Origin: a virus
Reading direction: 5' to 3' (one strand)
Virus record (IMG/VR): IMGVR_UViG_3300032096_000021
Location: 1 to 39,266 of that record
DNA: 39,266 nucleotides
In this document: positions 1 to 39,266 of the stretch, piece by piece
Numbering within the stretch: the first letter of the stretch is position 1
Layout of the letters: the number at the start of each line of letters is the position of its first letter
Notes under the pieces: generated by a model
What the model saw: the letters and a program-made list of their open reading frames with translations, nothing else
The model's database searches: none
Told to the model about the DNA's origin: nothing
Made by a program: the position numbers and the translations under genes

Positions 1-1629
1 ATGCTACTCGACAACGCCACGGCGGACGGAGGGACGGACTCAGGCATGGTCGTCTTTCTATGCACTGCCTCCGGGCGCGTCCTCAGCGCCAGCCCCCGGG
101 CGGACGAGTTGTTCCCGACCGACGGCGACCAGACCCTTCGCGAACGCCTGGAAAGCCGTCTGCAGATGAGCCCCGGCCCGTCACTGGGCACTGCCCTGAT
201 CGATGGCGAGGAAACCTCCCTGCTTGGGCTGATGGACAACCGCGAGATCACGCTCGGCATCACCCCGCTCGACGAGCACCAGCGACTGGTCGTGCTGCTG
301 GAAAGCCTCTACCCGCCCACCAGTCTGGATTCGCTCACCGGCCTGCCGGACCGCAGCGCGATACTCGAACGCATCCGCGAGATCCAGTCCGATGGCGACG
401 GCGGCCACCGCCTGATGCTGGTCGACATCGATCGGCTCAAGACCGTCAACGACTATCTGGGCTATCACGTTGGCGACCGGGTCATCCGCGATCTGGCCGG
501 CGCCATGCAGACGGCCGTGCCCGACGACGTGATGCCCGCGCGCTGGAGCGGTCATGAGTTCATGCTTCTGATCCCGCCCCGCCAGGCCGAACACGTCCAA
601 CAGATCGCCGAACGCATTCGCTCGTCTGCCGCCAACGTTCGCTTCAACGGTGGAGACGACGCACCGCCGCTGGGCTCCGTGACCGTCAGCATCGGTCACG
701 GCGCGCTCGGCCCCGGCGAAACCTCCCGCACCCAGCCCCGTGACCAGCTCAGTGCGCTCAATGCCGCCGTCTACGAGGCCAAGCGCACCGGCCGCGACCG
801 CGTCGTCAACGCCGACCGGCTGGTGCAGCCCTCCGTCTACACGACCGGCGGCGCGCTCGATCGCGCCATCCACGAGGGGCGTATCGTCGCCGCCAGCCAG
901 CCGATCGTCGACCTCCAGAGCGGCGAGGTGGTCGCTGACGAGGCGCTGGCCCGCATGATCACCCCCGAAGGCGACGTCATCCCGGCGGGTCTGTTTATCG
1001 ATGCCGCCTCGCGGTTGCAGATGGCCCACCGGATCGACTTCGAGATCATCAACCAGACCATCAACAACTGCGTCGCCTCGATCGGACATCGACCGATGGC
1101 GCATTTCGTCAACATCTCGGGCGATTTCCTGCAGCACCCAGAACTGATGGAGCAGGTCATCACCAACGCCCAGGCCGCCTGCGAGTGCATCGACGGCTCC
1201 GACAAAGTCGAGGTCAAGCCGTTGGTCCTGGAGATGACCGAGCGCGAGGTGCTCGAAGACACGTCAGATGCATTGAGCGCACTCAAGCCCCTGATCGATT
1301 TCGGCCTGCGACTCGCCCTGGACGACTTCGGCAGCGGCTACTCCTCCTACCGCTACCTGCTCGACATGCCGTTCACCTTCCTCAAGATCGAAGGCGCACT
1401 GGTCCAGAACATGAGCGACAGCATTCGGGCACAGAAAATCGTCCAGCACATCCAGTCCATGGCCAAGGACATGGGGCTGATTACCGTCGCCGAATTCATC
1501 GGCGACCAACGCACCGCCGACATGCTGCGCGAGATGGGGATCGACTGGGGCCAGGGCTTTTATTTCGGCCGGCCGGAAATCATCCGCCCGCTGAAAATCG
1601 AAAACCGGGTCGCCATCCATGACATCTAG
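1..1629 (+). CDS. Host degenerate-GGDEF / EAL c-di-GMP protein
   Basis: 542-residue cytoplasmic protein, probably a c-di-GMP phosphodiesterase. An N-terminal PAS-like stretch (about 14-100) is followed by a GGDEF-type domain (about 108-270) and an EAL domain (about 285-530). The cyclase signature is degenerate: residues 183-187 read SGHEF instead of GGDEF, so cyclase activity is doubtful. EAL-side residues are kept: E314-A-L, N371, E411 in LEMTE, D441-D442 in DDFGSG, K462, E498 and Q518. The usual second glutamate of the ExVE loop is missing (AEFIGD). It ends 62 bases before tRNA-Pro on the same strand and is chromosomal, not phage. The start coincides with the window edge, so an earlier start cannot be excluded. 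Confidence 0.85.
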   Translation: MLLDNATADGGTDSGMVVFLCTASGRVLSASPRADELFPTDGDQTLRERLESRLQMSPGPSLGTALIDGEETSLLGLMDNREITLGITPLDEHQRLVVLLESLYPPTSLDSLTGLPDRSAILERIREIQSDGDGGHRLMLVDIDRLKTVNDYLGYHVGDRVIRDLAGAMQTAVPDDVMPARWSGHEFMLLIPPRQAEHVQQIAERIRSSAANVRFNGGDDAPPLGSVTVSIGHGALGPGETSRTQPRDQLSALNAAVYEAKRTGRDRVVNADRLVQPSVYTTGGALDRAIHEGRIVAASQPIVDLQSGEVVADEALARMITPEGDVIPAGLFIDAASRLQMAHRIDFEIINQTINNCVASIGHRPMAHFVNISGDFLQHPELMEQVITNAQAACECIDGSDKVEVKPLVLEMTEREVLEDTSDALSALKPLIDFGLRLALDDFGSGYSSYRYLLDMPFTFLKIEGALVQNMSDSIRAQKIVQHIQSMAKDMGLITVAEFIGDQRTADMLREMGIDWGQGFYFGRPEIIRPLKIENRVAIHDI

Positions 1630-1691
1630 TCCGAACCCTCGCCGCGGCCTTCCTCGACGCGGCAAAGTGCGCTATCCTGCGCGCCCTGAAT

Positions 1692-1768
1692 CGGAGTGTA
1701 GCGCAGCCTGGTAGCGCACCTGCCTGGGGGGCAGGTGGTCGGGGGTTCGAATCCCTCCACTCCGACCA
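1692..1768 (+). tRNA. tRNA-Pro (anticodon GGG)
   Basis: A complete 77-base cloverleaf. The acceptor stem CGGAGTG pairs with CACTCCG, the D arm is GCGC/GCGC, the anticodon stem CCTGC/GCAGG carries loop CTGGGGG (anticodon GGG), the T loop is TTCGAAT and the CCA end is encoded. Phage genes begin just downstream of its 3' end. That is the usual arrangement when a tyrosine integrase uses the 3' half of a tRNA as attB, so this gene probably contains attL. The second copy of the 3' end (attR) is not inside the window. Confidence 0.95.
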
Positions 1769-1804
1769 ATAAAACAATGACTTGCGGCGATTCCGGCGCG
1801 GGTC

Positions 1805-1832
1805 ATCTTCTACAAAAACGGCATCTTCTACA
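1805..1832 (+). repeat. Two direct repeats ATCTTCTACA, candidate integrase arm sites
   Basis: ATCTTCTACA occurs at 1805-1814 and 1823-1832 (18-base period; identity extends to 12 bases, CATCTTCTACAA). They lie 37-64 bases beyond the tRNA, in the otherwise gene-free stretch 1769-1894. I saw one further copy, at 39245-39254 at the opposite end of the prophage. Direct repeats on both flanks of attP are typical of arm-type binding sites for lambda-family integrases; that role is inferred. Confidence 0.5.
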
Positions 1833-1894
1833 ATGGCTGGCATGGATGCGCCTCGGCCGGGCATCGACTACCATCAGCACAGGAGGTGCTCGAC

Positions 1895-2086
1895 ATGACC
1901 AAGAAAAGCAGAGAAATGGTGTCGATATTCGCCGGCGGGGGCGGTGCGATTCTGTTCGCCTACGCCCTGGCCGGGGATTTCATGCTCTGGTGGGGGTATC
2001 TGATTCTCGCCCTGTTCGGCATTGGGCTCACACATGGCATGCTCACAAAGAGCGCCGCCACCGAGCGCATGGCTGACGGTGATTGA
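1895..2086 (+). CDS. Small two-helix membrane protein at the prophage left end
   Basis: 63 residues, function not recognised. After a short polar start it has two hydrophobic segments, roughly residues 10-28 and 31-52, then a charged tail, so it should be an inner-membrane hairpin protein. The ATG at 1895 is chosen because AGGAGG lies at 1881-1886, eight bases upstream; a GTG at 1886 would overlap that site. It lies alone between attL and the convergent end of the tail operon. Its stop and that of the opposing gene abut in the palindrome TGATCA at 2084-2089. Isolated genes at a prophage edge are often expressed in lysogens (morons, for example superinfection exclusion), but nothing in this sequence proves that. 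Confidence 0.7.
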   Translation: MTKKSREMVSIFAGGGGAILFAYALAGDFMLWWGYLILALFGIGLTHGMLTKSAATERMADGD

Positions 2087-3703
2087 TCAGACCAGCGCGA
2101 TAGGATCTTCCGGGCCAAAGCTGATAGCCGCGGCATCTGCCTTGTAATCCACCGACACGACAGGAACCCCACTGGATGGGGTGTACTCCTCGTTGGCGGC
2201 AGTGATCTCTTGTCCGCCGCCGGTAACTACCTTCTCAATCTGGTTAGTCTCGTACTCGGCCACGCCGTTCGCTACGATCATGGCGTTCGGCGCGGACCCT
2301 TGGTAGGTGTGGAAGGTCGAGTACCCAGGATCGCCGTAGGCTACCGAGTAGTCCCACACCATCACACCCATCAGGGTTAGGTTGTTGTAGGAGCCACTGT
2401 TGTAGGTATAGACCGAGTAATCGATGTCGTTGGTGATTTCCTCGGTGATGCAGGAATCGCCACAACCGCATGATGACTCGAAAGGAGCGCTTCCTGTGGT
2501 TGACGTGTTGAAGTCGCCGGCAGCGTGCCACTTCGTCTGTTCGAACAGATCCAGCGTGTTCTGGAGAACGACGCCTCTCGATGTTGACTCCAGCTTCCAC
2601 GTAATCGGGTACTCGACGCGGCTTGTCTGGTCATGGGCCCACGTGGCATTTCCGTACTGGTCAACGTGCCCGCAATCCTCGGGCTGAACGCCAGTGGTCT
2701 GGGACACGTAAACCTTATCCTGCCCGCTGGTCTGGTGGCTCTCGTCGTGGAAAGCGTCGTATCGCTCATCTGCGCGGAACCATAGCGCGCTTGCGGCATC
2801 GCCGTCGTAGCCTGCCGCGACGATGTAATGGTGATAGCGTACGCGATGGGTCTCCCGGTAGTTGATCGTGCAGCTCGAGGCCACCTCGATAAACACCCCG
2901 GCCCGCTCCTCGATGGTCCCGCCGTTACAACTGTGGGTCGCGACAACCGTATCGGTGTTGTACTCGTATTTCTTGGTGAACGATTTGTCGACGTAGGTGG
3001 TCTCAGAGGTGCCGCCCTTGTCCGGGTCATGCATGGCGATCACGTTGGCCGTCTCTGCCACCAGGTCGACCTCGAAGGCACAGGCGATGGCGTAGCCATA
3101 ATCCTCGTTTGAGGCCCGCTTCATCACCGAGACAAACACAGCCGCATGGCCATCGTTCGGGTTGGCCTCTGCCAGCAGACATTCAATGTCTGTGCCGTCC
3201 AGCGTCAGCCCTTGGAACCGGCCGTAGCTGGGAGTGTCATCCGGGGCATTCTGCGGGATGGTGATCGTGATGTTGCGCTCTAGCTCGCCGTCCGTAGGAT
3301 CGCCAAACCACCCGAACCTGGCAAGCCGGAATGTCACGTCCTTAGGCGCGTCTCTTGCGTCGAGCGTGTCCTGTGGCTCTACCTTCCAGACCTTGCCCTC
3401 GGCCTCGGCCCACAGCCAGCAATCGCGCCCAAGCTCCTGCCCATGAATCTGCCCTTTTAGGCCGGCGATCTGTGCATAGTTGCGCCACGTACGGCCAGCG
3501 TCGATGTCCGACTGGGTATTGGCGCCGCCAGGCGCCCACGATGGTCCGATCGGGAACGTGCGGCCGGCCATAGGCTGGTGATAGCTGTCCGTGGTCGGCT
3601 GGGGGTACGGCATCTTCTCGCCGTTGGGCAGATACAGCTCGCCCACGTAGACCAGCCCGTGGAATGGAGATCCGTATGGCTGACCTTTCGGCGGGAACGT
3701 CAT
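2087..3703 (-). CDS. Putative virion / tail-tip structural protein, last gene of tail operon
   Basis: 538-residue hydrophilic protein without signal peptide or membrane segment. It is rich in Gly, Tyr, Thr, Asp and Trp, with a beta-like composition seen in tail tip and fibre proteins. A cysteine cluster (CGCGDSC) lies near residue 412. It starts inside the stop codon of the gene before it (ATGA overlap at 3700-3703), so it is translated with the tail operon. It is the most distal gene, a usual place for host-range determinants. I do not recognise the family; the structural role is inferred from position and composition. Confidence 0.6.
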   Translation of the reverse strand: MTFPPKGQPYGSPFHGLVYVGELYLPNGEKMPYPQPTTDSYHQPMAGRTFPIGPSWAPGGANTQSDIDAGRTWRNYAQIAGLKGQIHGQELGRDCWLWAEAEGKVWKVEPQDTLDARDAPKDVTFRLARFGWFGDPTDGELERNITITIPQNAPDDTPSYGRFQGLTLDGTDIECLLAEANPNDGHAAVFVSVMKRASNEDYGYAIACAFEVDLVAETANVIAMHDPDKGGTSETTYVDKSFTKKYEYNTDTVVATHSCNGGTIEERAGVFIEVASSCTINYRETHRVRYHHYIVAAGYDGDAASALWFRADERYDAFHDESHQTSGQDKVYVSQTTGVQPEDCGHVDQYGNATWAHDQTSRVEYPITWKLESTSRGVVLQNTLDLFEQTKWHAAGDFNTSTTGSAPFESSCGCGDSCITEEITNDIDYSVYTYNSGSYNNLTLMGVMVWDYSVAYGDPGYSTFHTYQGSAPNAMIVANGVAEYETNQIEKVVTGGGQEITAANEEYTPSSGVPVVSVDYKADAAAISFGPEDPIALV

Positions 3704-4026
3704 GGCGTCAGATTGCTCGGGTCGTCGTACTCCATCACCACCTCACGGCCGTTGGCGTCCTCAAGCACCACCTTCTTGACAGCCGGCATGGTGAACAGGC
3801 CGTCACTGCTCGTCAGGGGTGTGCCGTGGTACTCGCGTGCGTTGATGTCCGGCTCGGTAAGCGGGCTGGCGATACCGGCGGTATCACTGCCACCAGATGA
3901 CGGCTCGGCCTTGGCCCGCCCGCTGGCGAGAGACTCGCGCGGCTGGTGCGGCACGTAGTCCTGCGACTTGGCCTGGCCGTTGTCGACCAGGCGCTGGATC
4001 GCTTCCTGTAGATCCTTGCGGTTCAT
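3700..4026 (-). CDS. Hypothetical tail-operon protein (108 aa)
   Basis: Small hydrophilic protein of unknown function. Residues 1-30 look helical and charged, the middle is Ser/Gly/Pro-rich and probably disordered, and residues 75-105 look like beta strands (KKVVLEDANGREVVMEYDD). Its start overlaps the upstream stop by one base (TGATG) and its own stop overlaps the downstream start by four, so it belongs to the tail operon. Possibly a small connector or assembly protein for the tail tip. Confidence 0.6.
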   Translation of the reverse strand: MNRKDLQEAIQRLVDNGQAKSQDYVPHQPRESLASGRAKAEPSSGGSDTAGIASPLTEPDINAREYHGTPLTSSDGLFTMPAVKKVVLEDANGREVVMEYDDPSNLTP

Positions 4027-4439
4027 CAGGCGGCGTACTCGCGCACTACGTTTGTGGTCAGGCCGAGGTCGCTGGTGGATAGCGGCGTGCCTGATGTGCC
4101 TGAGAACCGAACCCAGACGGGCACCGCGTTGACCGTGCCGCTGTCGATCTGCGTTCCCACGTCGAGCGCGGCGCCGGCGGTTGCTGTGTCCAGTGCGGAC
4201 TGGGTGAGCGCGAGCGTGATGTCGGTCGAGGCGAAGCCGGCATTGGTGTCGCTGTCTGTGATGCTCGCGGTGATCTGGGTATCGGTGTCCGGCACGAAGT
4301 AGCGAGAGGCCTCGACCGACCCGAGGAAAATCTGTTTTTCCACCGGCCCTGCCCCAATCTCACGGTCGAGCGTCAGCGGGTTGGTGTCGAGCGGCTGGGT
4401 CAGGCTGGAATCGGCGTAGAACTTGAGGGTCGTGGCCAT
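4026..4439 (-). CDS. Hypothetical tail protein (137 aa)
   Basis: Ser/Thr/Asp/Ala-rich protein that looks all-beta throughout, for example TLKFYADSSLTQPLD at the start and VPVWVRFSGTSGTPL near the end. No membrane segment. It sits between the 704-residue hub-like protein and the distal tail genes and is probably a small structural decoration or tip protein. Family not recognised. Confidence 0.6.
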   Translation of the reverse strand: MATTLKFYADSSLTQPLDTNPLTLDREIGAGPVEKQIFLGSVEASRYFVPDTDTQITASITDSDTNAGFASTDITLALTQSALDTATAGAALDVGTQIDSGTVNAVPVWVRFSGTSGTPLSTSDLGLTTNVVREYAA

Positions 4440-4454
4440 GGTGTTGGCTCCTGG

Positions 4455-6569
4455 TTAGGCGTAGACGAGCGGGTCTTCGGGCAGATGGACGGCGATGGTT
4501 CGGTTGTCTTCCACGTCTGCCGTTTCCTGATCCGGCATTTCGATTGGCGGGGTGCGGACTGCAAAGCCAGTCGAATAGGTCTCATTGGACGGCGGGTTCG
4601 GATCGAAGGTTGATGAGTCGGCCCACCAGCCGGTATCTGTGTTCGCGTTGTAGATCCACCCGTGCCAGTCTTCCGACTCAGGGGGCGAATCATCGAGACC
4701 ACCGACGTATGTGCCCGGGTCGGGCAGCGGTGTCGGATCATCGGCGCGCGTCTTCACGTTCGACAGGCCCATGTCGCCAAGGCCTGACCAATCGGCGCTC
4801 ACCGGCTGGCCGTCGCCGCCTTGGAAAATGCGGATTTCCACGTCAGTGGTTGCGCTTCCTGCCTCGGTATCGAGCACGTGGCGCACGCGAGATACCTTGC
4901 CCTGCGATGTTACGAACGGCAGTTGCATCTCGACGCGGTGATGTCGCTCGATGTCAGGACGGACCAGCGTTTGCACGGAAAGGGTCGTGCCGCGGTGGGC
5001 GCTGGCAATTTGCGTCATGGCCCGGTTGATCGCGTCGGTCACGATGTCCTCAGCCGCTCCGCCGTCGAGTTGGTCAACGAAGCGGTCGCCCTTTGGATCG
5101 GTCCCCGACAAATCGAAACCATCCGACGTTGCCGTTGGTGACGCGCCGGTTCCCAGAAGCGGCTGCGTTTCCCCGCCGGCATCTGGGCGCAGGAATGAAG
5201 AATCGTCTGCCGGGTCTCGATAGCTGACCGACTGAGTCGAGTCACGCAGGCCGAATCGAGAGACGCTGCTTGCCACGTCCAGGGTTACCCCAAGCGCTGC
5301 TTGCAAGGTGCGAGAGTACCGCTTGGTAAGCGTCCATCGTGCTTGTCGAATCGCATCGATCTCGCCCACGATGACGATCCTTTGTGAGCTGGAATCGCGC
5401 AACCTGCAGTCGACAAATTCGGCGTCACCATTCATCAATGGCTGCAAGTTGATGGATTCAATATCCCACCCTGCGGATGATATGGCATCGGTGACCGTCT
5501 CTGTCATCGGGAGCGATACCTGATAGCCGAGTCTCCGGCCGGTCAGAAAATCACAGAGGCTGTACGGCGCAACCCATGTGTTTGTGTGCTCACGGATCGC
5601 CAGGCGAATCCACGACAGCCGCGCCTCGAGCTTCACGCGGTTTCGCACCTGGTCGGCACGCACAAGCGACAGGCGCTCGCTGCGATCGATTGCCGCGGTG
5701 ATCGCGTTTGGCATCAGATCAGCACCGTCCCAACGCGTGGCGCGGAAAAAGCCGTCGCGTGTGGTGTCGAAAGATCCGGGCCACGACTCGAGCCGGTGGC
5801 GGAGGTAGCGCCAGCCTTGATCGTCGTTGCCGTTCTCCGTGGTTGCCTCTGGCGTCAGGCCTTCGATCTGCTCGCGCGTGAGGCTGTCGATGCGGCGCTG
5901 GATCTGGTCGGTGGCCTCGTAGGTCGTCACCCTTCTAGCCGGGTCGAACTGCGGCTCGGTCACGCGGCCACGGAACAGAGGCTCGACGTGATCGCCGACT
6001 ACCAGATCCACGTCGAGAGTCGAATCGACCTCGGCCGTCGGCGGGCCAACAACGGAGATCGTCGCCACCCGCGCGCTGGATTCCTCGGCCTCGATCTCGA
6101 TCGCGCCGGTGGTAAGCACCTCGACGCCATCCAGACGCGTGACCGTCTGCCACGACTGCGATGCGGCCACGTCCGACCAGTCGATCTCGCCGATGACACG
6201 GGTGAGCATGTCGGCGGTTGATTGGCCGGTGGTGTAGGTGCGCGCGGTGATGCCAGTAGACGCTGCAGCCTTGGCGATGATCTCCCCGGCGCTTGTGTCG
6301 AATCCGCAGACTGACTGGCCGCGGGTGTAGGTGGCGGCGTCGATCCATGCGACAGCGCGGCCGGTGGCGGCGGTAACTCTTGTGTCAAGTTGGGTTGAGG
6401 CTCGGCCTACGGCGCGCAGGCTGGGATCGAGTCTGGCTATGGCCTGCCCGGCACTATAAGTCCGAGTCTCTAGCAAAGCGCTAGCTTTCCCGATAGGGAT
6501 CGTCTGCGATTCGCCAGCGATCACCCCGCCGGCTATTGGCCTCCCTGCTATGTAATGACGCTTAGCCAC
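4455..6569 (-). CDS. Putative tail hub / baseplate-like protein with N-terminal repeats
   Basis: 704 residues. Residues about 20-95 hold about five degenerate 14-residue units that follow the pattern hydrophobic-x-x-G-x-A-x-x-x-(L/I)-(D/E), for example TYSAGQAIARLD, AVGRASTQLD and ATYTRGQSVCGFD. The middle (about 125-560) resembles large hub proteins: it has a strand-rich domain with VVGDHVEPLFRGRVTEPQ, then a region dense in Arg and Trp. The C-terminal 120 residues are Pro/Asp-rich and may contact the tip or fibres. Position after the tape measure and fibre-like gene supports a hub role. No enzyme motif was seen. Confidence 0.6.
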   Translation of the reverse strand: MAKRHYIAGRPIAGGVIAGESQTIPIGKASALLETRTYSAGQAIARLDPSLRAVGRASTQLDTRVTAATGRAVAWIDAATYTRGQSVCGFDTSAGEIIAKAAASTGITARTYTTGQSTADMLTRVIGEIDWSDVAASQSWQTVTRLDGVEVLTTGAIEIEAEESSARVATISVVGPPTAEVDSTLDVDLVVGDHVEPLFRGRVTEPQFDPARRVTTYEATDQIQRRIDSLTREQIEGLTPEATTENGNDDQGWRYLRHRLESWPGSFDTTRDGFFRATRWDGADLMPNAITAAIDRSERLSLVRADQVRNRVKLEARLSWIRLAIREHTNTWVAPYSLCDFLTGRRLGYQVSLPMTETVTDAISSAGWDIESINLQPLMNGDAEFVDCRLRDSSSQRIVIVGEIDAIRQARWTLTKRYSRTLQAALGVTLDVASSVSRFGLRDSTQSVSYRDPADDSSFLRPDAGGETQPLLGTGASPTATSDGFDLSGTDPKGDRFVDQLDGGAAEDIVTDAINRAMTQIASAHRGTTLSVQTLVRPDIERHHRVEMQLPFVTSQGKVSRVRHVLDTEAGSATTDVEIRIFQGGDGQPVSADWSGLGDMGLSNVKTRADDPTPLPDPGTYVGGLDDSPPESEDWHGWIYNANTDTGWWADSSTFDPNPPSNETYSTGFAVRTPPIEMPDQETADVEDNRTIAVHLPEDPLVYA

Positions 6570-6572
6570 CCG

Positions 6573-7106
6573 TTACAGAACCTCAATCGCACTAACAGCG
6601 GCATCACGCGCCGCCTCGACGCTGGCAACGTCCGTCGCATCGCGCACGTCCTGCTTGCCGCCAACGCGCTCTGCCTCGATCTGCGCGTCAATTGACAACC
6701 ATTGCGCTCGCGTGTTTTCGATCTCTGTGGCAAGCGCGTCGACCGTGATGCCACGCCGCGTTGCCTCCGCCTGCATGTACTGGCCGGCTGTGCCTGATGA
6801 GCGGTAATCAAGCACTTCCTCATACTTTTGCCGGTACACGACAGGCTGGCCGAGAATGTCGGTGATGTACTCGGCGCGCTTGCTGTCGGCGGCTTGGTCG
6901 ATTGCGTTGATTGCTGATTTGACGGCATTTTCAATTAACGCCGCGTCATGGTCATAATCGCCAACGGCGCTTTCTAGGTCTGATTGCGTCACTCCTTCAA
7001 CAAAAAGCACGCCGTCGATATATTTTCTCTTGTACTGGTCCTTCTGGCCGGCAGTCTCCGCGATAGCCGCAATGTCGAATTCTGCGCTGCATTTTACCGA
7101 TGCCAT
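6573..7106 (-). CDS. Hypothetical tail-tip / fibre-associated protein (177 aa)
   Basis: An N-terminal beta-like part (1-45) is followed by a long helical, Ala/Glu/Asp-rich part, ending in repeated Ala-rich segments (VASVEAARDAAVSAIEVL). This pattern of short head plus helical tail resembles small fibre-associated or fibre-chaperone proteins next to receptor-binding genes, and it lies four bases after the C1q-domain gene. Family not identified. Confidence 0.5.
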   Translation of the reverse strand: MASVKCSAEFDIAAIAETAGQKDQYKRKYIDGVLFVEGVTQSDLESAVGDYDHDAALIENAVKSAINAIDQAADSKRAEYITDILGQPVVYRQKYEEVLDYRSSGTAGQYMQAEATRRGITVDALATEIENTRAQWLSIDAQIEAERVGGKQDVRDATDVASVEAARDAAVSAIEVL

Positions 7107-7110
7107 CTTG

Positions 7111-8610
7111 TTACCCTTTGCCCAAGAATGATCCAGACATATATGTTCCGAACGACACTGCGCTGGTGCTTAAGGATAAACCAGTGCCCTGCAACAAAAA
7201 CATCTCGATGTAGTCAGTCGTGCCGTTCATATGTACCGTTGTTGCCCCTCCGCCTCCTGAGCTAGAACTGTCGCTAATTCCAGCGACGAACAGGTTTGCA
7301 TACGCGCTTCCATTCTTGTCGATTCTTACAATGACCCTTTTTCCAGGAATACCACCTGGATGGTTAATAACACATGCCGCACTGATTATGTAGTAACCAG
7401 CAGTGCTAGGCTGAAAGCGTGATGTCGCTGTATCGAATGCTGAATCAGTATCGTAGTCCTCTGAATCGAGTGTTATTTTCGTCAGAGTAGCATCTGGCAC
7501 TGACTGAGAAATCGACTGATATGATTTAAATGTCCCGTATGCTGAAATGCCAACAATCGAGCTGCGCTGCGTTGAAATCCACGCCCGCTCATCAGTAACG
7601 CTAGAGATGGCCCCGCCTGATGTAACGACAGTGAACAGCGGAACAGACCCAGACGCGAACCCGGTAGTGTTCGTTGATACCGTGCCAGCACCGCTGCACT
7701 CGACATAGTTGGTTGTTGCGTCAGTCAGCGTGACCGTCCCAGCAGACACAGACGTTACCGCGTTGTCGTTGCGGATCGAGCCTGCTTGATAGCCGAACGT
7801 CAGGCCAGTGGTCGTGCCTGTGTCTTGGGCGAAGTCTGCTAGGCCCGCTGGCTCGAATGCACTGGAGTCCTCTGCCGCCGCCGTGCCTGCATCGCTGATC
7901 GTGGCGAGTGTTTGGGTGCCGGTGTGATTGGCGCGGGCAAGCAGCGTTGACGTTTCCTGCGTTGCCGCGCTTCCAAGGTCGTCGATCGTGAGCGTGGAAA
8001 GCTGCCAGTTTGCCGCGCCGGCGGTGGCGTCCAGGCACACGAACACCTCGCCGGTGCTGGTGTTCACCCATTTGGACAGCGGCTCATAGCCTGCGCCGCT
8101 GTCGTCGTTTACCGTCGGATCGGTCGTGGCCGTGAGGTTGTGCTGCCGGCGGGTTTCGTAGTCCTGCGACAGATCGACGGCGCCGGTCTTGCTGTCCACG
8201 CTTTGAACCGGCGCGGCGGCAGATGCTTCGGCTTCCGTGGTGTATTGCGGGTGCGGGTCGGTGGCGGCTTCGTGGTCCGGAACCGCTGACTCTAGCGCGG
8301 CAAGCTGTGCTGCTGTCAAGCGAACATCGATACGACTGCCTGACGGCCAATCACGCGCCGTGGTTCCTTCCTGTCCTCTGGCGACTGTCATGTTTCCGGT
8401 GACGCCATCCACGGCGGTTACATCGACGATCTCACGGTCGGTTTCTTCGCCGTTGCCGTCATATAGTGGCAGCACCATGCGCCACGATTCGCCAGCTGCA
8501 AGCGACGGTAGAAGTGCGGCGTCGGCAGGCGCTGCGGTGATCGTTGTGTCGGCTGCGAGCACGTTGGCTTGCAGCGTTGAAAGCCATGCATTGATGTAGC
8601 GGAACGCCAT
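7111..8610 (-). CDS. Tail fibre-like protein with C-terminal C1q/TNF-like domain
   Basis: 499 residues. The N-terminal ~110 residues look like a virion-anchoring head (TVARGQEGTTARDWPSG is a common phage tail motif). A Thr/Ser/Ala-rich shaft follows. The last ~145 residues match the C1q-like jelly roll found in phage fibres: KITLDSEDYDTDSAFD, SRFQPSTAGYYIISA, VRIDKNGSAYANL and MNGTTDYIEMFLLQ. Such domains trimerise and often bind receptors, so this is the best receptor-binding candidate. The DNA for the C-terminal part (about 7111-7560) is visibly richer in A and T than its neighbours, which suggests a separately acquired module. Confidence 0.75.
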   Translation of the reverse strand: MAFRYINAWLSTLQANVLAADTTITAAPADAALLPSLAAGESWRMVLPLYDGNGEETDREIVDVTAVDGVTGNMTVARGQEGTTARDWPSGSRIDVRLTAAQLAALESAVPDHEAATDPHPQYTTEAEASAAAPVQSVDSKTGAVDLSQDYETRRQHNLTATTDPTVNDDSGAGYEPLSKWVNTSTGEVFVCLDATAGAANWQLSTLTIDDLGSAATQETSTLLARANHTGTQTLATISDAGTAAAEDSSAFEPAGLADFAQDTGTTTGLTFGYQAGSIRNDNAVTSVSAGTVTLTDATTNYVECSGAGTVSTNTTGFASGSVPLFTVVTSGGAISSVTDERAWISTQRSSIVGISAYGTFKSYQSISQSVPDATLTKITLDSEDYDTDSAFDTATSRFQPSTAGYYIISAACVINHPGGIPGKRVIVRIDKNGSAYANLFVAGISDSSSSGGGGATTVHMNGTTDYIEMFLLQGTGLSLSTSAVSFGTYMSGSFLGKG

Positions 8611-8994
8611 TTAGGATTCCTCCAGGGTGAAACTCCACGACCAGGACGCGTTTGCCGGGTCGAATGATTCTTCTGGGCCGTCTGAGTAGCCGGTGACAGG
8701 CCCGGCGAGCATGTGGCCCTCGACGGTAACTGGCGCGCTCCAGTCGAGGCCTGAGAGCGTCGGCGGCACCCATCCGTTGCCGGAGACACGCACGCGGCGC
8801 TTGCGCCACACGGTCTGCTTGGCCGCGCTGCCGTCAGACAGCCGATGGATGGCCGCGCCGCCGATGGGCGTGACGCTCACCTGCGGATCAAGCTGCTCGG
8901 TATCGGCCAGTGCGGTGCCGTTCACCTTGAGCGGGTCGATCCATGCGCTGGTCGCGTCCGGGGTGACGGTGGCCGGGTCTTTCCAGTAGCTCAT
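8611..8994 (-). CDS. Hypothetical tail protein following the tape measure
   Basis: 127-residue soluble protein, probably beta-rich, with many Trp and Pro (SYWKDP, WVPPTLSGLDWSAPVTVEG). Its start overlaps the tape measure stop by four bases and it abuts the fibre-like gene. The gene directly after a tape measure often encodes a distal-tail or tip adaptor protein. I infer that role from order alone. Confidence 0.6.
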   Translation of the reverse strand: MSYWKDPATVTPDATSAWIDPLKVNGTALADTEQLDPQVSVTPIGGAAIHRLSDGSAAKQTVWRKRRVRVSGNGWVPPTLSGLDWSAPVTVEGHMLAGPVTGYSDGPEESFDPANASWSWSFTLEES

Positions 8995-11780
8995 CGGGCA
9001 CCTCCGTACATGGCGGCCGCTCGCTTGAGATCACGGCTCACGTCCGGCGAGGCGGAAACCGGGCCGTACTGCTGGCCGCCTAGGGTGAGATACAGGGTGT
9101 CGCCGCTCGAACCGCCACCGGTGGAAGTGGACGGCATCTTGAGCGCGGGCATGCGCAGGTTGTTGACGATCCCGCCGCTGGCGAACTTCGGCAGGCGCAT
9201 GCCGTTGAGTTGGTCGAAAAAGCCCTTGCCGAACCGGCGCACGGCGGCCGCCTTGATGATGTATTCGCCGTTGGACAGGCGGGCCAGCATGGAATCGCTA
9301 GTGCCGGTGCCAGGGCCGCGCAAGTAGCCGCCGCTGGCGAAGCCTGGGGTGTCGTCGTCCTCGCTGCCGCCAAGGTCCGACGTGGTCACCGGCATGACAA
9401 GCGGATTGTTGTCTAGGCGCTTCTGCAGTTGGGCTCGAAGTTGGTCGGCGCTGGCGTTGGCCGCCTCCTGGTCGAACCCGACGCTGATCTGCTCGAGCCA
9501 GGCGGTCTCCTCCTTGAGCTGCTGGATCGTCGTCTTGGCTTTCTGAAGTTCGGTCTGGGCCTTCTCCTGCGCCTGCTCGTTTGCGGCCACGTCCGCCTGC
9601 TTGGCCTGCTCGACGATGCTGCTGGCGTTGTTGAGCAGGGTTTGCAGCCACGTCTCGCCAACGCTGCCGGCCTGATTCGCCGCTTCGATCAGCTCGCGGG
9701 CCTGCTGGGCGGAATCGACGGCCGCCTCCGTGTCGCCAGCCTCCATCGATCGCTGGCCCTGCGCCACCTTGCTGTAGATGTCGAGATACTCGGGCGCTTC
9801 CTGCCCGCCGTCTAGCTGCTGGCCAGTCTCGTCGAACTTGGCGAGCTCGGTCTTGTAGTTCTTCTCGATCTCGAGGCGCTGTTTGCGCAGGGTCTCGATG
9901 CGCTTGTTCGCGTCCTGGTAGGCCTTCACCTCCGCGTCAAGCTGCTTTTCCAGATCGGCCCTCATGTCGGCCTTCACGTCCGTGACCTTGTCGGACAGTT
10001 CCTGCTCTAGTTCCTCGCGCTCGTCGGCGTAGTCCTCGAGGTCGCGCAGGGCCTCGCGGCGCAACTCGTACTCACGAGATGATGCCTTGAGTTCTGCAAG
10101 CAGGCGCTCTTTGGCCGCCTCGTTTCCAAGGAATGCCTCCTGAGCGTATTCATGCGCAAGCTGCTTGGACCTCGCGTCCCAATACTTCTTGGATCGCTCC
10201 ATTCGTTCGGCGTAAATCTTCCGCTCGTAGGCGTTCAGGTCGTCGAGCGCCTGCTTGTTCTTGACCACCGTGTCGCGGTCGATCGCGTTGATCGACGTAT
10301 CGCCCTCGAGGCGCTGCCGGCGCTCGTTCTCGGCGCGCATGATTTCGTTCTGCTGCCGGCGGACTTCGTTCAGGTGGTTAATAAGCGCCACCGCGCCCAA
10401 GGCCACCGCGCCGATGCCACCGGTCAGGGCGACCATCCGGATGGACGATAGCGCTCGGAGGGCGGTCGCTGCCCGGCTGGCTGACTTGCCGGTCGCAGCA
10501 AGCGTTGCAGGCGCGCCCTTGAGGCGGCCGATCGAGCCAGCAAGAGCGGCGACCGATGTGGCCGCCCCGCGCAGGATGGAAAACGCCTTGAGGGCCAACA
10601 GGGCGGCCACGGTGTAGCCGATCTCTTGGCGCAGGTCGTAGAGCACAAGAACAAAGTCCTTGGTCGCGTCGGCCGCATCGATCAGGGCGTCACTGATTGC
10701 CTCGGCGCGCTCGGCCAGTTCGCCGGACTCGGCCATCTCGGACAGGGTTTCGTTGAGGTCGCCGATCTCGTCGGTGAGGTAGTCGAGGAACCCGGCCTCG
10801 GCGATGGTGCGCTGCACCTGCATCCATTGGTCTTGCAGGTTGGAAAGCTGGCCGTTGAAGGTGTCCATCTGCGCGGCGGCGGCGCCCGAGTTCACCCGGC
10901 CCATCTCGGCGATCAGGCCACGGATTGCCTCGCGGCCAAGCTCGCCGTTCGACGACATGTCTTGAAGCTCGGCGTTGGTCTTGCCGGTCGACTCGGCCAG
11001 CAGTTCCCACACAGGCACGCCGCGCTCGATCAGTTGCAGGATTTCCTCGCCCTGGAGCTTCTGCTTGGCGAACGCCTGACCGAGCGCGAGGACGATGCCC
11101 TCCATCTCTTCCTGGCTGCCGCCGAGGGCTGCTGTCTGGTCGGCAATGGCCTGATAGGTGCCGTCCATCGGGTCGAGGCCGAACGCCTTGAGGCGGGTGA
11201 ATCCCTTGGTCACGCCGTCGAGCTGGAACGGGGTGGTCTGGACGAAATCCTCGATCCACTGCATGGCCCGCTCGGCATTCTCGCTGCTGCCCGTAAGCGC
11301 CTCGAGCTGCTTTCCCATCTTCTCGAACTGCGCGCCGGTGCTGATGATCCCGCCGATCTGGTTGATCGCGGTCTGCACCGAGAGGTAGGCACCAGCCAGC
11401 GCGCCCACGCGGGCGATCAGCGAGCCAATCGCCGCCCGGTGGCTCCCGATGACGCCTGTCGCGCCGCGCATCTCGGCCTTGAGTGCCTTGATCTGTGCGG
11501 CGCCGGCCTTCTGCCCACGGGCGAGCTCACGGCCGGAGACGCGGCCGTCCTTGCCCAGCTTGCGAAGGGAGTCGCGCACCCGGTCTATGTCCGCCTTGAT
11601 CTGGCGGCTGGAGCGGATGCCGAGGGAGTCGAAAACGTCGTCGAGCGAGTTGCTGGTGCTCTTGGCCGTCTTCGACACGTCGCGGAGCGAACCCTTGGCC
11701 TGTCCGGCGAATTGCCGCAGCCCGGCCTGGGCGTTGCCCTGGTCGAGTCGCAGCTTTAGTGCCAGATCGAAATCAGCCAT
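8991..11780 (-). CDS. Tail tape measure protein
   Basis: About 929 residues. The N-terminal third carries the tape-measure signature: FEKMGKQLEALTGSSENAERA, FVQTTPFQLDGVTKGFTRLKAFG and AFAKQKLQGEEILQLIERGVPVW. Hydrophobic helices follow (about residues 395-480), then a long charged coiled-coil region (about 490-790) and a Gly/Ser-rich end. It sets siphophage tail length and is ejected with the DNA; at about 1.5 angstrom per residue the tail would be roughly 140 nm. I start at the ATG at 11780 because GGAG precedes it; an ATG five codons upstream (11795) lacks a clear ribosome binding site. The preceding gene pair is the frameshifted tail chaperone, as usual. Confidence 0.93.
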   Translation of the reverse strand: MADFDLALKLRLDQGNAQAGLRQFAGQAKGSLRDVSKTAKSTSNSLDDVFDSLGIRSSRQIKADIDRVRDSLRKLGKDGRVSGRELARGQKAGAAQIKALKAEMRGATGVIGSHRAAIGSLIARVGALAGAYLSVQTAINQIGGIISTGAQFEKMGKQLEALTGSSENAERAMQWIEDFVQTTPFQLDGVTKGFTRLKAFGLDPMDGTYQAIADQTAALGGSQEEMEGIVLALGQAFAKQKLQGEEILQLIERGVPVWELLAESTGKTNAELQDMSSNGELGREAIRGLIAEMGRVNSGAAAAQMDTFNGQLSNLQDQWMQVQRTIAEAGFLDYLTDEIGDLNETLSEMAESGELAERAEAISDALIDAADATKDFVLVLYDLRQEIGYTVAALLALKAFSILRGAATSVAALAGSIGRLKGAPATLAATGKSASRAATALRALSSIRMVALTGGIGAVALGAVALINHLNEVRRQQNEIMRAENERRQRLEGDTSINAIDRDTVVKNKQALDDLNAYERKIYAERMERSKKYWDARSKQLAHEYAQEAFLGNEAAKERLLAELKASSREYELRREALRDLEDYADEREELEQELSDKVTDVKADMRADLEKQLDAEVKAYQDANKRIETLRKQRLEIEKNYKTELAKFDETGQQLDGGQEAPEYLDIYSKVAQGQRSMEAGDTEAAVDSAQQARELIEAANQAGSVGETWLQTLLNNASSIVEQAKQADVAANEQAQEKAQTELQKAKTTIQQLKEETAWLEQISVGFDQEAANASADQLRAQLQKRLDNNPLVMPVTTSDLGGSEDDDTPGFASGGYLRGPGTGTSDSMLARLSNGEYIIKAAAVRRFGKGFFDQLNGMRLPKFASGGIVNNLRMPALKMPSTSTGGGSSGDTLYLTLGGQQYGPVSASPDVSRDLKRAAAMYGGAR

Positions 11781-11815
11781 GGGTGGCTCCGCCATTCAGG
11801 AATAAGGCCCGGCGG

Positions 11816-12276
11816 TCACTTGGCCTTTGCGGCCTCGTTGGCCTCCTCGATCGCCTCGAGGTAGACCCGCCAGGGGTAGTGCCAGACGCCCGCGCCGTGT
11901 CCGCTACGGACGAGCGTGCTGACGTTCTTGCTTAGCTGCCGGACGCGCCGGCTGAGGCCATCCGCTGGCCCGCCTTGTTCAGCCGGTCGCGCATCCCGAA
12001 AAAATCGGGATTCAGCTTCTTGGCCGCCTCGCTGACCTTCCCGATCTGCGATTGCGTGAGATCGTCCATGTCGTCGATGGTGAGATCGGTCAGGCGTGCC
12101 AGGTCTCGCAGCGAAAGGTCGGCCCGCAGGAACTCGCCAACGATGTCGGCCTCCGCGGTCGCCTCACTCTCGAGGTCGGCCAGCCATTGCCGGATCTCGC
12201 CAACGGTCAGCTCCCGCACCTCGACGGCGCGGTCCTCGCTGATCTTCACCTTCTTGGTGACGGCCAGTTCACTCAT
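11816..12276 (-). CDS. Tail assembly chaperone, -1 frameshift product (lambda gpGT-like)
   Basis: Fusion of the first 93 codons of the 11932-12276 gene with 60 codons in the -1 frame, ending at TGA 11816-11818; about 153 residues. The -1 frame has no stop from the slippery heptamer TTTTTTC (11998-12004) to this TGA. Its C-terminal part (HYPWRVYLEAIEEANEAAKAK region) has no start codon or ribosome binding site of its own. Long-tailed phages commonly make such a pair just upstream of the tape measure gene; the longer form loads tape measure onto tail tube protein. The fusion is inferred from sequence and gene order. Confidence 0.8.
11932..12276 (-). CDS. Tail assembly chaperone, zero-frame product (lambda gpG-like)
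   Basis: 114 residues, acidic and helical, with the short unframeshifted C-terminus ASAGASGS. It lies between the tail tube gene (12288-13028) and the tape measure gene, the canonical site of lambda G/GT. The zero-frame product should be the abundant form and would keep tape measure soluble during assembly. The slippery site is at codons 91-93, so most of the protein is shared with the longer form. Confidence 0.85.
   Translation of the reverse strand: MSELAVTKKVKISEDRAVEVRELTVGEIRQWLADLESEATAEADIVGEFLRADLSLRDLARLTDLTIDDMDDLTQSQIGKVSEAAKKLNPDFFGMRDRLNKAGQRMASAGASGS
11998..12004 (-). other. -1 ribosomal slippery site TTTTTTC
   Basis: Read on the minus strand, the zero frame is GAT TTT TTC GGG, which is a perfect X XXY YYZ heptamer with correct phase. 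Slipping by -1 keeps pairing in both ribosomal sites. After the slip the frame stays open for 60 codons. GC-rich sequence downstream could fold and stimulate the shift, but I did not resolve a specific structure. Confidence 0.8.
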
Positions 12277-12287
12277 GTGTCAGCTCC

Positions 12288-13028
12288 TTACGCCGCGGCC
12301 TCGACCTTGTAATACTGGCTCACGCCGGTGCCGGTCTTGGTGGTATCGATCAGCAGCTCGCCTTCAAGCGTGATCTCCGCGAACTCGTCGCCGATCATGG
12401 GCAGCTCGTTGCCGATGCCCGGGGCGAACTTGTAGGCGTGGAGCACGACCGAGCTACCGCTGTCCGCCTCGTTGAGGCCGTCGAAGTACAGCTCGTACTG
12501 CTTGCCGCTCTGGGTCATCGCCTCGATCACTTCGCGGGCGCTGGTGTCGGAGGTGATGTCGACGCTGGTGGCATCGGTGATCGTGCCGCCGGAAAGGATG
12601 AAGATGCCGCCGGTGCGGATCTCGTAGTCCGTTCCCTCGACGTAGGTGGTGCCAGCGCCGCCGGCGTCCTCGACGGTGACGTTGGTCGGGCTCGGGCCAA
12701 CCGGGATAAAGCCGCCGATGTAGGCCGTCTCCGTGATGAGGTTCGCCGTCTGTGCGGCCTCCTCGGAGCCGGTGCCTCGGGTGATGGCGGCCAGGTTGTT
12801 GAGGATCAGGTCGTGCAGCGTGATCGAGCAGGTGACGCTGTCGATGCGCCGGATGCTCGAGTAGTTGCCGCCGCCGCCCTGTGTGTAGTCCGGCAGGTTG
12901 ATCTCGTTGTCTTCTGCGCTGATGGACAGCGCGGAGACGTTGCCGACTTCGGCCAGGGCCTCGGCCGCGCCTGCCTCCCGCATGTACACCCGGCCTTTGC
13001 CGATGTAGGGGCGTGTGGTGACTGCCAT
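12288..13028 (-). CDS. Major tail tube protein
   Basis: 246 residues, mostly predicted beta, beginning TTRPYIGKGRVYMREAG, with VGNVSALSISAEDNEINLPDY, the usual tail tube pattern of a membrane-free protein forming a ring around the DNA channel. It lies between the capsid block and the tail chaperone pair, the standard position. The product should polymerise along the tape measure. Assigned from length, composition and order; no catalytic motif is expected. Confidence 0.85.
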   Translation of the reverse strand: MAVTTRPYIGKGRVYMREAGAAEALAEVGNVSALSISAEDNEINLPDYTQGGGGNYSSIRRIDSVTCSITLHDLILNNLAAITRGTGSEEAAQTANLITETAYIGGFIPVGPSPTNVTVEDAGGAGTTYVEGTDYEIRTGGIFILSGGTITDATSVDITSDTSAREVIEAMTQSGKQYELYFDGLNEADSGSSVVLHAYKFAPGIGNELPMIGDEFAEITLEGELLIDTTKTGTGVSQYYKVEAAA

Positions 13029-13031
13029 GGG

Positions 13032-13217
13032 TTAGTCCTCTCTGGTCGTCTTGGTCGCGGGGCCGCGCTTGCGCCCACCGCTGGATTTGGTGGCCGTGCG
13101 CTTTGGCTTCACCTCGGCCGACGTTTCCGCCGGGGTCGGTTGCGGCGCCTCGCGCTGGGCTTTCTGGTCGCGGGCGGCGGCTTCACGCCGCGCCCGGTTG
13201 AACGCTGCAAGTCCCAT
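13032..13217 (-). CDS. Small basic hypothetical protein in capsid-tail block
   Basis: 61 residues, very rich in Arg, Lys, Ala and Pro (RKRGPATKTTRED at the end) and probably disordered. It lies four bases from the capsid gene and three from the tail tube gene. Small basic proteins here may be minor virion or DNA-contacting proteins, but no family was recognised. Tight packing between two certain genes is the main support for it being real. Confidence 0.6.
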   Translation of the reverse strand: MGLAAFNRARREAAARDQKAQREAPQPTPAETSAEVKPKRTATKSSGGRKRGPATKTTRED

Positions 13218-13221
13218 GGCC

Positions 13222-14226
13222 TTACCCGTTGGTGACGATGGCGGCGATGCGGACGTTCTTGCGCGTGTAGGCGCGATCCCAGTTGAGCGCGTTCTCCAGC
13301 TCGGTGTTGGTCGGGGCGGCCCCGGCTACCGATGCGGACTGGAAGGCGATACCGCGCGGGTGCATCAGGAAGTGCGAGCGGGTGATGAGGTACTCCTCGC
13401 CGGCCAGCGAATCGCGGTCGGTCTCGGTGGGCACCGGTGCGCCGCCCTGGCCCATGCCGATCGCGCCAGCGCCGAACAGGTAGCTGGTGTAGAACGGCGC
13501 GGTGTCGCCGGCGAGCGCGCCACCAGCCGGGGTGTACGGCATGCCGTCGTCGACGATCACGCGCAGGCCACGGTAGGTCTCGATCTCGAGATCGCCCTCG
13601 GACTCCTTCTCGAAGCTGATCGAGTCGATCTTCTTGAGGTTGTGGTAGACCGTGGAGTGCATGGCGATGCCGGTCAGGCCACCAACCGCGTCACCGAAGG
13701 TCGCCTGGGCGTCGATGAAGGCGTCCGCGCTGAACTTGGTGTCAGCGGTGATGTCGGCGTTCGTCGCGCCGGAGATGTCGATCCGCATGTCGGCCGAGTC
13801 GTTGGCGACGTTGTCGGCAATCACGCCCTTGACCGAGGCCAGTGCGACCGCCTGCATGGCGCGCTGCCAGTAGCGGGACACGCGGTCGGCGATGTCCATC
13901 ATCGGGTCGTCGCCGGCCAGCGCCTTGGCGAGGTCGTTGACGCCCCAGGCCTTGCCGCGCATGTGCAGAACGCCGATGTCCTGGCCGGAGGTGATAGCCG
14001 CCGGGGTGAGTGCGCCGGTGTCGCTCAGCACCTCGTCATCGCCGGTCAGGTCATTCCAGAACGGCATGTTCAGGGTCTTGCCGCCGGACTGAGCCAGCGT
14101 GTTGAGCTGCTCGTCGTTGGAGACGATGCCGCCCAAGTAGAAGTTGGCGAGTTCCGCCGTGCGCTGCTGCACGTAGGGGTTGAAGACATCGGGAACGATG
14201 ATGTCGGAGATCTTCGTGGCTGCCAT
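13222..14226 (-). CDS. Major capsid protein
   Basis: 334 residues. It starts MAATKISDIIVPDVFNPYV and carries a pattern typical of phage coat proteins of the HK97 fold group: TLNMPFWNDLTGDDEVLSD, MRGKAWGVNDLAKALAGDDP and a C-terminal domain with IAMHSTVYHNLKKID. It follows the scaffold gene. No separate protease gene was recognised nearby, so maturation may not need one or the protease is unrecognised. It forms the icosahedral shell with the portal encoded on the opposite strand at 15045. Confidence 0.88.
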   Translation of the reverse strand: MAATKISDIIVPDVFNPYVQQRTAELANFYLGGIVSNDEQLNTLAQSGGKTLNMPFWNDLTGDDEVLSDTGALTPAAITSGQDIGVLHMRGKAWGVNDLAKALAGDDPMMDIADRVSRYWQRAMQAVALASVKGVIADNVANDSADMRIDISGATNADITADTKFSADAFIDAQATFGDAVGGLTGIAMHSTVYHNLKKIDSISFEKESEGDLEIETYRGLRVIVDDGMPYTPAGGALAGDTAPFYTSYLFGAGAIGMGQGGAPVPTETDRDSLAGEEYLITRSHFLMHPRGIAFQSASVAGAAPTNTELENALNWDRAYTRKNVRIAAIVTNG

Positions 14227-14240
14227 GGTTCAGGCTCCTG

Positions 14241-14927
14241 TTACTTGCCGGCCTCGGCTTTGAGCCGTTCGGCCAATTCGGGGTTGTCGCGCATGATTCG
14301 CGCTTGCTCGGTGAGGTTCCGCGACTCTCTCGCGAACGGGTTCTTACCGTTTGGCTTGCCGCCATTCGGTACATGCCCGGAGCCTCCCGCCCCGGCGGCT
14401 TTCAACAGGTGCGGCTTGGTCTGTGCCAGCCATGCCGCGCCTTCCTCGAGCGGAACGGTCTTGCCGTCCGCTTCCACCATCGGTGAGTCCTCTTCCCAGA
14501 CCACGCGGGCCTTGAGGTAGTCACCCACCAGATCGGTGTCGAGAAACTCGTGCTTGCCCAGCGCGCGGGAAAGCTGCGCGTCGAGCATCTGGCCGCGATA
14601 ACGGCTGTCCAGATCCTTGATCTTTTCGTCACGCTCGGCCATGTCGCGCTCCATGCGCTTGATCCGTGCCTGATACTGCTTTTCGCTCTCGGCCGCGCCC
14701 TTGAGGTCGGGCAACTGCTCGAGGTCGTCGATCGACTCCAGCCCCAGGCGCTCCATCAGGTCGGACTGCGTGGTTTGCAGGGTCTCGACCTGCTCCTTGA
14801 GCTTCTTGCGCTTGTTGATCGACTCGTCGCGAGCCTGATCGCGCTGGCCCACGAGGTCGTCGACGTACTTCTTGAGCGCGTCGAATTCCTCGGCTTCCAG
14901 CTTCTCTCTGAGTTGTTCCAGGTCCAT
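14241..14927 (-). CDS. Capsid scaffolding protein
   Basis: 228 residues, highly charged and coiled-coil for about residues 1-115, then a less ordered Gly-rich linker (AAGAGGSGHVPNGG) and a short basic helical end. This is the usual scaffold layout, and it lies directly before the major capsid gene. The ATG at 14927 is chosen because GAGAGG lies just upstream; the open frame continues 25 codons further. It would organise capsid subunits around the portal and then leave the prohead. Confidence 0.82.
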   Translation of the reverse strand: MDLEQLREKLEAEEFDALKKYVDDLVGQRDQARDESINKRKKLKEQVETLQTTQSDLMERLGLESIDDLEQLPDLKGAAESEKQYQARIKRMERDMAERDEKIKDLDSRYRGQMLDAQLSRALGKHEFLDTDLVGDYLKARVVWEEDSPMVEADGKTVPLEEGAAWLAQTKPHLLKAAGAGGSGHVPNGGKPNGKNPFARESRNLTEQARIMRDNPELAERLKAEAGK

Positions 14928-15044
14928 TGCGGCCTCTCGCCTTTGATTGGTGTTGCCATCCTCGCGCGCAGGCGTGTCATGCGCGGCCCGGAAATGAGGC
15001 AACAGCGGGCGAGGATGCGAGCAAGATCAGACGAGGCTCGCCCG
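14928..15044. promoter_or_regulatory. Divergent intergenic region with inverted repeats (scaffold / portal)
   Basis: 117 bases between the leftward capsid-tail operon and the rightward portal-lysis operon, so it must hold both late promoters or their regulator sites. A perfect 9-base inverted repeat, CATCCTCGC (14957-14965) and GCGAGGATG (15009-15017), encloses a second one, GTTGCC (14952-14957) and GGCAAC (14998-15003). I saw no good sigma70 promoter, which fits activated late transcription. Role inferred. Confidence 0.45.
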
Positions 15045-16358
15045 ATGCAGCTCACCACCGAACGATTCCAATTCCTGGCGGACGCCCTGCACGGCACGGG
15101 CGGATTCGCTGACGGCAGCTATCTCAAGCGATACCCACGGGAAGGCGACAGAAAGTACACGGCGCGCAAGGAACTGGCGTGGTACGCCAACCCGGTTCGC
15201 CGTGCGGTGTCCCGATTCGTCGGCCACATCGACAAGCGCCCGCCTATCCGGGTGCTGGAAAACCCGCTGATGGACGTGATCTCGGACGACTGCGATTGGC
15301 GGGGTAATTCGATCGGCGTGTTCTGGCACCGCTTCATGATGGAAGCCAAGGCACGCGGCACCATGCTCCTGCTGATCGACGCGCCGGCGGAGCTGCCAGC
15401 GAACCGCGCCGAGCAGGAAGACATGCGCGCCGCCCCGTACCTGGTGCCGATCCTTCCCGAGCACGTCGAGGAATACGAACTCGACCATCGCGGCCTGATC
15501 ACGAGCGTCCGCTATGCCGACACGATGGATCTCGACGGCGAGCGCGTGGATGTATCGAGGGTGTGGGACACGGAAGGCTGGCGCGTGCTGAAAGGCGACG
15601 AGGTATTGGAAAGCGGCGAGCATGGCCTCGGCCTTTGCCCGGTGCTGGCGTTCTCCGAGACCGGCGAGTTCGGCGCCGAGGGTTCGTTCAGCCAGTTGGC
15701 CGATCTGGGCAAGCGCCTCTACAACCTGCACTCGGAACTCGACGAGCTGCTGCGCTCCCAGACGTTCTCGATCCTGACCTACCAGGTGCCGCCCGAGCAG
15801 TCGCAGACGTTCGACGCCAACTCCATGGCCGAGACGCTCGGCACCCACAACATGCTGGTTCACTCCGGCACCATGCCGGCATTCATCAGCCCGACATCCA
15901 TCCCGACCGAGGCATATTTCAAGGCGATAGAGCGCCTGCAGCAGACCATCGACGAGGTGGCACTCAACGTCGAGCCACCCGATCAGGCCGAGTCGGGCCT
16001 TGCCATGACGCTGCGGTTCCAGTCGCTCAACGCCTCGCTCGCCTCGTTCGCCCGGTCCATGGAAGACCTAGAGCGGCGCGTCTGGGAAATCGTGGCCCGC
16101 TGGCTCGACATCACCGACCGCACGCAAATCGAATGGCCGACCGACTACGGCCTGGCCGACCTGGGCTCAGAGATCGAGCTGTACCAGCAGATGCAGATGA
16201 TGGGTGCGCCGGAGTCCTACCTGCGCGAGAAGATGCGGCAGATCATCGCCACCGACCTGGCCGCCACCGATCGAGACCTGCGCGACAGCATCCTGGGCGA
16301 CCTCGACACCATGAGCCACGAGCGACCAGGTGAGCCGCCGGCCGTGGGGGGCGAGTGA
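15045..16358 (+). CDS. Portal-like protein (DUF4055 type)
   Basis: 437 residues. The N-terminal pattern YLKRYPREGDRKYTARKELA, then NPVRRAVSRFVGHIDKRPP, followed by a beta region and the C-terminal helical part SNSMAETLGTHNMLVHSG-like and SLNASLASFARSMEDLERRVWEI, matches DUF4055 proteins, which occupy the portal position in siphophages. The portal forms the dodecameric DNA entry vertex. I chose ATG 15045, the first start after the divergent region; other ATGs lie upstream at 14994 and 15015. Unusually it is on the opposite strand from scaffold and capsid. Its stop overlaps the endolysin start (TGATG at 16356-16360). Confidence 0.78.
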   Translation: MQLTTERFQFLADALHGTGGFADGSYLKRYPREGDRKYTARKELAWYANPVRRAVSRFVGHIDKRPPIRVLENPLMDVISDDCDWRGNSIGVFWHRFMMEAKARGTMLLLIDAPAELPANRAEQEDMRAAPYLVPILPEHVEEYELDHRGLITSVRYADTMDLDGERVDVSRVWDTEGWRVLKGDEVLESGEHGLGLCPVLAFSETGEFGAEGSFSQLADLGKRLYNLHSELDELLRSQTFSILTYQVPPEQSQTFDANSMAETLGTHNMLVHSGTMPAFISPTSIPTEAYFKAIERLQQTIDEVALNVEPPDQAESGLAMTLRFQSLNASLASFARSMEDLERRVWEIVARWLDITDRTQIEWPTDYGLADLGSEIELYQQMQMMGAPESYLREKMRQIIATDLAATDRDLRDSILGDLDTMSHERPGEPPAVGGE

Positions 16359-16729
16359 TGCAGCCGATCCTGCGCCACTTCAAGCCCGCCGAGTTCGCCT
16401 GCAAGTGCGGCAAGTGCGGCAAGGGCTACCACGACATGGACAAGCACGTGATGCTCGCGCTGGATAACGCCCGCGGCATTGCCGGCATCCCGTTCGCTCT
16501 CACCTCGCCGATGCGCTGCCCGGCCCACAACAAGGCAATCGGCGGCACCGAGGACAGCTCTCACTTGCGCGGGTACGCCGTCGACATCGACGCGCCGAAC
16601 TCCCGCGCCCGCTTCCAGATCATCGAGGCGCTGATCGGCGCTGGCTTCACCCGCCTGGGCGTGGCGCACGACTTTATTCACGCGGACATGGACCCGGACA
16701 AGGCGGAGGACGTGTTGTGGACGTACTGA
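16358..16729 (+). CDS. Endolysin, M15-family D,D-carboxypeptidase-type
   Basis: 123 residues of the peptidase M15 zinc fold. Metal-binding residues appear at H69 and D76 (SSHLRGYAVDID) and H108 (AHDFIHAD). The family cuts peptide cross-links or stems of peptidoglycan. There is no signal peptide, so it needs a holin to reach the wall. Length fits the M15_3 type. Cysteines at 15, 17 and 20 are unusual for such a short enzyme. It opens a compact lysis cassette and overlaps the next gene by 13 bases. Confidence 0.88.
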   Translation: MQPILRHFKPAEFACKCGKCGKGYHDMDKHVMLALDNARGIAGIPFALTSPMRCPAHNKAIGGTEDSSHLRGYAVDIDAPNSRARFQIIEALIGAGFTRLGVAHDFIHADMDPDKAEDVLWTY

Positions 16730-16935
16730 CCCGATGGGCCGAGGTGGTCGACGCCTACCGCGTGGTGCCGCGTGTGCTGGTGTTCGGTTACGGCGTGATG
16801 CTCTACCACGTGTCCGTGTGGTTCATGGCGCTGGCCGACCCAACCGGATCGCAGGCCGCGTTCGCATCGACCGTGTTTGGCGCTGCGGCGGCCGTTTTCG
16901 GCCTCTACACCGGCACCGGGCGGAAGTGGCCGTGA
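16717..16935 (+). CDS. Small holin-like membrane protein
   Basis: 72 residues from a GTG start inside the endolysin gene. Two hydrophobic segments (about 17-38 and 46-64) with a charged start and the basic end GRKWP give a class II holin-like topology. Position between endolysin and spanins supports a lysis role. Because a second, LydA-type holin follows at 17447, this one could be the main holin or an antiholin. Its stop overlaps the next start (TGATG). Confidence 0.65.
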   Translation: MDVLTRWAEVVDAYRVVPRVLVFGYGVMLYHVSVWFMALADPTGSQAAFASTVFGAAAAVFGLYTGTGRKWP

Positions 16936-17303
16936 TGCGCTGGCTGTCATGGGGGCGAATTGCCGTTGGCGCGATCGTCATCGCCTCACTGGCAACGGCG
17001 TGGTGGCAGTACCGGTCAGGCCTGATCGGCATGGGCAAGGCCATTTGCCAGGACGAAGTGCAGCAGGCCATCGAACTACAGCAGGCCATAGCCGACCAGC
17101 GCGCTATCGAATACGAGACCGGCCGGGCCGAGCGCCAGACCGAAATCCGTTACCGCACCCGCGAGGTGATCCGCCATGTTCCGAGCGACCGCAGTTGCGA
17201 TTGGAGCCCTGACGCTTTCCGCGTGCTCAACGACGCCATCACCGGGGCCGAGCCTGCCGGCGAATCTGGCCGCGCCCTGCCCGGATCTTCCGGTGATCGA
17301 TGA
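16935..17303 (+). CDS. Inner-membrane spanin, Rz-like
   Basis: 122 residues: one N-terminal membrane segment (about 7-25), then a periplasmic helical, charged region (DEVQQAIELQQAIADQRAIEYETG). This is the i-spanin layout. Its partner Rz1 begins inside it in the +1 frame at 17176. Together they would fuse inner and outer membranes at the end of lysis. The ATG at 16935 overlaps the previous stop. The presence of spanins shows a Gram-negative host. Confidence 0.83.
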   Translation: MRWLSWGRIAVGAIVIASLATAWWQYRSGLIGMGKAICQDEVQQAIELQQAIADQRAIEYETGRAERQTEIRYRTREVIRHVPSDRSCDWSPDAFRVLNDAITGAEPAGESGRALPGSSGDR

Positions 17304-17457
17304 ACCGACGCAACGCGCCACAGCGCGCTGGATCGTCACGGCATCCGGCATGTACCGAGACTGCCAGAAACGGCACGAGGCGGCCGTGCAGACGCGGAGA
17401 GGCGAGCCGATGGACAACAACACCGACACGAAAGGCCGATTCAGGGATGAGCGATGA
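17176..17457 (+). CDS. Outer-membrane lipoprotein spanin, Rz1-like
   Basis: 93 residues. A signal sequence ends in the lipobox LSAC with C17 as lipidation site, followed by a Pro-rich stretch (TTPSPGPSLP) as usual for Rz1. The C-terminal half, with TASGMYRDCQKRHEAAV, resembles the P2 LysC type of Rz1 partner. It shares 128 bases with the Rz-like gene in another frame and runs past it, overlapping the next holin by 11 bases. Confidence 0.83.
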   Translation: MFRATAVAIGALTLSACSTTPSPGPSLPANLAAPCPDLPVIDEPTQRATARWIVTASGMYRDCQKRHEAAVQTRRGEPMDNNTDTKGRFRDER

Positions 17458-17815
17458 ACTCAAGCAAGCAGCGACCGGGCTCCTGGGCCAATACCCATGG
17501 ATCGCGTACTGGTGGGTTCTGGTCCTCGCGGGGTGGGGCGGGATCGTGAACTACATCCGCAAGGTTCGAGCCGGCGAAGTCAGCCGGTTCTCGGTGACGG
17601 AACTGATCGGCGAACTGGTGACGAGCGGCTTTGCCGGCCTGCTCACCTTCATGATCTGCCAGGCGGCCGGGTTCGAGGAACTCGTGACCGCTGTTCTGGT
17701 TGGCATATCCGGCCACATGGGCGCGCGCGGCATCTACGCCGCCGAGAAGTTCGCCGAGTCGTGGGCGGCCAAGCGCCTTGGCATCGACGACCGCAAGCGA
17801 AACGGGGACGACTGA
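17447..17815 (+). CDS. Holin, LydA / phage_holin_3_3 type
   Basis: 122 residues with three likely membrane segments (about 19-38, 57-75 and 78-95). The stretch GLLTFMICQAAGFEELVTA and VLVGISGHMGARGI is characteristic of the LydA holin family. Start ATG 17447 is preceded by AGGG; the open frame upstream is the Rz1 region in another phase. It times lysis by making inner-membrane holes. Its stop overlaps the next start (TGATG). Confidence 0.82.
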   Translation: MSDELKQAATGLLGQYPWIAYWWVLVLAGWGGIVNYIRKVRAGEVSRFSVTELIGELVTSGFAGLLTFMICQAAGFEELVTAVLVGISGHMGARGIYAAEKFAESWAAKRLGIDDRKRNGDD

Positions 17816-18246
17816 TGCTCACCCTCACCCCCGACAACCTCGACGCACTCGGCAAGCGGCTACTCGGCACGACCGACCAGGCCGAACAGGCACTGGCGGA
17901 AACCGCGCAGGAAGTGTTCGAGATGATCGAGGCGCGCGTGGCCGACCATCGCCAGACCGGCGACCTCGAACGCTCACTCGAACTCAACCGCGATGGCCCT
18001 GGCGACTATCGCATCGGCCACAACGAATCGATGGCACCCCATGCGGTGTTCGTGCATTGGGGCACCCGGCCGCACGAGATCAGGCCGAGCAAGAAAAAGG
18101 CGCTGCGCTGGCCGTCCGGTGGCGCGTTCCAGTTCGCCAAGGTCGTTCAGCACCCGGGCTACGAGGGCGACCCGTACCTGGTGGACGCCGCCGACGCCGC
18201 CCCACGCATATTCCAGCGGCGACTGGCCGCAATCCTCGAGGAGTAA
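17815..18246 (+). CDS. Head-tail joining protein, HK97 gp10-like
   Basis: 143 residues. Helical N-terminus, then GDLERSLELNRDGPGDYRIGH and HAVFVHWGTRPHEIRP, the pattern of the HK97-gp10 / tail-completion family (a buried VxxGTxPHxI-like motif), ending with an acidic helix. The protein sits at the neck between portal and tail tube. It directly follows the lysis genes, an odd place for it. Confidence 0.8.
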   Translation: MLTLTPDNLDALGKRLLGTTDQAEQALAETAQEVFEMIEARVADHRQTGDLERSLELNRDGPGDYRIGHNESMAPHAVFVHWGTRPHEIRPSKKKALRWPSGGAFQFAKVVQHPGYEGDPYLVDAADAAPRIFQRRLAAILEE

Positions 18247-18250
18247 CGAC

Positions 18251-18562
18251 ATGGCCACGACCCTGACCTACACCGACGCGTACCTGACCGGCTACATCGA
18301 CCAGTCGGTCGAGGATCGAGCCCGCGTGGACGTGGACGACCTCGGCACCTTCCCGACCGACTGGCGCGACAAGCTCACGGTGTTGCGGGCCTACATCATC
18401 ACCTGCCTGGACAAGCAGGCGCAGCCCGAGGATCTGTTCACGGCCAAGCTAAAGAGCTACCGCGCCGAGTTCGACCGGCAACTGGCCGGAGCGCGCAACG
18501 CACAGGCCGAGGTGGCAGACACCGCGCCTGGCCTGATCTCGATTCCGATCCTGCGGGGGTAA
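18251..18562 (+). CDS. Putative head-tail connector / head completion protein
   Basis: 103-residue acidic, helical protein (TDAYLTGYIDQSVEDRARVD at the start, helices with RAYIITCLDKQAQPEDLFTAK). The size and position between the gp10-like and terminator-like genes suit an adaptor of the gp6 kind. Composition and order are the evidence; the family was not recognised with certainty. ATG 18251 lies four bases after the preceding stop. Confidence 0.6.
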   Translation: MATTLTYTDAYLTGYIDQSVEDRARVDVDDLGTFPTDWRDKLTVLRAYIITCLDKQAQPEDLFTAKLKSYRAEFDRQLAGARNAQAEVADTAPGLISIPILRG

Positions 18563-18565
18563 TCC

Positions 18566-18949
18566 ATGGCGACCATCAACGACATTCTCGGCACCCTTCG
18601 AACTCGTCTTGCGGACGTGCCGGGCATCAACACCTGCAAGATAGGCCTCGAGCCGAACATGACCCCGGACGACTACCCGATCATCCGGCTGGTGCCGTCG
18701 CGCATCAAGCGTGGCGACCCGGGTCATCGGCGCGTGGTCGACCTGATGGTCTACTACGGATCGCCGGTGCAGCAGTTCGACGGCATGGATGCGCTGTACG
18801 AGGAACTGCTACGCCTCGAGGACGAGATCGTCGGGCGTATGCAACAGGGCGACGGCTACCGCATCAAGCACCTCGACACCATCACCGACGAGGACCGGCT
18901 GCAGACCTACAAGCTGTTCATGTCCCGGTTCGAAGTCACCATCGCCTAG
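18566..18949 (+). CDS. Putative tail terminator protein
   Basis: 127 residues with alternating helix and strand (RTRLADVPGINTCKIGLEP, PIIRLVPSRIKRGD, RVVDLMVYYGSP, QTYKLFMSRFEVTIA), the layout of small tail terminators that cap the tail tube and meet the neck. It ends the rightward unit. Its TAG stop shares the palindrome CTAG (18946-18949) with the stop of the opposing minor head gene, leaving no room for a terminator between the two operons. Confidence 0.7.
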   Translation: MATINDILGTLRTRLADVPGINTCKIGLEPNMTPDDYPIIRLVPSRIKRGDPGHRRVVDLMVYYGSPVQQFDGMDALYEELLRLEDEIVGRMQQGDGYRIKHLDTITDEDRLQTYKLFMSRFEVTIA

Positions 18950-20013
18950 TCGTCCCGCACCAGCGGACTGCGCGGCCCATCCCCCAGGCGGCGCAGGCGG
19001 TAATCCTCCGGCACGCCGTCATTCACGATCGAGTCAAGCGGCTCGCCATTGAGTAGCCGCTCCATCCTCGCCTCAGACCCCATCAGCCTCGCGCCATCGC
19101 CGCGGCCCTGCACCAGCTCTCGGATTGCGTCTGGGCGTTCGTTGGGCGTGCCGCGTATGTCGTAGCGTGGCGTTGCCTTACAGCGGCAGTGCGGGTGAAC
19201 CGGGGGCTGTGGCGCGCGGCCCTTCGGGTAGATGCCGGGTCCGAGCCCGTACAGGTCCGCCTTGGCATGCACGTCGCAGATGTCCACCTGCGGATGCGTC
19301 GGCGACAGCCGGTATTGCACGAACTCCAGCGACTGATCGGCCATCAACTCACCGCCGCGCGTGTCCATGTAGGCCCGGTGCAATTCGGTCTGGGCGATCC
19401 GGTTGGCGAAGTACCGGTTGCGCTCGGCGAAGGCAGTGCGAAGCATCCGGTTGAGCTTGTCCTGTGGTCGCCCGGCCTCGGCGGCATCCAGCGCCTCGAG
19501 GTAGGCCGCTCGCAGGGCCGGAGTCTTGAGCCGCTTGGCCGCGTACCGGCTGATCGTCCGGGCGTACTCGTCACCGGTCACGCCGTCGCGCAGGTAGCGG
19601 GGCAGGCGCTTTCTCACATCGAGCAGATCCACGTCGTTGCCGTAGCCGTCGTAGAGCTCTAGCGCCAACTCACGGGCCGAGCGCATCGCCTGGTTGTGCC
19701 GATTGATCGCGGCCAGCACCGTGGACTCGACGAGCTGCCGGTTCTGGTAAAGCCGATCCGACAGCGTGATCCCGGCCAGTGGCATCGACCGCACCCGATC
19801 CGCGCTGATCCGCTTGGTCAGCAGGTCGGTAAAGGCAGACGCCAGCAGCCCGTAGAACTCGCCCTCGAACGAGTCATAGGCATCCTGCACCGCAGACCGT
19901 GCCGCCGTGCCGGCCCGGATCGACTCGAGCAGGCGCTGGTAGGCCGCCTCGGCGCGTCGTTCAATCTCCCCGGCCTGCCGGCTCAGGAATCCATCGATCT
20001 CGTCGTCGGTCAT
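18946..20013 (-). CDS. Minor head protein, MuF / SPP1 gp7-like
   Basis: 355 residues. A helical N-terminal region is followed by the family signature at about 215-290: FANRIAQTELHRAYMDTRG, HPQVDICDVHAKADLYGLGPG and the zinc-site-like end VHPHCRCKATP. Members are ejected or portal-associated proteins in phage heads. The gene normally lies next to the portal; here it lies at the end of the terminase operon on the other strand, 2.6 kb away. The C-terminal 70 residues after the signature are not recognised. Confidence 0.85.
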   Translation of the reverse strand: MTDDEIDGFLSRQAGEIERRAEAAYQRLLESIRAGTAARSAVQDAYDSFEGEFYGLLASAFTDLLTKRISADRVRSMPLAGITLSDRLYQNRQLVESTVLAAINRHNQAMRSARELALELYDGYGNDVDLLDVRKRLPRYLRDGVTGDEYARTISRYAAKRLKTPALRAAYLEALDAAEAGRPQDKLNRMLRTAFAERNRYFANRIAQTELHRAYMDTRGGELMADQSLEFVQYRLSPTHPQVDICDVHAKADLYGLGPGIYPKGRAPQPPVHPHCRCKATPRYDIRGTPNERPDAIRELVQGRGDGARLMGSEARMERLLNGEPLDSIVNDGVPEDYRLRRLGDGPRSPLVRDD

Positions 20014-20023
20014 GAGTCACCAT

Positions 20024-20164
20024 TCACCCGAAGAAACCGAGCCATGTCTCGTAACGCTTCCTCAGAACGACGATCGGGGTCCACCTACCATCGATGTAAA
20101 GCCTTTTGGCTTTGAAAAATATTCCGCCGGCGTTACTCCAGCGACCAAATGAAATCCAAGGCAT
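20024..20164 (-). CDS. Small aromatic, basic protein (46 aa)
   Basis: 46 residues, rich in Trp, Phe, Gly, Arg and Lys (FGRWSNAGGIFFKAK, RWTPIVVLRKRYETW). AGGAG lies eight bases before the ATG. The TGA stop lies 10 bases before the minor head gene. It fills an otherwise empty 170-base gap in a tightly packed operon, which supports it being coding. Function unknown. The DNA is richer in A and T than its neighbours. Confidence 0.55.
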   Translation of the reverse strand: MPWISFGRWSNAGGIFFKAKRLYIDGRWTPIVVLRKRYETWLGFFG

Positions 20165-20185
20165 AACTTGCTCCTATTTTCGCTA

Positions 20186-20386
20186 TTAGCCCTCGATGGG
20201 CAGGCAGTCGATCCAATCCTCGACGATGGACGGCACCAGCTTTTGCCAGTCGTCCAGCTGCGTGATGCAAAGCTCGCCCTTGGCGATCTTCTCCAGCGTC
20301 ACGAGCGGGATCACGTGAATTGTCCCGTCGGTGGCCAGCATCTTGACGTGCGGCCGGCGAGAGTCGAGTTCGACCACATCACCCAT
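20186..20386 (-). CDS. Small hypothetical protein (66 aa)
   Basis: 66 residues from ATG 20386, preceded by AGGAGG inside the end of the preceding gene (8-base overlap). It starts with short strands (VVELDSRRPHVKMLATDG) and ends with an acidic helix (LDDWQKLVPSIVEDWIDCLP). No membrane segment or known motif. Probably a small regulator or virion-assembly accessory protein of the terminase operon. Confidence 0.65.
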   Translation of the reverse strand: MGDVVELDSRRPHVKMLATDGTIHVIPLVTLEKIAKGELCITQLDDWQKLVPSIVEDWIDCLPIEG

Positions 20387-20705
20387 CGAACAGCCCTCCT
20401 TGCAGCTTCGGCCGACGCTTGGCAATCGCCGCGTCGAGAATGCGGTAGGCCGTGGCATCGCTCACCCCGTAGCGTGCGCACAGCGCGCCCTTTGCCTCGG
20501 CCCGTGTCTTTCCCGCCTCCAGCATCAACACCGCCGCATGCACGCGCTCAGGGTGGACGAACGCCCGAACCGAGAACCTGATGCGTTGCCCGGTGCGCGT
20601 TCTCAGAATCGACTTGATGCGCTGCTTGGTTCTCGGGCACCCATCAACGCGGTCGATCTCGTGGAGGATCCGGGCAAACTCAGGCTCGTCGGTCGGCATG
20701 GTCAT
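20379..20705 (-). CDS. Helix-turn-helix protein downstream of terminase
   Basis: 108 residues. The second half reads as a recombinase/homeodomain-like HTH: RVHAAVLMLEAGKTRAEAK then RYGVSDATAYRILDAAIAK. The N-terminus is charged. ATG 20705 overlaps the terminase large subunit stop (ATGA). It could be a second DNA-recognition subunit beside TerS or a transcription regulator, and the sequence does not decide between them. Confidence 0.65.
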   Translation of the reverse strand: MTMPTDEPEFARILHEIDRVDGCPRTKQRIKSILRTRTGQRIRFSVRAFVHPERVHAAVLMLEAGKTRAEAKGALCARYGVSDATAYRILDAAIAKRRPKLQGGLFDG

Positions 20706-21907
20706 AGCATCGGCACCTGCATCCCTGTGTGTTGCTGCTGCCGCTGTCGGATCAGCGGAGCGAGGGCGTAACGCGTTGAGTCCCAGCAGTGGTTGTGCGC
20801 GTCGACAAGCTGCGGCATCACGTCGCCGGTGAGCCGGTCGACCTTGTGGCTCCACAGCCTCGCCTCCTGCGCTGTGTGCTTGCACCGCGGGTGAATCACG
20901 ATCTGGTCATAGCCGCGCAGGTGGGCAACGCCGTCCTCGACGCTGCCGGGCCACTTCTTGGCCGGCTGAATCTTGAAGCCCTGGCGCTGCATGTAACTGA
21001 TGGTCTCGGGCCGGGCGCCGTCCGCGCGAATGACGTGATCCCGTGCGCCGGGTATGCGGTCGAACAGCTCAGGCGTCTGGTCGATCTCCACCCCGACGCC
21101 GTAGGCCTCGTGATCGATCCACAGCTTGCGGCCGTGAATCCACACCCGCTCGAGTACGGTCGGGTCTTTGGCGAAACCCCAGTCGGCCCCGTAGTACGGC
21201 CCGTCCCACGAATCGGCCGGGGTGAACGCGTCGACCACCCATTTGCCGTGCAGCACCTGGGCATCGCTGATCTGCCGGCACTCGCCTTCCCATATCCACG
21301 CGTAGGCGTCCGGGTCGGTTGCCTGCATGTGCCGGCGCTCCTCGTCCAGTTCAGGCGGGAACCACGGGTTGTCTCGCCAGTTGATCTGGCGAACGATCGC
21401 GGCCGGTGGTGGCTCGACCACGAACCGCTGATAGGTGGGGTCCGTCTCGTTCTCCGGGTTGAACGTCACCCAGATCTCCGAGCCCGGCGCGCGTATGGTC
21501 GGGATAAGCAGCTTCCACGATGACTCGGACACCGCCTGTGCTTCCTCGACCCAGCACACGCCGATGTTCTCCATCGACTTGATCTCGCCGGCGTTGTGCC
21601 GAAGCCCCTTGAACAGGAACTCCGAGCCGTTCGCGCAGCGGATGAAGCTCTCGCCCACCTCGAACTGGCCGGACAGGCCCATCGTCTCGATCTGGTCGGC
21701 CAGCAGCCGGTGGACCGAATCACGGATCGACACCTGCAGTTCACGAGCGCAAAGCACCCGGATTGGCCTGTTCGACGCCGCCACCTTGAGCAGGATCAGC
21801 CGAGCGAACGCCCACGACTTGCCCGAGCCGCGCCCGCCGTGCGCCACCTTGTAGCGCGACGGCTTGGCGTAGGGCTTGGCCCATCCTGGCAGGCGGACAT
21901 CAGCCAT
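20702..21907 (-). CDS. terL: Terminase large subunit, PBSX/Terminase_3 type
   Basis: 401 residues. Walker A GGRGSGKS at 24-31, Walker B hydrophobics with EE at about 115-122 (IGVCWVEEAQ), coupling motif region TFNPENE (148-154). The nuclease half has acidic residues at D242 (YYGADWG), D295 and D376 (HCWDSTRY). It packages DNA into proheads with ATP. ATG 21907 is chosen because it overlaps the TerS end by eight bases; the open frame extends 20 codons further without a ribosome binding site. It lies at the downstream end of the replication operon. Confidence 0.93.
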   Translation of the reverse strand: MADVRLPGWAKPYAKPSRYKVAHGGRGSGKSWAFARLILLKVAASNRPIRVLCARELQVSIRDSVHRLLADQIETMGLSGQFEVGESFIRCANGSEFLFKGLRHNAGEIKSMENIGVCWVEEAQAVSESSWKLLIPTIRAPGSEIWVTFNPENETDPTYQRFVVEPPPAAIVRQINWRDNPWFPPELDEERRHMQATDPDAYAWIWEGECRQISDAQVLHGKWVVDAFTPADSWDGPYYGADWGFAKDPTVLERVWIHGRKLWIDHEAYGVGVEIDQTPELFDRIPGARDHVIRADGARPETISYMQRQGFKIQPAKKWPGSVEDGVAHLRGYDQIVIHPRCKHTAQEARLWSHKVDRLTGDVMPQLVDAHNHCWDSTRYALAPLIRQRQQQHTGMQVPML

Positions 21908-22298
21908 CCTTACCGTCTTCCTCCCAGATGACGCGCACCGGGCCGCCGCCAGCGCCAGCGATCTCATGCTTGCTCGGCGCGTTGAATCCGTGCATCGCGT
22001 TCAGCTCGCGCACAGCGGCTACAACGTCGCTTCCCTTGTCAGTGGCCGCGATGATTCCCTTGAGCGCGTCCACGGACTGCTCTCGGCTCCACAGGCTGCG
22101 TTTGGCGAGTTCCCCCTTGATCGATTCAACCCTTGCGGCAATCTTGGGCCGGTCCAGCATCCGGCTTGCCTGGCTGTAGACGCTGCTCGCCTTCCACTTT
22201 CGCGCCTTCGGGTAGGCATCCCGATAGGCCTCCGCCTGGCTCTTGCCCTCGGCCACACTCCGGGCGAATGCCTCTTGCTGCGTGGTCAGCTCTGTCAT
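21900..22298 (-). CDS. terS: Terminase small subunit
   Basis: 132 residues. LTTQQEAFARSVAEGKSQAEAYRDAYP is the N-terminal HTH of the Terminase_2/XtmA family, followed by ASRMLDRPKIAARVESIKGEL and a helical oligomerisation part. It recognises the packaging site on phage DNA and hands it to TerL, encoded directly after it. GGGAG precedes the ATG, and the start overlaps the upstream stop (ATGA at 22295-22298). Confidence 0.88.
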   Translation of the reverse strand: MTELTTQQEAFARSVAEGKSQAEAYRDAYPKARKWKASSVYSQASRMLDRPKIAARVESIKGELAKRSLWSREQSVDALKGIIAATDKGSDVVAAVRELNAMHGFNAPSKHEIAGAGGGPVRVIWEEDGKDG

Positions 22299-22444
22299 CG
22301 CTTCATCTCCCGCATCATCGAACGGAACGCATAGCCCCAATCCCAGTCGGGGCGATAACTGCCCAGCGTCACAATCCCGACCAGGTTGGCGGCTATGGTG
22401 AGCGCGTAGGTCGTGACGACGATCTGTCGTTGTCGGATGGTCAT
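22295..22444 (-). CDS. Small single-pass membrane protein (49 aa)
   Basis: 49 residues: a basic start (TIRQRQ), one hydrophobic segment at about 8-28 (VVTTYALTIAANLVGIVTLG), then a Trp/Tyr-rich, basic tail. A strong GGAGGAGGGG ribosome site precedes ATG 22444, which overlaps the preceding stop (ATGA), and its own stop overlaps TerS (ATGA). The perfect coupling on both sides supports it. Function unknown. Confidence 0.65.
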   Translation of the reverse strand: MTIRQRQIVVTTYALTIAANLVGIVTLGSYRPDWDWGYAFRSMMREMKR

Positions 22445-22827
22445 ACGTTCCCCTCCTCCCGCTCACCGGCACCTGAGCCACCGGCAGCGCGAACTTCAGT
22501 CACACGGTCCGCGCCGGCCATCACCATCACCCAGCCGAACAACATCACCCCGGCGAGCCAGTAATGTCCGATCGAGGCAATCGCGCCGATCTTGGCCGCC
22601 GTCGAAATCCGCCAGAGGATGACGGACCGACCAGGCGGAGATTTCAGCGTCATTAGACGCAACGCGTGCTCCGGCATGAACGAAAACGAGAACCCAACGA
22701 ACAAAAGCAGAAGGGAAAGGCACCAGAATACGAACGGCGCGAGGGCTTCCAGATACGGAACCTGCATGAAGAATCCGGCCACCAGCAGGGCCCACATCGC
22801 GGCATCGATAATCAGTTTCTTGATCAC
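22441..22827 (-). CDS. Multi-pass membrane protein (128 aa)
   Basis: 128 residues from GTG 22827, preceded by GAGAGGAG. Three hydrophobic stretches: about 6-22, 26-48 (ALAPFVFWCLSLLLLFVGF) and 78-105. The C-terminal tail is Gly/Glu-rich. Coupled to neighbours by GTGA and ATGA overlaps. Not a typical holin, being far from the lysis cassette; possibly a membrane accessory factor such as superinfection exclusion. Function not recognised. Confidence 0.65.
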   Translation of the reverse strand: MIKKLIIDAAMWALLVAGFFMQVPYLEALAPFVFWCLSLLLLFVGFSFSFMPEHALRLMTLKSPPGRSVILWRISTAAKIGAIASIGHYWLAGVMLFGWVMVMAGADRVTEVRAAGGSGAGEREEGNV

Positions 22828-23009
22828 GTCGTTCTCCTCTCGAAAATCTCGATCACCATCCGTTCCACGTGCGGCCGGTCGTGTCGTGGCACATCCCGCA
22901 ACGCATCCCGTCGTGCCTCTCGACCGTACATCCGTGCGATTCGCTCGGCGTCTTGCCTTCGGCGGTTGTCGATTGCGTTTGGTTGGCCGGGGTACCAGGC
23001 ATCGGTCAC
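22824..23009 (-). CDS. Small Arg-rich protein (61 aa)
   Basis: 61 residues, very rich in Arg and Asp (NRRRQDAERIARMYGREARRDALRDVPRHDRPHV, probably one long amphipathic helix). GTG 23009 overlaps the preceding stop (GTGA), and its TGA overlaps the next start in the same way. The charge pattern suggests nucleic-acid or protein binding. No family recognised; support comes from exact translational coupling on both sides. Confidence 0.6.
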   Translation of the reverse strand: MTDAWYPGQPNAIDNRRRQDAERIARMYGREARRDALRDVPRHDRPHVERMVIEIFERRTT

Positions 23010-23788
23010 GACTCCGCCCCGATCTGCGCCCCGTAGTGCTCGGCGATGATCCGGTTGATCCCGTCGACCAGATCCGCCCGCAGCTCCAGGTGCACGTTCT
23101 GGTTCTTGAACGCCCGGGCCTTGAGCCGGCCATCGTCGAACACCTCGCCCTCCTTCCATGCCGCGTTCATCGCCGACTCGAGCGCCCGTGGCTTGTGCGG
23201 CTTGTCCTCGAGGGCGCACAGCACGCGGTCGATGTCGTTGGTCATCTCGGACGGGCTCATGGCCCCGAAGGCGTAGGCATTCACCTCCTGGGCGCCGTTG
23301 ACGAAGTTCGGCCGGCAGAACATCCCGAGGATCATCTTGCGCTGCACCCGGAACGCGCTGTGGCTGTGGTACTTGCCCGACAGGCGCTGGAACACGCGGA
23401 CCACCCCGCGGCGAAACATCTCGTCCTTGCGCCCCATCAGGTCGACGAACGTCGAGCGGATTGCCTCCTCGCCGAACGGCGGGACGTTGTCGCCCTGCAT
23501 CGACTTGAAGAACTCATCCTTCTCGGTCGCATCCATCACGTCGAGGAAGCCGGTGACGTTGAACGCAGCACGCCAGAACGTGCGATCAACCTCCCGGATG
23601 GATTCCTCGAGGCTGTTGCGAGGCATGGCGTGCCCATGGAGCCCGCAACGCTCGACGGCCTCCATCAGGCGATTTGCCCGACGCAGCCCGGCATGCACCG
23701 TTTCCAGCTCGGAGACAACCGCATCCCGGTCGCGGATGTAGTCGCGCAGGTTCCTCGGCAGAGCCATGGTCTTGTGGATGCTGGTCAT
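23006..23788 (-). CDS. DUF4942 protein
   Basis: 260 residues. The C-terminal half carries the DUF4942 pattern: YHSHSAFRVQRKMILGMF, NDIDRVLCALEDKPHK, KARAFKNQNVHLELR and LVDGINRIIAEHYGA. DUF4942 proteins are common in phages and mobile elements and in some cases are fused to or lie next to DNA methyltransferases; here a methyltransferase gene is directly upstream. Biochemical function is unknown. GGAGG precedes ATG 23788. Confidence 0.8.
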   Translation of the reverse strand: MTSIHKTMALPRNLRDYIRDRDAVVSELETVHAGLRRANRLMEAVERCGLHGHAMPRNSLEESIREVDRTFWRAAFNVTGFLDVMDATEKDEFFKSMQGDNVPPFGEEAIRSTFVDLMGRKDEMFRRGVVRVFQRLSGKYHSHSAFRVQRKMILGMFCRPNFVNGAQEVNAYAFGAMSPSEMTNDIDRVLCALEDKPHKPRALESAMNAAWKEGEVFDDGRLKARAFKNQNVHLELRADLVDGINRIIAEHYGAQIGAES

Positions 23789-24285
23789 GCCGCACCCTCC
23801 CAGTTCTCCACGTAATGGCCGCGGAGATCGCAGTGGTAGAGGATTTCTGCATCCCGCGGCCCGTACGCGACCAGGCAGGACGGCGCCCCGCTGTTCGCTC
23901 GAGCACGGCGACCATCGACGTGGTGAAAATGCAGACGGCCAGCGAGAAACAGGATCGCGGTCGCCCGGCCCCAAACCAGATCGCAGAACATGGCCGTTTC
24001 GGTTCGGGCAAATATCAGCGCCGTGCCGGTTCCGTGATCGGCCAGCTTCGACAGCCACCGTCCCGTCTCTCGCCCATAGGGCGGGTTGAGCCAGACACGG
24101 CCGTGCCAGTCGAATGACAGCCCGTTATCCTCGATCGTCAGATGGTGCCGGGCCGTCGGCCACGGCCGCTTGATCGGCGCGCACGGATCTAGGTCAAACT
24201 CACCGAGCGACGCCATGATCTCCGGCGGGGTAAGCCACTCGTCCTTGAGCATTCGCGCTGATTGGTGTGATCCCATGCCGCTCAC
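23785..24285 (-). CDS. Phage DNA N6-adenine methyltransferase (Dam-type)
   Basis: 166 residues of the phage DNMT/Dam family. Visible motifs: DEWLTPPEIM (15-24), FDLDPCA (30-36, the FxGxG-equivalent region) and the catalytic NPPY at 67-70 (WLNPPYG). It would methylate adenines of phage DNA, perhaps against host restriction or to control packaging. GTG 24285 is used because GGAGG lies seven bases before it and the GTGA overlaps the upstream stop. Its start and end junctions are nearly identical (see repeat at 23785-24297). Confidence 0.88.
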   Translation of the reverse strand: MSGMGSHQSARMLKDEWLTPPEIMASLGEFDLDPCAPIKRPWPTARHHLTIEDNGLSFDWHGRVWLNPPYGRETGRWLSKLADHGTGTALIFARTETAMFCDLVWGRATAILFLAGRLHFHHVDGRRARANSGAPSCLVAYGPRDAEILYHCDLRGHYVENWEGAA

Positions 24286-24297
24286 GCCGCACCCTCC
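23785..24297 (-). repeat. Junction repeats flanking the methyltransferase gene
   Basis: On the minus strand GGAGGGTGCGGC(A/G)TGA occurs at 24297-24282 and 23800-23785: 15 of 16 bases are identical. Each copy holds ribosome binding site, start codon and the overlapping stop of the previous gene, so both upstream proteins end in EGAA. This brackets the methyltransferase gene exactly, as if it were a cassette. Confidence 0.55.
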
Positions 24298-24947
24298 TCT
24301 GCCTCGTCGTCATCCGGCCGATGCCCCAGCAGGCGCATGGCAGACTTGCCGGCCGTGCCGACCTCGAGGCCCTTGCGATCACTTCCGCCCTCGAGCACTC
24401 GCTGCGCCCGCTCCTGGTTGCCGATCAGCTTCGGCGGCTGAACCGGCAGGTCGGCCTGCACGTTCTGGTGCTCGGCAATGCCCGGCAATGCCCGGGGGTA
24501 GTCCGGCACCTCGGAACGCGAGGCATAGCCGCGGTACCGGTTGGCGAACTCGTTGCGCTTGAACGGCAGCTCGTCGCCGGAGACCTCACACAGCTTGATC
24601 CAGCCGCCCATGTCCTGAATCACCCGGTTGATCAGCGGGTCATCGAACGCGACCGAGTCGTAGGGCCCGACCTTGCGGATCGACTCCTCGACCTTCGCCC
24701 AGGCCACCAGCGCCGAGTCGGTCGTCGTGCCCCGGATCATCTTCACGATGTCCGCCGGCTTCGGCAGGAACTGGCCCGTGTCCGGGTTCATCAGGTGGCG
24801 GTTCATCGCATCGGCCACCGCGGCGTAGTCGTAGGCCTGCATCGCCTGCCACCAAACATCGCGGTGAAAGTCGTTCGGCCGCCGGTTGTAGAAGTCGTAG
24901 ACGCCGTCGATCAGCTCGCGGAACTGCTGAAAATCGTTGGTGTTCAT
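24282..24947 (-). CDS. DUF6475-type protein, replication-module partner
   Basis: 221 residues. FQQFRELIDGVYDFYNRRPND, VWWQAMQAYDYAAVADAMNRHLMNPDTGQF and PKPADIVKMI match DUF6475 proteins, which usually lie directly after phage replication initiators and may act like lambda P or a primosome loader. The C-terminal region is charged and less ordered. GGAGG precedes ATG 24947, and the start overlaps the initiator stop (ATGA). Helicase-loading function is inferred only from gene order. Confidence 0.72.
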   Translation of the reverse strand: MNTNDFQQFRELIDGVYDFYNRRPNDFHRDVWWQAMQAYDYAAVADAMNRHLMNPDTGQFLPKPADIVKMIRGTTTDSALVAWAKVEESIRKVGPYDSVAFDDPLINRVIQDMGGWIKLCEVSGDELPFKRNEFANRYRGYASRSEVPDYPRALPGIAEHQNVQADLPVQPPKLIGNQERAQRVLEGGSDRKGLEVGTAGKSAMRLLGHRPDDDEAEEGAA

Positions 24948-25819
24948 TGCGCACCTCCCGCTGCTCGCAGCTCGGGCGGCACCCACCCAGCGCCGGAGTC
25001 AGGTCGGCCGGAGCCTGAGTCGATCGTGACGGGCTGGCGTCGGCCTGGCGGCCCGCCGTCCCCTCGTTTGCGCTTGGCGTACCACTCGGCCTTGAAGCCT
25101 TGCCACCCGGCAGCCATGGCCTCGGCTAGGCACTCGTCGGGCGAGTCGTGGCACTGGGCCACCTCGGCGGCGATCTGCTTCCAGGCGGTCGGCGTCAGGC
25201 GGCTGCCCTTCGCTCGGCGGTGGTCGAGGTAGTCGTGGGCAACCTCGGTGGTCAGGCCCGGCAGGTCAGCGACGAGGTCGGCGGGCTTGAGTGCCCTGGC
25301 CCGCTTCTGCTTGGCCGGCTTGTCGTCCGGCTGTGTTTCCGGCTCGGCGAGGTCACCGGGCGGATGCTCGGCGGAGTGTGCGGCGTGCGCTTGCCGCGCG
25401 CCCTGATCCACTCCTATCCCATCCTCTCCTCTCCTATCCTCTCCCTTCCTATCAGGGACGAATGATCGTCGAACGTTCGTCGAATGGTCGTCGATAGGCT
25501 CCGGGTACTTGGGTTCCTGCGGGCGGTCGATCTTCTGGTGATGCCAGCCCTTGACCTGAATGAAGCCTTTCCCATCAACCACATAACGCATGATTAGATC
25601 GTTCGTCGAAAGCTCGTCGACCAGTTCCTCGATCTCGGCCAACGTCATCTCGTCGGCCGGGAAAATCTCCGCCTTGAGCTGTTTGACCGAATCCGGGTGC
25701 CGACCGGCGTCATCGCAGAAATTCCACATGCCGACGAACAGCAAACGGGCATTCGCCGAACACTCGAGGACCTGTGCAGACGTCCAGAACTCCGGCTTGA
25801 TGCTGCGGATCCTTGGCAT
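24944..25819 (-). CDS. Phage replication initiator (lambda O-like position)
   Basis: 291 residues. The N-terminal winged-helix part starts RIRSIKPEFWTSAQVLECS and has ARLLFVGMWNFCDDAGR, typical of phage replication proteins of the O/DnaD-like group. A charged linker (RKGEDRRGEDG) and a DnaT/DnaD-like C-terminal part (LTPTAWKQIAAEVAQCHDSPDECLAEAM) follow. It should bind an origin and recruit the host replisome. 11-base repeats inside this gene are likely its binding sites. It precedes the DUF6475 gene, as O precedes P. Confidence 0.8.
   Translation of the reverse strand: MPRIRSIKPEFWTSAQVLECSANARLLFVGMWNFCDDAGRHPDSVKQLKAEIFPADEMTLAEIEELVDELSTNDLIMRYVVDGKGFIQVKGWHHQKIDRPQEPKYPEPIDDHSTNVRRSFVPDRKGEDRRGEDGIGVDQGARQAHAAHSAEHPPGDLAEPETQPDDKPAKQKRARALKPADLVADLPGLTTEVAHDYLDHRRAKGSRLTPTAWKQIAAEVAQCHDSPDECLAEAMAAGWQGFKAEWYAKRKRGDGGPPGRRQPVTIDSGSGRPDSGAGWVPPELRAAGGAQ
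25411..25620. repeat. Candidate replication origin: 11-base iterons and pyrimidine tract
   Basis: Inside the initiator gene TCGTCGA repeats at 25466, 25477 and 25488, each exactly 11 bases apart, and again at 25603 and 25614, also 11 apart. Eleven is one helical turn and not a multiple of three, so codon use does not explain it. To the left lies a tract of about 43 bases that is almost pure pyrimidine (25411-25453). Iterons inside an initiator gene are known from lambdoid phages; origin function is inferred. Confidence 0.5.
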
Positions 25820-26148
25820 CAGGAAGCCTCCTCTGAATCTTCAAACCAGCTCGTATCGACCAGTTCGCCGCTATCGTGCATGCGGACTGCCTCGCCCTTA
25901 TCGACGAGCCCCTTGATCTCGGAAAGGCTCACGAACTTGTCATGCCCCTGGTGGCAAGTCATGAACCCATAAGTGACCGTGTAGCCAGCCAGCTTTTCCA
26001 AGTCATCCATCGGCATGCACCGGCATCCAGCCCGGAAGCCGTAGTTCTCTTCTCCGCATTGATCGCAATGGGTGGCCTCGAACATCAAGACGTGCTCGTC
26101 AGGATTCAGTCCGAGTCGCTCTCCTGTAGAAAGATGCGCGTTGGTCAT
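25819..26148 (-). CDS. Cys-rich hypothetical protein (109 aa)
   Basis: 109 residues. CDQC at 28-31 and C-R-C at 43-45, with another Cys-His pair (CHQGH) later, suggest a zinc site. The rest is a mix of short strands and acidic helices. GGAGG precedes ATG 26148. It lies between the antirepressor and the replication initiator and overlaps both by one base. Could be a DNA-binding accessory protein; family not recognised. Confidence 0.65.
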   Translation of the reverse strand: MTNAHLSTGERLGLNPDEHVLMFEATHCDQCGEENYGFRAGCRCMPMDDLEKLAGYTVTYGFMTCHQGHDKFVSLSEIKGLVDKGEAVRMHDSGELVDTSWFEDSEEAS

Positions 26149-26852
26149 CAAGCCACCTCCCCTGCATGCTCCTCGGCCCACAGCCGCTGAATCCTCGCCA
26201 GGCCCTTGCCGGTGACCAGCGGGGTGATCGACCGGGTCAGGCCGGCACGCGGGTGCTCGAACTGCTTGGACAGCTTCACGTCCATCAGCCCGGCGTCGAT
26301 CTTGCTCTGGTACGGCTCGTTGCGGCGGGTGAGGAACCCGTGCTGGCGGAGGAACTTGAACAGGCGGTTCTGCCCGGTGCCGATGATCTTGGCCACCTCG
26401 CCGATCCGGATGGTCTCGTCGGACTCAATCACGCGGTTGGTGAACTCGACCGCCGGGCGGGCCTGCTCCAGCTCGCGCTCCTGCTGCTCGATCCGCTCTG
26501 CCTGGTCGGCGGCAAGGCGTAGGGCCTCGGCCATCGTCTGCGGGATCTGGTACGTCGGCGTGGCGGCCCCTGTCTCAAGGTCGAACCAGCGACGAATTAC
26601 CGCGGCCCGGCGCTTCACGTCGTAGCCAGTCACCAGCACCTCGGTGTGATAGCGGTCGAGAAGGAACTCGGACGTGTAACCACGCTGGTCCTGCTGCTCG
26701 GAGACATGACGCAAATCTGCGTCATCCCCCATCTGCTCGAGCATGGTGCGAATATCGCGGATCACGTCGCCATGACGCTTACCTGTCAGGCTCGCGATCT
26801 CGCGGCTGCTCATGGTCAGCTCGCCCGAATTGACAATCGATAGGTCTTGCAT
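26148..26852 (-). CDS. Rha-family / KilAC antirepressor
   Basis: 234 residues. N-terminal Rha domain (1-95): LTMSSREIASLTGKRHGDVIRDI and YHTEVLVTGYDVKRRAAVIRRW. After a coiled-coil linker the KilAC/ANT domain (about 130-230) shows IGEVAKIIGTGQNRLFKFLRQHGFL and LVTGKGLARIQRL. Such proteins act as phage antirepressors or regulators of late gene switching. ATG 26852 has GAGGTG upstream and matches the usual family start; an ATG at 26951 with GGGGAG would add 33 residues. A hairpin lies between these two starts. Confidence 0.83.
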   Translation of the reverse strand: MQDLSIVNSGELTMSSREIASLTGKRHGDVIRDIRTMLEQMGDDADLRHVSEQQDQRGYTSEFLLDRYHTEVLVTGYDVKRRAAVIRRWFDLETGAATPTYQIPQTMAEALRLAADQAERIEQQERELEQARPAVEFTNRVIESDETIRIGEVAKIIGTGQNRLFKFLRQHGFLTRRNEPYQSKIDAGLMDVKLSKQFEHPRAGLTRSITPLVTGKGLARIQRLWAEEHAGEVA

Positions 26853-26879
26853 AACAATCACCTCATCAGTTGATGGATG

Positions 26880-26921
26880 AGCCCGGCGAGGTGTTGACCG
26901 CACCGCTTGAGCCGGGCTTTT
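26880..26921 (+). terminator. Rho-independent-type hairpin read on the plus strand
   Basis: AGCCCGGC (26880-26887) pairs with GCCGGGCT (26911-26918), followed by TTTT at 26918-26921; inner GGTG/CACC pairs tighten the loop. In plus orientation it is a terminator, but all genes here run on the minus strand. On the minus-strand mRNA it becomes a hairpin in the leader just before the antirepressor start, preceded by AAAA. Confidence 0.5.
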
Positions 26922-26957
26922 CTGCGTCTGCTGTTCACGCGCCGCAGACATCGCGCA

Positions 26958-27389
26958 TCACTCCCCGAGATCCGGCATCACCATCGCAATGGCTGCCGTC
27001 TGCCTGGCCGTTATCGTCACCAGCACCGCCCCGCCCTTGCGCGGCTGGTCCCGGTGAACCCACGGGTGAATTCGAAAATGGGTGTCGTCGACCCCGATCG
27101 CGTCGGCGATGCCGTCACGCCCGCTCTTGAACGCGGCGATCAGGTTGTCGTCGTCACGGTGACGGCGATCCGGCGGGAAATACTCGATCCACAGGTCAAG
27201 GTGCCCGTGCTCGTCGGCGGCCTGCTGCAGGTCGGCCGGTGTGATCCCTTCCTCGAAGATCGCCGTTGCCGTGCGCAACCGGCACACCTGGCGATACTTG
27301 CGCGCCGCCGTGGCCTTCTTGGCCCAATGCCCGCGAGCGTTCGGTGAGCAAACCGCCGGTGGCCAGATCACCTCGACCGAGCAACGCAT
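26958..27389 (-). CDS. rusA: RusA Holliday-junction resolvase
   Basis: 143 residues. The RusA signature is clear: PPDRRHRDDDNLIAAFKSGRD with acidic residues D79 and D81 followed by N82, K88, and the second acidic site D101-D102 in AIGVDD. The enzyme resolves Holliday junctions as a dimer and would process recombination or replication intermediates before packaging. It precedes the antirepressor. An extra ~25 residues follow the RusA core. Confidence 0.88.
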   Translation of the reverse strand: MRCSVEVIWPPAVCSPNARGHWAKKATAARKYRQVCRLRTATAIFEEGITPADLQQAADEHGHLDLWIEYFPPDRRHRDDDNLIAAFKSGRDGIADAIGVDDTHFRIHPWVHRDQPRKGGAVLVTITARQTAAIAMVMPDLGE

Positions 27390-27634
27390 CAGGACTTCCG
27401 CCCCCGCGACTCGACGATGAAGTCGATCAACTCGTTGGAGGCGCCGAACCGGACGATAACCCTCCCCGCACCGTCGTACCGGCTGTATATACGGAACATC
27501 GCGGCCGGTTCTGGAAACCGCTCCCGAACTCGGTCGATCAGGTCCGGCTGGTTGCCAGAAAGGCGGTCGATCTCCCGCAGGGCGTCGAGAGCTGCTGTGT
27601 CATCTACCGAGAAGCGCAACTCAGCCATTCTCAT
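27389..27634 (-). CDS. Small hypothetical early protein (81 aa)
   Basis: 81 residues with beta-alpha-beta feel: LRFSVDDTAALDALREIDRL, FRIYSRYDGAGRVIVRFG, ELIDFIVESR. Start ATG 27634 lies within the end of the CII-like gene; ATG 27628 is an alternative. Its stop touches the RusA start. It may be a small regulator or recombination accessory protein; no family recognised. Confidence 0.62.
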   Translation of the reverse strand: MRMAELRFSVDDTAALDALREIDRLSGNQPDLIDRVRERFPEPAAMFRIYSRYDGAGRVIVRFGASNELIDFIVESRGRKS

Positions 27635-28007
27635 GTCGCTCCATCTTCTTGAGCAGCGAAGCGAAATCGTTCTTCGCCTCGATGAACTCGCGCTGCAAAC
27701 GGGCCCGCTCGTCCTCCGGATCGACCGGCTGCGGCTCCTGGTAGTTGGCCGCGGAGCACAGAAAATCCATCGGCGTGTGGACGCCGCGCTCGCGCCCCAT
27801 CTGGATCAACAGCACGATCTCCTCGAGCGATAATTTCTCCGCCCGGCCATCGTCCAGGCAGTGGTTGAGATCGAGCGCCGCACGCTCAGGCTTCTTGCTC
27901 GGCCACAGCGTCGAGGCAACCCGCTTCGGCCCGCCACACGCGAACACGACAGCCTTCAACGCCTCGCTGAACGACTCGACCCACAGCGGAATCTGGTCCT
28001 GTCTCAT
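27621..28007 (-). CDS. CII-like phage regulatory protein
   Basis: 128 residues. The first ~90 residues, with SEALKAVVFACGGPKRVASTLWP, DLNHCLDDGRAEKLSLEEIVLLIQMGRERG and VHTPMDFLC, match small helical HTH proteins that hold the cII position in many proteobacterial phages and are thought to bind DNA. The tail is a charged helix. It follows cro and the terminator, as cII does in lambda, with an endonuclease gene inserted between. ATG 28007 overlaps the endonuclease stop (ATGA). Confidence 0.68.
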   Translation of the reverse strand: MRQDQIPLWVESFSEALKAVVFACGGPKRVASTLWPSKKPERAALDLNHCLDDGRAEKLSLEEIVLLIQMGRERGVHTPMDFLCSAANYQEPQPVDPEDERARLQREFIEAKNDFASLLKKMERHENG

Positions 28008-28492
28008 GATTCGACCTCCATTGCCGGGTGCGCGTATTCGCCACGCAGCTTCCTAGCGGCCCTCTTGTAAGCAAGGGCTGCCGCGCGCTCTGAGTGGAAT
28101 ACGCCAAGGTGGTATTTGCGCCCGTTCTGCCAGATCGTGGCGCGCCACTTGTTCCTGGCTTTCTGTACGCCCTTGAACCTGGAATCCTTCTTTCTCCCTC
28201 TCGGGGCCCTGCTGTTCCATGAGTTCTGCTGGCTTGTGACGATCCGAAGGTTCTTCCGCCGGTTATCCAGGGTGTCCCCATTGATGTGGTCAACGACCCT
28301 CTTGTCTCCCGGCTCAAGGCCAGCGATAAGGCGGTGCATCCGCACGCGGCGGCATTCGACGGTCGTAATCGCGTATGGATAGTTCAGCGTCAGGCCGGAC
28401 AGCGAGCAGCACCAGGTCAGCCCCTTGACCAGATCGAAATCCTCGTCATCGACGATGGCCACATAGCCCTTCGTGAGCGCTATCTCTTTCAC
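28004..28492 (-). CDS. HNH homing endonuclease with AP2 domain
   Basis: 162 residues. HNH core at about 50-95: RMHRLIAG, H69 in VVDHINGDTLDNRRKNLRIV, with conserved Asn at 71, 77 and 81. A C-terminal AP2 DNA-binding domain (about 103-152) has FKGVQKARNKWRATI and YHLGVFHSERAAALAYKRAA. This is a free-standing homing endonuclease, a selfish gene that cuts alleles lacking it. GTG 28492 is preceded by GAGG. It sits directly after the cro terminator and supplies the ribosome site of the CII-like gene, so it is neatly embedded. Confidence 0.88.
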   Translation of the reverse strand: MKEIALTKGYVAIVDDEDFDLVKGLTWCCSLSGLTLNYPYAITTVECRRVRMHRLIAGLEPGDKRVVDHINGDTLDNRRKNLRIVTSQQNSWNSRAPRGRKKDSRFKGVQKARNKWRATIWQNGRKYHLGVFHSERAAALAYKRAARKLRGEYAHPAMEVES

Positions 28493-28548
28493 TGCTTACC
28501 TCGTGATCCGTGGTCGAGGGATGGATAGGTATGCCCTCGTGGAGCTAC

Positions 28549-28579
28549 AAAAAAAGGAGGCGCTCACGCGGAGGCCTCC
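28549..28579 (-). terminator. Rho-independent terminator after cro (tR1-like)
   Basis: On the minus strand GGAGGC (28579-28574) pairs with GCCTCC (28561-28556) and is followed by seven T (28555-28549). The hairpin overlaps the last codons of the cro-like gene. It would limit transcription of all downstream leftward genes unless read through, the same logic as lambda tR1. Confidence 0.75.
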
Positions 28580-28836
28580 TGGGGCAGGCCGCGGAGTTCT
28601 GCCGGCAGGCCGTCTTCCGGGTGCCGATAGATGTCCGGGCGCAAGCTGTGGGGCGTGACTTTCCAGCCGGTGGCTCGGGAAACCGCAATGGCGAACCCTT
28701 GCGACACCTGTCCACGCGCACGCCAGTTGATTACTAGCTGCGGACTGGCCTGCATGTCCGGCTCGAGTTCAGTGATCCGACTCGCCAGTGCGGTAGGCCC
28801 GCCAGCAACGCTTATTGCTCGAGAGATTGCGTTCAT
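28564..28836 (-). CDS. Cro-like / YdaS-type repressor
   Basis: 90 residues. The HTH pattern AISRAISVAGGPTALASRI, then SPQLVINWRARGQVSQ, FAIAVSRATGWKVTPHSLRPDIY is typical of the YdaS/Cro-like family (Gln/Asn-Trp in the recognition helix). It is transcribed away from cI. No ribosome binding site precedes ATG 28836; the proposed promoter places the transcript start within one or two bases of it, so it is probably leaderless. Expected to bind the operators at 28848-28931 and favour lytic growth. Confidence 0.8.
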   Translation of the reverse strand: MNAISRAISVAGGPTALASRITELEPDMQASPQLVINWRARGQVSQGFAIAVSRATGWKVTPHSLRPDIYRHPEDGLPAELRGLPQEASA

Positions 28837-28872
28837 GACGATAAAGGTACACATGGCGTGTAGTTCAGTCAA
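28837..28872 (-). promoter_or_regulatory. Leftward early promoter (PR-like) for cro
   Basis: Minus strand: -35 TTGACT (28872-28867), 17-base spacer, -10 TACCTT (28849-28844). Predicted start is at 28837, one base before the cro ATG. Operator 28848-28862 fills the spacer and part of the -10. The -35 is good, the -10 is weak (3 of 6). Confidence 0.55.
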
Positions 28873-28931
28873 CAACCGTCTCCACGCGGCGTTCATTGCG
28901 GGCACAGCTCCGGCAGTAAACAATGCGTGTA
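28848..28931. promoter_or_regulatory. Operator cluster OR-like (three near-palindromes)
   Basis: Three 15-base sites: TACACATGGCGTGTA (28848-28862), TCCACGCGGCGTTCA (28881-28895) and TACACGCATTGTTTA on the minus strand (28931-28917). They share TACAC-N5-GTKTA and lie 33-36 bases apart. The first covers the cro promoter and the third covers the cI start, as repressor sites should. The first and third fit best; the second has two mismatches in the arms. Confidence 0.65.
28896..28931 (+). promoter_or_regulatory. Repressor maintenance promoter (PRM-like)
   Basis: Plus strand: TTGCGG (28896-28901), 17-base spacer, AACAAT (28919-28924). The expected start is 28931, exactly the A of the cI ATG, so the transcript would be leaderless as lambda cI is from PRM. 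The weak -35 fits a promoter needing activation. Confidence 0.45.
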
Positions 28932-29596
28932 TGGAGCCAATAGAACGCACAAAGCAGGTCCTCGACGAACTCGGATGGAGCTGGGCAAAGCTCGCAAGGG
29001 AGCTCGACACGAACGACCAGCGCTTATACAACTGGAGGCAGAGGGGTCTCCCAGAAGGTGAGGCGCATCGCGTCGCCAAAGCGCTGGGCGTTTCCACCGA
29101 TTGGCTCCTGACGGGAGAAGGTCCGAAACGGTTTTCCGGGAAGATGGACGCAAGCCTTGCTTCAATCGAGCCCAAGGTAGACGCCAACGTGTCAGACGGA
29201 CCTGAGATCAAGGGCAAGGTGCCGCTCATCTCGTGGGTGCAAGCAGGAAGCGCGCAGGAGGCGATTGATTTGTTCCAACCAGGAGTGGCCGATGAGTGGG
29301 TGCCAACATCGGCACCGATCCGCGAACACACCTACGCCCTACGGATCGAGGGCGACAGCATGTCCCCGAAGTTCCAGCCCGGGATGCAGATCATCGTCGA
29401 GCCGGACATGCCCTATGAGAATGGCAGCTACGTGATCGCCAAGAACCAGGAAGGCGAGACCACGTTCAAGCGCCTGGTAAAGGACGCCGGCGTGTGGCTG
29501 TTGAAGCCGGAGAACAGCCAGTACCCGACGCTGCGGCTTGATGACGGGTACAACATCATCGGCGTGGTCCGGCGGGCAGAGATCGTGCTGTGCTAG
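28931..29596 (+). CDS. cI: CI-type repressor, HTH plus S24 (LexA-like) domain
   Basis: 221 residues. The N-terminal CI HTH (about 1-65: RTKQVLDELGWSWAKLAREL, NDQRLYNWRQRG, KALGVSTDWLLTGEG) is joined to a peptidase S24 domain. Self-cleavage site A105-G106 (WVQAGSAQE), serine S143 (EGDSMSP) and lysine K180 (ETTFKRLV) are all present, so RecA-stimulated cleavage and SOS induction are expected. It maintains lysogeny by binding operators at 28848-28931 and 30272-30307. The ATG has no ribosome site and coincides with the predicted transcript start. Confidence 0.92.
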   Translation: MEPIERTKQVLDELGWSWAKLARELDTNDQRLYNWRQRGLPEGEAHRVAKALGVSTDWLLTGEGPKRFSGKMDASLASIEPKVDANVSDGPEIKGKVPLISWVQAGSAQEAIDLFQPGVADEWVPTSAPIREHTYALRIEGDSMSPKFQPGMQIIVEPDMPYENGSYVIAKNQEGETTFKRLVKDAGVWLLKPENSQYPTLRLDDGYNIIGVVRRAEIVLC

Positions 29597-29630
29597 TTTG
29601 ACTGTATCGACAAGATGCCAAGGAGGCGCC

Positions 29631-30209
29631 ATGAACGCGACGAGGAAGCTCTGCCCGAAATGCGGGTACGAGCGAACGGCCGAAGACGACCAGACCACCC
29701 CACCCGAACAGTGCCCGAACTGCGGGGTGATTTACGAGAAGGCGTTACGCGCGAAGTCTAGCCCCGCTGGAAAACGCGAATCTGGCCCGATCACCCAAGC
29801 GGTTGCCTCGATCCTTATGGTGGTTGTATTTGTGATCGCTGCCGCCTCTTTGTTCTCTGATGATGGAGCCGACGCCACCACTTTGCCAACGAGCAGCGCT
29901 GGATTCGACGAAGTGGATGACGAGGTTGGGTGCGGGAGCGATTACAGCGACGAGAAGCGCGCCGACATATTCCGGGCTCGATACCAGGACCACTGGATGA
30001 CTTGGCCTGGAACAGTGGTCTCGTCGGACAACGGAGAAGTCGATATTGATGCCGGTGCGCTAGGCATGTCCGACCTCGACGTTGAGCTATCCGACCCAGA
30101 CGAAGGCTATGACCTGATTGATGGGGAAGAGGTTGTCATCCGGTTCGTGATGCGCAAACCGGGCGGTTGCTTTATCCCTTTCAGGGGCGACATGGCGTCC
30201 ATTCAGTAG
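29631..30209 (+). CDS. Zinc-ribbon membrane protein beside cI
   Basis: 192 residues. CPKC at 8-11 and CPNC at 28-31 form a zinc ribbon, then a Lys/Arg-rich linker, one membrane segment (about 57-77, ASILMVVVFVIAAASLF) and an outer domain of ~115 residues. The last part (WPGTVVSSDNGEVDIDAGALG to DGEEVVIRFVM) resembles an OB-like fold. AGGAGG precedes ATG 29631. It follows cI on the same strand and is closed by the terminator at 30236, so it is probably expressed in the lysogen. Exclusion or lysogenic conversion is plausible; not recognised as a named system. Confidence 0.75.
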   Translation: MNATRKLCPKCGYERTAEDDQTTPPEQCPNCGVIYEKALRAKSSPAGKRESGPITQAVASILMVVVFVIAAASLFSDDGADATTLPTSSAGFDEVDDEVGCGSDYSDEKRADIFRARYQDHWMTWPGTVVSSDNGEVDIDAGALGMSDLDVELSDPDEGYDLIDGEEVVIRFVMRKPGGCFIPFRGDMASIQ

Positions 30210-30235
30210 GCAAACACATTACGGTTCGACACCCG

Positions 30236-30261
30236 GCCCCGCCAAGCGCGGGGCTTTTTTT
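30236..30261 (+). terminator. Rho-independent terminator after the cI operon
   Basis: GCCCCGC (30236-30242) pairs with GCGGGGC (30248-30254), 5-base loop, then seven T (30255-30261). It separates the lysogeny operon from the early rightward promoter that starts 22 bases later. Confidence 0.9.
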
Positions 30262-30271
30262 GTCTTGAAAC

Positions 30272-30307
30272 TACACACGGTGTTGACACAGGTACACGTG
30301 GCGTTTA
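30272..30307. promoter_or_regulatory. Operator pair OL-like
   Basis: TACACACGGTGTTGA (30272-30286) and TACACGTGGCGTTTA (30293-30307) match the sites near cI and are 21 bases apart. The first covers the -35 and the second the spacer and -10 of the early rightward promoter, so CI would silence the whole rightward operon. Confidence 0.7.
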
Positions 30308-30318
30308 TTGTTCACCCA
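30283..30318 (+). promoter_or_regulatory. Early rightward promoter (PL-like)
   Basis: Perfect -35 TTGACA (30283-30288), 17-base spacer, -10 TATTGT (30306-30311, 4 of 6). Start near 30318, about 33 bases before the first ATG. Both flanking operators overlap it. It would drive recombination, excision and integrase genes to the right end. Confidence 0.75.
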
Positions 30319-30350
30319 TCGCCACAAAACACAGCACCACGAGGCAACCC

Positions 30351-30626
30351 ATGACCACCCACACCGACCACTGGAACGCATCCGGCAAAGCCGCCCTCGA
30401 CAAACAAGGCCGCCGCGCACTGGCGGCAATCTCCAAGCCGGAGGAAGACATGAGCAACGAACACGAACAGCACTCGTCAGCCAACATCGCCCAAGTCGCC
30501 ATGCAGCGACTCAGCGAGATCCAGCCGTCGGCGCAAACCGACCGGAGCCTGGTTGAAGCGATGAACCACCTGAGCAAAGCCCGACAAATGATCGAGACGG
30601 AACTCGCCAGCCGTGGCGACAAGTAA
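30351..30626 (+). CDS. First early rightward protein (91 aa)
   Basis: 91 hydrophilic residues, mostly helical (IAQVAMQRLSEIQ, LVEAMNHLSKARQMIETELA). It is not Arg-rich like lambda N, so an N-like role is not evident. GAGG precedes ATG 30351; ATG 30450 has a better GGAGG and would give a 58-residue protein. First gene of the operon, so produced earliest after induction. Function unknown. Confidence 0.6.
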   Translation: MTTHTDHWNASGKAALDKQGRRALAAISKPEEDMSNEHEQHSSANIAQVAMQRLSEIQPSAQTDRSLVEAMNHLSKARQMIETELASRGDK

Positions 30627-31002
30627 CCACCCCAGCGGACGGTGGGGCTAATAACCGCCGCAGCCGGGGCCGGACTCCCTCGCTACGGCGATCCTTCATC
30701 ACCGGTGACCCGACCGCCTAGCCCACGTAACGGGCTCGACTGGCAGCCGTTAGTTGCCCCTCATCGGGGAGTAGTTTGAACGCCTCATCAGCGAATCAAG
30801 TAGCCACGACGGGGAGCCACTAGATGGCGAGACCACTCCACCGATGCGGTGAAGCTCTCTGGCGAGAGCAGCCACGGCAGTAGTCGCGCGCAACGCTGCC
30901 ACGGACGGGGCCGAGTTCGAATCCGGCCACCGCATCCCCATCCGAGAGCGCTTGCCTGCATCGAGCGCTCCCTGATGGGACAAACAACCAGGAGGACGAC
31001 AG
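30627..31002 (+). other. 376-base non-coding, highly structured stretch
   Basis: No convincing reading frame on either strand, in an operon that elsewhere has almost no gaps. It contains several hairpins in plus orientation: CCACC/GGTGG near 30627-30645, AGCCC/GGGCT (30720-30736), CCCC/GGGG near 30757-30769, a tRNA-like fold (30843-30940) and GAGCGCT/AGCGCTC (30946-30970). None has a T-run, so they are not simple terminators. It may be a structured leader, an antitermination RNA or a processed small RNA. Confidence 0.6.
30843..30940 (+). ncRNA. tRNA-like RNA without a normal anticodon arm
   Basis: GATGCGGT (30843-30850) pairs with ACCGCATC (30929-30936), then C and encoded CCA (30938-30940). 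A 6-bp D-like stem GCTCTC/GAGAGC has loop TGGC. The T arm GGCCG/CGGCC holds GTTCGAATC with one bulged A. An 8-bp acceptor, 5-bp T stem and 6-bp D stem are the proportions of bacterial tRNA-Sec. The 39 bases between D and T arms form one hairpin GGCAG/CTGCC with a 15-base loop; no 5-7-5 anticodon arm exists. It could be a decayed tRNA or a purpose-built mimic. Confidence 0.5.
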
Positions 31003-31221
31003 ATGTTCGGACTACTCAAGAAGCGCCAGCGCCGCCAGATGGCAGTTCAGCGCACCAGCAAGACCAGCGAGATCGACCGCCGGCTGGCGGCAGCGCGTGA
31101 GGCGATGGGGGACAAGTACCTCGGCGGCCGGAACGTCGAGCGCGACGGACCAAAGCCGAGCACCGCCCAGCTTCACCACCGCTGGGATCAGTTCAACAAG
31201 CTCGAGCGGGGTGTGGCATGA
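31003..31221 (+). CDS. Small basic hypothetical protein (72 aa)
   Basis: 72 residues, very basic and helical at the start (LLKKRQRRQMAVQRTSK), with SEIDRRLAAAREAMGDKYLGG later. AGGAGG lies seven bases before ATG 31003. First gene after the structured non-coding stretch, overlapping the next by four bases. It could bind nucleic acid, given its charge, and is a possible candidate for an early regulator, but no family is recognised. Confidence 0.68.
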   Translation: MFGLLKKRQRRQMAVQRTSKTSEIDRRLAAAREAMGDKYLGGRNVERDGPKPSTAQLHHRWDQFNKLERGVA

Positions 31222-31490
31222 GCGATACGGCAGTGAAGATCAAGGATCTGTCCGGGTGGAACGGCCACGCTTCTCTCTACCGCCTGGACCCGCCGCTAGA
31301 TGGCGAGGAGTACGTGATCGCGAGCGCGGCTCGGGTGTCTGGGCTGGCCATCGAGACCTACCTGTTCCCCTCAGACAAGGACGGCAACCCGAAGTCGTAC
31401 TCGGAGATGGACGGAAGCGTGAAAGGGACGCTCAGCCATGCAGACGCACTCGGCCTGGCTGGGTATGAAATTAAGGAGGTGCCGGCATGA
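31218..31490 (+). CDS. Hypothetical early protein (90 aa)
   Basis: 90 residues, mixed alpha/beta: NGHASLYRLDPPLDGEEYVIAS, GLAIETYLFPSD and GTLSHADALGLAGYEI. The pattern is seen in small phage proteins that show up in recombination operons but have no assigned role. Coupled by ATGA overlaps on both sides. Confidence 0.68.
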   Translation: MSDTAVKIKDLSGWNGHASLYRLDPPLDGEEYVIASAARVSGLAIETYLFPSDKDGNPKSYSEMDGSVKGTLSHADALGLAGYEIKEVPA

Positions 31491-32245
31491 GCGACCTCGA
31501 AGCCCGCCAGGCACGCCCGGCGACTCCACCCATGACCAAGCACCACGGCCCGGTGGTCCCGCCTGGGCGCGAGATGCGGCCGAAGCCGGTGCAGAAAGAG
31601 AAGCAAGCGATGCAGAAAGAAACGCCACCCCTGTCGCAGAACGCCCGGATGGTCCTGTCGCAGCTCGACCACAACGGCCCGCAGACCGGCGTCGAGCTAT
31701 CCAAGGCGACCGGCCTGTCTCAAGGCTCGGTCAGCACCGCGCTCAAGGCCCTGCGCGAGGCCGGCGAGGTGACCAGCAAGAAAACCAGCCTCAACGGCGG
31801 CGCGATCATCAACACCTCGACCGCTTGGGCAACCAAGGAGATCGAGGTTGAGGTCAAGCGCCGGAAGGATGACGAGCGGTTCGACGAGGATCGCGCCGAC
31901 GCGATCGGCCAGAACGGCAACGACGGCGCGCACTACGGGGCTGAGGTGGGTGAAGACAGCGCTGTCGACCTGAGCGACGAACACCTGCCTATCGTCGAAC
32001 AGGCGCAGCACCCATCGCCGATCGACGGCGATAGCAGCGATGCATACATCGCCCGCGATGCCCTCGCCAAGATTTGGCGCTGCATCGGCCGCATGGAGAC
32101 GGATAGCCAGACCGGCATCGCCCCCCTCCCCGAAAACGACAACCGAGTCACCGCCCTGCGCCGCCTGGTCCCGATGGTCTCCGACGACATCGGCGCCGCG
32201 CTGAGCGAGGTGCTGGATCGGGTGACGGGTAAGGAGGCGGCGTGA
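31487..32245 (+). CDS. Winged-helix (MarR/IclR-like) DNA-binding protein
   Basis: 252 residues. After a Pro/Lys-rich start the segment at about 50-110 is a winged helix: NARMVLSQLDHNGPQTGVELSKAT, SQGSVSTALKALREAGEV, then a wing with NGGAIINTS. The acidic second half (about 120-170) looks disordered and the end is helical (ALSEVLDRVTGKEA). Probably a phage early transcription regulator; target unknown. Confidence 0.72.
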   Translation: MSDLEARQARPATPPMTKHHGPVVPPGREMRPKPVQKEKQAMQKETPPLSQNARMVLSQLDHNGPQTGVELSKATGLSQGSVSTALKALREAGEVTSKKTSLNGGAIINTSTAWATKEIEVEVKRRKDDERFDEDRADAIGQNGNDGAHYGAEVGEDSAVDLSDEHLPIVEQAQHPSPIDGDSSDAYIARDALAKIWRCIGRMETDSQTGIAPLPENDNRVTALRRLVPMVSDDIGAALSEVLDRVTGKEAA

Positions 32246-32559
32246 GCGTAATAGCACCACAGGAGATGACCGACATGCACGGCAACGGACAGACCAGCGT
32301 CGACGCCACCCTGGCGGAACGCGGAAATCGATACGGCAGCTTCGACGAGCACGCCCGGATCACCCAGGCGATCAAGCGGGCGATGGAGGATTCGCGGAAC
32401 TGGGCAAGCCTCGACGACGACATGCGCGAGTCGCTCGAAATGCTGGCCCACAAGGTCGGGCGAATACTCAACGGCGATCCGGCCTATGCCGATTCGTGGC
32501 ACGACATTGCCGGGTACGTCCGTCTCGTCGAGCAGCGTCTCGAGACCGAGACAGCCTGA
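32242..32559 (+). CDS. DUF6378-type protein
   Basis: 105 residues. TLAERGNRYGSFDEHARITQAIKRAM, DDDMRESLEMLAHKVGRILNG and YADSWHDIAGYVRLVEQRL match the DUF6378 family of phages, all-alpha with MazG-like acidic residues. This fits nucleotide-pool or nucleotide-hydrolase relatives, but activity is not shown. GTG 32242 has AAGGAGG upstream and overlaps the preceding stop. Confidence 0.78.
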   Translation: MSVIAPQEMTDMHGNGQTSVDATLAERGNRYGSFDEHARITQAIKRAMEDSRNWASLDDDMRESLEMLAHKVGRILNGDPAYADSWHDIAGYVRLVEQRLETETA

Positions 32560-32726
32560 TGTTTGCCAACACCGACATCGTGGAACTGGACGAGGACGAC
32601 ATCGCCGAGCTGCGCGCGGAGTCGATCCACCAGCGCCGGCACCAGCGCGCACTGATGGCGCACCCCCACTGCATGGACCCGGATCACCCGGGGTTCGAGA
32701 ACTGCCAGGAGGATGAGGACGAATGA
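32559..32726 (+). CDS. Small acidic protein (55 aa)
   Basis: 55 residues, acidic (DIVELDEDDIAELRAESIHQRR) with a C-terminal His/Cys/Asp cluster (AHPHCMDPDHPGFENCQED) that could bind zinc. Starts in TGATG with the preceding stop and overlaps the exonuclease start (ATGA). Function unknown; position suggests a companion of the recombination genes. Confidence 0.65.
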   Translation: MFANTDIVELDEDDIAELRAESIHQRRHQRALMAHPHCMDPDHPGFENCQEDEDE

Positions 32727-33682
32727 ACGAACGACAGCAATGGCTCGAGCAACGCCGGACGGGAATCGGCGGGTCGGACGTGAGCGCGATCCTCGGGCTC
32801 AACAAGTTCAAGACCGCGCTCGACCTGTACCGCGACAAGCGTGGCGAGACGGATCTCGATGACGGCCAGAGCGAGCCGGCCTATTGGGGCACCGTGCTCG
32901 AGGACGTGGTCGCCGACGAGTACGCCCGCCGAGAGGGCCGGACGGTCCAGCGCGTGAACACCATGATGCGCCACCCGAGCCACGACTTCGCCATTGCCAA
33001 CATCGACCGCGCCGTGGTGCGAGACGGCAAGCGCGCCCGGTGGAACGGCGTGAAGCTCCTGGGCACCGATCGCATCCTCGAGTGCAAGACGGCCAACGGT
33101 TTCGCCGCGCAGCAGTGGGGCGAGCCGGGCAGTGACTACGTGCCGCAGCCGTACCTGGTGCAGTGCCAGTGGTACATGGCCATCACCGACACCGCGCGCA
33201 CCGATCTGGCCGTGCTGATCGGCGGGCAGGACTTCCGCGTCTACCGCATCCCGCGTGACGACGAGCTGATCGACATCCTGCTCACCGAGGCCGCCGCGTT
33301 CTGGCAGCGCGTGCAGGACGGCATCCCGCCAGATCCGCAGAGCGAGGCAGAGGCCCGCCAGCGCTGGGCAGAGCACCAGCAGGGCCGCGAGATCGAGGCC
33401 GACGAGGAACTGGCGCGCATCGCGAGCGAACTGGGGTACGTCAAAAACGAGATCAAGAACCTCGGCCAGCGCGAGAAAGACCTGCGCGACCGCCTGATCC
33501 CGCGCCTCGAGGACGCCGAGATCGTCACCCACAACGGCGAGCGCCTGCTCACCTACCGGGCCAACAAGCCCAGCCGCAAGACCGACTGGCAGGCCGTGGC
33601 GAATGACGCCGGCGCCGACCAATCACTGATCGAAAAACACACCACTGATAAACCCGGCGCACGTGTGCTGCGCCTGGCATGA
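32723..33682 (+). CDS. YqaJ-family recombination exonuclease
   Basis: 319 residues. GIGGSDVSAILGLNKF (14-29), E60 in GTVLEDVV, D95 in ANIDR, and E120-x-K122 in LECKT form the PD-(D/E)XK nuclease site of YqaJ viral recombinases. The C-terminal 80 residues are a coiled-coil (ELARIASELGYVKNEIKNLG) and a small strand domain. It should resect double-strand ends and hand single strands to the RecT protein encoded next, as lambda Exo does with Beta. Confidence 0.92.
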   Translation: MNERQQWLEQRRTGIGGSDVSAILGLNKFKTALDLYRDKRGETDLDDGQSEPAYWGTVLEDVVADEYARREGRTVQRVNTMMRHPSHDFAIANIDRAVVRDGKRARWNGVKLLGTDRILECKTANGFAAQQWGEPGSDYVPQPYLVQCQWYMAITDTARTDLAVLIGGQDFRVYRIPRDDELIDILLTEAAAFWQRVQDGIPPDPQSEAEARQRWAEHQQGREIEADEELARIASELGYVKNEIKNLGQREKDLRDRLIPRLEDAEIVTHNGERLLTYRANKPSRKTDWQAVANDAGADQSLIEKHTTDKPGARVLRLA

Positions 33683-33692
33683 GGACCGACCA

Positions 33693-34553
33693 ATGAGTGC
33701 AACCGCACAGCTCAAGAACAAGATGTCCAACCGCGAACTGGCAACGGCCAGCCGGCAGGTCGCCAAGGATGCCGGCATCGGCACCGTCAAGCAGTTCTTC
33801 GAGAGCCAGAAGGGATCGATGGCCGCCGTGCTGCCCAAGCACGTCAGCACCGATCGCATGCTCAAGATCGCCCTGGGCGCCATGCGCACCACCCCGAAGC
33901 TGATGAACTGCCGGATCGAGAGCCTGATGAGCGCCGTCGTCCAGTGCGCGCAGCTTGGCCTCGAACCCAACACGCCGCTCGGCCACGCCTACCTGATCCC
34001 GTTCGAGAATCGCAAGCAGGGCACCACCGAGGTGCAGGTGATCATGGGCTACAAGGGCCTGATCGACCTCGCCCGCCGCTCCGGCCAGATCGTCAGCATC
34101 GCCGCCCACGAAGTGCGTGAGCACGACGAGTTCGACTTCGCCTATGGCCTCGAGGAACGACTCGAGCACCGCCCGGCATCAGGCCACCGTGGCGAGATCA
34201 CCCACTTCTACGCCGTCGCCAAGCTGGTCGGCGGGGGCCACGCCTTCGAGGTGATGGGCAAGGCGGACGTCGACGCCATCCGCGACAGCACACAGACCAA
34301 GGGCAAGTTTGGCCCCTGGAAAGATCACTACGTCGAGATGGGCCGCAAGACCGCCCTTCGCCGCCTGTTCAAGTACCTGCCCGTCTCCATCGAACTGGCG
34401 ACCGCCAGCCAGATCGACGAGCAGCAGGAGCCGGACTACAGCGACGTGCTCGAGGGCGAGATCGTCGCGCCGGAACCGATCGAGGACCAGGGCGGTGACC
34501 AGCCCGGCATGCTCGACAACGTCGACCGCGAGACCGGGGAGGTGCGGGCATGA
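33693..34553 (+). CDS. recT: RecT single-strand annealing protein
   Basis: 286 residues. KQFFESQKGSMAAVLPKHV, MRTTPKLMNCRIESLMSAVVQCAQLGLEPNTPLGHAYLIPF and VQVIMGYKGLIDLARRSGQI are diagnostic of RecT. The C-terminal ~50 residues are acidic and Pro-rich. It anneals complementary single strands and works with YqaJ exonuclease and SSB. ATG 33693 with GAGG upstream is preferred over the upstream ATG. Its last codons are part of a 16-base repeat (34539-34554). Confidence 0.94.
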   Translation: MSATAQLKNKMSNRELATASRQVAKDAGIGTVKQFFESQKGSMAAVLPKHVSTDRMLKIALGAMRTTPKLMNCRIESLMSAVVQCAQLGLEPNTPLGHAYLIPFENRKQGTTEVQVIMGYKGLIDLARRSGQIVSIAAHEVREHDEFDFAYGLEERLEHRPASGHRGEITHFYAVAKLVGGGHAFEVMGKADVDAIRDSTQTKGKFGPWKDHYVEMGRKTALRRLFKYLPVSIELATASQIDEQQEPDYSDVLEGEIVAPEPIEDQGGDQPGMLDNVDRETGEVRA

Positions 34554-34811
34554 ATGTCATGACCAAGTTCCACATCGTGTACGTCGCCGACCGACGTGAC
34601 CCGTACTACTACACGAATTGGGAGGGAAAAGCCCACGCCGAGATCATCGCCGAGTCAGTGGACGACGCGAGGGATCGTCTCAAGAAGATATTGCCCGAGC
34701 TGCGAAGTACGCACTTCTGGAATATGCGCGTCCTGAAAATCACCGATGAGCCGGTGTTCCCGAATGCCGCCGATGAGATGGAAAGCCAACAGAGCGAGGT
34801 GCGGGCATGAA
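34539..34811 (+). repeat. 16-base direct repeats flanking the 34550-34810 gene
   Basis: GAGGTGCGGGCATGAA occurs at 34539-34554 and 34796-34811. Each copy contains ribosome site, stop of the previous gene and start of the next in ATGA overlap, so RecT and the 86-residue protein both end in EVRA. The pair brackets a single gene exactly, so that gene may be an inserted cassette. Confidence 0.65.
34550..34810 (+). CDS. Hypothetical protein between RecT and SSB (86 aa)
   Basis: 86 residues, alpha/beta: KFHIVYVADRRDPYYYTNWEG, HAEIIAESVDDARDRLKKILPEL and NMRVLKITDEPVF. Interrupts the usual RecT-SSB pair. It is flanked by perfect 16-base repeats at the junctions, which suggests recent insertion as a cassette. 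Possibly a recombination accessory protein; no family recognised. Confidence 0.7.
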   Translation: MNVMTKFHIVYVADRRDPYYYTNWEGKAHAEIIAESVDDARDRLKKILPELRSTHFWNMRVLKITDEPVFPNAADEMESQQSEVRA

Positions 34812-35277
34812 CCAATTCACCGCCATCGGCCGCCTCGGCAGCGATGCAGAAACGCGAGCAACCCCCAACGGAACCACCGTAGCCAGCTTCCCCCTCGCCG
34901 TCGACGTGGGCTACGGCGACAACAAGCGCGCCATGTGGATCGACTGCGCCATCTTCGGCAAGCGCGCCGAGTCCGGCCTGATCCAGTACCTGACCAAGGG
35001 CAAGCAGGTCGCCGTCTCCGGCCCCATCGAGGACAAGGTGTTCGACAAGCGCGACGGCAGCCAGGGATTCAAGATCGCCCTGAGCGTCAACGAGCTGGAC
35101 CTGATCGGCGGCGACGACCGCCAACAGCCCCGCCAGCAACCGCCCTCACAGCAAAGCCAGCAGGCAGCCGGTGGGATGGCGCCGCCGCCAGCGACCGGGC
35201 AGGCGTATGGCAATGGCGGCGGCGATTTCGGCTCCGATGATATTCCGTTCGCCGCCGTGGACGGGAGGTGTGCGTGA
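34807..35277 (+). CDS. ssb: Single-stranded DNA-binding protein
   Basis: 156 residues. OB fold at 1-103 (NQFTAIGRLGSDAETRATPNG, MWIDCAIFGKRAE, KGKQVAVSG, LSVNELDLIGG), then a Gln/Pro/Gly-rich linker. The C-terminal acidic interaction motif DDIPF (144-148) is present but followed by eight extra residues (AAVDGRCA), where SSBs normally end. The extra codons overlap the ribosome site of the next gene. Protects single strands during replication and RecT annealing. Confidence 0.93.
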   Translation: MNQFTAIGRLGSDAETRATPNGTTVASFPLAVDVGYGDNKRAMWIDCAIFGKRAESGLIQYLTKGKQVAVSGPIEDKVFDKRDGSQGFKIALSVNELDLIGGDDRQQPRQQPPSQQSQQAAGGMAPPPATGQAYGNGGGDFGSDDIPFAAVDGRCA

Positions 35278-35603
35278 TGGTGCGACCTGATCTCAATTTC
35301 AGCATCTCTCGAGATGTGTTTGCGCCAAGCCAGCCGTTCGTTCTCCACGTCTACGCGAAAGGATCGCCGGGGAAAGTCGCTGTCGGTCAGCCGATCGTAA
35401 TGACCGAGCAGAACGAGGCAGAGCGCATTGAGCCGACAGCCATGGTTAGCCGTGAGGCAGCGCAACAGCTCATGGATGAACTCTACATGGCAGGGCTTCG
35501 GCCAAGCTCAGAAGCGCGACGGCAAGACGTGGTGCAGTCGAAGGACGAGCACCTGAGCGACCTGCGGAAGATTGCGTTCAAGGCGCTCAAGATCGAGGAC
35601 TGA
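35277..35603 (+). CDS. Hypothetical protein (108 aa)
   Basis: 108 residues. Its N-terminal half looks beta (NFSISRDVFAPSQPFVLHVYAKG, GQPIVMTEQNEAERIEP), its C-terminal half helical (REAAQQLMDELYMAGLRPS, LSDLRKIAFKALK). GGGAGG precedes TGATG at 35275-35279. No known motif. Found after SSB; possibly an accessory recombination protein. Confidence 0.68.
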   Translation: MVRPDLNFSISRDVFAPSQPFVLHVYAKGSPGKVAVGQPIVMTEQNEAERIEPTAMVSREAAQQLMDELYMAGLRPSSEARRQDVVQSKDEHLSDLRKIAFKALKIED

Positions 35604-35608
35604 TCGTC

Positions 35609-35974
35609 ATGACCCAACTCGACCTCCTAACCGAACCGCGCGCCCCGCAGCGCACCCATCGTCCCATGACTCGGAGCGAAGGCTATCCGGTGATCGACGG
35701 ACTCGGAGCCAAGTACACCACCTGGCACCCGTATAACCCGGCCATGTTCGCCGCCATCCGTCGTGAGCTGGCAGACGGCCCGCGCACATGGGGTGACCTC
35801 TACATGACGCTACGCGCCTACCCCGGCGACACGGACAAGCTCAAGGGCCACCTCTACCGCATGGTCAGCACCGGCGAGGTCGAGGAAGGCGAGGTTTTCT
35901 ACGGCGCGGAGAACCCGCGCGACCCCGGGTATCAAGGATCCGCGAACGATTACCGACTCACGGAGGCAGCATGA
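35609..35974 (+). CDS. Winged-helix-like hypothetical protein (121 aa)
   Basis: 121 residues. The central part reads as a small winged helix: PAMFAAIRRELADGPRTWGDLYMTLRAYPGD, TDKLKGHLYRMVSTGEVEEGEVFYG. Regulatory DNA binding is possible. The N-terminus (MTQLDLLTE) resembles the start of many phage accessory proteins. Its last codons overlap the next gene (ATGA). Confidence 0.68.
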   Translation: MTQLDLLTEPRAPQRTHRPMTRSEGYPVIDGLGAKYTTWHPYNPAMFAAIRRELADGPRTWGDLYMTLRAYPGDTDKLKGHLYRMVSTGEVEEGEVFYGAENPRDPGYQGSANDYRLTEAA

Positions 35975-36408
35975 GCGACGTAATGCTTATCGGCGGACTG
36001 AGAGCGCCGCACCATCCAGATGACCCGATCAGCCAGCGACAGCTTGTGCAACTTGCACGGGAAGCCGCCGACCGCATCGAGGCCGACGCGGAGCGCATCG
36101 CCGAGCTTGAGCGGGAGCTGGGAGAACAAGCTGCTGAACGCCACGCCGGCCACATCGGCCAGTCAACGCTGGTCGCGGTTGAGAAGTCACTCAACGGATA
36201 CGGCGGAATACTAGCCCACCGCGACCTGCTGGTGGCGGCAGATGCGCTTGCCGAAGCCAAGGCGATCGCAGATCGCCGCAAGGAAGAGTTTGAGGAGCGG
36301 GGCTGTGACGGAGATCACGATTTGGCCGCTGGGTGCGATTCAGTCGCCTTTGAACTTGGAGAGCGGGCCGACCGCCTACGCCGCGAAGCCGAGGAAGGTG
36401 AGTCATGA
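35971..36408 (+). CDS. Coiled-coil hypothetical protein (145 aa)
   Basis: 145 residues. A helical coiled-coil stretch (AREAADRIEADAERIAELEREL, about 28-55) is followed by a second helical part and the C-terminus RREAEEGES. The DNA at its 3' end (36372-36394) is repeated exactly at the end of the last gene (39215-39237). No catalytic motif; unknown function. Confidence 0.68.
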   Translation: MSDVMLIGGLRAPHHPDDPISQRQLVQLAREAADRIEADAERIAELERELGEQAAERHAGHIGQSTLVAVEKSLNGYGGILAHRDLLVAADALAEAKAIADRRKEEFEERGCDGDHDLAAGCDSVAFELGERADRLRREAEEGES

Positions 36409-36536
36409 GCGGCGTGGACGTGTTTTCGCTGGCAGGGCTGGCGCTGCTAGCCGCTCTGTTCGTTGGAGATTGGATTGCTGGCCGCTCGCGCTGCCGACGC
36501 TGGAAGAAACGATACGGGGAGGATTTCCCATGCTGA
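36405..36536 (+). CDS. Single-pass membrane protein (43 aa)
   Basis: 43 residues: hydrophobic segment about 5-24 (DVFSLAGLALLAALFVGDWI), then basic RSRCRRWKKR. ATG 36405 overlaps the previous stop. The gene overlaps the next start by seven bases. Position and coupling support it; function unknown. First of three small membrane proteins in this stretch. Confidence 0.65.
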   Translation: MSGVDVFSLAGLALLAALFVGDWIAGRSRCRRWKKRYGEDFPC

Positions 36537-36802
36537 CTTTGACCGCGCATCAGATCAAAGAACTGGCCGAATTCGCCGGGATGGAAGTTACGCACGATGA
36601 CGATGAGCTGATGGAGTCCGAGTACACCATCGTGGAGCGCCCGACCATCCCATTCAGGGACGAGGTTGAGGGGGCCAAGAATCGCTACTACCAACATGCC
36701 GCTTACCTGACCGACTACCCGGAGGAGGGTGCCCTCCCTCTTGGGCCGGAGATCGAGCCGCCGCGTGCAGCCAAGTGCGAAGCCGAGGGGGGTGGATCAT
36801 GA
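36530..36802 (+). CDS. Hypothetical acidic protein (90 aa)
   Basis: 90 residues, acidic, with LTAHQIKELAEFAGMEVTHDDDE at the start and a Pro/Glu-rich end. GGGAGG lies before ATG 36530 and inside the previous gene. Its C-terminus (KCEAEGGGS) comes from the repeated gene-end element. No family recognised. Confidence 0.66.
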   Translation: MLTLTAHQIKELAEFAGMEVTHDDDELMESEYTIVERPTIPFRDEVEGAKNRYYQHAAYLTDYPEEGALPLGPEIEPPRAAKCEAEGGGS

Positions 36803-37011
36803 AGCCTTGCAAATCCTACCGCGCCGATTCCCGTGTGTGTGCAGATGGTTTTGTGCAGAAGCCGTATTGCTCGGGTAACGCTGGGTGTCCCTGTTGTGGG
36901 GCGATAAGCCGTGAGCAAACCCCGTATTGCCTACGTGACGAAGTGCCGGAACACATGGTTTCCGATGACGGGTCGCCTGCATTTACGCGAGAAGCCGAGG
37001 GGGTGGAGTGA
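36799..37011 (+). CDS. Cys-rich small protein (70 aa)
   Basis: 70 residues with seven Cys, including a CPCC and others spaced as in zinc-binding proteins (CKSYRADSRVC, YCSGNAGCPCC). The acidic tail ends REAEGVE. It is bracketed at both ends by the gene-end element (36779-36788 and 36991-37000), so it could be a cassette. Function unknown. Confidence 0.63.
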   Translation: MKPCKSYRADSRVCADGFVQKPYCSGNAGCPCCGAISREQTPYCLRDEVPEHMVSDDGSPAFTREAEGVE

Positions 37012-37289
37012 TGGAGTGCGAATTCCTGTCAGCGGTGATCGTAATTTCTGCCGGGGCGCTCATGTTCATGGTGCTCCTGTCCAGACAGATCGCGGAAAAC
37101 ACTCGGCTACGCATTGAGGTTGCGCGCATCAAGGAAAAGGATCGCCTGCTTAAAGACCTGCGCAAATTCCGTGATCGGCGCGAGGGCAAACGTGTCGACA
37201 ACGACAATCAGCCACCGCCGCCTGAGCCGCCACCTGTTCGCATGTTTGTTGGAGCCAAGCAGGTTCGCCCGGAGGACCGCGACCAATGA
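37011..37289 (+). CDS. Membrane-anchored coiled-coil protein (92 aa)
   Basis: 92 residues: hydrophobic segment at about 5-26 (FLSAVIVISAGALMFMVLL), charged helix (RLRIEVARIKEKDRLLKDLRKF) and Pro-rich tail (PPPPEPPP). Such layouts are known in small inner-membrane inhibitors and spanin-like proteins, but it is far from the lysis genes. TGATG start at 37009-37013. Confidence 0.66.
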   Translation: MECEFLSAVIVISAGALMFMVLLSRQIAENTRLRIEVARIKEKDRLLKDLRKFRDRREGKRVDNDNQPPPPEPPPVRMFVGAKQVRPEDRDQ

Positions 37290-37429
37290 CCCCCGAAACC
37301 ATCGCCCTACTCGTCACCGCAGCCCTGTGCCTGGTCGCCATCGCCGGCGTGATCGTCGGCGTGTGGATGCAGGAGCGTGGCAACAGCGAGAGTGACGAGC
37401 ACGAATCCACCGACGACTGCCGGAACTGA
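37286..37429 (+). CDS. Single-pass membrane protein (47 aa)
   Basis: 47 residues. One strongly hydrophobic segment (about 6-27, IALLVTAALCLVAIAGVIVGVW), acidic tail SESDEHESTDDC. ATG 37286 overlaps the previous stop (ATGA). Third of the small membrane proteins in this operon. Function unknown. Confidence 0.63.
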   Translation: MTPETIALLVTAALCLVAIAGVIVGVWMQERGNSESDEHESTDDCRN

Positions 37430-37439
37430 CGGAGGCCGC

Positions 37440-37646
37440 ATGTTTCTGACACAGAACGAATTGCGAGAGGCGAGCGGCTATGCTCACATCTCCAAGCAAA
37501 AAGCCTGGCTCAATTCCTACGGCATCAAGTACGCCGTCGACCGCTGGGGTCGGCCGTCAGTTATGCGCAAGGAGTTCGAGCTGGCATTCACCAGCGACTC
37601 GGCACCGAAGGCCGACGAGCCTAACCTTAGACATATCAGTGCGTGA
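37440..37646 (+). CDS. DUF4224 protein, probable excisionase
   Basis: 68 residues. FLTQNELREASGYAHISKQKAWLNSYGIKYAVDRWGRPSV contains the DUF4224 pattern; the family lies next to tyrosine integrases and behaves as an HTH of excisionase type. GGAGG precedes ATG 37440. One small gene separates it from the integrase. Expected to direct excision by binding near the att arms. Confidence 0.78.
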   Translation: MFLTQNELREASGYAHISKQKAWLNSYGIKYAVDRWGRPSVMRKEFELAFTSDSAPKADEPNLRHISA

Positions 37647-37653
37647 GGTGACA

Positions 37654-37923
37654 ATGATTTATGCGATTAACAAGCGGACGAAAGAGCATCGGGTTGTGCC
37701 TGATGGCGTCAAGAAGCACGGCGCGGACTGGCGCATCGTCGAATCCGACTCATACGGGTGGATTCCGTGGAATAGCGAAAAACTCCCGCTGCCTGATGGC
37801 TCCCGGATGGACATTCGCACCCGCAATGGAAACACCTACCTGAACTTTGAACAGCCGGCTGGTGGGTTCACAACTTCAGGTCATCCACTAGACATCAACG
37901 CCTACCGCCCAATAGCGGACTGA
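37654..37923 (+). CDS. Hypothetical protein before integrase (89 aa)
   Basis: 89 residues, strand-rich: MIYAINKRTKEHRVVPDGVKKHG, WRIVESDSYGWIPWNS and NGNTYLNFEQPAGG. Small proteins of this style are frequent in phage early operons; function not known. It ends four bases before the integrase start. Confidence 0.65.
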   Translation: MIYAINKRTKEHRVVPDGVKKHGADWRIVESDSYGWIPWNSEKLPLPDGSRMDIRTRNGNTYLNFEQPAGGFTTSGHPLDINAYRPIAD

Positions 37924-37927
37924 AACC

Positions 37928-38953
37928 ATGGCACCACGACGCCGCACCAAAGGTCTGCACCTTCCGCCGCGAATGCAGCAGAAGGGCCGCGCCTATTACT
38001 ACGTCCACAACCACGACGCCGACGGCCGCCGGCACTGGGAGCCGCTTGGCAGTTCGTTGCCCGAGGCGAAGATGAAGTGGGCGCGCATCGAGTCCGAGCG
38101 CCGTGAGCCGAGCCGTGGCGATACCGTGGCGGCCATGCTGCACTACTACCGGGTGAAGCACCTTTCTGCACTTGCAGAAAGAACGCAGAAAGACCGGAGC
38201 GCCCACATCGACGTGCTGGAAAAGGCATTCGGCCACATGCGGCCCGATGCCGTCCAGCCACAGCATGTAGCGCAATTCCTCGAGGCGCACAAGTCGCCAG
38301 TCTCCGCGAACCGGCAGATCGGCACGCTGTCGGTCGCCTACACAAAGGCGATGCGGATCGGCATGGCGAGCCGAAACCCCTGCATCGGCGTCGAGCGCAA
38401 CAAAGAGGAATCCCGCGACCGGTACGTCAGCGATGCGGAGTTCATCGCCGTCAAGGCGCTGGCCGACGAGCATGGGCAGGCGGTGATGGATCTGGCATAC
38501 GCGACCGGGATTCGATTAGGCGACCTGATCCAACTCACGCAGAGCCAAGTCACCGACGACGGCCTGGTTTTGCGCCAGGGCAAGACGGGTCAGCGGCAGG
38601 TGATGGAGATCACGCCCGAGCTATCCGACGTGATCCGCCGGCTCAAGGCCTCGCGTGAGGTGTTCGGACTGACGCTGATCCGCCGGCGCGACGGCAAGGC
38701 GTACACGACCAACGGATTTAAGGCTTGGTGGCAGAGGCTACAGCGCCGGGCGATCCGCGAGGAAGTCTTGCGCGAGCGGTTCACGTTCCACGACCTGCGA
38801 GCCAAGGCGGCGACCGATGCCGACGACCAGGGGCATGACCCGCAGGCGTTGCTGGGCCATACTACACGCAAGCAGACAGAAGCCTACCTGCGCAGCCGGA
38901 AAGCGATCCGGGTGATGCCGGTGGCTCCGAGGAAAAAAGCACAGGACGGGTAA
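37928..38953 (+). CDS. int: Tyrosine integrase
   Basis: 341 residues. N-terminal arm-binding region (1-60, basic, Gly/Tyr-rich), core-binding region (about 65-160) and catalytic domain (about 165-330). Catalytic residues: R196 (ATGIRLGD), K219 (GKTGQ), H288-x-x-R291 (FHDLR), H311 (LGHTT) and nucleophile Y320. It would integrate the phage into tRNA-Pro. It is near the right end, adjacent to the expected attR, with a DUF4224 excisionase candidate before it. Confidence 0.95.
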   Translation: MAPRRRTKGLHLPPRMQQKGRAYYYVHNHDADGRRHWEPLGSSLPEAKMKWARIESERREPSRGDTVAAMLHYYRVKHLSALAERTQKDRSAHIDVLEKAFGHMRPDAVQPQHVAQFLEAHKSPVSANRQIGTLSVAYTKAMRIGMASRNPCIGVERNKEESRDRYVSDAEFIAVKALADEHGQAVMDLAYATGIRLGDLIQLTQSQVTDDGLVLRQGKTGQRQVMEITPELSDVIRRLKASREVFGLTLIRRRDGKAYTTNGFKAWWQRLQRRAIREEVLRERFTFHDLRAKAATDADDQGHDPQALLGHTTRKQTEAYLRSRKAIRVMPVAPRKKAQDG

Positions 38954-38957
38954 TGGA

Positions 38958-39266
38958 ATGAGCGACACGACCAATACAGACAGCGCCACCGTGATTGCGC
39001 GGCTTGAGAAGCGGGCCGCCGATCTGAAGCAGCAACGCGATGATCTGATGTCGGTGCAGGTGCACTGCATGGGAATGACGATGCTCGCCGGCGAAATGCT
39101 ACGCCGCCGCGACAAGCTGGTGGCGTCAGAAACCATGGAGAAAGCGGCAGAAATAGCCGACCAACAGGACGGTGGGCCGAGCCCAGCAGGATTCCTCCTT
39201 CTGGAGCAAGCCGTCCGCCTACGCCGCGAAGCCGAGGCTGGACAATCTTCTACAGGAGCCCGCTAG
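38958..39266 (+). CDS. Hypothetical protein at the right end (102 aa)
   Basis: 102 residues, helical: VIARLEKRAADLKQQRDDLMSVQ and MEKAAEIADQ, then LLLEQAVRLRREAEAGQ. Its 3' end shares 23 bases with the gene at 35971-36408, including RREAE. The last 25 bases also hold an arm-site copy ATCTTCTACA. It ends at the last base of the window. The role is unknown; position next to int and attR could indicate regulation of integration. Confidence 0.62.
   Translation: MSDTTNTDSATVIARLEKRAADLKQQRDDLMSVQVHCMGMTMLAGEMLRRRDKLVASETMEKAAEIADQQDGGPSPAGFLLLEQAVRLRREAEAGQSSTGAR
39245..39254 (+). repeat. Third ATCTTCTACA copy at the right end
   Basis: Identical to 1805-1814 and 1823-1832 and in the same orientation. 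Its place 300 bases after int and close to the expected attR supports use as an integrase arm site on the other side of attP. Confidence 0.5.

Follow-up and report, generated by a model that had tools for sequence, protein, structure and literature searches.

Between the first two genes of an apparent early operon in a prophage (30351-30626 and 31003-31221) lie 376 bases without a convincing gene, and within them a segment that reads like a tRNA from which the decoding part is missing. Is this a chance assembly of tRNA-like pieces, the ruin of a tRNA gene, or an RNA with a role of its own?

The window (the whole stretch of DNA that was analysed, 39,266 nucleotides) is nearly all of one prophage, located at C6:418327-457592 on the minus strand of a 2.73-Mb host genome. 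The prophage occupies tRNA-Pro(GGG). The intact tRNA is found at 1692-1768; just past the window's right end (beyond 39266; match C6:418176-418262) its 3' half is repeated. Gene order is lambda-like. The minus strand carries the tail, head and terminase genes, a replication protein and an antirepressor-like gene; on the plus strand the order is CI-type repressor, terminator-like hairpin (30235), promoter (30283), small genes, YqaJ exonuclease, RecT, SSB and integrase. The features surrounding the segment are as follows.

28931 to 29596, plus strand: CI-type repressor with an S24 peptidase domain (Pfam PF00717, PHROG 4)
30283 to 30311, plus strand: pL-like promoter, TTGACA-17-TATTGT (10/12 matches)
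30293 to 30307, plus strand: putative repressor operator within the promoter, TACAC-N5-GTGTA with one mismatch
30351 to 30626, plus strand: opening gene of the operon, preceding the element and encoding a 91-aa orphan protein
30990 to 30995, plus strand: AGGAGG, ribosome-binding site of ORF 31003 (6/6 match, 7 nt before the ATG)
31003 to 31221, plus strand: first gene after the element, encoding a 72-aa orphan protein that is arginine-rich near its start and matches no family

The motif TACAC-N5-GTGTA, allowing none or one mismatch, occurs at three sites only in the window: 28848-28862 and 28917-28931, which lie between the cro-like gene and cI, and 30293-30307. A weaker copy, with two mismatches (30272-30286), overlaps the -35 box. 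The total count of such palindromes is not above chance, and it is their placement that is striking: judged by sequence, they are likely to be CI operators arranged as OR- and OL-like pairs. The left operon would then be controlled by the repressor and hence early. The original prediction had placed the element in a phage early operon, and both the lambda-like gene order and the repressor-operator-like palindromes at the promoter agree with it. From promoter to element no terminator-like site was found on the plus strand.

The element itself is a 98-nt tRNA-like sequence on the plus strand (30843-30940), composed of an acceptor helix, a D arm, a T arm and an encoded CCA. Its parts, together with the hairpin that follows, are listed below.

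30843 to 30851, plus strand: 5' strand of the acceptor-like helix, GATGCGGTG, the perfect complement of 30928-30936
30854 to 30869, plus strand: D arm, GCTCTC-TGGC-GAGAGC, 6 bp with a 4-nt loop as in tRNA-Sec (from the sequence; the D stem is matched in RF01852)
30870 to 30909, plus strand: middle, 40 nt, replacing anticodon and variable arms; its best fold is one hairpin, 30876-30900
30910 to 30927, plus strand: T arm, GCCG[A]G-TTCGAAT-CCGGC, 5 bp with bulged A30914 and a canonical 7-nt T loop (from the sequence; loop and stem align in RF01852)
30928 to 30936, plus strand: 3' strand of the acceptor-like helix, CACCGCATC
30937 to 30940, plus strand: discriminator C30937 and CCA 30938-30940, encoded, doubling as the 5' arm of the hairpin 30937-30979
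30937 to 30979, plus strand: strong hairpin, an inverted repeat in which C73-CCA-TC is paired with GATGGG (-25.5 kcal/mol, z -5.55, 0/200 shuffles)

A tRNA-like RNA had been predicted at exactly these 98 positions, and the acceptor, D and T arms and the CCA all stand, while the middle hairpin and an unbulged T stem do not. The expected 8-bp acceptor is made up of eight Watson-Crick pairs (30843-30850/30929-30936), to which G30851-C30928 adds a ninth. The D-like stem of 6 bp with its 4-base loop is present at 30854-30869, and has a pairing probability of 0.99 when folded in isolation; it may also be read as GCTC-TCTGGCGA-GAGC, a canonical 4-bp stem with an 8-nt loop containing GG, the dinucleotide that in tRNAs pairs with the T loop. 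The T stem and its loop TTCGAAT were seen correctly, save that the unpaired A30914 in the stem was overlooked, and the discriminator and CCA are encoded as described. All 20 pairs of the three stems are intact; the middle is unrecognisable. Its best fold (GGCAGT.A.GT-CGCGCGCA-AC-GCTGCC at 30876-30900) had been described as a single hairpin with a 15-base loop, which exists on paper; the loop has 8 nt when the stem is extended, but 1,628 of 2,000 shuffles of the 40 nt fold at least equally well, so that the hairpin is no evidence of structure. A search of the middle for a 5-7-5 arm with U33 found none, nor any 7-nt loop with U33. That the element lacks a normal anticodon arm is thus upheld, and the middle is better described as being without a recognisable anticodon arm.

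How often would such an arrangement arise by chance? The null model was 1.8 Gb of first-order Markov sequence of the same composition, searched with a descriptor consisting of T loop, T stem, an acceptor of at least 8 bp and a D arm with GG. When CCA was also required the simulated sequence contained no match; relaxing the acceptor to 7 bp gave four matches, and dropping the CCA gave 20. The descriptor is post hoc, having been made after the element was seen, which renders the figure optimistic, although the margin is large. Within the window it matches the element and the genuine tRNA-Pro only. The empty simulation, along with the end-to-end alignment to the tRNA-Sec model described next, disfavours chance: the element is real, odd and a singleton, and is too well formed to be accidental.

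Comparison with known tRNAs gives a divided answer. The Rfam tRNA-Sec model (RF01852) aligns from its first to its last position, across 30843-30936, with 25.9 bits when the stretch is searched alone, below the gathering score of 47 (E about 0.008 when rescaled to the whole genome and one family); neither ARAGORN nor the Rfam tRNA model RF00005 calls the element. That RF01852, and not RF00005, is the model that aligns supports the tRNA-Sec-like proportions originally noted. The likeness lies in the acceptor of 8-9 bp, the 6-bp D stem with its 4-nt loop, the T loop and the length (98 versus about 95 nt); unlike tRNA-Sec, the element has no UCA anticodon arm and no long variable arm, and carries C73 in place of G73, a base called essential for tRNA-Sec (PMC5330540). 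The host genome contains no tRNA-Sec above cut-off, and no SelB above cut-off, the matches being other translation GTPases. With anticodon arm, variable arm and G73 missing, a score below gathering and no SelB match in the host, we reject identity with tRNA-Sec. Without a 7/5 cloverleaf, anticodon arm or U33, it is no canonical elongator tRNA either.

The nearest published company is that of selC* tRNA-Cys and the irregular allo-tRNA-like RNAs (reviewed in PMC7609411). The long acceptor and long D stem are shared, as is an unpaired A in the T stem, which is 51a in selC* tRNA-Cys and one pair nearer the T loop in the element. The selC* tRNA-Cys and allo-tRNAs keep their anticodon and variable arms and have a 12-bp acceptor branch (8/4 or 9/3), and irregular allo-tRNA-like RNAs not chargeable by E. 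coli enzymes are on record (Mukai et al. 2017, in PMC7609411). The element, with a bulged 9/5 (or 8/6) branch and no anticodon arm, is not a member. The tRNA-like domain of tmRNA likewise combines an acceptor and a T arm with no anticodon arm; it differs in having no D stem and a long mRNA-like insert, and the element does not match Rfam tmRNA.

Searches for relatives of the element found none. Blastn of the leader and of the element against phage and plasmid collections returned no homologue; the same was true of a DNA search of genus and family genomes, and of exact arm patterns in IMG/VR. A one-sequence covariance model, of a kind that misses diverged relatives, found no homologue in 27 order, 369 class and 398 phylum genomes, the class and phylum scans using strict filters. 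The neighbours of the flanking genes yielded no such element, and it is absent from the regions upstream of nine YqaJ relatives. The host has a second YqaJ-type exonuclease gene on another contig (C19:16115-16876), perhaps part of a second prophage, and no tRNA-like element was found near it.

What the searches did return were ordinary tRNAs (the covariance model picks up tRNA-Gly and tRNA-Met), weak scattered matches with nothing consistent in kind, and pyruvate-kinase genes. The most repeated non-tRNA match is to the sequence coding for the pyruvate-kinase motif TDAVMLSAET (GATGCGGTGATGCTCTCGGCCGAGA...), which resembles the acceptor 5' strand and D arm (30840-30869) at 23/27 nt, in sense, in three genomes; we set it aside as probably a chance sense-strand likeness to one conserved gene. 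The element's 3' half weakly matches the T-arm region of a phage tRNA-Leu (E 0.9). No similar tRNA is found in the host genome. An old attachment-site remnant was considered and rejected: no host tRNA matches the 3' half, and the integration site of the prophage is tRNA-Pro(GGG), with the duplicated tRNA end just outside the window.

No other fold of the region comes near the significance of the hairpin 30937-30979, most of which lies outside the coordinates first proposed. In it, 30937-30942 pair with 30974-30979, and since this engages both discriminator and CCA, a mature CCA end at 30940 is doubtful. The hairpin has no T tract and was rejected as an intrinsic terminator. The leader as a whole (377 nt) is more stable than its shuffles (z -2.21), and the acceptor is opened in its minimum-energy fold, the difference amounting to 3.5-4.4 kcal/mol as computed by a program that ignores tertiary elbow contacts, which could tip the choice of fold either way.

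What might such an RNA do? The reading we favour, to which we assign a probability of roughly 40%, is that the early (pL-like) transcript carries a cis-acting tRNA-like RNase P site, or a stabiliser of the mRNA 5' end. RNase P reads the acceptor/T stack, the T loop and the elbow, and the anticodon part serves decoding only; a middle that RNase P does not read would be free to vary. What speaks for processing is that the parts read by RNase P are kept and perfectly paired while the decoding part is gone, in an arrangement that the simulated sequence never reached. Support also comes from the element's position, on the same strand inside the leader of the operon with no intervening terminator-like site, and from the significant hairpin directly 3' of it, followed by an open Shine-Dalgarno sequence. 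Among the known targets of RNase P, moreover, are operon mRNAs, tmRNA precursors and regulatory RNAs of phages, including the C4 precursor of P1/P7 (review PMC4919922). Like the C4 antisense RNA precursor, the element belongs to a phage regulatory region, RNase P processing being documented there and proposed here; it differs in matching no Rfam family for such RNA and in having no long complementarity to phage genes. Antisense action on those genes was rejected, the complementarity being no longer than for shuffled sequence.

The functional steps, all of which we infer, would run as follows. On release of the repressor the leader would be transcribed and its tRNA-like part would fold; host RNase P would then cut between C30842 and G30843, separating the first small gene (30351-30626) from the remaining operon. 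What lies downstream, as message or as a stable RNA of some 140 nt ending past the hairpin, would begin with its 5' end buried in the acceptor helix; ORF 31003 and the recombination genes would thereby have their expression protected or regulated. The expected 5' end is 30843 and the expected 3' boundary is past the hairpin, not at the CCA.

Of the features of an RNase P substrate, the coaxial stack of acceptor and T arm with its T loop is present, as judged from sequence and pairing; an accessible RCCA 3' end, which is helpful and not strictly defining, is absent (C73, with CCA paired in the hairpin). RNase P prefers a purine at position 73, and the C found there counts against processing. 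So do the CCA, with which RNase P RNA would pair and which is tied up in the 3' hairpin, the exclusion of the acceptor from the minimum-energy fold of the full leader, and the lack of homologues, which leaves no covariation.

The strongest alternative, which we consider possible but unlikely, is a recently wrecked phage tRNA or allo-tRNA gene, now functionless. A single event would have altered or replaced the anticodon and variable arms of a tRNA-Sec-like or type II ancestor. The 40 nt between D and T stems are about what a tRNA with a long variable arm would have, and they allow a weak anticodon-like arm with CAG (one C-C mismatch, G33); the bulged A in the T stem, the faint tRNA-Leu match and conservation seen nowhere fit equally well. 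Against this, gradual decay would not yield intact stems around an unrecognisable middle, and the host offers no similar tRNA.

Less probable again is a trans-acting tRNA mimic: an early RNA, released from the transcript, that acts as a decoy for host enzymes that handle or target tRNA. It would bind and block partners such as RNase P, EF-Tu, CCA enzymes or tRNA-attacking toxins. The early, repressor-controlled position is where lambdoid phages keep host-takeover genes, and tRNA-cleaving defences are overcome by phage tRNAs (PMC11555353); rescue of that type, however, needs the normal anticodon arm that is missing here, and release of a CCA end would be hindered by the 3' hairpin. A target for an anticodon nuclease, one of the roles first suggested, is unlikely because the element has no anticodon.

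We regard as improbable a larger cis-regulatory leader, an attenuator or antitermination RNA with two alternative states, one being the tRNA-like fold. The stability of the leader relative to shuffles and the separation of its competing folds by only about 4 kcal/mol would suit such a device, and control might come from translation of two touching tiny reading frames (30776-30823 and 30824-30883; 15 and 19 codons). Their Shine-Dalgarno matches are weak, however, and the leader contains neither a T-tract terminator nor a boxA/boxB pair. Ribosomes translating 30824-30883 would enter the tRNA-like fold at its acceptor and D arm. In its arginine-rich start (KKRQRRQMAVQR) the ORF 31003 protein recalls lambdoid N antiterminators, and it matches no family; the N-antitermination leader that this start suggested was rejected on finding no boxA/boxB pair.

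That the element works as a tRNA whose anticodon arm is unusual, say Leu with CAG, is very hard to credit: the mismatched arm GCCAC-GGCAGTA-GTCGC can be drawn, but it is 5.7 kcal/mol worse than the alternative fold of the middle, has G33 in place of U33, comes with a C73 that is wrong for Leu, and belongs to an element called by neither tRNA search; we reject tRNA-Leu(CAG) on the G33 and mismatched stem that it needs. Just as implausible is chance assembly in GC-rich sequence, for which one may cite the ordinary folding energy of the whole 98-mer (z -1.36) and the ease with which strings like its 5' 27 nt recur, as in the pyruvate-kinase match, against a simulation that never produced the full descriptor and a tRNA-Sec model that aligns from end to end.

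tRNA-like RNAs are well known from plant RNA viruses and from tmRNA. In the literature searched, no phage early transcript is described that has an acceptor/D/T fold and lacks the anticodon arm. Tentatively, the locus may represent a repressor-controlled early phage RNA in which the acceptor and elbow of a tRNA are complete while decoding has been given up, serving RNase P as a dedicated processing module or acting as a mimic that sequesters the host enzymes that handle or target tRNA. Should RNase P process it, a temperate phage would be cutting its early message by way of tRNA maturation; a released form would be a candidate counter-defence RNA with no need for decoding. Further such elements may lie unannotated, because ARAGORN and the Rfam cut-offs miss this kind.

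A minor observation concerns the gene at 29631-30209, whose product is without an assigned family: it occupies the position of the lambda rex genes, and the protein has a zinc-ribbon-like start and a hydrophobic segment.
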